Source: Bartonella gabonensis
GTDB lineage: Bacteria > Pseudomonadota > Alphaproteobacteria > Rhizobiales > Rhizobiaceae
Reading direction: 5' to 3'
Assembly: GCF_903679515.1 (NCBI RefSeq)
Contig: NZ_CAHOYM010000017.1
Span: 1 to 36,041 of the forward strand
Length of the DNA stretch: 36,041 bases
Shown: one piece after another, positions 1-36,041 of the stretch
How the letters are laid out: every line of letters starts with the position of its first letter
Numbering within the stretch: the first letter of the stretch is position 1
Translations under genes and position numbers: made by a program
Notes under the pieces: generated by a model
Seen by the model: only the letters and a program-made list of their open reading frames with translations
Told to the model about the DNA's origin: nothing
The model's database searches: none

Positions 1-30
1 CCCACACACAGCTACCCCACACACAGCTAC
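1..30. repeat. Two 15-bp tandem units
   Basis: The unit CCCACACACAGCTAC occurs twice in a row at the window edge, so the array may continue outside. No gene is evident between here and 541. The stretch is AT-rich and holds only short chance ORFs. Confidence 0.6.
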
Positions 31-541
31 AACCTCCCCACACCGCCGCTGCGGCCATAACACCCCTTTTGAGAATATTCATCAAAAGTACTTTTATTCT
101 TTTCTCAATCATTTCCTCCTAACCCAGCTTTATGACATGCAAGAAAGAGATTTATGCAATTTAAAAAATTCAATCTAAAAAAATGTACCATGAGAAAATT
201 TTAACGAACGCTCATTCAACTTAAAAAGGGGAAATGATCGTTCAAAATAGAACGCGTCCATTTTCATTGAGAATCTTGTAGACCAAGAATAAATGTAGCG
301 ACTCTAAGACAACAGCTCTTCTTGAAAGAGAGCCGTTTAGCATGAATAAAAGCGCTAACATTTCTTTCAAAGTTTTAAGGTTATTTTGTCAACAATACTT
401 GTTAAAGTGAATTGATTGCGACAACCATGCAATACAATCACAATTGCTCTTTATAGACAGCAGAGTGATATGTGTTATTTATTGACAATCCTTACATATA
501 CGCTTTGTGTGAGACTTTTTTTGGGAAAAAAGGAGATTCTC

Positions 542-1060
542 TTGAATATAGCGATTATTTTAGGGACTGTGCGTACCCCTTCATTAACAAGAACTTTAGC
601 CCGTTATTTAGCGGATTGCCTTGTAAAACGGAAAGTATCACCTCATTGGATTGATTTTCGTTCCATCCCCTTATCCGATAGCAGACCCAGATGATCATCA
701 TCAAACTGAGGCTCATTCAAATGCTGTGTTCCGTCAGTTTGTAAAAACCATCGCCGCCGCTCAAGGGGATTATTCTGGCAAGTCCCCTTTATCAAGGATC
801 TTATTCAGGTGTTTTTAAAAATGCTCTTGATCATTTGACCTATAATGCTTTTTTAAATAAACCAGTTGGACTGATCTTTCATGGAAGCACAATCCAAAAT
901 GTGCACAACCGTGTGCGCATTTATTGCAGGTCAGTGCGCACGCCTTATGGTTACGGCACGTTAATGTCAAATAGCCTCTTCCAAAGAGGATTTTACCTCG
1001 GATGATGAAGGTCGTACTTGGAAAGTTATAAGTGAAGAAATACAAACCCGTTGTTAATTT
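542..1060 (+). pseudogene. NAD(P)H-dependent FMN reductase, decayed
   Basis: Remnant of a flavodoxin-fold FMN reductase (SsuE/ChrR-like), a soluble enzyme that reduces FMN with NAD(P)H. A TTG start at 542 sits six bases behind AAGGAG and reads NIAIILGTVRTPSLTR, the FMN phosphate-loop region. The frame then breaks near 670. It resumes one base over as PIADPDDHHQTEAHSN, and after another shift near 765 as IILASPLYQGSYSGVFKNAL, the family's SPLYxGSYxGxxKNALD motif. The reading ends in stops near 1055. At least two frameshifts are needed to rebuild about 170 residues, so the gene is almost certainly dead. The family assignment rests on the two motifs in the right order and spacing. Confidence 0.75.
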
Positions 1061-1114
1061 CTAATGAAATCTGTATATTTTTAAAGCAACGCGTTTAAAG
1101 CAAAGGGGGGGGAC

Positions 1115-1621
1115 ATGAAAAAAAAGATACGCACTATCGTTATTTAGTGGTAGGGGGATGCTTGCTCCTTTGTGTCAATCACTAGAGCCCAAAGAAGTGA
1201 TTATAGCGGGACGCTTTCTTTCCCATAAAATCCAGCTTGAGGCATTCCAAAAAAACAGTTGTGCGTACCCTTAGATTATGATTGTGCAACGTCAAAGGCA
1301 CAATTTTTAGAAGCCGTGAGCCAATGGCATGGTCTAAAATATTGTATATTATGGCTTCATTCGTCAGCCTTTGCCTTTTCTTGCGCCTTAATTGAACAAT
1401 TAGCTCTTTTTCCTAAACCACCCTGTATTCTTCATGTTTTTGGTTCCAACACTCATGATCAAATGATAACGGAATGCGCGCGCAAAAATAAGGTTGATTT
1501 CATATCCATCAAATTAGGACAAAAGACAACGTCAAAAGGCTCACGCTGGCTTACCCATCAGGAAATAAGCCAACAAATCCTAGAGGCTATAAAAAATCAT
1601 ATGATGAAACAAAACTTATAA
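1115..1621 (+). pseudogene. Short Rossmann-fold (SDR-like) protein, decayed
   Basis: Pieces of one protein lie in different frames. An ATG at 1115 follows a G-rich Shine-Dalgarno. A shifted frame reads HYRYLVVGG, then another frame reads MLAPLCQSLEPKEVIIAGR. Together these give a Gly-rich nucleotide-binding turn of the VVGGTGML type followed by the second strand ending in Arg, typical of NADP-binding dehydrogenases. The 3' part is a clean ORF from about 1259 (PLDYDCATSKAQFLEAVS to the stop at 1621), with a late stretch GSRWLTHQEISQQILEAI. Three frames are needed for about 165 residues, so it is a pseudogene. The exact substrate class is unknown. Confidence 0.6.
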
Positions 1622-1643
1622 TCAATCTCTACTTTTTCTGAAC

Positions 1644-1940
1644 CAAGCACACACCCCCTTGAGCTAACAGTTTAACGCTTTTACGATTTTACGTATTCAC
1701 AGAAAACATGAGAGAGCTGATAAACATCAGAAGACTATTGATCATCTCCCTTCAAACAAAGGCAAACATTATTTGTTATAAGAAAAACAGGATCTCCCTC
1801 AAAACCATAAAGTAATGGTATGATCTAAAAGGGTGCCTCCATGCCATGAGTCCTATACGCACTTTTTCATTGCTGCGTCTTATTGCAACGGGACCGCCTT
1901 ATAGTAAAAAACATTTGATAAAAGAAGCAGACAGCACCGC
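1644..1940. repeat. Direct repeat copy 1 (partner 2127-2440)
   Basis: A stretch starting AGCACACACCCC and running through ATTCACAGAAAACA, CATCAGAAGACTATTGATCAT and CCTCCATGCCATGAGTCCTATACGCACTTTTTC recurs about 485 bases downstream with moderate divergence. Read on the minus strand, its distal end (about 1855-1935) matches the 'neck' region of the membrane-protein family described at 2351-2526, but with stops. It is therefore a decayed extra unit of that array. Confidence 0.65.
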
Positions 1941-2126
1941 ATATGCCCCTTATCTTCCTTATCTCTTCAGTGCCCCTCACCCCCTCCTCAAACCTCACCC
2001 TCCACACACGACTTTCCCCAAATTTCCCCCACACATTTTCAACCTTTACGCCCCCACACTTGCAACCTCTACCCATCTATTCGCGCCCTTTTTATCCAAC
2101 CACATTCCCACATTCGGCATACTCTT

Positions 2127-2440
2127 GACCAAGCACACACCCCTAACATACAGTTACACGTTTTTACGATTTTGCTTATTCACAGAAAACAGCAACGAGC
2201 TAATAATCATCAGAAGACTATTGATCATCCCCCTTCAAACAAAGGCAAACGTAAAATGAAATCAACAACGTATGGCACCATACCCCTTACGGCCCCTCAA
2301 AACCATGAAGCAATGGTATGATCTAAAAGAATGCCTCCATGCCATGAGTCCTATACGCACTTTTTCAGCGCTGCGTTTAATTGCCGCGTAACCTTATAAT
2401 ACGATATCAAACGCTTGATAAAAGAAATATACAGGGCCAC
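2127..2440. repeat. Direct repeat copy 2 (partner 1644-1940)
   Basis: Second copy of the repeat. It overlaps the 3' end of the small membrane-protein remnant at 2351-2526. The block between the copies (about 1945-2125) is pyrimidine-rich and shows no convincing gene. The 137-codon plus-strand ORF across it (1846-2259) looks like chance. Confidence 0.6.
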
Positions 2441-2526
2441 AATGGGTATTGTTAAAAACAAATCAAAAAGCCCCCCAGCAGAATCATCAAAAACACCGTG
2501 GCAGCTGCTGCCATCTCGTTATGCAT
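2351..2526 (-). pseudogene. Array membrane protein unit 9, frameshifted N-part
   Basis: ATG at 2526 follows AAGGGAGAAG. It encodes MHNEMAAAATVF and a hydrophobic segment, then stops after 24 codons. One base over, the reading continues LTIPIVALYISFIKRLISYY and then KVTRQLNAALKKCV before a TAG at 2351. This matches the first membrane segment plus basic neck of the other array members (IKRxRLxxxVKKELKxxL). The shift lies in a short T-run near 2454. No second half follows. It was not reported as a normal ORF because each piece is short. Confidence 0.6.
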
Positions 2527-2541
2527 TTTATCTTCTCCCTT

Positions 2542-3123
2542 TTATAAATTGATCGATTGGGGTGCTTTAGTCACTTCTTCCAATTGCTGAATCTTCTTTT
2601 TTAGCCGTGAGGTTAAAATTTCACGAAGGATGACAATAACAGGAACTGATGCCAAAATACATATCAATAAAACAACAAAATAAAAAAAGAAAATGGACAT
2701 AGAGATAAATCTCTTTTCATCCATATCAACATTCACCTGGTTATAAAAAGTCACATAGACATAAACTTTGAAAACCATAAGGATGAAAGAGAGGCATGCG
2801 TGGATGACATAATCTTTATTGGAAAAAGAGAGCCATTTTTTTAACGAATGAGAACTTATCTTTGTGTCCAGCGCTAAATTTTGCTGCACGACCTCTTTAA
2901 GGCTTTTTTTAGAGAAACAAAAATGCTGCGGCTGTTCTTTTATCAAACGTCTCTGCTTCTTCACTTTGAAAATGAGCCTCAACCGCTTGATTAAACAATA
3001 ATAAGACGCCACAATGATCATATTGACAAAAATGGCAAAAACCATCACGGTCTCTACAAAAAAACAGCCCAACGGCAGAAAAAAAATAAAAAGTGCAACC
3101 ACCTCTTTTCTCATGGCCATCAT
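2542..3123 (-). CDS. Array membrane protein unit 8, intact
   Basis: Unrecognised 193-residue membrane protein and one of the two complete members of the array. Order: membrane segment at residues 8-45, basic neck YYCLIKRLRLIFKVKKQRR (about 41-60), a linker ending LKKWLSFSNKDYVIHA (about 94-109), second membrane segment (about 110-128), third (about 143-169), then a basic coiled-coil tail SRLKKKIQQLEEVTK. No signal peptidase site or enzymatic motif is visible. The start ATG at 3123 lies one base after the TGA of the upstream unit, so the two are probably co-transcribed. Function unknown; the plan would suit an oligomeric inner-membrane protein with both ends cytoplasmic or a small immunity-type protein, but neither is shown. 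Confidence 0.7.
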   Translation of the reverse strand: MMAMRKEVVALFIFFLPLGCFFVETVMVFAIFVNMIIVASYYCLIKRLRLIFKVKKQRRLIKEQPQHFCFSKKSLKEVVQQNLALDTKISSHSLKKWLSFSNKDYVIHACLSFILMVFKVYVYVTFYNQVNVDMDEKRFISMSIFFFYFVVLLICILASVPVIVILREILTSRLKKKIQQLEEVTKAPQSINL

Positions 3124-3124
3124 C

Positions 3125-3412
3125 TCACCGATTGATCTTTAGCAACTTTGTTTCTTCTTCCAGTTTTTGTCTTATTTTTTCCAATTTGCGCTCTTTAAAA
3201 TGACGAAGCCCCCAAAGGATTGGAAGCGGAGTCAGAATACAAAACCAAATCAATACCGGTAACAGAAAAATAAGAGAACCAATTTCCTCCCATCTTGTCC
3301 ACTGCAACGGCTCTACCAAAGGTTTCGCACCCGCAGGGATTTCTAAAGCCATCATGATAAGGCCCGTGTAAAACATTGTGCAAAACATGATAAAAAAGGA
3401 TCGCCCAATCAT
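3125..3412 (-). CDS. Array membrane protein unit 7, short form
   Basis: 95 residues with two membrane segments (about 6-25 and 43-70) and a charged tail ERKLEKIRQKLEEETKLLK, equal to the C-terminal half of the array family. The N-terminal membrane segment and neck are missing, and the DY linker is reduced to IGRSFFIMF. A good ribosome site (AGAAAGG, seven bases) precedes ATG 3412, so it may still be translated as a short protein. The stop is followed directly by the next unit at 3123. Function unknown. Confidence 0.55.
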   Translation of the reverse strand: MIGRSFFIMFCTMFYTGLIMMALEIPAGAKPLVEPLQWTRWEEIGSLIFLLPVLIWFCILTPLPILWGLRHFKERKLEKIRQKLEEETKLLKINR

Positions 3413-3590
3413 TTTATACCTTTCTCCCCTTTATAGCTTATCCCTGAAGATACTGTAGATTTTTTAAATGAAAAGAAAGTCTCTTCAACTGTTACGTTTT
3501 TCTCCTGCATTGATTCCCTCTGTTTTTTTATTTTTACGCGCTATTTTAAGGTTCAAGCGCTCTTTAATTTATCTAAACTATTTATTTTTC

Positions 3591-4738
3591 TCAATAATTT
3601 TTTTCATCAATCCCAATTTCTACATCCATATATCTTACTTCCCCGTCCTTGATATAAAGAATATGCGGACGAGCTTTTTTTCCATCAACCTCACAAATCG
3701 TATCCTTTTCATAAACCGTATATCCCTGTTGTCTTAATTCTTCTCGCTTCTCCTCGATCAAATTTTCGTAAACAAAGCGTCTTCTATTGCACAAATTTGG
3801 ATCTGTCGCTCTAAAATAGTCATAACTCTCCACCTCGACGGAATAAGTCTTTGCCGCCTGTTGAAGTAAATCGTAACTAGGCTGCTTTGCCTTTTCTACT
3901 GCTTGAGCGATCACTATCGCGCGTTCCAGATGTTCTTCTTTAATGCTTGTCTCAAAACCCAGTCTCTCACCTTCCATAAAGCTTTTGTGATAAGCATGTA
4001 AAATTTCAACATCACCCAGCAAGGCTAGAACGGCAAGATAGCGCAGCGAATAAAGCGTTAACCGAGGATCAGCAACTTTGAGTTCTCAAGGAAGGGTGCG
4101 ATATTGAGAGCGAAGCATATCGCCAAGATCAACATTGCCCATGGCCTTTTCTAAAGTTTTCTCAAGTGCATAGCGTAAACACCCCGCGCTTACCTTTTCT
4201 TCAAAAATTTCCAATCCCTTCAGATCAAAACTCAATTCGAGAGCAATCAAGCCTCCAGAATTATAAGGATCTATGGTTTGGCAAGCTGCCGCATGAATAC
4301 CAGAAACCACCGCAATGGCACAATCAAATTGCGGATACTCTTTCTCAGCATTATAAAGAAACTGTACTTCACGATCTGGTAAAAAGAAGGTTGCCAAATG
4401 ATCCCCTTTTTCGTCAATTTCTATCCTTCCCCCCAACTCTTTAAAAGCGCCGTTGCACTTTCCATCGTGACAATTTCCTCATCAGAAAAAGAAAATGCCT
4501 TAAACTCTTTTTCTTCAAATGACGGCTTCATCATTGCTGTTTCCCCAAGCGTCTCAAAGGCAACCGATTGTTCAAGAACGCGCCTTAATTCTTTTGTCAC
4601 TTGGCAATATAATCTCACGCGCTTGAAAGTAGAATAATACAATGCCCAAATAAAAATCATACACACAGCAGAAAGCAGCGTGAAGAGAAGCAAGCCTGAA
4701 CCCCATGAGAATAGGACAACGATATCTATATCTCTCAT
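3591..4738 (-). pseudogene. Array membrane protein unit 6 fused to an unknown soluble domain, two lesions
   Basis: Three ORFs are one ancestral gene of about 382 codons. Piece 1 (4738-4421) has a first membrane segment, the array neck FKRVRLYCQVTKELRRVLEQ and then an acidic stretch ending LLKSWGEG*. Adding one base to the G6 run at 4429-4434 continues it as LLKSWGGRIEIDEKGDHLAT. Piece 2 (4436-4086) then ends at an in-frame TGA (4086-4088). The same frame continues ELKVADPRLTLYSLRYLAVL into piece 3, ending at 3591. So this unit has the family N-terminus but, instead of two more membrane segments, a large mixed alpha/beta-looking domain that I do not recognise. It contains two Cys (SGIHAAACQT, SAGCLRY) and a charged C-terminal half. 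Two independent lesions favour a pseudogene. Confidence 0.65.
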
Positions 4739-4751
4739 TTTCCCCTCTCCT

Positions 4752-5113
4752 TTATGCGCTTGTTTGTCGATACGACGCCGCTATCCGCTTCCAAATTGTT
4801 TGCTCCAACTGAGCAATCTTTTTTTCAACAAATACGTAAAAATAATACGGACAACAAAAACAATAGGGATCAATATAAAAATTAAATCTAATATAAACAG
4901 CAGGATAAAAAAGAGAACAGCCGCAACATCGGCTTCCCACCCTGTCAACTTCCACCCAAGCAGCAATGGGATGAAGAGAGCCGTTCTTAAAGCTGCAAGA
5001 ATGAACGTCATACAAAAGATGACTTTATAATTTTTTCTTGTTAGAAATGCTTTTTCCAAAGAAAAAGCCCGTGACTCCTGATCCGATATTGAATTCCCCC
5101 CATTGTGCTTCAT
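4752..5113 (-). pseudogene. Array membrane protein unit 5, C-part with 3' frameshift
   Basis: ATG 5113 begins MKHNGGNSISDQESRAF, followed by the family linker FSLEKAFLTRKNYKVIFCM and two membrane segments (residues about 36-60 and 65-98). As it stands the ORF ends at 4781 with LLKKRLLSWSKQFGSG. Adding one A to the A7 run near 4825 gives LLKKKIAQLEQTIWKR and a stop at 4752, which matches the coiled-coil tails of the other members. The lesion removes only the tail, so a truncated product is possible. No N-terminal neck ORF precedes it. Confidence 0.6.
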
Positions 5114-5238
5114 TGTTTATCCCTCATTGATCTAAAACTTAATCTATTCACACGATTGCCCACTTTCTATTTCACGATTGCCCAATTGTGAAGCTTTGGC
5201 TCTAAAATTCTGAGTGCTTTTTATTTTCCGAAATTAAG

Positions 5239-5274
5239 CCCCTTCTTTCTTAAAGACCCCTTCTTTCTTAAAGA
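5239..5274. repeat. 18-bp tandem repeat, two units
   Basis: CCCCTTCTTTCTTAAAGA occurs twice head to tail in the gap between array units 4 and 5. On the minus strand the units read TCTTTAAGAAAGAAGGGG. No gene lies in 5114-5294. Confidence 0.7.
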
Positions 5275-5294
5275 AAAGTCAAAGCCCCCCCTCT

Positions 5295-5627
5295 TCATTT
5301 TTCTCCTTCATTTTCATGATAAAAGATTATCGAAGCTTTTTTCTGCTCAACCTTTTCTTCCAGGTGCCAGATCATTTTCTTCAATTGATGGGTTACGATA
5401 AACAGCATGATAAAAACAATGGGTAAGAATAAAAAAGTACAGGCAAGAATCCATGCCAGTGGCTCTAATATAGACATAGAAAATAAGTCCTTACCCTTCC
5501 ATATCTTCACGATAACAGCGATCACTGTCGGAAATGTCACCATGACGATCGAAAGAGTGAATATTCTTTTATAGTCAGCCCAAACAAGAGAAAGTTGCTC
5601 TTTATCAAACACGCTGCCACTTTTCAT
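5295..5627 (-). CDS. Array membrane protein unit 4, C-part
   Basis: 110 residues: short polar start, linker KEQLSLVWADYKRIFTLS (the family LxLxxxDYxxIF motif), two membrane segments (about 25-43 and 55-80), and tail HQLKKMIWHLEEKVEQKK. Its ATG overlaps the TGA of the preceding neck ORF (5624-5816) in an ATGA arrangement. The two halves may therefore be translationally coupled, or a once-single gene may have been split by a shift at this A-rich junction. No separate Shine-Dalgarno is seen. Function unknown. Confidence 0.6.
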   Translation of the reverse strand: MKSGSVFDKEQLSLVWADYKRIFTLSIVMVTFPTVIAVIVKIWKGKDLFSMSILEPLAWILACTFLFLPIVFIMLFIVTHQLKKMIWHLEEKVEQKKASIIFYHENEGEK

Positions 5628-5816
5628 TTTTGGGAAATCTGTTTTAATGTACTATCGCGTTCATTCAGCACACATTTCAGCTCTTTTTTCACGCGGCAAT
5701 AAAGCCGCGCACGCTTGATAAACCGATAATAAATGACAACAATGGGCACCCATACTAAGGCATTTAAGAACGTAAATAACAGAATAGATGATTAATGTTA
5801 TAAGACTAATGGTCAT
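5624..5816 (-). pseudogene. Array membrane protein unit 4, N-part, frameshifted
   Basis: ATG 5816 sits behind GGGGGAG and reads MTISLITLIIYSVIYVL. Removing one A from AAA near 5762 continues it as NALVWVPIVVIYYRFIKRAR and then LYCRVKKELKCVLNERD, ending at the TGA overlapping the ATG at 5627. This is the family's first membrane segment and basic neck. In its current state the frame ends early, so the neck is probably not made. Confidence 0.6.
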
Positions 5817-5830
5817 TTTATCTCCCCCTG

Positions 5831-6421
5831 CTATTTTTCATTTTGTGCATTCTGCATACGGATTGCCTGATCGCGCTGTTTGATCGCTTCATCCAACTTT
5901 GGAAGCGTTTCTTTTAATTTTCTGGTTAATTTTATGCTCATCATTGCAATGATGGGAACAACGAGCAGAATTCCTAACCATATCAAGTTCAAGATCAGCA
6001 TGATAAAGACAATGCTATCACTCTTCCACCATACCAAATTTATGTTAGAAAAAGTAATTTGTAGAAGAAAAATAAGAATAAAGACAAAAAAGATTATTTT
6101 CCATTCTTTTGCATAAAGGAGCAGAGACTCTTTAAAATCAAGCAAGCGCATTTTTGCATCAAGGGTCTTATGTGCAAGATTCTGTCTTTTCATTTCTTCG
6201 CAGTCATTGCGCAACTGTTGTATGGCTTGCTTTTGTTGCGTCGTATTCTTTTTCAATTCTTGAGCGAGTTTAAAGGACACCCTCATATGCTTGACCAACA
6301 GGTAAGGAAGCCTGATAATGACCATAAACATTAAAATGGTAATGATGATGATCCCTAAAAGAGCCAAATATTTCATCATAACACTCTTTTTTTCTCTATT
6401 GCCTTGAAATGAAATCATCAT
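5831..6421 (-). CDS. Array membrane protein unit 3, intact
   Basis: Second complete member of the array. I chose the ATG at 6421 because AGAAAG lies six bases upstream; an internal MMKYLALLG start at 6379 is an alternative, and the frame stays open back to a TTG at 6442. Order: membrane segment LLGIIIITILMFMVIIRL, neck LVKHMRVSFKLAQELKK, a Gln/Lys-rich coiled coil of about 45 residues, linker FKESLLLYAKEWKIIFF, two membrane segments, and tail TRKLKETLPKLDEAIKQRD. The upstream unit ends at 6435, so the units are packed as an operon. Unknown function. The long predicted coiled coils before and after the membrane hairpin suggest self-association. Confidence 0.65.
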   Translation of the reverse strand: MMISFQGNREKKSVMMKYLALLGIIIITILMFMVIIRLPYLLVKHMRVSFKLAQELKKNTTQQKQAIQQLRNDCEEMKRQNLAHKTLDAKMRLLDFKESLLLYAKEWKIIFFVFILIFLLQITFSNINLVWWKSDSIVFIMLILNLIWLGILLVVPIIAMMSIKLTRKLKETLPKLDEAIKQRDQAIRMQNAQNEK

Positions 6422-6434
6422 TTTTACTTTCTGC

Positions 6435-6984
6435 TCAAGCAAATGTTTCTAATTTCTTCACTGTTTTTTTCACGCCACACTGAAGGAGACTATAGAGAAT
6501 TAAAACGATAGGCAAAGCCACCACAATACACGACCAGACCCAAAACAGCAGCTGCACGACAAAGTCAATAACGTAAAGCAATAGAGGCGCATGATTGTGC
6601 AAAAAAATCGCAGATTTTGGGAGAAACGCCGCAAAAGCGATAAAACCTACGAAAAGCACCAACATAACGAAAGTGATCGAAAAAAGCATTCGATACTCTT
6701 CTCTTGAAAGTTCCAAAGATTTTTTAAAAGAAAGAGCACTGAAAGGTGTTGCAAGAGCTGTATTCTGTCCTCTACCCTCTGTCTGATAATGCTCTAAATT
6801 CTGCATTGCACTCTTTTTGAGTTTTCGCCGCATTTTCAATAACAAGACTGTCCATTTTATCAAAGAATAATTAAAGTGCCAAGACAATCTTCGCGGTAGA
6901 AAAGAGTACCGAAAGCAATGCAACACAAATAAAGATAGTGCCCCCTAGGCCTATCAACCATCCAATGATTAAAGAAGTGCTCAC
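6435..6984 (-). pseudogene. Array membrane protein unit 2, frameshifted after first membrane segment
   Basis: A GTG at 6984 with a strong AGGGGGGA site four bases upstream encodes MSTSLIIGWLIGLGGTIFIC and continues to LAL*. One frame over, the reading resumes NYSLIKWTVLLLKMRRKLKK, then linker LSFKKSLELSREEYRMLFSI, two membrane segments, and tail GVKKTVKKLETFA ending at 6435. The break is near 6871. The ORF starting at 6926 could still give a product lacking the first membrane segment, but its first 17 residues are out-of-frame sequence. Confidence 0.6.
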
Positions 6985-6994
6985 ACGTTCCCCC

Positions 6995-7487
6995 CTATAG
7001 TCTTGTGTTGAGAGATTGGTTATCGAAAGGTTGCTGCTCTGACACTGTTTCCCATTGCTGCATCATTTCCTTCACATCCCGTTTCACCATGGCAAGAAAA
7101 ATAGAAAAGAGTGGAAAAAAACACAAAAAGACTACCAAAAATCATTGACGGGATAAAACATACAAAAGTCCAAACACTCTTCCACTCCCCATCAGGCAAT
7201 TGTTCAATGATAGGATTTTTAAGACTTTCTCGCATCGCTTCTTGAAAATTTTGTTGCTGCATTTCTTGCAGCTGTTCTTTAGAAATTTGAAAAATTTCCC
7301 AAGGCTTCATATAGACAGTCGCAGCAAAAAGCACCAATAAGAGGATAGCCAAGCAAAAAATGATGACATAATCCTTTGTGGAGAGAACCATCTGCTTTTT
7401 AAAAGCGGCCGATTGATCCAACACGGACTGTGAGACAAAAGCCTTCCCCTTACAGCTAGATGGCTGTTGTGATTGTTCTCTGATCAT
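6995..7487 (-). pseudogene. Array membrane protein unit 1, 3' frameshift in T7
   Basis: ATG 7487 follows AGGGG at eight bases. Residues about 28-50 carry the family linker FKKQMVLSTKDYVIIFCLAI and the second membrane segment, then a loop of about 50 residues rich in Gln/Glu and a third segment. The current frame ends at 7020 in Cys/His-rich sequence unlike the family. Removing one T from the T7 run near 7125 restores LFSIFLAMVKRDVKEMMQQW and a stop at 6995, the expected basic coiled-coil tail. This is the first unit of the array as transcribed. A neck-type N-part was not found upstream. Confidence 0.6.
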
Positions 7488-9396
7488 ACGAATAGCCCCT
7501 CACATCTTAAATACCCACGCTTCAATATTTGATAACACACGGTCCAGCGTGGTGCGGCTCTTTAGCACTCTTTTTACCATAAAGAAAGCACTAATCATTC
7601 CTTATTAAATGTTTTTAAATTTCTTAAATACCTGACAACAAACACGCTCTCAACACTTATAAATCCAAACACCTCTTTTCCCTCTTGATTGATCACTCAA
7701 CCCTAAAGGACACTGTTTCTAGCCCCCCAACAAGCAAAACTATTCAATTAAAAAAACATCCTCTGTGGAAATTTTACAGCTCCCCCTTCCCTCAAACCGT
7801 ACGGATAACCCCAGTCATTTTCAACAATGCCGGTTGAATGCCACCGCTTTAACCCCGCCTCAACAATCCTTTAAAGATACAGCAAAGGTCAAGAAACGGA
7901 CAACACCTTGATTGATAAAAAGTGTTCACTATTTTACAGGCTAAATGAGAACCCATGGGGAGCGTAAGATTATCCCGTTTTAAATCTGTTCCATAGTCAA
8001 TCAACCCCAATAATTTCTCTTACCCATAACGAGTAGAGAGAGCTTATGGGTAGCGTGAGAATACAAGTAAAGATATATCCTTTTCATAAAGAGTTCCAAA
8101 AGCGGTAAAATGAGGGAGGGGTAGCAAATTTAAAGGAAGTGTCGGCTTACTCTTTTTATGAAACCTAAAGATGAGAGGACATGGTAGAGACGGCATAGGA
8201 AGTTTTATACTCTTCATCAAAGAGCTCCTTTTATCCTTCACGGACACCGTCACGAAATTGGGCTCAAAAACTTTAAAAACATGCCTCTTTCAAACAAATC
8301 CGTAAATGAGCAGTGCCAAGGTATGTGGTTTTAGGGTATTGGATTTGGAGCGCTCTGTTTGGAAGGAGCACGCCCCCATAAAGGAACAAAAGCAACAAAA
8401 ACATGAGACAATAAGCCCCCCAATGTACTGACAGCATTCTAAAAATTTTTCTCATTTTTAAATTTATTCAATTAAGAAGAAATATCTCATATCTCTCAAG
8501 TCCTCCAGCTTTATAAAAGCCTCTCTTCATAAACACCCTTTAGGAATCTTCTTATAAAGCTTCTTTGGATATTGCATCACGCCATTAAAACGATATCCTC
8601 CCTTTTCATACTCATCCCCCAAACAGCAAAAGAATTTCTATACTTTATAAAGGAGATATAAGGGCAGCAAAAAAACCAGATCATTTGATCCTTCACAATT
8701 TATTTTGAGCCAACAAACGATATTTTAATTGAAAATAGAGAGCATTTTATGCTATAATGATAAGAGTGGATAAGTTTGTTTTACATTGTTCACTTCCCCT
8801 TCATCGTCTAAAATATCCTTTATAAAGGATTATAAAAAGAATAAGATAGGCTTAAACAGCACGATGGAAATCAGGCATCTTGATCCATCGTTCAAGAACA
8901 AAAACCTCCCCCCCCAATAAGAAAACCCAAGAGTAAACCAATGCCTTTTCAAAGGAAGAATTGAAAAATTTCTACAAAGTGCTCGTAAGAAAAAAGCCAA
9001 ACAGCTTATGAGAAAATCAGGGGAGACAACCACAGAGAGCTTTATTTTCTCATTCACGTTTTGTCACATTTGACAAAATTTTTTTCACTTTTTCCAGAGA
9101 CGTTGAGAAATCTATAGACAGCAAATCATTGGCTATTGATACGCAAAAGATAAAGATAAGCATGATGGGGGATACAATAAAAATGCTAGAAAATATCTTA
9201 AAGATATTTTTTTACGCCACAACATTGCTGTTCTTTACGCTTCAGGACTTTGTTTTTTTGCTCTGCAACAGCTCATAGCCGCACAATATTTTCTCTCCCA
9301 ATATTTTTCTCTCCCTCGCCAGTATTATCTCCAAGTGTTTTTTACAATCCCTGTCCCCAAACAGCAGATAGTTTATTTCATTCAAATGGTAAGTTC
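7488..9396. other. Long gene-poor stretch
   Basis: No convincing gene in 1.9 kb. Two minus-strand ORFs (8273-8455, a 60-codon single-membrane-segment frame, and 8830-9057, 75 codons) lack good ribosome sites and family motifs, and I do not call them. The block 7951-8010 is a copy of a dispersed repeat. An inverted repeat TTTTGTCA-CATT-TGACAAAA at 9059-9078 is followed by a T-run and could be a weak terminator or operator. Confidence 0.5.
7951..8010 (+). repeat. Dispersed intergenic repeat, leading block, copy D
   Basis: CATGGGGAGCGTAAGATTAT through TAAATCTGTTCCATAGTCAA resembles the leading block at 20163-20220. A partial second copy, TATGGGTAGCGTGAGAATAC, begins near 8045. Confidence 0.4.
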
Positions 9397-9966
9397 ATGA
9401 AAATAGGTAAAAAACGCGGAAGACCGAAAATAACAGGCAAACTCAGAGAGCCCAATAGCCGTATTTCCCGTGCCAAAGGCTCTCGCAAATCGGCACCTCA
9501 AACAGCAATTGAAATGCGTGCAAAACGCTTTGGTTTAAGCCTTGAAGAAGCGAAAAATCCACTTGTGGGAACCTATATTGGGCGCCTTTGTTTGCTTGGC
9601 TATAAAGGAGATCCATCCGGCATCAGTAAAGAGCAATATGATACAGCGCAACAATACTTGCAAATCAGAAACGACTTTTTATGTGCCAAAGGTTTACCAA
9701 ACGGCTATTATGACGGCTTTAAGCATAGCACATCTGATGAGAAAGCAAAAAAGCAATGGGTTGAAAGAGCAACACAACACTATGAAGCGATGCAAGAAGC
9801 GATTAAAGAAGCACAATATCTGCATCGTCAACACAATTTTCATGCGGCATTACAATATCTTGTTAGTGAAGATCAGCCACTGCCACACCTTGTTGGCTCA
9901 CTGCGCCTTATTCTTGATGCCCTGTATAAACATTTTGACTGTTCCAGCCAAAAGAGCATTCGCTAA
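9397..9966 (+). CDS. Phage-type protein, possibly terminase small subunit-like
   Basis: 189 residues from ATG 9397; the frame is open back to 9250, but the upstream 49 codons are low-complexity and unlike coding sequence. It begins KIGKKRGRPKITGKLREPNS, a basic AT-hook-like (KRGRP) tail, followed by a helical domain (AIEMRAKRFGLSLEEAK, TYIGRLCLLG, ISKEQYDTAQQYLQIRN). I recall proteins with this order in rhizobial prophage-type clusters next to packaging genes, but no large terminase or capsid gene lies nearby. The DNA-binding role is inferred from the basic start. It stands alone between non-coding stretches, so it may be a survivor of a degraded prophage or gene-transfer-agent island. Confidence 0.6.
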   Translation: MKIGKKRGRPKITGKLREPNSRISRAKGSRKSAPQTAIEMRAKRFGLSLEEAKNPLVGTYIGRLCLLGYKGDPSGISKEQYDTAQQYLQIRNDFLCAKGLPNGYYDGFKHSTSDEKAKKQWVERATQHYEAMQEAIKEAQYLHRQHNFHAALQYLVSEDQPLPHLVGSLRLILDALYKHFDCSSQKSIR

Positions 9967-10039
9967 AAACACCCCTCGTTGTCCCCCTTACAAAGAGCAA
10001 AGTTCGATAACCTACACGCCCGTTTGTAAAGCGCCCCTC

Positions 10040-10140
10040 TTCAGCCAAGCTGCACTTGAAATCCACAGAGAGCTCATCCTTTCATCCCAAATTTTTAGAC
10101 CTAACAAACAAGCCTAAAAAGCCCCCACATCCTAAAAACA
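10040..10140. repeat. Direct repeat, partner 10810-10930
   Basis: The two copies share CAAGC..AAGATGTACTT-like and CTTAAAAAGAGCCCCCAC-like blocks in the same order and orientation, about 770 bases apart. Estimated by eye; divergence is considerable. Confidence 0.45.
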
Positions 10141-10654
10141 CATCACAACCGTTCCCAAGAAACATACGCCCCATAACAAGACAATACGGACCATAATAAG
10201 ACAACCGCCCTCATTGCCCTCTCTGTTTTAACAAGCCTCTCCCCTCATACACCTTTCTCAAAAAAACATTACTTTGCCGCATCAAAAAACTTTCCCATAG
10301 AAGACAACATATTTTGCCAGATACACCCAATCAATGCGCTTTTTGTACAGATTTGTTTCCGCGATAAAAAAGGAAAAATAATTGTTTTTCTGTTGACAGA
10401 AGATGAAAAATCGTATTTAATGATAGGTGCGGTAGAGGGGTGTTTGCGTCTAGATTTCATCATTAAATGTGTATGGTGTTATAAAATTGTGTATTTTATA
10501 ACAATGTATGATATTGTATGAGGTTTTACTGTTTGAAGGGTTTAAAAGTTTACTTCAAAAATTAATTGTTTGAGAGTGTCTTTCGTCTTTTTTTAATGAT
10601 CTTTCTTTTGCCTCACCCAAACCAGTCTTTTGAGATATTCAGAGAAAACAGGGT

Positions 10655-10741
10655 TCACGCCCCTCTTATAAAACACCCCCACAAAAATAATGCGCAAGAT
10701 ACAAACAGCAATAAGATGAACACAACTGTTTCTGTTGACAT
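10655..10741 (-). other. Tiny single-membrane-segment ORF, possible array relic
   Basis: ATG 10741 reads MSTETVVFILLLFVSCALF and on to CFIRGA (28 residues). One base over, the sequence continues NPVFSEYLKRLVWVRQKKDH, which resembles the membrane-segment-plus-neck half of the array at 2.3-7.5 kb. No clear Shine-Dalgarno was seen. I treat it as a possible distant relic, not as an established gene. Confidence 0.3.
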
Positions 10742-11225
10742 ACAGTTCATTTTGAGCCCACAGACTCCACAAAGGATAAGGCTTTTAAACCCAAAGAAAC
10801 GACGCTTTTCAAGCCAAGATGTACTTGGGATCCACAAACCTTGCCCCTTAAAGTTTTCCCATGTTATGCGTCATAAACAAACTTAAAAAGAGCCCCCACG
10901 CCCTTAAAAAATACTAAAAACATATCAAGAAGGCTTGCCGTATATCACAACACCTCAAAGGACAGTCTTTTAGAGCATAACTGTATTTTTCAGCATAGCA
11001 AGATAATTGATAGCAGAAGCTGAAGACGATCTTTTTTGGGGAAAAAATCTAAAGGGCATGCTTTTTAAAAAATAGGCCTTGTTGCTAAATGCCGATTGTA
11101 GATAATGTTATTTTTTCACACGGAGAACTATTGAAAAAAGGCTGTCATCTCTTCATTGAAATGAGCTATGAGATGGAAATAACTTACGTTGCACAATCCC
11201 TCAAATTCACTCCAATTTTTACAGA

Positions 11226-11241
11226 TTTTACAGCTGTAAAA
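11226..11241. promoter_or_regulatory. Perfect palindrome upstream of first yopJ-like gene
   Basis: TTTTACAGCTGTAAAA, a 16-bp perfect dyad, 177 bases before the start codon at 11418. It is not repeated in front of the second yopJ-like gene. It could be a regulator site; I do not recognise the regulator. Confidence 0.3.
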
Positions 11242-11417
11242 AATATGCAGATTTTTTAAAACGAGGAAAGATTCTGGTTTCAAAAATCTTTTTATAAAAA
11301 CAGTTGAAAGGTGATTTCTTCCTTAATTTTCAAGAGACAAAGGCTTTTTTCACAACATCATTTGGTCAAAATGTAAGAAAATAATATTGCCGATCGATCA
11401 TCAAAAGAAAGGTTAAG

Positions 11418-12371
11418 ATGATGAAACCACAAGCTTCAAAAGACGCCTCCCCTCGTTACTCACCAACACAAGAAGGGGCAAGTGCACCAGAAGATCCGAG
11501 CGCAGATGCGTCCTTAGAAAATCTTGCGTCACATTTAGAACGGCTCAATATCGAAAAAATACAAAATACCCCCTTCAACCGTGCGGAATTAAGAGATATC
11601 ATTGCAGGCTTAGAAAAGCATAATGCCGATGGAAGTTGGATCAAAAATTATTATGATATTTTAGATCTTTACATGATGCCGGCTTTAGTAGAACAGGCAA
11701 ACCGTAAATATCCAGAGATGAATCTTAAACTGACAATCCCCCCTGAAGGCTTTGCCCTTGCGCTCAAAGAAACACTCGAGAAAGGTATCAAATCTTCCAG
11801 ATTTATTGTTAATGCGCAAGATAGGGGCATTCATTTTGCGGTTGTTGACCATCAAACGGTTGATGGCAAAACATCTTTGATTTTTTTAGAGCCGACCTCA
11901 CTGCGAGACACGCTTCCGGCATTACTCGCATTAAGGACACGGCAATCCCTTGAATATCAGCAATTTCCTCCTATTCATTTTGCCACGGCGGAAATGAATA
12001 TTCAACGCAGTTCCTCTGAATGTGGAATGTTTAGCTTAAGCCTTGCCAAAAAGCTTTACCTTGAATCTCAAAAATTAGAAAGACTGCACCAAGATAATAT
12101 TAAAGGCATAGTATGTGAACGTGGCACACCTTTACCGGCTGAAAAGTTAGATCCCTATCTTCCCGCTCGTTTATACAAACACGTGCAAGGGAGAAGACGT
12201 CTTGGAGAATATCTAAAATCAAATCCAGAAGCAGCCCATGAAACAGTCAACAAAAAAGGTGAAACGCTTGCCGAAAGATTTGAAAGAAGCTTAGTAGCCA
12301 CAGAGAGAAAAATGGTCTCAATTTCACAACATAGGAAAAGAGCAACGGAATACAAATCTCTGATGATGTAA
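11418..12371 (+). CDS. YopJ-family serine/threonine acetyltransferase effector, copy 1
   Basis: 317 residues. The YopJ/AvrRxv family (peptidase clan CE, C55) comprises effectors injected into host cells, where they acetylate Ser/Thr/Lys of kinases and blunt MAPK and NF-kB signalling, with inositol hexakisphosphate as activator. The triad is visible: His139 in GIHFAVVDHQ, Glu158 in LIFLEPTS, Cys202 in DIQ/NIQRSSSECGMFSLSLAKK. The C-terminal region (LPAEKLDPYLPARLYKHVQG; NKKGETLAERF; KRATEYKSLMM) also follows Yersinia YopJ closely. The first 50 residues are polar and low-complexity, as expected for a secretion signal. ATG 11418 follows AGAAAGG; a second ATG is adjacent. No type III secretion or BID domain is present, so the export route is open. 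Copy 2 lies 1,309 bases downstream. Confidence 0.9.
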   Translation: MMKPQASKDASPRYSPTQEGASAPEDPSADASLENLASHLERLNIEKIQNTPFNRAELRDIIAGLEKHNADGSWIKNYYDILDLYMMPALVEQANRKYPEMNLKLTIPPEGFALALKETLEKGIKSSRFIVNAQDRGIHFAVVDHQTVDGKTSLIFLEPTSLRDTLPALLALRTRQSLEYQQFPPIHFATAEMNIQRSSSECGMFSLSLAKKLYLESQKLERLHQDNIKGIVCERGTPLPAEKLDPYLPARLYKHVQGRRRLGEYLKSNPEAAHETVNKKGETLAERFERSLVATERKMVSISQHRKRATEYKSLMM

Positions 12372-12726
12372 TTGAAGACTTTTTTCCATATTTTTCTTTA
12401 TAAAGAACGAGGCAATGCTGCTTTACGGTTAAAATTGCTCTCAAGCAAGGCGGCTTTTCTGTTTGTAAAACAAAATGTGCCTCTTAAAGAGAAACCGTTA
12501 TTATTCTCTCAAAATAAGCCCCTTTTTAAAGCTTGTATTTTAAGACTTTGAAGAAAGAAAAAGCCCGCCAGAGTTTTGAAAAGCTCCGCCAGAATTTTCT
12601 TATAAAAGCCGCTGAAAAATGATTTTTTCTGCATTTTCAAGAGACAAAAGCTTTCTTTCAAAACATCATTTGGTCAGAATGTAAGAAAGTAAAAATTGCC
12701 GATCGATTATCAAGAGAAAGGTTAAT
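12372..12726. other. Spacer between yopJ-like copies, part of the duplicated unit
   Basis: No gene. Its 5' part (ATTGAAGACTTTTTTCC ... TTGCTCTCAAGCA) recurs after copy 2 at 13672-13760. Its 3' part (ACATCATTTGGTCAGAATGT, GCCGATCGATTATCA) recurs before copy 1 at 11360-11405. The duplication unit therefore includes promoter and trailer, about 1.3 kb in all. Confidence 0.7.
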
Positions 12727-13674
12727 ATGATGAAACCACAAGCTTCAAAAGACGATTCTACTCGTTTATCACCAACACAAGAAGGGGCAAGTGCACAAGA
12801 AGATCCGAATAAATCCTTAGAAAGCCTTATTGCCCGTTTAGTGCAAACTTCCCTTCAAAAAGAAGAAGAAAATGTCGCCCCTCATTCTGAAGAATTAAAA
12901 GCGATTATTGCTGGCTTAGAAGATGATCTCGTCACAGGCCGTTGGCTCAATACTTATTGTGGAGATACCGATATTAGGCTCATGCCTGCTCTCGTCGAAA
13001 AAGCAAATCACAAATATCCGGAAATGAATCTGAAATTAGCTCTTACAGCAGAAGATCTTACCCACGCCATAAAAGAAACAATCAAAAGCGGCGCAAAATC
13101 TTCTCGATTTATCGTCAACATAGGGAGCAGAATTCATTTTGCGGTTGTTGATCATCAAACGGTTGATGACAAACTCTCTTTCATCATGTTTGAACCGACA
13201 ACATTCCATAATATCACTGCTTGTAGACTAGGGATAAAAATCGATCAAACCCTTGCAAGTCTTCAACTACCTCCTTATTCTTTTGCCATGGCTGAAATGG
13301 ATATTCAGCGAAGCTCTTCTGAATGCGGGATTTTTAGTTTGAGCCTCGCCAAAAAGCTTCATCTTGAATCTGATAAATTAACAAGAGTGCACCAAGATAA
13401 TGTTCAAGGTGTATTATGTGAACCAAATGCTCCTTTACCGATTGAAAAGTTGGATACCTATCTTCCAACCAGTTTTTATAAACACGCACAGGGGAGAAGA
13501 CATCTAGAACAATATTTAAAAGCCAATCCAGAAGCAGCGCATGAAAAAGTCAACAAAAAAGGTGAAACTTTAACCGAAAGATTTGAAAAAAACTTAAATG
13601 AAAAAGAGGAAAAAATCGTCTCTGTTTCCCCACACCAAAAAAGGATCAAGGAATACAAATCTTTGATGATGTAA
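12727..13674 (+). CDS. YopJ-family serine/threonine acetyltransferase effector, copy 2
   Basis: 315 residues, a diverged tandem paralogue of the gene at 11418. Same start (MMKPQASKD, SPTQEGASA) and the same ribosome site. Triad His137 (RIHFAVVDHQ), Glu156 (IMFEPTT) and Cys200 (MDIQRSSSECGIFSLSLAKK) are all kept. Differences concentrate in residues 30-90 and around 160-180, which in this family shape substrate choice, so the copies may have different host targets; that is inference. The tail NKKGETLTERFEKN and KRIKEYKSLMM matches YopJ. Both copies are full length without lesions, unlike much of the surrounding accessory DNA, which argues for selection. Confidence 0.9.
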   Translation: MMKPQASKDDSTRLSPTQEGASAQEDPNKSLESLIARLVQTSLQKEEENVAPHSEELKAIIAGLEDDLVTGRWLNTYCGDTDIRLMPALVEKANHKYPEMNLKLALTAEDLTHAIKETIKSGAKSSRFIVNIGSRIHFAVVDHQTVDDKLSFIMFEPTTFHNITACRLGIKIDQTLASLQLPPYSFAMAEMDIQRSSSECGIFSLSLAKKLHLESDKLTRVHQDNVQGVLCEPNAPLPIEKLDTYLPTSFYKHAQGRRHLEQYLKANPEAAHEKVNKKGETLTERFEKNLNEKEEKIVSVSPHQKRIKEYKSLMM

Positions 13675-14302
13675 TTGAAGACTTTTTTCCCATATCCCCC
13701 TCATAAAGAACAAAACAACACTGCTTTACGGCTCAAATTGCTCTCAAGCAGAGCGGTTCCTCTTAAAACTGTATCAAAATTCCAAAGCTTCTTTTCTCGC
13801 CCAAAGTCGTGTTCACCCAAAGTCTTGTTTACAATGCCCCTATTTGGATATGCGAAACGCTGGATCGATAAAATTAAAATATTGAATGCTTTTCAATTTC
13901 AATCAAAGCCTATACCCACGGCTGTTTTTGTCAACGTATCGCTTTATCTTATAAGCGCCTTCATGCCATACGGTCAAACAAAATCGCGATGAAGCACGCT
14001 TATCGTCCATCAGCCCAACAGCTTCCCGCCCCCACAAAACGCCATCAAAAAAAACCAGCATACGGAGGAAACCTCAAGATAAAAACCAAACCATCTGCCA
14101 AAGGCAAATACCACCAACCATTCCCCCACTTGGAATATCTCCAGTAGAAATCCCCTTGGGATATCCACTGGAGATACCATGATTAACCTTTTTATTTCAT
14201 CAAAGTTTTACGTCTCTTCTATTTTTGAAGCGTGAAAAAATTCATTTTTAATCTGTCGACCAGCCTCACATAACTGTGAGACTTTATTTTATGGAGAAGC
14301 AA
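13675..14302 (+). other. Non-coding trailer and leader
   Basis: The first 90 bases repeat the trailer of yopJ copy 1. The 105-codon ORF here (13675-13992) has no ribosome site and covers this repeat, so I reject it. Around 14130-14180 an imperfect inverted repeat (GGAATATCTCCAGTAGAAAT / ATATCCACTGGAGATACC) is visible upstream of the lysis genes. Confidence 0.5.
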
Positions 14303-14965
14303 ATGAGAAAAATATCATCAGAAGGGCTTGCACTCATTAAACAATGGGAAGGATTGCGTTTACAAGCCTATAAAGATGCCATAGGAGTTTGGACAATCGG
14401 CTATGGTCATACCAGCACGGCTGGCAAACCGTTTGTTTACAAGGGCATGATCATCACAGAAAAACAAGCCGAAGAAGTTCTTTCTCAAGATTTAAGACAA
14501 TTTGAGAATGCGGTTGAAAAAAATGTGACGGTTTCTTTAACAGATGAACAATTCGCCGCGCTGGTATCGTTTTGCTATAATGTAGGCATAGCGGCTTTTT
14601 GCAAGTCAACTCTGCTCAAAAAACTCAATAACAGCGAATATGAAGCCATCCCTTCTGAATTACAAAAGTGGACCAAAGCGAGGGGAAAACGTCTTTACGG
14701 TCTTGTCCACCGTCGTGCAGCAGAAGCGGGATTATGGGCAAAAGGGGCTTATGTTTCTCCCAATTATCAAACTGTTGAAACAAAAGCACCGATGGGTTTT
14801 CTCAAAGCAGAAGCCCTCACCCCCATTATTGGTTCTTTTTCTGGACTTGGAGGCTTATTGGCCGGCAATGGTCCCATCCAATGGGCTTTGGCAACCATCA
14901 TGGTTTTAGCCGCCTGTTTTGGTATTTTCTTTGTGGCAAAACGCTCTCGGGAGCAACGTTTATGA
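14303..14965 (+). CDS. Phage-type lysozyme (endolysin), GH24-like, with C-terminal membrane segment
   Basis: 220 residues. Cuts the glycan strand of peptidoglycan during phage-type lysis. The GH24 (T4-lysozyme/RrrD-like) active-site block is clear: the catalytic Glu in KQWEGLRLQAYKD, then Asp, then GVWTIGYGHTST carrying Thr. Typical SFCYNVG and LYGLVHRRAAE blocks follow. Residues 170-220 add a Gly-rich stretch and one membrane segment (ALATIMVLAACFGIFFVAK), ending RSREQRL. I chose ATG 14303 because GGAG lies six bases upstream; upstream in-frame starts (GTG 14276, ATG 14291) lack this. The stop overlaps the next start (ATGA). First gene of a four-gene lysis cassette. Confidence 0.85.
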   Translation: MRKISSEGLALIKQWEGLRLQAYKDAIGVWTIGYGHTSTAGKPFVYKGMIITEKQAEEVLSQDLRQFENAVEKNVTVSLTDEQFAALVSFCYNVGIAAFCKSTLLKKLNNSEYEAIPSELQKWTKARGKRLYGLVHRRAAEAGLWAKGAYVSPNYQTVETKAPMGFLKAEALTPIIGSFSGLGGLLAGNGPIQWALATIMVLAACFGIFFVAKRSREQRL

Positions 14966-15198
14966 TAGGGTGGCTGAAAAAAAATTTAATGATAACCGGA
15001 GCGGCTATGACCGCTTTTTTTATTGCTTTAACAAAAGCTTTTACGCTTGGAAAGAAGCTTGAACAGCAAAAGCAACTAGAAAAAATACTAAAGTCATCAA
15101 CAACACGGCTAGAGGTGGAAAATGAAATTAATCAAAAAAGTGATGCCGATGTGCGCGCTGCTCTTGACAACTGGTTGCGTCATAAAAACAATCCATGA
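14962..15198 (+). CDS. Inner-membrane spanin (Rz-like) subunit
   Basis: 78 residues from the ATG that overlaps the lysozyme stop. One N-terminal membrane segment (LMITGAAMTAFFIALTKAF), then a charged coiled coil (GKKLEQQKQLEKILKSSTTR) and the ending DADVRAALDNWLRHKNNP. This plan (N-in anchor, periplasmic coiled coil, DADVRxxLxxW-type end) is that of i-spanins in rhizobial prophages. With the o-spanin it would fuse inner and outer membranes in the last lysis step. The 3' third overlaps the lipoprotein gene at 15122 in another frame, the classic Rz/Rz1 layout. Confidence 0.7.
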   Translation: MIGWLKKNLMITGAAMTAFFIALTKAFTLGKKLEQQKQLEKILKSSTTRLEVENEINQKSDADVRAALDNWLRHKNNP

Positions 15199-15334
15199 GC
15201 CTTCATCATGCGTTGGTTGGATGCCCATTTATTTAGAGCAAAACGATCTCAAGAACATCAGCTCAAATCTCGCCAGAGATATTTTAAAGCATAACAAACA
15301 AGGGGAAAGCTTGTGTGGGTGGAAACATGGCTAG
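15122..15334 (+). CDS. Outer-membrane spanin-like lipoprotein (Rz1-like)
   Basis: 70 residues. Starts MKLIKKVMPMCALLLTTGC: a short basic start, hydrophobic core and lipobox LTTGC with the lipid-bearing Cys at 19. The mature part (SCVGWMPIYLEQNDLKNISS, ending LARDILKHNKQGESLCGW) has the Ile-Tyr-Leu...D...IS...A..IL.HN..G...CGW pattern I know from rhizobial prophage lysis regions. A Cys pair flanks the mature domain. It begins inside the Rz-like gene in a different frame and runs past its end. GAGGTGG lies upstream of the ATG. Confidence 0.65.
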   Translation: MKLIKKVMPMCALLLTTGCVIKTIHEPSSCVGWMPIYLEQNDLKNISSNLARDILKHNKQGESLCGWKHG

Positions 15335-15539
15335 AAAAAAAACAGAAAAACAAACAGAGCTTACAGAAAAGGAAAAAGAACTTCTCCAAGAAATCATCAT
15401 AGCTTATAAAAGTCTAAAAGTAATGTCACGCTATACGAAGTGGATTATATTCATTATTTTCTTATTAGTGCTTGATTTTTCACGTCTCATGGATGCATTA
15501 GCAAGTATTTTTACTCAAAAATCGAATATTCAGCTCTAA
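15327..15539 (+). CDS. Small holin-like membrane protein
   Basis: 70 residues from ATG 15327 (GGTGGAAAC just upstream), overlapping the lipoprotein stop. Basic N-terminus (ARKKTEKQTELTEKEKELLQ), an amphipathic helix, then one membrane segment WIIFIIFLLVLDFSRLMDAL and a short tail. Size, single membrane segment and position in the lysis cassette suggest a holin or accessory lysis protein, but no diagnostic motif exists. The 17-base string GATTTTTCACGTCTCAT inside its 3' end recurs at 15638. Confidence 0.5.
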   Translation: MARKKTEKQTELTEKEKELLQEIIIAYKSLKVMSRYTKWIIFIIFLLVLDFSRLMDALASIFTQKSNIQL

Positions 15540-16313
15540 AATAAACCATAAAACATGAGACGTGTTCAATCTTTTAAAAAGATAAAACGCCCTCCGTTAT
15601 TTTTTGCAAACACGGGAAGGTTTTATTGATGATTTTTCACGTCTCATACGCCTTTACACGGCTTCACAAATGCTATTATGCAAAGAATTTTCAGGCATTA
15701 TAGCAGCATTAATTCTATCGGCATGAAAAGAAATCTTAAAAAAGCCCATGAGGAAGCAACTTAAGCTGACAAAAACAATCGTGAAAAACAACATGCCAAC
15801 GTGCACCTTTTAAATAACATATTGATGTACAGAGAATTTTATTTTCATTATCCATACCCTCAAGAATAATTGACAAACATTTTAAAGAGTTTTCTTTATA
15901 AATAAACACATCAGTAAGCAACAGAAATCCTATATGCATAAAGGTCGTCCCCTATAAGTCCATTATACTTCACCACTGCCCATACCCACCGTACCACTCA
16001 GCAGCTCTATCGCGAAATGAATTTGAAAGCGCGATGTATTTTCTCCTACTGTTTTCTGTAAATTTTTAAAATCGTAAAAATGTGGAACTGTAAAACAAGC
16101 TGTAAGAATGTACACTTTGTAAGAAGAATGACAAATGGGACAAGGATAGTCGGGGAAAAGCGCAAATGAAGAAGATGAAATATGGCATGCGGCTCATAAA
16201 GCCATCAGAGCCGTGATATAGATATCATATTGGGGACCATAAGGAAGACCATTAAAGATAGGATGTTTTAGAGTCTTCTTTTTCATGTGCCCCGCCTCTC
16301 AAGAAGATGAGAA
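15540..16313. other. Non-coding, with a possible gene fragment
   Basis: A frame at about 15587-15726 reads REGFIDDFSRLIRLYTASQM and on to SGIIAALILSA with no start codon, sharing the nucleotide string GATTTTTCACGTCTCAT with the holin-like gene. It may be a decayed lysis-region fragment. The inverted string ATGAGACGTG at 15554 lies between the two copies. A 67-codon minus frame at 15736-15939 has no clear support. Nothing else is recognisable up to the groEL terminator. Confidence 0.4.
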
Positions 16314-16348
16314 ACAAAAAAACGGGCCCCAAAGACCCGTTTCTTTAT
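16314..16348 (-). terminator. Rho-independent terminator of groESL
   Basis: On the minus strand AAACGGG-TCTTTGGGG-CCCGTTTTTTT forms a seven-pair stem followed by a T-run, about 20 bases after the groEL stop. Confidence 0.8.
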
Positions 16349-16367
16349 TCTCTCTAGGGAAAAGAGC

Positions 16368-18011
<1,644 letters not shown>

Positions 18012-18070
18012 TTAATTTCTCCTTGGAGTTTTTTTCAAAATAGTACACAATGAAAATTGAGTGCTTTTAA

Positions 18071-18367
18071 TTAGCCCATAATTCCCATAATGTCAGATTC
18101 TTTCATGATTAAGAGGTCTTCCCCATTAATCTTGACTTCAGTACCAGACCATTTTCCAAACAAAATACGGTCCCCTGTTTTTACTTCTAAAGGCACGCGC
18201 TTTCCGTTATCATCAAGAGCGCCATTGCCAACAGCAATAACCTCACCTTCTTGTGGTTTTTCTTTTGCTGTATCAGGAATGATAATCCCACCAGCGGTTT
18301 TATTTTCAGATTCAACCCGACGAACAACGACACGGTCGTGAAGTGGGCGGAATTGTATATTAGCCAT
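18071..18367 (-). CDS. groES: Co-chaperonin GroES (Cpn10)
   Basis: 98 residues, standard length. Caps the GroEL ring. The N-terminal [16 protein letters not shown] block, the mobile loop [20 protein letters not shown] (GroEL contact, Ile-Ile-Ile), and the roof and C-terminal [20 protein letters not shown] all match the family. First gene of the operon. AAGGATTT precedes the ATG, and a CIRCE heat-shock operator lies about 55 bases upstream. Confidence 0.98.
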
Positions 18368-18419
18368 GTTTTAAATCCTTAAAACTGAACATAATTGCAT
18401 TAATCTTAGAAAGTTCTCG

Positions 18420-18446
18420 CTAGCACTCTGCAAAAGTGAATGCTAA
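18420..18446 (-). promoter_or_regulatory. CIRCE operator (HrcA binding site) of groESL
   Basis: Inverted repeat CTAGCACTC - nine bases - GAATGCTAA, against the consensus TTAGCACTC-N9-GAGTGCTAA (two mismatches). In alphaproteobacteria the HrcA repressor binds this element to control groESL on heat shock. The position just upstream of groES fits. Confidence 0.88.
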
Positions 18447-18611
18447 CACTATCCAAGATATAAAATCGGCTTTTCTCAATGTCAAGGATAGCCATAAAAT
18501 AATTTCTCTCTATAATTTCTCTATGAATTGAAACTTCCACGTCTTGCTTCTTCTTGCACTTTCGCGTTATTAAGCTTTTTTAAGAACCCGTGAACAAAAA
18601 AGGATCTTATC

Positions 18612-20000
18612 ATGGTTGAAACACGTCAGGAAACGGATAGCTTTGGAACGATTTCGGTACGCCAAGATCGTTATTGGGGTGCACAAACTGAACGTTCTCT
18701 GCATAATTTTAATATTGGCATTGAAAAGCAGCCTCTTACTATCATTTACGCCTTAAGCCTTGTGAAAAAAGCAGCCGCTCTTGTCAATATGGATAAAGGC
18801 AAACTTTCTCCCAAGATTGGTAAAGCCATTGTCACAGCTGCCGATGAAGTTCTTTCTGGCGCTTTTGATGAGCATTTTCCCCTTTCTGTTTGGCAAACAG
18901 GCTCAGGAACACAAAGCAATATGAATGTCAATGAAGTGATTGCCAACCATGCCAGCATGCTTTTAGGGGGCAAATTGGGAAGCAAAAAACCGGTTCACCC
19001 CAATGACCATGTCAATATGAGTCAATCCTCCAACGATTCTTTTCCCACGGCGCTTCATATTGCCACCACGCTGCAAACACGCCAACATCTCTTTCCTATT
19101 CTTGAAGCACTCATTACCACTTTCAAGAAAAAAGAAGAAGAATTTGCCGACATCATCAAAATTGGACGCACCCATACACAGGATGCCACCCCCTTAACAC
19201 TTGCCCAAGAATTTTCAGGCTATCGAGTTGCGCTGGAATCCAGTCTTTGTCGTATTGAAACAGCCCTTGCTGATGTTCAAATGCTTGCTCAAGGTGGAAC
19301 AGCTGTGGGAACAGGTCTCAACGCTCCGAAAGGCTTTGACATTGCCTTTGCAGAAACCATCAGCACCCTCACAGGAATCTCCTTTAAGACGGCACACAAT
19401 AAATTTGAAGCACTTGCCCATCATGGTGCTCTTGCACATTTCCACGGAAGCTTGAATGCCTTAGCCGCAGATCTGTTTAAAATTGCCAATGACATTCGGT
19501 TTTTAGGTTCCGGTCCCCGTTCTGGCTTAGGCGAACTCAACTTACCTGAAAATGAACCTGGATCTTCTATTATGCCCGGCAAGGTCAACCCCACCCAGTG
19601 TGAAGCCATGACCATGATTGCCGCCCAAGTTTTTGGCAATCATACGACTGTCACCTTTGCCGCAAGTCAGGGGCATTTTGAGCTCAACGTCTATAAACCT
19701 GTTATTGGCTATAACGTTTTACAATCAATCACCCTTCTGGGAGATTGCATGCGTTCTTTTGATATGCATTGCATTCAAGGATTACGAGCCAATCGCATTC
19801 ATATTCACACGCTCATGGAACGCTCACTTATGTTAGTCACAGCCCTTGCCCCAGAAATTGGCTATGAAAAAGCCGCTGAAATTGCCAAGGCAGCCCATAA
19901 AAATGATACAACTTTGCGCACCGAAGCTCTCAAAGCAGGGGTTTCTGGAGAAGATTATGACCGGCTGGTTGATCCCAAAAAGATGATCGCTCCGCAATAA
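18612..20000 (+). CDS. fumC: Class II fumarate hydratase
   Basis: 462 residues, normal for the iron-independent, homotetrameric fumarase that interconverts fumarate and malate in the TCA cycle. Motifs in order: [20 protein letters not shown] near the N-terminus, [14 protein letters not shown] (substrate binding), [22 protein letters not shown], and the superfamily signature [13 protein letters not shown] near residues 318-330. AAGGATC precedes the ATG. It diverges from groESL across a 165-base gap, so the two promoters share that region. A decayed piece of this gene lies about 420 bases past its stop. Confidence 0.97.
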
Positions 20001-20162
20001 AGAAGCCGATAAAGAAAAAAAGAAGCAAACTTCTTCAACACCTTTATCATCATAAACATTGGGGCCCTCTCACGCACCGATGATGGTTACCAAGACTGTT
20101 CATTTCAGGCTCTTATCCACATTTTAGCTTTGATCAACAAGAGAAACGATATTGATTTATTG

Positions 20163-20405
20163 AGAGCTCCAAATCCTGTAGGATTCTCTCATTTCAAATC
20201 TGTTCTATATTGAATCAATCAAAAACACTGGCTTGGCTCTCACAAGCCAGATGAGGGTATGGCATAAAATTGTATAAGATAAAGGACTCAAAATGCCTCC
20301 AATGAACGGTCGAGAAGCACCAAAGGTTGATCCACAACATTTTAGAGCAAGCCCAAATGTATAATGAAGTGTGTGATGGTATCAGCTTGCTCTTTTATGG
20401 AAGCA
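20163..20405 (+). repeat. Dispersed intergenic repeat, copy A
   Basis: Two blocks: AGCTCCAAATCCTGTAGGAT... CAAATCTGTTC (20163-20206) and AAAATGCCTCCAATGAACGG ... CTTGCTCTTTTATGGAAGC (20290-20405). Related blocks occur near 28295 (first block inverted) and 28565, and near 30970 and 31075. The first block also occurs near 7951. Confidence 0.55.
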
Positions 20406-20419
20406 CAAAGAGCGGAGTG

Positions 20420-20640
20420 TTCAATGAAAGAACAGCGGCTGGAATAAAACGCAACGCCCCGCACGATTTTAACCTTAAGCTTTCAGCTTTGCTAAAAACA
20501 ATCTGTGCCCTCACAAGAGGTATCCTTTAAGATAGCACGCAATAAATTTGAGGCGCTTGCCCATCATAGAGCCTTTACCCATTTCCCCCTCCAAAGTCTG
20601 TGTTCATGCGCTGCCCTCTTTTAAATTACCCATAACAATC
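20420..20640 (+). pseudogene. Decayed partial copy of fumC
   Basis: Aligns by eye with fumC 19287-19495. The best block is CAATAAATTTGA.GC.CTTGCCCATCAT, followed by CATTTCC and a segment ending TTTAAA. The fragment corresponds to about residues 225-295, has gaps and stops, and lies in the same orientation as the parent. It cannot encode an enzyme. The intergenic region otherwise (20001-21286) shows no gene. Confidence 0.6.
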
Positions 20641-21286
20641 GCCCTTTAGGCTCTCAGCCTCCTTACAGCTGAAACGAACAAGAAGAATGGTTTATCATTT
20701 TATATGAATGAGAAACCGCATGAAAGAATGCTCTCTCTCTTCCACCCTTTTTATTCTTCATAGTGCCCCTTGTTATTTTTTCATATTCCATTCAAACGAT
20801 ACGCTTGGCTCATCACAAGTAAGCATGGCATATCGATAAAAAATCATTGAAAAAAGGGCTCTTCTTCTCAAATTCTCAAGGCTATCAGCCATACAAGTTA
20901 AATTCCCAAGGTTATCGCCATACAAGAGTCTTCACAATATTAAAAACTGGCCAAGAAAAAGCATCGAAAGGCCCCACCCTGCACTTTTAAAGACAAAGGA
21001 CATTGCTATTAAGCATATATATTAAGCACAAAAATAATAATTATGATGGATAATGTATTTATCATTAAACAATAAGAAGTATTTTTATCTACAAACTGAT
21101 CTTTTTAACAAGATAAAAGTTTATTTATTATGCCATAATGTTTTCTAAAACATAAAGAACACTTAAAAGGATACATCCCCAAAAAAATCTTGAAAATCAA
21201 GGCTTATAAGAAAAAAAGACAAGATAAACACGTTTAAAAAACACTTAATGATGAAAAATTATAGATTTTTAGAGTATTTTATTTTT

Positions 21287-21300
21287 CATAATGATAATTA
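21287..21300. promoter_or_regulatory. Fur-like AT-rich site upstream of the heme-binding-type protein
   Basis: CATAATGATAATTA resembles two hexamers of a Fur-type box (GATAAT) and lies about 30 bases before the -10 TATAAT at 21329-21334. A GGGGA ribosome site precedes ATG 21369. The regulator is not established; Irr or RirA sites are also possible in this group. Confidence 0.3.
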
Positions 21301-21368
21301 AATATAGATTTTTTTAACCAATTCATGTATAATGCGTTCTGTATTTGAAATAAATTGGGGATGTTTTT

Positions 21369-22262
21369 ATGAATACAAAATGTTTAATTGCACTATCTCT
21401 TTTCACTTTTATAACAGCTTCAACAGCGCAAGCAGCCGATACGGTAGTTTTTCAGCCATCAAAACCGAATGTTTCAGCGCCAAGTAGTTTATCGTCACAA
21501 ATCACACCGGTTAATGTTTCTAAGCCTTTTTCTTGGACTGGTTTTTATTTTGGCGGACAAGTTGGATATATTTCCAATAACAACACTTTAAATTACATGC
21601 CAGAAGCAACGAGAGGAAAATGGGCTTGGGTCAACAGAGATTTATCACCAGAACTATCAGGATTTGAAGGCGGTTTTTATGCAGGTGCTAATCTTGATCT
21701 AGGAGATGACCTTGTTGTCGGTATTGATACGGATATGGTCTGGTTGGGGAAGGAAAACACCCAAACGGACAATAGAAGGAAAATTCTCGATAAATTAGAC
21801 TCCATTAACGCTACCTTACAAGCAGCTGGAGTTCCTATTATAGAACCTTCCAATAGCCAGAATGAAATGCTCGCCCACCATAATGATATTGTTGTGACCA
21901 GTGTAACATTGAAAGAAAAATGGGCTGGTGCTCTGCGTGCGCGGCTTGGTTTTGCTTCCCATCGTCTTATGCCTTATATTGCAGGGGGCATTACCTACAC
22001 ACAGATGCAATATATCCTGTCACTTTTAGCAAAATCGCAAGAAGATTCGACAGTATTTGCATCTAGCGACGTGTTCGATAAAACAAAAACAATGATTGGT
22101 TATACTGCTGGTGCTGGCTTTGATTTCGCTATAACAGAGAGCATGATCATGCGTACAGAATATCGTTATTCAGAGTTTATGAAACAGAAATTTTTAAATG
22201 ATGAACTTGAAATAAACGCCAAAATGCATGATTTTCGCCTTGGCATCGCTTATAAATTCTAA
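21369..22262 (+). CDS. Heme-binding protein / Omp31-type outer membrane beta-barrel (Hbp/Pap31 family)
   Basis: 297 residues. A signal peptide (KCLIALSLFTFITASTAQA, cleavage before ADTVVF) leads to a short Pro/Ser-rich linker and then the Omp25/31 barrel start PFSWTGFYFGGQVGY. Repeated amphipathic strands follow, including FEGGFYAGANLDLG, GALRARLGFASHRLMPYIAGG and ending DFRLGIAYKF with the C-terminal Phe needed for barrel assembly. In Bartonella such proteins (HbpA-E) bind heme at the surface and are a main source of iron. A long loop between residues 130 and 175 is presumably exposed. It stands alone, with its own promoter and terminator. Which Hbp paralogue it is cannot be told from the sequence alone. 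Confidence 0.85.
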   Translation: MNTKCLIALSLFTFITASTAQAADTVVFQPSKPNVSAPSSLSSQITPVNVSKPFSWTGFYFGGQVGYISNNNTLNYMPEATRGKWAWVNRDLSPELSGFEGGFYAGANLDLGDDLVVGIDTDMVWLGKENTQTDNRRKILDKLDSINATLQAAGVPIIEPSNSQNEMLAHHNDIVVTSVTLKEKWAGALRARLGFASHRLMPYIAGGITYTQMQYILSLLAKSQEDSTVFASSDVFDKTKTMIGYTAGAGFDFAITESMIMRTEYRYSEFMKQKFLNDELEINAKMHDFRLGIAYKF

Positions 22263-22287
22263 TGTCTTGTAAAAAAAATGAAACATT

Positions 22288-22318
22288 AAAAAAACCCTGT
22301 TAAAAACAGGGTTTTTTT
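22288..22318 (+). terminator. Rho-independent terminator
   Basis: AAAACCCTGTT-AAAA-ACAGGGTTTT with a T-run, 26 bases after the barrel-protein stop. Confidence 0.85.
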
Positions 22319-23666
22319 ACGCCTCTCCATCCCCTTAATAAAGACGAAGACTCTAACAACCAGCGCTAAACTATCAACAAAGGATTGCAAAACCATCCAG
22401 CTTCTACAAGTTCTTATCGCCTCCTCCTTTTATAGGACACATTTGAAAGATAAGGGTCTTACCCTCACGAGCATTAGCGCCATCATAAAATTAAGGGAGA
22501 ACACTGATATTTCTTTAAAACAAAGACGGGTACTGCGCATCAACAACCGCTGCTGATGATAAAGTGACAACAGTATAAGAGAGAAGAGTGTATGTCTTTA
22601 TTTTTCATCCTCTTCTTCGCGGCCTCCCAAAGGAATGTTCTTCATCACGGTTTTCTCAGTGTCAATGCACCGTTTAACCTTCTTTTGCCTTAATAAGATT
22701 GCTTGATAAGATAAAGAGAATTAACTTTTTCGCCAAATCTGAAAGAACAAAGATTTTAAACCCCATTTTAAAACCTCATGTTTGTTTGTAAAAAACAACA
22801 ACTCTCGGGGCAAGTTCTTTTTGCAATCCCATTTCATGGGATTCACTTCAACTTAAAAACGCTATGGATAAACCCTCACCTGAATATTCAATACGCATTG
22901 CAAAAAATACTGCAACGACTTGCCTTCTATCCCCCCTTCAAATAACATCGTTTTACAGCTATTTTCCTGCCAAAGTAGAGCAGAGATATTACCCCTCTCT
23001 GTTTAAGTCATTTTTGAAACAAAAGAGACATCTCATTTAGAGAGAATATAAAGGTGTAAAAACCCAAAAACCGTTTGTGACACTCCGCATCCAGCCTTAC
23101 CCTCTCCTTTAAACTTCTGCAGCATGTAAAAGCCAAGCCCTTTATTTTAAAACACATGGCCTCACACGTGTTTTCCCCATGTCTTAGCTCACACCCCTCA
23201 TATCATAGGAGAGCGCCTCAAATCAAACAGACGCCCCCCAATACACGGCCTCGTTCACGCACTTCTTTTCAAGAAAGATTGAACTCTCCAACCCATTTCG
23301 CAACAGCGCCTATAAAGAATAAAATCTAAAAATGAAATTGATTTTGCACCCTCTTTACACTTCACCCCCCCCCTCTTTAAACTTCATCAAAGAGCAAGCT
23401 AGAACCCCTTTGTCCCCTTTCCAAGGATAACCTATCGCACTGAATAAGATTCATGAAAAGGCTTGCTTTTCTTGTACAATTTTACACCACCACGCGCGCG
23501 CATCCAGCTTGTCATGTGCAAAAGACATGATTTCAGTCAATTGACAATAAACAAATTTGAAATAAGAAAACCCTCTAGTATTGGAGATCAATCATTCAAC
23601 CGGCAAAACAGCAAACACTCTTGATAAACCGCAATGTTTTATAACTCCCAAAGTTTTATAAATTCC
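22319..23666. other. 1.3 kb without a recognisable gene
   Basis: No ORF with coding character or ribosome site. A minus-strand open frame ending near 22600 (ILLRQKKVKRCIDTEKTVMK, then NIPLGGREEEDEK) without a good start may be the tail of a dead gene. The rest holds T-rich and C-rich runs only. Confidence 0.4.
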
Positions 23667-23795
23667 AAGCAGCTTTTATAAGGAACAGACCCAATGGCAT
23701 GTGTTTTGTCTTCCCATTCTCTTTTAAACAAACATCTTCGTCTTGAACCCAGCAGAAAAGAACAAAGTTTATGGGATTTTTTTCTCGCTTTTTGC
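23667..23795 (+). pseudogene. Duplicated 5' end of the dsbB-like gene
   Basis: 129 bases nearly identical (about four differences) to 24726-24854: leader, ribosome site AAGGAACAG, ATG at 23694 and the first 34 codons (MACVLSSHSLLNKHLRLEPS...). Homology stops abruptly at CTTTTTGC. The frame then runs by chance into the antisense of tRNA-Leu. It is a partial duplication, not a gene. Confidence 0.85.
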
Positions 23796-23853
23796 AGGAT
23801 TTTATCAATCCATATAATGCCCTATGACAGAATAAAGGAGAGAATTTATAAAG

Positions 23854-23938
23854 TGGTGCGGGTGGTCGGACTCGAACCGACACTCCTTTCGGAACCAGAT
23901 TTTGAGTCTGGCGCGTCTACCAGTTCCACCACACCCGC
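23854..23938 (-). tRNA. tRNA-Leu (anticodon CAA)
   Basis: 85 nt with encoded CCA. Acceptor GCGGGTG pairs with CACCCGC; the D-loop includes AACTGGTAGAC; the anticodon stem CCAGA/TCTGG holds the loop CTCAAAA with CAA at 34-36; a variable arm TTCC-GAAA-GGA is present as in class II tRNAs; the T-arm contains GGTTCGAGTCC. It decodes UUG. Confidence 0.95.
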
Positions 23939-24134
23939 ATATTGTTATAAAAGACAAACTTGTCGATTATCTCTTTGCACTATATGAAGAAGGACAGATT
24001 CGTCAACAGAAGACTTCTTATTTTTTAAGAATTCCTCTCATTTTCTTCTCTGTTTTATGGAATATTTTTTTCTATTACATTGTATAGCAATTTCATTTGC
24101 AAAGTTTTTACCTCTTATAATTTATAAAAAACTC

Positions 24135-24740
24135 ATGATATTAAACAAATTAAAGCTTTGGACGATTTCTTTAGCAAATCGGCATACAGCACCACACTGG
24201 CTTGGTTTCATTGCCTTTATTGAAAGTTCTTTTTTTCCAATTCCCGTCGATATTTTATATATCCCGCTGCTTCTTATTCGTCAAAAGCGGGTTTATCGCT
24301 ATGCTTTAATTGCAACGATCTGTTCTGTTTTAGGAGGTATTGCTGGTTGGTTTATCGGACATTTTGCCTATGAAACCCTTGCCAAACCCATTTTAGAATT
24401 TTACGGTAAAGTTGAAAGTTTTGAAGCTCTGAAAAACCATGCAACGCTGCAATTTCTGATTATTTTACTGATAACATCAGGTTTTTTTCATCTTCCCCCC
24501 ATAAAAATTGTCACAATTTTAGCCGGTGTGATGAGTATCCGTCTTGAACTTTTCATTCTTATTTGTATTTTTTCCAGAGGAGCTCGTTTTTATCTTCTCG
24601 CTTGGTTGATTAAACATTTTGGACAAAAAGCCATGAATTTTTTCACACAGCATTTCAAATGGATTGTACTCGTGGTGTGTGTTAATCTTCTTTTGATTTA
24701 TGGGATTTTCATCGTTTTTTTAAACAAGCAGCTTTTATAA
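24135..24740 (+). CDS. DedA/YqaA-family inner membrane protein
   Basis: 201 residues from ATG 24135 (the frame is open to 24057, but the extra 26 residues look like chance). Family features: an N-terminal region WLGFIAFIESSFFPIPVDIL, where the Glu and the FFPIPxD turn are typical of DedA/SNARE-associated (VTT) proteins; a Gly-rich segment GGIAGWFIGHFAYETLAKPI; a re-entrant-like block GFFHLPPIKIVTILAGVMSI; then RGARFYLLAWLIKHFG and a last membrane helix. DedA proteins are tied to lipid-carrier flipping and membrane homeostasis. It ends 12 bases before the dsbB-like gene, so the two are probably one operon. Start choice is uncertain because no strong ribosome site is seen. Confidence 0.8.
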   Translation: MILNKLKLWTISLANRHTAPHWLGFIAFIESSFFPIPVDILYIPLLLIRQKRVYRYALIATICSVLGGIAGWFIGHFAYETLAKPILEFYGKVESFEALKNHATLQFLIILLITSGFFHLPPIKIVTILAGVMSIRLELFILICIFSRGARFYLLAWLIKHFGQKAMNFFTQHFKWIVLVVCVNLLLIYGIFIVFLNKQLL

Positions 24741-24752
24741 GGAACAGACCCA

Positions 24753-25322
24753 ATGGCATGTGTTTTGTCTTCCCATTCCCTTTTAAACAAGCATCTTCGT
24801 CTTGAACCCAGTAGAAAAGAACAAAGTTTATGGGCTTTTTTTCTCGCTTTTTGCTTGTCTGCCACCGTAGGTCTTGCCCTTGGTTTTGAACATATTGGCG
24901 GCTATCTTTCTTGTGATTTATGTCTTATCGAGCGTTTTCCCTATTACGGTGCCATACCATTTTTACTCTTAGCAGGTTTTGGGGCATGGTGTTTTCCCAT
25001 GTCTTCTTGGATACAACTTTTATTTTTATGTGTTTTTGTCTTAATGAGCATCAGCCTTGTTTTAGCCATTTATCATGCTGGTGTTGAATATGGCTTTTGG
25101 GAAGCTCCCCTCAGTTGTGGTTTAAGTGCCGAGCGAAAAACCTCAGACATTAACCAACTTCTGAATCAATTAAACAACATTCACCCTCCTTCTTGTTCTG
25201 AAGCTCCCGCACGTTTTCTTTTTCTTTCATTTGCCGGTTGGAATGTGGTTGCAAGTTTAATTTTCACCCTTATGAGCCTCTATATTACTTCAAAAGGAAT
25301 TCTTTCAGGCCACAAGGCATAA
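24753..25322 (+). CDS. DsbB-like disulfide bond formation protein
   Basis: 189 residues, four membrane segments (about 26-46, 67-85, 88-108, 155-180). DsbB passes electrons from periplasmic DsbA to quinone. The first redox pair is CDLC (residues about 54-57) in GGYLSCDLCLIERFPYYG; the second pair is SCGL and PSCSEAP, either side of a loop. The last part has the FAGWNVV block. AAGGAACAG precedes ATG 24753. Its first 129 bases are copied beyond tRNA-Leu at 23667. Partner to the upstream DedA-type gene. Confidence 0.85.
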   Translation: MACVLSSHSLLNKHLRLEPSRKEQSLWAFFLAFCLSATVGLALGFEHIGGYLSCDLCLIERFPYYGAIPFLLLAGFGAWCFPMSSWIQLLFLCVFVLMSISLVLAIYHAGVEYGFWEAPLSCGLSAERKTSDINQLLNQLNNIHPPSCSEAPARFLFLSFAGWNVVASLIFTLMSLYITSKGILSGHKA

Positions 25323-25739
25323 ACTAATCACCGCCCCCACGTGGAACACATCCTTGCTCTTTAAAACACCGCATCGCGCATGGGGGCTCCCACAGCACAA
25401 AAAAGCCCCATCGCAAAGCCCTCAGAGCATCAAAACACCCCTTTTTCGTCCACGCCCCCCTTCTCCTCATCAAGCCTCTCCTTGAACTTTAAAACAGATG
25501 CAACAGCCTTTTGTTTGAAAAATATCCTGCTGTTTTCTTTTTCATGCATTCACAGCTTGAATGTTGTTATCAATATCCTCTTCTCCAAAGGAGAGAGAAA
25601 CAACAAAAACAACGAATATCTGTATTTTATTTTTTTGCTTCTCTGTACTTACTTCTCTGTACTTATAAGATAGAAGCAGGCAGCAGAAAAGCAATCAGAA
25701 AATTAAGTGAGGGGACCGATATATATTGAATGGTCAACC
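25323..25739. other. Non-coding leader
   Basis: The ORF at 25380-25673 is low in coding character and lacks a ribosome site, so I do not call it. A short direct repeat TCTCTGTACTTA lies at about 25639-25660. Confidence 0.5.
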
Positions 25740-26279
25740 ATGTCTGAGGATAAAAACACAACGCCTCCCACTACCCCTCCCTCGCTTACTCCTGTAGAGA
25801 TCTGTCACGTTGAAGCACCACATATTGCGATGGAACATGATCATGCCGCATGGCGAGAACATGAGAAATTGAAATTAGGAGATCTCAATGCGCCTTATAC
25901 AAAACCCCCTCATATAAAACCGCGGCTCAAATCAGCACCGCGCATTAGACAAGTTTTTTGGTGCGATTTTCCTCATGATTCAATCCTCCCTGAATTTTGG
26001 AAAAAACGTCCTGTTTTAGTGCTCTCTAAGAATGCAAAACTCTATGGTAATGTTACAGTTTTACCCTTCTCGACAAAATCGCAACCGAATAATCCTGCGG
26101 CTTATCCCTTACAATCTCCGATAGAACATAAAAAAGCATGGATTATCTGCAATTATGTAACAACCGTCTCAGTAAGCCGTCTTAGTTGCTCACATAGTGG
26201 CGCCCCAAGGTTGTCGGAGGAAGAGTTTCATAAAGTTGTTGCTCTTATGCTTCAACATTTACCCCGTTTGCACCCTTGA
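25740..26279 (+). CDS. PemK/MazF-like protein (type II toxin fold), solitary
   Basis: 179 residues from ATG 25740; a GTG 11 codons upstream (25707) is an alternative. The C-terminal 110 residues look like the PemK/MazF barrel: RQVFWCDFPHDSILPEFWKK then RPVLVLSKN (the RPxxVxS strand), VTVLPFSTKSQ, and a strand after KKAWIICNYVTTVSVSRL with the Ser/Arg typical of the third motif, then the closing helix SEEEFHKVVALMLQHL. Family members cut mRNA and are neutralised by an antitoxin encoded just upstream. No such gene is here; instead there is a 70-residue N-terminal extension with several His. It may be a domesticated or orphan form. No lesions. Confidence 0.7.
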   Translation: MSEDKNTTPPTTPPSLTPVEICHVEAPHIAMEHDHAAWREHEKLKLGDLNAPYTKPPHIKPRLKSAPRIRQVFWCDFPHDSILPEFWKKRPVLVLSKNAKLYGNVTVLPFSTKSQPNNPAAYPLQSPIEHKKAWIICNYVTTVSVSRLSCSHSGAPRLSEEEFHKVVALMLQHLPRLHP

Positions 26280-26334
26280 CTTTTAAAAAAAACAAGCGTA
26301 TATAAAAAAGCATATATGGCATCAGTATTGGTGG

Positions 26335-26391
26335 CCGCTTCCCCGCAAGGGGAGATAGGAACGAAGGAGTGGGAAACCACTCCTTTCGTCA
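26335..26391 (+). ncRNA. Two adjacent GNRA-capped hairpins (terminator or structured RNA)
   Basis: CTTCCCC-GCAA-GGGGAG is followed after eight bases by ACGAAGGAGTGG-GAAA-CCACTCCTTTCGT, which has a 12-pair stem with one bulged T. Both loops are GNRA tetraloops only when read on the plus strand, which suggests a plus-strand RNA. A T-rich tail (CTCTTTTTG) follows 11 bases later. It could be the 3' end of the PemK-like transcript or a separate small RNA; I cannot match a known family. Confidence 0.4.
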
Positions 26392-26685
26392 TTTAAGCGC
26401 TCTTTTTGTTTTAAGCAATCCAACAAAATCATACCCATCATCACACAAAAGCAACAATAACAAACTGAAATAAAGAAGCTTACCCGATAGGCAAGGCTTA
26501 TAAACCTCCCTCTTCCTTTAGAAAACTGTTTCAGAATAAACAACTCTCAAGCAGCATTCTCCTTACACGGTTGCCTATTTCCTTTAAAAAAGCAATTTTA
26601 ATGGTCCACTTTATTTCCAAGAAATGCCCCCTATAGCAGAATATATTCTCCTTTGCCCGACCACCTTAAAAGCCCTTGTCATTCT

Positions 26686-26847
26686 TTAACATTGACCACC
26701 ATCACCATAGAGCAAGAGCTGTTCATCACGTCTATTGGCAAGCGATAAACTGCAATGTCGATCATCATCTGGACAACAACATATCATTTCAGGGTAACCA
26801 AGCCATACAGCCTTTATTCTTTTCCCATTTTCATCATGATAAATCAT
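26686..26847 (-). CDS. Small Cys-rich protein, unknown
   Basis: 53 residues, below common gene-finder cut-offs. ATG 26847 has AAAGGA at a good distance upstream (AAAAGGATACCTT). The peptide starts MIYHDENGKRIKAVWLGYPE, continues MICCCPDDDRHCSLSLANRR and ends LLLYGDGGQC. Five Cys and the CCC-PDDDRHC block suggest metal binding or disulfides, but I recognise no family. It lies between non-coding stretches (26392-26685 and 26848-26942). Real coding is supported only by the ribosome site and sensible composition. Confidence 0.45.
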   Translation of the reverse strand: MIYHDENGKRIKAVWLGYPEMICCCPDDDRHCSLSLANRRDEQLLLYGDGGQC

Positions 26848-26942
26848 AAGGTATCCTTTTCGTATTATGCCATAGAGAGGGTTCCGCTATGGCGCCAATT
26901 TTTCAAGAGAAATCCTGAACAGCGATAGAGAGCAAGGTTTTT

Positions 26943-27152
26943 TTAGGGAGAGCGCATAGGACGCCTTGCTTTGACCTTTTCCATCACAATGATAAATTCA
27001 AACTTTAACCAAAACGATAATACGCTCCCTCTAAATGATTTGCGCACCACCTCATCCGCCACAGGCTGCTCTAATGTCAGTGCATTTATCGGTGCATTTC
27101 CTTGAGAATTTTTTGCGCTTTTGCGCACTGTGAAAAAAGAAAATTTTTTCAT
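26943..27152 (-). CDS. Small basic protein, unknown
   Basis: 69 residues. ATG 27152 is preceded by AAGGGAG at a good distance. MKKFSFFTVRKSAKNSQGNA, then a hydrophobic stretch (SFWLKFEFIIVMEK) and a basic end. No recognisable motif. It may be the 5' remnant of a larger gene. 27153-27492 shows nothing. Confidence 0.35.
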   Translation of the reverse strand: MKKFSFFTVRKSAKNSQGNAPINALTLEQPVADEVVRKSFRGSVLSFWLKFEFIIVMEKVKARRPMRSP

Positions 27153-27492
27153 ATTTTACTCCCTTACATTTTCAATTCCATTACATTTTTAATCAATTTC
27201 AACTTCATGGCATTTTCAACTTCATTTCGATTGATTCGAATTGTACAACGCCCCAAAAACCAATAAAAATAGATGGTTATGTTATGAAAACGAGAGAGGA
27301 GGTTTCAGTCTTATGTAAGTCTTTTCCAGCCTAACTTATTTTTATAAAAAACGTTTTTTAAAAATATAAAGAATATTTTCTTATGTAAAAACGATCGCTT
27401 ATAACTTAGGGGAGGATAGCTTAAACCTCCCCCCTAGAAAGGCATTTCTGAATCATAAAGAGTCTAAATCATCAAGAGGAGCAATTATCACT

Positions 27493-28075
27493 TTATATAA
27501 TGTCTTTTTTTGGAGGAGCCTCTCCTTCAAGTTCCCAATTAGCAATACCTGAAACCTGCTCAATGAAATCCTTTGTTAATTCACCATTTTTCTTTACATA
27601 TTTTTCAGCATTCTCTTGCAGCCATTCTACAAGCGTTGCTTTAACACTTGTACTTGGTGCAGCCTCGCTCACGGCTTCCCACGCCGCCACAGCTGCAGCA
27701 AGCTTTGTAGCATAGTGTGGATGATTTGGATTTTGAAATGCATATTTCTGATCTTTAATTTCATCAGAATCATTCTTAGGAAAGAAAAATGCAGGGCGAT
27801 AACCACGTGATAAAAGCCATTCTTTTAAATCTTTAACCTTGACTGTCGTCTTAGATTCATCATAATGATTCTATGAATATATTCTTAAGCTCTCTGAATT
27901 TGCTGCCAACAAAATAGAAGAATAGACCGCTCTAAATTTTGCCGATGATAACTTATTATTATTATCATCATCATAGATATCACTCTCCAGTAGACACGAA
28001 TGATTCTCAAACCTGCACTTTGCAGGGTTTATCCCAGCAATCAACAAAGCGGCATTTACCAACGTAAGGGGATTA
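27493..28075 (-). pseudogene. Phage-type hypothetical protein, interrupted by in-frame stop
   Basis: A single reading frame is interrupted by TAG. The first part (LTLVNAALLIAGINPAKCRF and on to LAANSESLRIYS) stops at 27871. The same frame continues NHYDESKTTVKVKDLKEWLL, then SRGYRPAFFFPKN, NPNHPHYATKLAAAVAAWEA, an acidic helical region (VEWLQENAEKYVKKNGELTK) and IANWELEGEAPPKKDII to the stop at 27493. The order resembles hypothetical proteins I recall from rhizobial and Bartonella prophage-type regions (a small N-domain, a KDLKxWLLSRG linker, a helical C-domain PNHPxYAxKLAAAVxAW). No start codon lies after the TAG until GTG 27690, and another stop precedes the first part. Dead gene. Confidence 0.55.
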
Positions 28076-28882
28076 GAAAGTCCCTAATAACCCAAATCGT
28101 CATCTATTTCCATATATTCCTCTTTTTTCTACAAAATTTAACCATTTTTCTAAACATCAAGAGTACTCTTCCTTTGATGTTTAAAGATTATGCACTTCTC
28201 ACATTGCAACTCATCCCATGCTTTAAACAAAAACACAGCGCCCCTTCTCGTGATTTACAAGGAAATGGTTTTGATTGCTTCAATATAAGAAGTTTTGAAG
28301 TGAGAGAATCCTACTGAATTTGGAGCTTTCATGCAAGATATAAGGTAAGGGACAAGGCGATAAATGCCCCTTCATAAAGCGTAAATTTTCATGCGTGATC
28401 AAACAATTTGATATGATAGATCTTGCTCGTTTATACACTCTAACCTTTAAAACCACTCCCAATCACAGCACAAAAGATGATTTGTCACACGCGAACAAAT
28501 CCACCTTAATGCTAATATCATAAGAGGACCGGCTTACACTTAAAGAAAAATGCGATGCGTAAAACTATACCATAAAAATGCCTATAATGAACCGCGTGAA
28601 AGATTGCCGCAACATTGGGAGACTCAAGTGTATGAATGAGTATGATGGTGCCGACATGTTCTTTTATGAAGCGCTAAAGATAAGAAGACTCAATGGCGTT
28701 TATATTACTTAACGGAGACTTTACCGCTCTACCCTTCACAAACACACTACAAAAAGGAGCTTGGATCGTTTGTGAGAAGGCCTCTTTTAGGAATCATCTC
28801 AAATTCCAAGAGTTGTTCTCGTTTTTTGAATGCATCAAATGAATGATGGTATGGGCTTATTTTTTTCCATACATTCTTGAGC
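28076..28882. other. Non-coding with repeat copy B
   Basis: ORFs here (28000-28317 plus, 28280-28462 minus) are unsupported. The sequence GAGAGAATCCTACTGAATTTGGAGCT at 28301-28330 is the inverted leading block of the dispersed repeat, and 28565-28690 is the second block. Confidence 0.45.
28565..28690 (+). repeat. Dispersed intergenic repeat, copy B second block
   Basis: AAAAATGCCTATAATGAAC, GCCGCAACATTGGGAGA and TGTTCTTTTATGAAGCGC match the second block of copies A (20290) and C (31075) in order and spacing. Confidence 0.5.
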
Positions 28883-29092
28883 CTAAATCCATTGGCTCTC
28901 GTACAAATAATTGGAATCCTCTATTGCAACGCTTCTTTTAGCAAAATAAAGCCTATTTTCTCTCAATTCTTTCACGCGCCCCTCTAAAAAACCTTGATAA
29001 ATCTCTTTTATTGATTTGCCCGCTTTAGTTTCATGGCTTCCCCACATTCTTTTTTTCTTACTGCAACCTTTTTGCAATTTCTCAGTTTTTAA
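28883..29092 (-). other. ORF fragment, basic, unknown
   Basis: An open frame KLQKGCSKKKRMWGSHETKA, then GKSIKEIYQGFLEGRVKELR and ending YLYESQWI, bounded upstream by a stop with only a TTG as possible start (29077). Composition is protein-like (charged helices), so it is probably the 3' end of a lost gene. No family recognised. Confidence 0.3.
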
Positions 29093-29127
29093 TTTTTAGC
29101 TTGACTTCTGGTTTATTTTTCTTATGT

Positions 29128-29144
29128 TTTAGAATTATTCTAAA
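29128..29144 (+). promoter_or_regulatory. Irr-type iron-control element (ICE box)
   Basis: Perfect dyad TTTAGAAT-T-ATTCTAAA, 17 bases before ATG 29162. It matches the rhizobial Irr box (TTTAGAA...TTCTAAA). In relatives Irr represses mbfA under low iron through such a site, and the overlap with the promoter/leader fits a repressor. Confidence 0.85.
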
Positions 29145-29161
29145 GTGCAAAGGAACAGAGA

Positions 29162-29971
29162 ATGTTGAAATCGTTTTTTTCATTTGTACAGCGTAAAACT
29201 CTGTTCTTTCGTTCAGCACAAACAATGATGCTTCAAGCGCTTCAGGCCAAAAAGCAACAGGCAGCGCTTTATTTAAAATATGCAAAAGCTCTAGAACCTT
29301 ATTCTTCTAAGGAAGCTGCAGTTTTTACGGCGATGGGTCTCCAAGAGCTTGAAAATTATAAGCAATTTTTGTGTCTTTCTTGCCATAATCGTGCACACAT
29401 GGCCAGTGGATTATGTGAGAAAACTTCTTTTATAAAAGACAAGGGTAGACAACCCTCCCCTAAAAAAACCGCAGCAAATCCCCCCATAAAAAAGCCTTCG
29501 AAAGCGGAAAAACAAACACTTTTGACATGGATTCAACCAGGTCTTGCAGGGTTAATGGATGGTTCTGTCTCCACCCTTGCCCCCATTTTTGCCGCAGCTT
29601 TTGCCACAGGAGAAACGCATCAAACTTTTTTGATCGGGCTCTCAGCTTCAATTGGTGCGGGACTTTCCATGGGTTTTACAGAAGCAGCCCATGATGACGG
29701 CAAATTATCAGGGCGTGGTTCGCCCTTGAAAAGAGGTCTTGCCAGCGGCATTATGACCACATTAGGCGGATTAGGGCATACGCTTCCCTATTTGATCAAC
29801 TCTTTTTACCTCGCAACAGTAATTGCCTTCATCATTGTTTTTTTCGAACTAGGTGCCATCGTTTGGATCCAGAACAAATACATGTCGACCCCTTTTTGGC
29901 GCGCCTCTTTACAGGTCATCATTGGAGGGGCTTTGGTTTTTGCCACAGGGATTATTATCGGCAGTGTCTGA
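29162..29971 (+). CDS. mbfA: MbfA-like membrane iron exporter (VIT1/CCC1 domain)
   Basis: 269 residues. In rhizobia MbfA exports excess iron: an N-terminal ferritin-like domain plus a C-terminal VIT1/CCC1 transporter domain. The transporter part is clear from residue 120: WIQPGLAGLMDGSVSTLAPI, FAAAFATGETHQTFLIGLSA, SMGFTEAAHDDGKLSGRGSP, a GIMTTLGGLGHTLPYLI segment and two last membrane helices. The N-terminal 90 residues are helical (ALYLKYAKALEPYSSKEAAV...MGLQELENYKQF) but no ExxH iron-binding pairs are visible, and the protein is shorter than the usual 310-330. The ferritin part is therefore degenerate or reduced. AAAGGAAC precedes the ATG, and an ICE box controls it. Confidence 0.8.
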   Translation: MLKSFFSFVQRKTLFFRSAQTMMLQALQAKKQQAALYLKYAKALEPYSSKEAAVFTAMGLQELENYKQFLCLSCHNRAHMASGLCEKTSFIKDKGRQPSPKKTAANPPIKKPSKAEKQTLLTWIQPGLAGLMDGSVSTLAPIFAAAFATGETHQTFLIGLSASIGAGLSMGFTEAAHDDGKLSGRGSPLKRGLASGIMTTLGGLGHTLPYLINSFYLATVIAFIIVFFELGAIVWIQNKYMSTPFWRASLQVIIGGALVFATGIIIGSV

Positions 29972-30231
29972 AAAATCTCACCGGTAACAAATTATTGAAG
30001 TCTCAAATAAACGCATATCTCTTTGTAGGCATCAAATCATCATGGGAAATGCCCTCATTGAAAGGGCCCTTATGGTGCTTTGGCATGCATACTTCAGCGT
30101 CTTGTGGATCAACAATAGATAATCACCAAGCTCTGGGGACAACCCGTATCAAAAAACCTTTATCGACTTGTTTTATAGATATCTTTTGTTAAAGTATCAT
30201 TTTTTTCTAAACCTCATATTTTGGAAATGCC
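29972..30231 (+). other. Non-coding gap
   Basis: No gene. The overlapping ORF 29863-30192 is a shadow of mbfA extended by chance. Confidence 0.5.
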
Positions 30232-30777
30232 TTGATCATGTCGCACATTGAAACCAACGCACCTCTTAACAACCAAGAAAATTGTGTCTCTTCTCAAGCT
30301 TCACCCCCTGTGACTTTATTCGTTCAGCGTCTTGCACACGGACAAGGTTTAGAACTTCCTCACTACGCAACAGCGGGGTCTGCGGGTCTTGATCTACGCG
30401 CAGCCATTGGAGAAGAAGAAACCCTCACCCTTGCGCCGGGGCAGCGTGCCCTTATTCCAACCGGTCTTATTTTTCATTTATCACCAGGGTATGAAGCACA
30501 AATACGTCCACGTTCTGGTTTAGCTTTAAAGCATGGCATCACATGCCTCAACACCCCTGGAACGATTGATAGTGATTACCGTGGTGAAGTCAAAGTTCTT
30601 CTCATCAATTGTGGTCAGGAAGACTTTTCTATTGAACGAGGCATGCGCATTGCCCAAACAATCATCTCTCCCGTCACAAAAGTCAATGTTTGTGCCATTG
30701 AACCAGAGCAAAAGGACAACCAAAGCCATGCAGAGAGCCGTGGAACAGGTGGTTTTGGTTCAACAGGCCATACTTAA
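30232..30777 (+). CDS. dut: dUTP diphosphatase (dUTPase)
   Basis: 181 residues. Hydrolyses dUTP to dUMP and pyrophosphate, keeping uracil out of DNA and feeding dTMP synthesis; works as a trimer in the cytosol. All five family motifs are present in order: [10 protein letters not shown] (1), [11 protein letters not shown] (2), [17 protein letters not shown] (3, with catalytic Asp and Tyr), [11 protein letters not shown] (4) and GTGGFGSTG (5, closing the active site). An N-terminal extension of about 30 residues is polar and variable. An alternative start is ATG 30238. It sits between mbfA and the exbD remnant as a single gene. Confidence 0.97.
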
Positions 30778-30964
30778 AAAGCTGTAAAAAATCTTTACCC
30801 TTAAGGACCGTGCCCTTATTCTCACAAGTCTTTCATTGATCACTCAAGGCGCGTTTTTGAAGCACGCATCCTTCCACGCGCCTCACTGCCCCCACTCTCC
30901 AGATTACCTTAACATATTGAGAATGATTGACAGGCATAATCCAGAAGACACACTTTTTTGATTG

Positions 30965-31180
30965 GATTAAGATCCAAATGCCATAAGATTTTCTCATTGC
31001 CAATCTGTTTTTGCTACCATCATCCCCATGCCTCTTACCCGTTACAAGCGCTGCTGTCCATAGAGATAAAAACTGAAAAAATGCCTATAATAAACAGGTA
31101 TGCCAAGGGCAGCCGCAACATTGGGAGAGCATAAACGACACTCATGTGCTCATTTATAAGGCATCAAGATGATAGCGCTC
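30965..31180 (+). repeat. Dispersed intergenic repeat, copy C
   Basis: Leading block GATCCAAATGCCATAAGATT...CCAATCTGTTTTT (30969-31013) and second block AAAATGCCTATAATAAACAG ... GCCGCAACATTGGGAGAG (31078-31130), same order as copy A. Confidence 0.5.
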
Positions 31181-31244
31181 AATAGATTTTTTTTATTCTT
31201 ATTTTATAAGGGCATGACCACTCATTCACGAGCACCGTTGCACA

Positions 31245-31440
31245 ATCTTTAACTGTATTCGGACACAACGAACAATGACCTCTGTTGTTTTATAGCACAC
31301 CTCTGGCAGCAATATTGAGAGAGTTTTGCTCCCCCTATAAGATAAATTTTAGGCTCTCCCGCTCATGGGTCTTTGGTTTAATAAATCAATAACAGTTCCC
31401 TCATCAATAGCACTTTACGACTTTAATGAGAGGACTTTTC
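31245..31440 (-). pseudogene. Decayed partial copy of exbD
   Basis: Aligns by eye with exbD DNA 31568-31760: GC.GCAA.ATTG..AGA.TTTTGC, then ATGGGTCTTTGGTTTAATAAATCAATAACA against ATGCGTATTTGATTTAATAAATCGATGACA. Same orientation as exbD and shifted by about 326 bases. It covers the region coding for the end of the periplasmic domain. Not translatable. Confidence 0.6.
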
Positions 31441-31509
31441 TTCCTTTTAAAAAAGTTATTTTTTTATCATGGGGCAGAAACTGTTTCAGAAACATGAGTA
31501 TTTACGGCA

Positions 31510-32067
31510 TCACTTATGAGTTACCGCTTTCACCTGCTCCACTCCGTTAGCGCCCACTCCCTCGATAGCACTGTCTGTCACAACAGGTCCACCTGTCGCA
31601 TCGGCTATTTTATGATTGCCCCCACCTCTTGCGGCAAGATTGGAAGAATTTTGCAATCCGACAAGACCAATTTTACCATATCCAGCCATGCGTATTTGAT
31701 TTAATAAATCGATGACAATGCCATAATCAATTTCACTATCAGCTTTGATTAAAATTTTTGTCTCTAAATTTTGCTTGGTTGCCCTTAACAAAGTTTCTCT
31801 TAAGACTGCTTGTTCTATAAGATGATCGCCAATATAAAGAGAATGATCCTTTTGCAAAGTAACATACAAGGGTTCGTCAGGTTGAACAACTGAAGGCGCT
31901 TGAGTGAGGGAAGGAAGCTGAACAGGAATAACAGATGTTGCCAACGGTGCAGCAACCATAAAAACAATCAACAACACCAACACAACATCAATAAAGGGGG
32001 TCACATTGATTTCGCTGTGCAACCCACTCTCATCTATCTCGCAATCATCATTAAAGCTTGCTTTCAT
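31510..32067 (-). CDS. exbD: ExbD/TolR-type energy-transducing protein
   Basis: 185 residues. With ExbB it uses the proton gradient to drive TonB-dependent uptake (heme, siderophores). N-terminal part LHSEINVTPFIDVVLVLLIV has the family's INVTPFIDVxLVLLI with the proton-path Asp in the only membrane segment. The periplasmic domain follows, including ILIKADSEIDYGIVIDLLNQIRMAGYGKIGLV. The last about 40 residues (LAARGGGNHKIADATGG ... VKAVTHK) extend beyond the usual end near 140-150 and are low-complexity. Its ATG overlaps the exbB stop (ATGA), so translation is coupled. No tonB follows. Confidence 0.88.
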   Translation of the reverse strand: MKASFNDDCEIDESGLHSEINVTPFIDVVLVLLIVFMVAAPLATSVIPVQLPSLTQAPSVVQPDEPLYVTLQKDHSLYIGDHLIEQAVLRETLLRATKQNLETKILIKADSEIDYGIVIDLLNQIRMAGYGKIGLVGLQNSSNLAARGGGNHKIADATGGPVVTDSAIEGVGANGVEQVKAVTHK

Positions 32068-32939
32068 TTTTTATGACTTTTCTGTTGTTTTTGTCGATCC
32101 AGTTCACGGCTCAAGAGCCTTTCAAGAGCCGCAGCGATATCACCTAAATCACTGCGATAACCATTCAAAGCGCGCATAAGGCTATTATACATAACAACGG
32201 CAGGAATCGCCACAAAAAGCCCCATCGCCGTTGCAAATAAGGCTTCGGCAATTCCAGGAGCAACCACATCAAGGCGCGTTGTTTGCGATTGAGCAATCCC
32301 AATAAAAGAATTCATAATTCCCCAAACCGTTGCAAAAAGCCCCACAAAGGGCGCAATAGCGCCAATGGTTGCAAGAACAGCGCTCCCACATGCAACACGG
32401 CGTGTTGCAGCCAGCAAGCAGCGCGATAAAAGCGAGTGAACCCTTTCTTTTAAACCTTCATGAACATCGCGGACATAAATATCGCGAGAAACATCTCCAT
32501 ATTGGTCGTTTTCCTCATAAAAGAGAATATCTTCAAGCGTTTGTGCACTTTTCTTTGGATTGGCTCTCTCAACAGAGCTTTCGCTTGTCCCTTCAGACGC
32601 AACAAAATGAACCTGTTGTGTCGAAAGATAGACCTCTTTAAGGACTTCTTTAAAAAAAAACACCCCAGCCCCTTTGCTTTCTTTCAAGCTAGCAGCCAAA
32701 CGGGTAAGAGTCTGCGCATTAAGAACCAATCGGAGTTCATGACGCACGCGCCGTTTTGCCAAAGTGATCTCAATAATTTTCACAAAAGCAATTGTCCAAG
32801 ACACCAAAGAAGCAAGCAACAAAAGAACGATAACAGCTTTCACCACCCAATCAGCAGCCATAAACATAGAAAAAGGGGAAAAATCATGCCCTGCCAATAC
32901 AGCAGAAGGGCTCTCTAAAGGGACTGTTTCAGATTCCAT
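32064..32939 (-). CDS. exbB: ExbB/TolQ/MotA-type proton channel protein
   Basis: 291 residues, longer than the common 230-260 because of a charged insert (residues about 105-150) between the first and second membrane segments. Membrane segments lie near 33-55, 192-215 and 235-258. The MotA/TolQ/ExbB core is visible: VLATIGAIAPFVGLFATVWG, IMNSFIGIAQ, and APGIAEALFATAMGLFVAIPAVVMYN with the Thr/Ala-rich proton path. First gene of the exbB-exbD operon. Its upstream region carries the palindrome at 33063 and a half Irr-type site (ATTCTAAAG) near 33105. Confidence 0.9.
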   Translation of the reverse strand: MESETVPLESPSAVLAGHDFSPFSMFMAADWVVKAVIVLLLLASLVSWTIAFVKIIEITLAKRRVRHELRLVLNAQTLTRLAASLKESKGAGVFFFKEVLKEVYLSTQQVHFVASEGTSESSVERANPKKSAQTLEDILFYEENDQYGDVSRDIYVRDVHEGLKERVHSLLSRCLLAATRRVACGSAVLATIGAIAPFVGLFATVWGIMNSFIGIAQSQTTRLDVVAPGIAEALFATAMGLFVAIPAVVMYNSLMRALNGYRSDLGDIAAALERLLSRELDRQKQQKSHKK

Positions 32940-33062
32940 TTTTGTCTCACACTCTTATGGTCTTACATTGTTTATACGCTCAATCACCACCCCGCAGAGC
33001 ATCACTGTTCCACAATACCACTTCCCTTCAACATCACTTTTGCATTCCTCTTAAGAAAGAAA

Positions 33063-33078
33063 ACTTGATAAATCAAGT
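33063..33078. promoter_or_regulatory. 16-bp palindrome upstream of exbB
   Basis: ACTTGAT-AA-ATCAAGT, a perfect dyad 124 bases before the exbB start. The arms recall FNR-type half-sites (TTGAT/ATCAA), but the spacer is two bases rather than four. Bound protein unknown. The rest of 32940-33769 has no supported gene. Confidence 0.3.
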
Positions 33079-33769
33079 ATAGTTTTATTCCCTAAATTGT
33101 CTCTTATTCTAAAGAAATCATTCAAGAAATTCTTTTATAACCTTTCACAAATTTATCTTACTTAAATCAATTTACTCTGTAAATTTGGCAAAATGATAAA
33201 CTTGTAAGAAATATCCCGTACAATATTTCCCCGTACAGTATTTCAATATGTAAAAATAATGCATCATCGTTCTACTGATAAAATATTGACTTATAAATAA
33301 TTTATCATCATTTCTGTTGAATGAGCCGCTCATATCGCAAGCTTTCCTCATTGTAACGGCTCTTTATAAATCCCACAAAAAATTTGCCACCATGGGATAA
33401 TTTGTAAAAGACAATCGCCTTCTTTTAAACAAGCAAAAAGCATAACAAAAATGGCATAACTTCTCCTGCAAAATTGCCACAACTATATTTTTACCTGCAC
33501 CAATCCTTAAAAAAACCAGTCTCAACAAGACCTCTTTATAAAAAAACTTATACCACAAGAAGCTGAAAAATACTGCTGAATGCCTTGAAATACATAAGAC
33601 AACTTCCACAGATGAGAGTTATTTTATCACAAACAATTTTAAATTGCACAAAACGAAGGGAACCAAAAAAACACTTTTGGCGTTACCTAAACAGTAAAAA
33701 TTTTCACTCCAATGCAAATGATTACGATGAACACACCAACACAACGATACAAGAGAGGGATAGAACATC

Positions 33770-34108
33770 ATGGCCAATCATAAAACAACACAAAACAATA
33801 AAAAATCCGCAGACAAAGACCTACAAAACGAGCTCCAGGGACAGTTAGAAACGTTACGCCATGAAATTTCAGGGATGACCTCAACACTGACAGATCTTGG
33901 TGCAAAAAAATTCAATGCCGCCAAAGACAAAGCAGAAAAACTGTATCACTCAGCGAAAGAAAGTAGCGAAGATATCATGGCTCAGGCAAAAGACAAAATC
34001 AGTGATCTTGAACAAACCATGAATGAATGCGTTCGCAAAAATCCAGGCAAAAGCGTTTTGTTTGCCGCAGGCGTTGGTTTTATTCTTTCTCAGTTACTGC
34101 GTCGTTAA
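33770..34108 (+). CDS. DUF883 (ElaB/YqjD-like) membrane-anchored protein
   Basis: 112 residues: a polar N-terminus, a long amphipathic coiled-coil helix (LETLRHEISGMTSTLTDLGA to ISDLEQTMNECVRKNPG) and a single C-terminal membrane segment KSVLFAAGVGFILSQLLRR. This is the ElaB/YqjD/DUF883 plan; in E. coli such proteins tether ribosomes to the inner membrane in stationary phase. GAGGGA precedes the ATG. The gene ends three bases before the next one, which encodes its usual YqjE-like partner. Confidence 0.8.
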   Translation: MANHKTTQNNKKSADKDLQNELQGQLETLRHEISGMTSTLTDLGAKKFNAAKDKAEKLYHSAKESSEDIMAQAKDKISDLEQTMNECVRKNPGKSVLFAAGVGFILSQLLRR

Positions 34109-34111
34109 GCA

Positions 34112-34564
34112 ATGCATAAGTTTATCGCGCCTCTTTTAAACCATCTTGTCGGTGGAGGGCTAAAAAGCACTGTCAAGCAAGTGCGCCTTCAAGCAATTTG
34201 CTGTGGGTTTATTGGCATTTCATTTTTCATGGCTTTGCTTTTTTTATGTCTCATTGGTTTTCTGGCGTTATGTAGTGTTATGAAGCCTCTTTTTGCCGCC
34301 AGCATCATGTTTTTCATTTGGCTTTTTCTTGCAGGATTAGCGCTTATGATCAATCGAGTTCTCAAGGCTTATCAACGCTATAACCAACAAAAAAAGACCG
34401 AAGAACAACGCCATAAACTGATGACAGATGCAACAGTTTCCAGTCTTGCTGCTCTCAGTCAACATCTCCCTTTTGCCAAATTGGGTGTGCCCATTCTGGG
34501 ACTAGCAACATATTTCCTGTGGAGAAAAGATAAAAAAGACCGTCTTTCTGATGAAAATATGTAA
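34112..34564 (+). CDS. YqjE-like membrane protein (phage-holin III superfamily)
   Basis: 150 residues. Two adjacent membrane segments (about 28-55 CGFIGISFFMALLFLCLIGF and 62-83), a short basic cytoplasmic helix (LKAYQRYNQQKKTEEQRHK) and a C-terminal amphipathic or third segment (LGVPILGLATYFLWRKDKK). The plan and pairing with the DUF883 gene match the yqjD-yqjE arrangement. Physiological role is poorly known. Two-gene operon with a strong terminator. Confidence 0.7.
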   Translation: MHKFIAPLLNHLVGGGLKSTVKQVRLQAICCGFIGISFFMALLFLCLIGFLALCSVMKPLFAASIMFFIWLFLAGLALMINRVLKAYQRYNQQKKTEEQRHKLMTDATVSSLAALSQHLPFAKLGVPILGLATYFLWRKDKKDRLSDENM

Positions 34565-34585
34565 GACTGTCATCTTAATCCCCCG

Positions 34586-34625
34586 AAGTGCTTTCTTTAT
34601 ACAATATAAAGAAAGCACTTTTTTA
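34586..34625 (+). terminator. Rho-independent terminator
   Basis: AAGTGCTTTCTTTATA-CAA-TATAAAGAAAGCACTT, a 16-pair perfect stem followed by TTTT, 22 bases after the YqjE-like stop. Confidence 0.92.
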
Positions 34626-34809
34626 TTGTTTTTTAGCTTCTAAGCGTCTGAGAAGAAATCTCCTTCATTTTTGCTCAAAATTCCATAGCACCGCTAAAAT
34701 CTCTTTAAACACGACACCCTCTTTTTCACGAACATAGCAACATCAGGCAAAGCTTCAGTTAAAAAATCTGGTTTAATTTGCCATTTTTTGTTTTTAGAAA
34801 AAAGTCATT

Positions 34810-35154
34810 TTAGCCTTCTCTAGACTTATCCCTTTTACCACGACAGAAGATCACGTGAGTGACTTGAGTGTGTGCAGAGTAAGCTGAACACTCATTTTTG
34901 TTACCATTACAATTCTGTTTAAGGGTTGTATGTTCTACGTGTATTTTGTCAGCAAAATGCCTATATTTTGTTTTTGATGTTTTTTGCTTAAAACATCTCT
35001 CTAAAATCCATTCCAAAAGACGAATTGCTTTGTGCAATTTTTCCACTGAAACTTTAGCCGACCGCCCAATAATATGAATGATTTTTTGTATTCTAGAAAA
35101 AATCCATGATGTAAATGGGGTAGCTTCAATTACTGCGTAAGAGGCTTTAATTTG
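34810..35154 (-). other. Open frame, possible truncated gene
   Basis: A frame open from 35154 reads QIKASYAVIEATPFTSWIFS, then RIQKIIHIIGRSAKVSVEKL and KAIRLLEWILERCFKQKTSK, ending KRDKSREG at 34810. The only likely start is GTG 35046. The basic, helical composition looks protein-like, but I recognise no family, and the lack of an upstream start suggests a truncated relic. Confidence 0.3.
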
Positions 35155-35294
35155 TCACCCCCCCTTAAAAACAATTTTCCATGACAAGCGTTGTCCATCA
35201 TGACACGAAGTGGATTGTGGTCAACGTTTACCTGATAAGGCTCGTTGTAGAATATTGTCTTCATTTTTAAACAGCCCTAAAAAGGAGGCGTTCA

Positions 35295-35852
35295 TTAATC
35301 ATGATCAATCGGATTATAGCTCCCGTTATCTCTTCGCCAATCCTCTAGTTGTTGAAGTTGGCTCGACCACAAGCCAACTTGTGCTTTTTGAGCCGTCAAT
35401 TGTAAATTTTTATAATCTGCGGGGGAAGGAAAATTATGCTGATCTTTGGTTAAAACCATCAATCCTTCTGAAAGCCCTAAGCGCGCCAGATCAACCCCAT
35501 CCACAAAACACTGTGCATAATGAACTTGTTTAATGACACGGGCTTGCCGACACGTAACATTTTGATCAATTGTTTTTGTAACAAGCCACGCTGTGACAAA
35601 AGCTCCACAGGGCCACTTAACACCATTGCGTGCGGCAAATTGCCGAATTTCACAAGTTTCCACACCATATAAGCAGATATTGCGCATGATTCTTTTTCTC
35701 CAGCCCTCATCCACGGGTGTGATCATTTTAAAAGTAACACCACTTGTCACCTCTATAGCACCGGAATAGACGGGGACATTTTCTTCATAAAATTGTCTTG
35801 ATAACGATTCTAACAGTGCAGACACATCTTGTCTTTGCGCATGATCATCCAT
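35295..35852 (-). CDS. Nuclease-fold (thermonuclease-like) protein, catalytic residues apparently missing
   Basis: 185 residues. The layout resembles rhizobial thermonuclease-family (SNase-like) proteins: an OB-type start VYSGAIEVTSGVTFKM, RNICLYGVETCEIRQFA where active enzymes have RLxGIDxPE, the Cys-bearing GVKWPCGAFVTAWLV, VTCRQ, and a late FVDGVDLARLGLSEGLMVLT ending with AQVGLWSS. The first catalytic Asp (usually DGDT) is replaced by TSGVT, so cleavage activity is doubtful; a structural or periplasmic binding role is possible. The stop of an upstream frame that encodes a membrane anchor (35854-36024) lies one base before this ATG, suggesting one broken gene. Confidence 0.55.
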   Translation of the reverse strand: MDDHAQRQDVSALLESLSRQFYEENVPVYSGAIEVTSGVTFKMITPVDEGWRKRIMRNICLYGVETCEIRQFAARNGVKWPCGAFVTAWLVTKTIDQNVTCRQARVIKQVHYAQCFVDGVDLARLGLSEGLMVLTKDQHNFPSPADYKNLQLTAQKAQVGLWSSQLQQLEDWRRDNGSYNPIDHD

Positions 35853-35853
35853 T

Positions 35854-36024
35854 TTACATCTGGTTCTTGAAACCGTTTTTCCACTGTCTTCTGTATCTTT
35901 TGTACAACAGGGTTTTGCATAAAATCTTCAGAGTTTTGACTAAAATAAAAAACAACTGAAAGAATAAAACAAATAAAAAACAGATATTTAAATGCTGATC
36001 GAAAAGGTTTTTAAAAAGTCTCAT
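35854..36024 (-). pseudogene. Probable N-terminal membrane anchor of the nuclease-fold protein, out of frame
   Basis: ATG 36024 reads MRLFKNLFDQHLNICFLFVL and one membrane segment, then turns basic and stops at 35854. A third frame in the same stretch reads QNSEDFMQNPVVQKIQKTVE and KRFQEPDVK, a plausible periplasmic linker. Joined, the pieces would give a membrane-anchored form of the downstream protein. Close to the window edge. Confidence 0.4.
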
Positions 36025-36041
36025 TTTGTATATTATAAAGA

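Follow-up and report, generated by a model that had tools for sequence, protein, structure and literature searches.

A candidate membrane-anchored relative of contact-dependent inhibition polyimmunity loci in Bartonella

Genes of the array and their relatedness

The window, a 36,041-nucleotide contig of Bartonella gabonensis (NZ_CAHOYM010000017.1), carries a long row of inner-membrane protein genes that occupies one chromosomal site in many Bartonella species. All array units of the window lie on the minus strand (2351–7499), belong to one family, and are built from two modules: module A, which has one helix and a basic neck, and module B, which has a linker, two membrane helices, and a tail. 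At one or two places in the array, A carries a further domain (D) composed of DUF6990 and the first part of a nuclease that DUF6990 accompanies elsewhere. Array genes and conserved neighbours are listed below.

7023..7499, minus strand: B1, first array gene; linker, helix pair joined by a long outer loop, tail; broken
6427..6984, minus strand: AB2, A then B; helix 1 in another frame than the rest; broken
5831..6442, minus strand: AB3, A-B protein of 203 aa with three membrane helices; intact
5624..5837, minus strand: A4, membrane helix and basic neck; first residues out of frame; broken
5295..5651, minus strand: B4, B protein, start 5627; intact (111 of 114 residues aligned, 77%)
4781..5116, minus strand: B6, B protein, start 5113; linker and both helices open; end possibly frameshifted
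4421..4780, minus strand: A part of the A-D gene, with one membrane helix and a neck; frame lost after the neck
3591..4478, minus strand: D part of the A-D gene; DUF6990 followed by the start of a CdiA-type nuclease domain; broken
3125..3540, minus strand: B7, B protein; first residues out of frame; broken
2542..3123, minus strand: AB8, A-B protein of 193 aa; intact (193/193 residues aligned, 78%)
2351..2541, minus strand: A9, terminal A module; first residues out of frame; broken
9250..9966, plus strand: K, phage-family gene phrog_15385 of unknown function; conserved array border, divergent
11418..13674, plus strand: two YopJ-family acetyltransferase genes (11418–12371, 12727–13674); conserved beyond K
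14276..15198, plus strand: endolysin and Rz-like spanin gene; conserved neighbours, present also without the array

Based on comparison with orthologues, at least six of the ten array genes are broken by a frame change or stop, and three are fully intact, including AB3 (182/182 orthologue residues aligned, 81% identical). B1 follows orthologue residues 8–139 in frame -1 down to 7104 and has its tail in frame -2 (6998–7297), and AB2 is in frame -3 from 6984 and in frame -1 at 6869–6483 (ORFs 6871–7062 and 6435–6944). Orthologue residues 19–72 of 72 were recovered at 5627–5788 for A4 (ORFs 5661–5837 and 5624–5791), and residues 23–61 at 2360–2476 for A9 (ORFs 2452–2541 and 2351–2518). B7 is split between frame -3 (3370–3528) and frame -2 (3128–3421). 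The A part of the A-D gene aligned in frame -2 (4403–4753), and the D part has a frame change at its start and a stop near 4086. In a seventh gene, B6 (102/110 orthologue residues aligned, 68%), the tail appears to continue in another frame, open over 4752–5024, which contains a tail-like stretch. These frame changes may reflect assembly error instead of true loss. A promoter and terminator scan gave 16 and 7 sites versus 14.6 and 5.4 expected.

The initial annotation had proposed a tandem array of related units, and this was confirmed with single-sequence queries that are independent of any trained model and found similarity beyond chance. The unit at 5834–6442 retrieved 2539–3048 (E 3.7e-7, own genome), and the unit at 2545–3123 retrieved 5876–6352 (E 1.5e-6) and 6432–6872 (E 1.7e-6). 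A 35-row profile retrieved 11 matches from this genome, and eight of these fall on the contig described here; ten window ORFs scored E 2e-4 to 2e-59 with an iterated model, the training set of which consisted partly of those same units.

No named family was recognised by the initial annotation, and our searches of Pfam, PHROGs, NCBIfam, PADLOC, and PDB agree, giving no convincing match. The best Pfam match among 35 A-B proteins was an ABC transporter membrane region (E 9.8e-5, one member only), the NCBIfam match of a B-A protein to MAG1210 (E 3.3e-4) was far under the family cut-off, and the best PDB match of A-B proteins was TspO (E 0.047). Among lysis families (holin, spanin), the best match was Rz-like (E 0.023, one unit only) and not significant, and no family match connected A and B with two-helix immunity proteins. 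Open-access literature searches found no description of the array. A role in phage exclusion, raised earlier as a guess, gained no support from searches of 50,697 phage records (one unit), IMG/VR (one group), or PADLOC. Phage origin was rejected, given that single queries matched nothing in phages, IMG/VR, or plasmids. The adjoining K, endolysin, and spanin genes match phage families; a search of the phage records with K gave no match, and the endolysin, as read from its sequence, has a C-terminal hydrophobic segment.

Module order, age, and topology

A and B alternate in 484 of 546 adjacent module pairs, versus 294 in shuffles (sd 11, max 331; 2000 shuffles). Gene types in the array are B, A-B, A, B-A, and A-D, and B came first in 51 of 52 runs, with A or D last in 48 of 52. 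Because the repeat is B then A, the A-B proteins represent fusions across the repeat boundary; the unit plan drawn up earlier (helix, neck, linker, two helices, tail) thus describes the fused intact proteins at 2542–3123 and 5831–6442, not the repeating unit. The idea that A and B are copies of one module was discarded, as profile comparison aligned just 23 columns. The core order B, A-B, A-B, A was found in 21/24 named loci and in 33/39 loci of a second set that shares genomes with the first, and the stretch downstream of the core varies between loci. Two genomes (G016 and G038) have an array consisting of this D-less core only, and in G026 the array is rearranged, with genes on both strands. 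Array genes are tandem, same-strand, and closely spaced, with no toxin gene in between; a toxin part occurs only within the A-D fusion.

The array was present in 39–40 of 71 Bartonella genomes, and a search of 297 genomes of the family gave a single weak match beyond Bartonella (G347, E 1.5e-4); shared ancestry confounds the presence tables. The best match lay within the same locus for only 11 of 299 B modules and 4 of 263 A modules, hence most duplications are older than the species, and recent tandem duplication was ruled out by best-match and tree tests. The units are old orthologues, position by position across species, under purifying selection on average, and inheritance of the array is mainly vertical. 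The tandem expansion under an arms race that had been suggested for this DNA is, as a recent event, not supported: the paralogues mostly predate the species, and 11 pairwise dN/dS values of 0.17–0.76 argue against pervasive positive selection and are compatible with site-specific positive selection. Purifying selection was stronger on A-D genes (dN/dS 0.17–0.31, three pairs) than on the A-B pairs analysed.

The hydropathy- and charge-based topology puts D in the cytoplasm, along with the positively charged neck and tail. The outer loop averaged 18.5 residues in 28 A-B sequences (the longer B1 loop lies outside that mean), and within the AB3 group, conservation is higher in neck and tail than in TM2 and TM3. 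These features make surface exposure, another early suggestion, unlikely for A-B proteins; the combination of a large exposed domain and positive selection, typical of a surface antigen, was not found.

DUF6990 and its link to a CdiA-type nuclease

Although the units had been noticed before, the A module with DUF6990 and a partial nuclease (3591–4780) was overlooked. The intact array A-D protein of locus L063 matched DUF6990 (PF22499) at E 1.8e-16 (61 bits, cut-off 27), and the pieces of the window D, searched apart, matched at E 1.6e-6 and 0.1 (28.6 and 13 bits). The relation between D and the nuclease was established on intact orthologues, not on the window copy: all 24/24 array A-D C-termini tested matched the profile of the toxin, at E 9e-6 or better in a small search. 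The array toxin part usually ends within ~10 residues of the ExK position, and many copies have RPH for RPD. The nuclease-like domain of DUF6990-linked CdiA has an RPD...ExK pattern, and we take its fold to be of the PD-(D/E)XK type. Against PDB, neither DUF6990 nor the nuclease had a convincing match, the best for the nuclease being an Rhs protein (E 0.031).

Elsewhere in Bartonella, and in Sinorhizobium, DUF6990 lies directly behind CdiA/FHA toxins with that nuclease. In S. meliloti Ak57, for example, DUF6990 shares four bases with the end of a CdiA gene whose nuclease matches the profile of this one, and a replicon of S. meliloti USDA1021 has the same CdiA-DUF6990 order, the nuclease being recognised by eye. 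In ten hand-picked Bartonella loci of multi-repeat DUF6990 proteins, six were directly behind a toxin C-terminus and four behind a SUKH relative. PT-VENN protein, Imm11, and DUF6990 genes are consecutive in G407, where the toxin end had no match to this nuclease profile. DUF6990 occurs without contact-dependent inhibition (CDI) neighbours in F. blasticum, G1089, and, weakly, G941. Because of its position next to CdiA/FHA toxins with this nuclease, DUF6990 is, judging from sequence and gene order, probably their immunity protein, a testable function for a domain whose name returned no paper in an open-access literature search.

In the tree, 21 array D domains fall with repeat four of the CDI-locus protein (support 0.864). 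An intact A-D gene was found in 18 of 35 genomes sampled for loci; in six of the 18, both PT-VENN and a toxin match are absent. No DUF6990 match was found in 5/40 array genomes; together with the D-less cores of G016 and G038, this shows that D is not required for the role of the core. Models of A and B found neither module in the ten fha/CDI loci searched.

Possible roles of the array

Our tentative reading is that the array is related to CDI polyimmunity loci but anchored in the membrane, with the role of the A/B core the conjectural part. The results suggest, short of proof, membrane-based immunity between bacteria, and the early guess of immunity gains support through DUF6990 in D; A and B match no immunity family convincingly. 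A and B subunits would assemble into an inner-membrane complex via their basic, coiled-coil-like necks and tails, and this complex would keep immunity domains on the cytoplasmic side of that membrane, at the place where CdiA toxins come out after crossing it. There it could capture the incoming nuclease, with the toxin part of A-D as a decoy or assembly component, or block its entry, and a cell would be protected from its neighbours' toxins even without such a toxin of its own. Against this reading stand the D-less cores, the array genomes without DUF6990, the lack of A and B from the fha/CDI loci searched, the lack of a family match to two-helix immunity proteins, the unmatched toxin end in G407, and the occurrence of DUF6990 without CDI neighbours elsewhere. 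The most far-reaching form of this proposal, a dedicated, vertically inherited inner-membrane machine of ~10 paralogous subunits in which a hybrid immunity-toxin-fragment decoy traps contact-delivered nucleases at the cytoplasmic entry point, is unlikely as a whole; if true, immunity would be conferred by a membrane-anchored decoy complex, not by a free cytosolic antitoxin.

Like the polyimmunity loci and proteins described in PMC3482391, the array has tandem same-strand distant paralogues, no full toxin genes between them, and a CDI immunity-type domain, and the description of polyimmunity proteins there suits the fha-locus protein, which carries three or four DUF6990 repeats. In contrast to those loci as described there, the array consists of alternating membrane modules with a core order common to species, and its immunity domain is membrane-tethered and continues into a partial toxin domain. 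Content does not differ between relatives as it does there: most named loci share the core order, with variation in the downstream part, and D alone matches an immunity-type family. The position of DUF6990 immediately after CdiA C-termini that bear a nuclease-like domain resembles the CdiA-CT/CdiI pairs with PD-(D/E)XK-type nucleases in PMC9086364; unlike these, the array has DUF6990 first, a short toxin part, and an A module anchoring both.

It is possible, if somewhat doubtful, that A and B form an ordinary multi-subunit inner-membrane complex for housekeeping or host adaptation (scaffold, channel, or envelope organiser), in which DUF6990, captured once from a CDI locus, is a passenger. Persistence of the core quartet without D and orthologous positions across species, as for fixed subunits of one machine, are consistent with this, as is a satellite B-A pair that six loci have at another site, next to a secreted-type coiled-coil protein. 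However, D is kept behind A under its stronger purifying selection, also in genomes without a toxin match.

A homogeneous polyimmunity locus, in which the small A/B membrane proteins themselves confer immunity to ionophore or membrane-entry CDI toxins and D is one more member, is improbable. Membrane CdiI proteins for ionophore toxins (PMC11630599), Imm-CdiI, and Imm17 (PMC3482391) are likewise small hydrophobic membrane proteins; B also has two helices, as do Imm-CdiI and Imm17, both of which may act by blocking uptake at the membrane, and distant paralogues in one orientation are a trait shared with polyimmunity loci. No sequence relation to these proteins was found, and the array units differ from them by their basic necks and tails. 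Against this reading stand the lack of a family match and the variation of known loci even between strains (PMC3482391), whereas the core order here is constant in most named loci.

K, the YopJ pair, endolysin, and spanin recur beside the array, the kind of conserved neighbourhood that the initial annotation had proposed to look for. A membrane docking or export complex serving the YopJ-family proteins is very improbable: YopJ lies beyond K in 19/24 named loci (the remaining loci being short or satellite) and occurs in 35/40 array genomes, but five array genomes lack it, six genomes have it without the array, and G001 has the same K-YopJ-endolysin block with no array, which weakened YopJ as the reason for the array. 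The YopJ neighbours fall outside the membrane-anchored immunity reading and were counted against it. Equally remote is a decaying locus with no present function in this strain, its conservation elsewhere historical, for which the broken window genes and the many fragmentary D copies in other species speak, and against which stand orthologous units under purifying selection elsewhere and the three intact genes.

If the membrane-anchored immunity reading holds, a membrane-protein family nameless in databases becomes tied to contact-dependent inhibition in a genus of intracellular pathogens, suggesting that a membrane complex can be a way of organising immunity. The Bartonella FHA loci examined carry pre-toxin, nuclease, and immunity cassettes, which adds to the view of FHA as a host-interaction factor. 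The B. grahamii islands BgGI 3 and BgGI 6 also carry 'membrane proteins', given without family, module, or function in the accessible part of PMC2697382. BgGI 3, described there as specific to the rodent-associated lineage, could be this array, a candidate match by description rather than gene by gene.

Organization of the membrane-protein array

Tandem genes for small membrane proteins fill positions 2351-7499 on the minus strand. Their proteins are built from module A, a single membrane helix with a basic neck, and module B, a linker bearing the DYxxIF stretch followed by two helices and a basic tail. One gene fuses A to D, that is, DUF6990 (PF22499) and part of a CdiA-type nuclease domain. 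The units proved mutually related in independent single-sequence searches, and a 35-row profile gave 11 matches in the same genome (eight on this contig, two on contig C38 and one on C61), bearing out the one-strand tandem array of related membrane proteins described in the initial annotation. Its statement that no named family covers them also stands: for the units scanned, Pfam, PHROGs, NCBIfam, PADLOC and PDB yielded no convincing relative.

Modules were scored in the window and 34 loci, in runs of at least three A/B modules with D uncounted. Adjacent modules alternated in 484 of 546 pairs (52 runs; shuffle mean 294, maximum 331, 2000 shuffles), with B at the start of 51 of the 52 runs and A or D at the end of 48. 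Based on this alternation and the run ends, the repeat is B-A. The A-B unit proposed earlier does exist as a protein, but it bridges two repeats and is not the repeating unit itself.

Exactly three helices were present in 28 of the 32 aligned A-B proteins. Counts of K+R beside the helices averaged 6.3 across neck and linker and 3.8 in the tail, against 0.8 ahead of the first helix and 1.5 for the loop, a distribution that predicts a cytoplasmic neck and tail. Pairwise identity in the AB3 group was 58-59% in neck and tail, 58% in TM1 and 48% in the loop, and 37-41% in TM2 and TM3 and 40% in the outer N-terminus. At L092:5675-6979 (same contig as L127:11659-12963), one protein reads A-(partial D)-B, which positions D within the A/B linker.

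Few modules had their best match within the same locus: 11 of 299 for B and 4 of 263 for A. After length filtering, seven B modules of the window remained, and these fell into seven separate clades (supports 0.748 to 0.998), chosen by a mostly-one-per-locus rule. For orthologue pairs, dN/dS was 0.39-0.76 (eight A-B pairs) and 0.17-0.31 (three A-D pairs). Together these results describe old, distinct units that evolve fast but under constraint. Compared to orthologues, AB3, B4 and AB8 are uninterrupted in the window, and B6 is open across 102 of 110 orthologue residues with a tail-like stretch in a different frame. Frame changes occur in B1, AB2, A4, A-D, B7 and A9, with an additional stop in A-D; these changes may reflect either decay or assembly error.

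Genomic site and distribution

The array and its neighbors on the K side are as follows.

2351-7499, minus strand: membrane-protein array
9250-9966, plus strand: K, a phrog_15385 protein
11418-12371: YopJ-family acetyltransferase (PF03421, E about 2e-70; NCBIfam YopJ/AvrA subfamily, E 1.9e-129)
12727-13674: second YopJ-family acetyltransferase (PF03421, E about 2e-70)
14276-15198: endolysin with a C-terminal hydrophobic segment, then an Rz-like spanin gene

Depending on which of two single-unit queries was used, the array family occurs in 39 or 40 of 71 Bartonella genomes, three of them (G022, G023 and G032) by weak matches. Of 24 named loci, 21 have the core order B, A-B, A-B, A; the exceptions are two satellites and the B. 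vinsonii locus, which is fragmented. A second set of 39 loci, which overlaps the named one in genomes and includes at least four satellites, shows the core in 33. In G026, the array is rearranged, with genes on both strands.

K, the YopJ genes, the endolysin and the Rz-like spanin follow in this order on one side; on the other, 13 array loci have a phrog_21451 relative, and a small conserved gene is commoner still. Flanks were often truncated by the length of sequence taken. Genome G001 carries the same flanking block without an array, its two borders lying about 3.5 kb apart, and its endolysin and spanin are likewise kept beside the YopJ genes (L146). K is present in 64 of 71 genomes, often in multiple copies, and contains a KKRGRP stretch that we take to be an AT-hook-like motif. 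The YopJ family is present in 41 of 71 genomes, with up to nine matches per genome. Short tandem-repeat reading frames lie close to the array ends in three species (L063:252-560, L067:18890-19216, L071:15499-15998).

At six satellite loci (L084, L095, L096, L102, L128 and L130), including C38 of the window's genome, a B-A pair sits beside a secreted-type coiled-coil protein; the neighboring genes are presumably dapB and gpmA. The array may descend from such a unit (coiled-coil protein, B, A). The B. grahamii islands BgGI 3 and 6, labelled 'membrane proteins' in PMC2697382, may be this array.

DUF6990 and its probable toxin partner

The gene at 3591-4780 encodes A followed by D, the latter matched by DUF6990; in intact orthologues, one frame of about 390 aa covers both. 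Of 71 Bartonella genomes, 36 contain DUF6990, which is also repeated three or four times in larger proteins (about 600-900 aa). Ten such multi-repeat loci were selected from a longer list. In six, a toxin C-terminus stops 0-6 bases ahead of the DUF6990 frame (the L141 toxin is a 118-aa fragment); in the other four, the frame lies behind a SUKH relative. In one of these four, L138, about 260 bases separate the SUKH relative from DUF6990, and the toxin sequence nearby is limited to fragments. The L131 exoprotein contains TPS, DUF637 and PT-VENN, and this locus also encodes four DUF6990 repeats, a PT-VENN-LHH cassette and a SUKH gene, with more SUKH and toxin relatives behind.

The toxin end in these loci carries RPD...ExK, a pattern resembling PD-(D/E)XK. 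The first part of this end was matched by every one of the 24 array A-D C-termini examined (18 loci; E-values from a very small search set); most of these C-termini stop within about 10 residues of the ExK position and one stops before it, and many have RPH in place of RPD. A tree grouped 21 array DUF6990 domains with repeat 4 of a CDI-locus protein (support 0.864). Outside Bartonella, a CdiA-like gene of S. meliloti Ak57 overlaps DUF6990 by four bases, and the end of its product fits the same nuclease profile. Strain USDA1021 has the same gene order, its nuclease being recognized by eye. In G407, from another family of the same taxonomic order, a PT-VENN protein, Imm11 and DUF6990 are consecutive, and the toxin end did not match this nuclease. 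No CDI neighbors of DUF6990 were found in the regions examined in F. blasticum, G1089 and G941 (weak match).

The Bartonella fha loci (L131-L138, L140, L141) are CDI-like: toxin cassettes follow one another in chains (L131 matches PT-VENN and LHH), accompanied by SUKH relatives and a DUF6990 protein with multiple repeats. In this genus, FHA has been discussed as a factor in host interaction. The multi-repeat protein fits the polyimmunity proteins described in PMC3482391. The array is arranged like a polyimmunity locus but lacks the variability of such loci, and no immunity family convincingly matches its main modules; we class it as a variant rather than a member.

Possible role and co-occurrence

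Integral membrane proteins assist CdiA toxins across the inner membrane (PMC11630599, PMC9086364), and two-helix immunity proteins have been proposed to stop uptake at the membrane (PMC3482391). An array that tethers a CdiI-type domain, together with a portion of its toxin, to the cytoplasmic side of the membrane would fit a membrane-held immunity or decoy complex, a reading we favor only tentatively. Our confidence was lowered by G016 and G038, in which the core lacks D and so either has its own role or is a remnant, and by the absence of A and B modules from the ten CDI loci searched.

Among 40 array genomes, 35 had DUF6990, 35 YopJ, 22 PT-VENN and 14 a toxin match (one query sequence), versus 1, 6, 1 and 0, respectively, among 31 array-less genomes; shared ancestry alone could explain this co-occurrence. 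The A-D gene is intact in 18 of the 35 genomes that supplied loci. Six of these 18 had neither PT-VENN nor a toxin match, a pattern that fits an orphan immunity gene or some other function. G065, among those six, does carry a multi-repeat DUF6990 locus with toxin fragments (L138).
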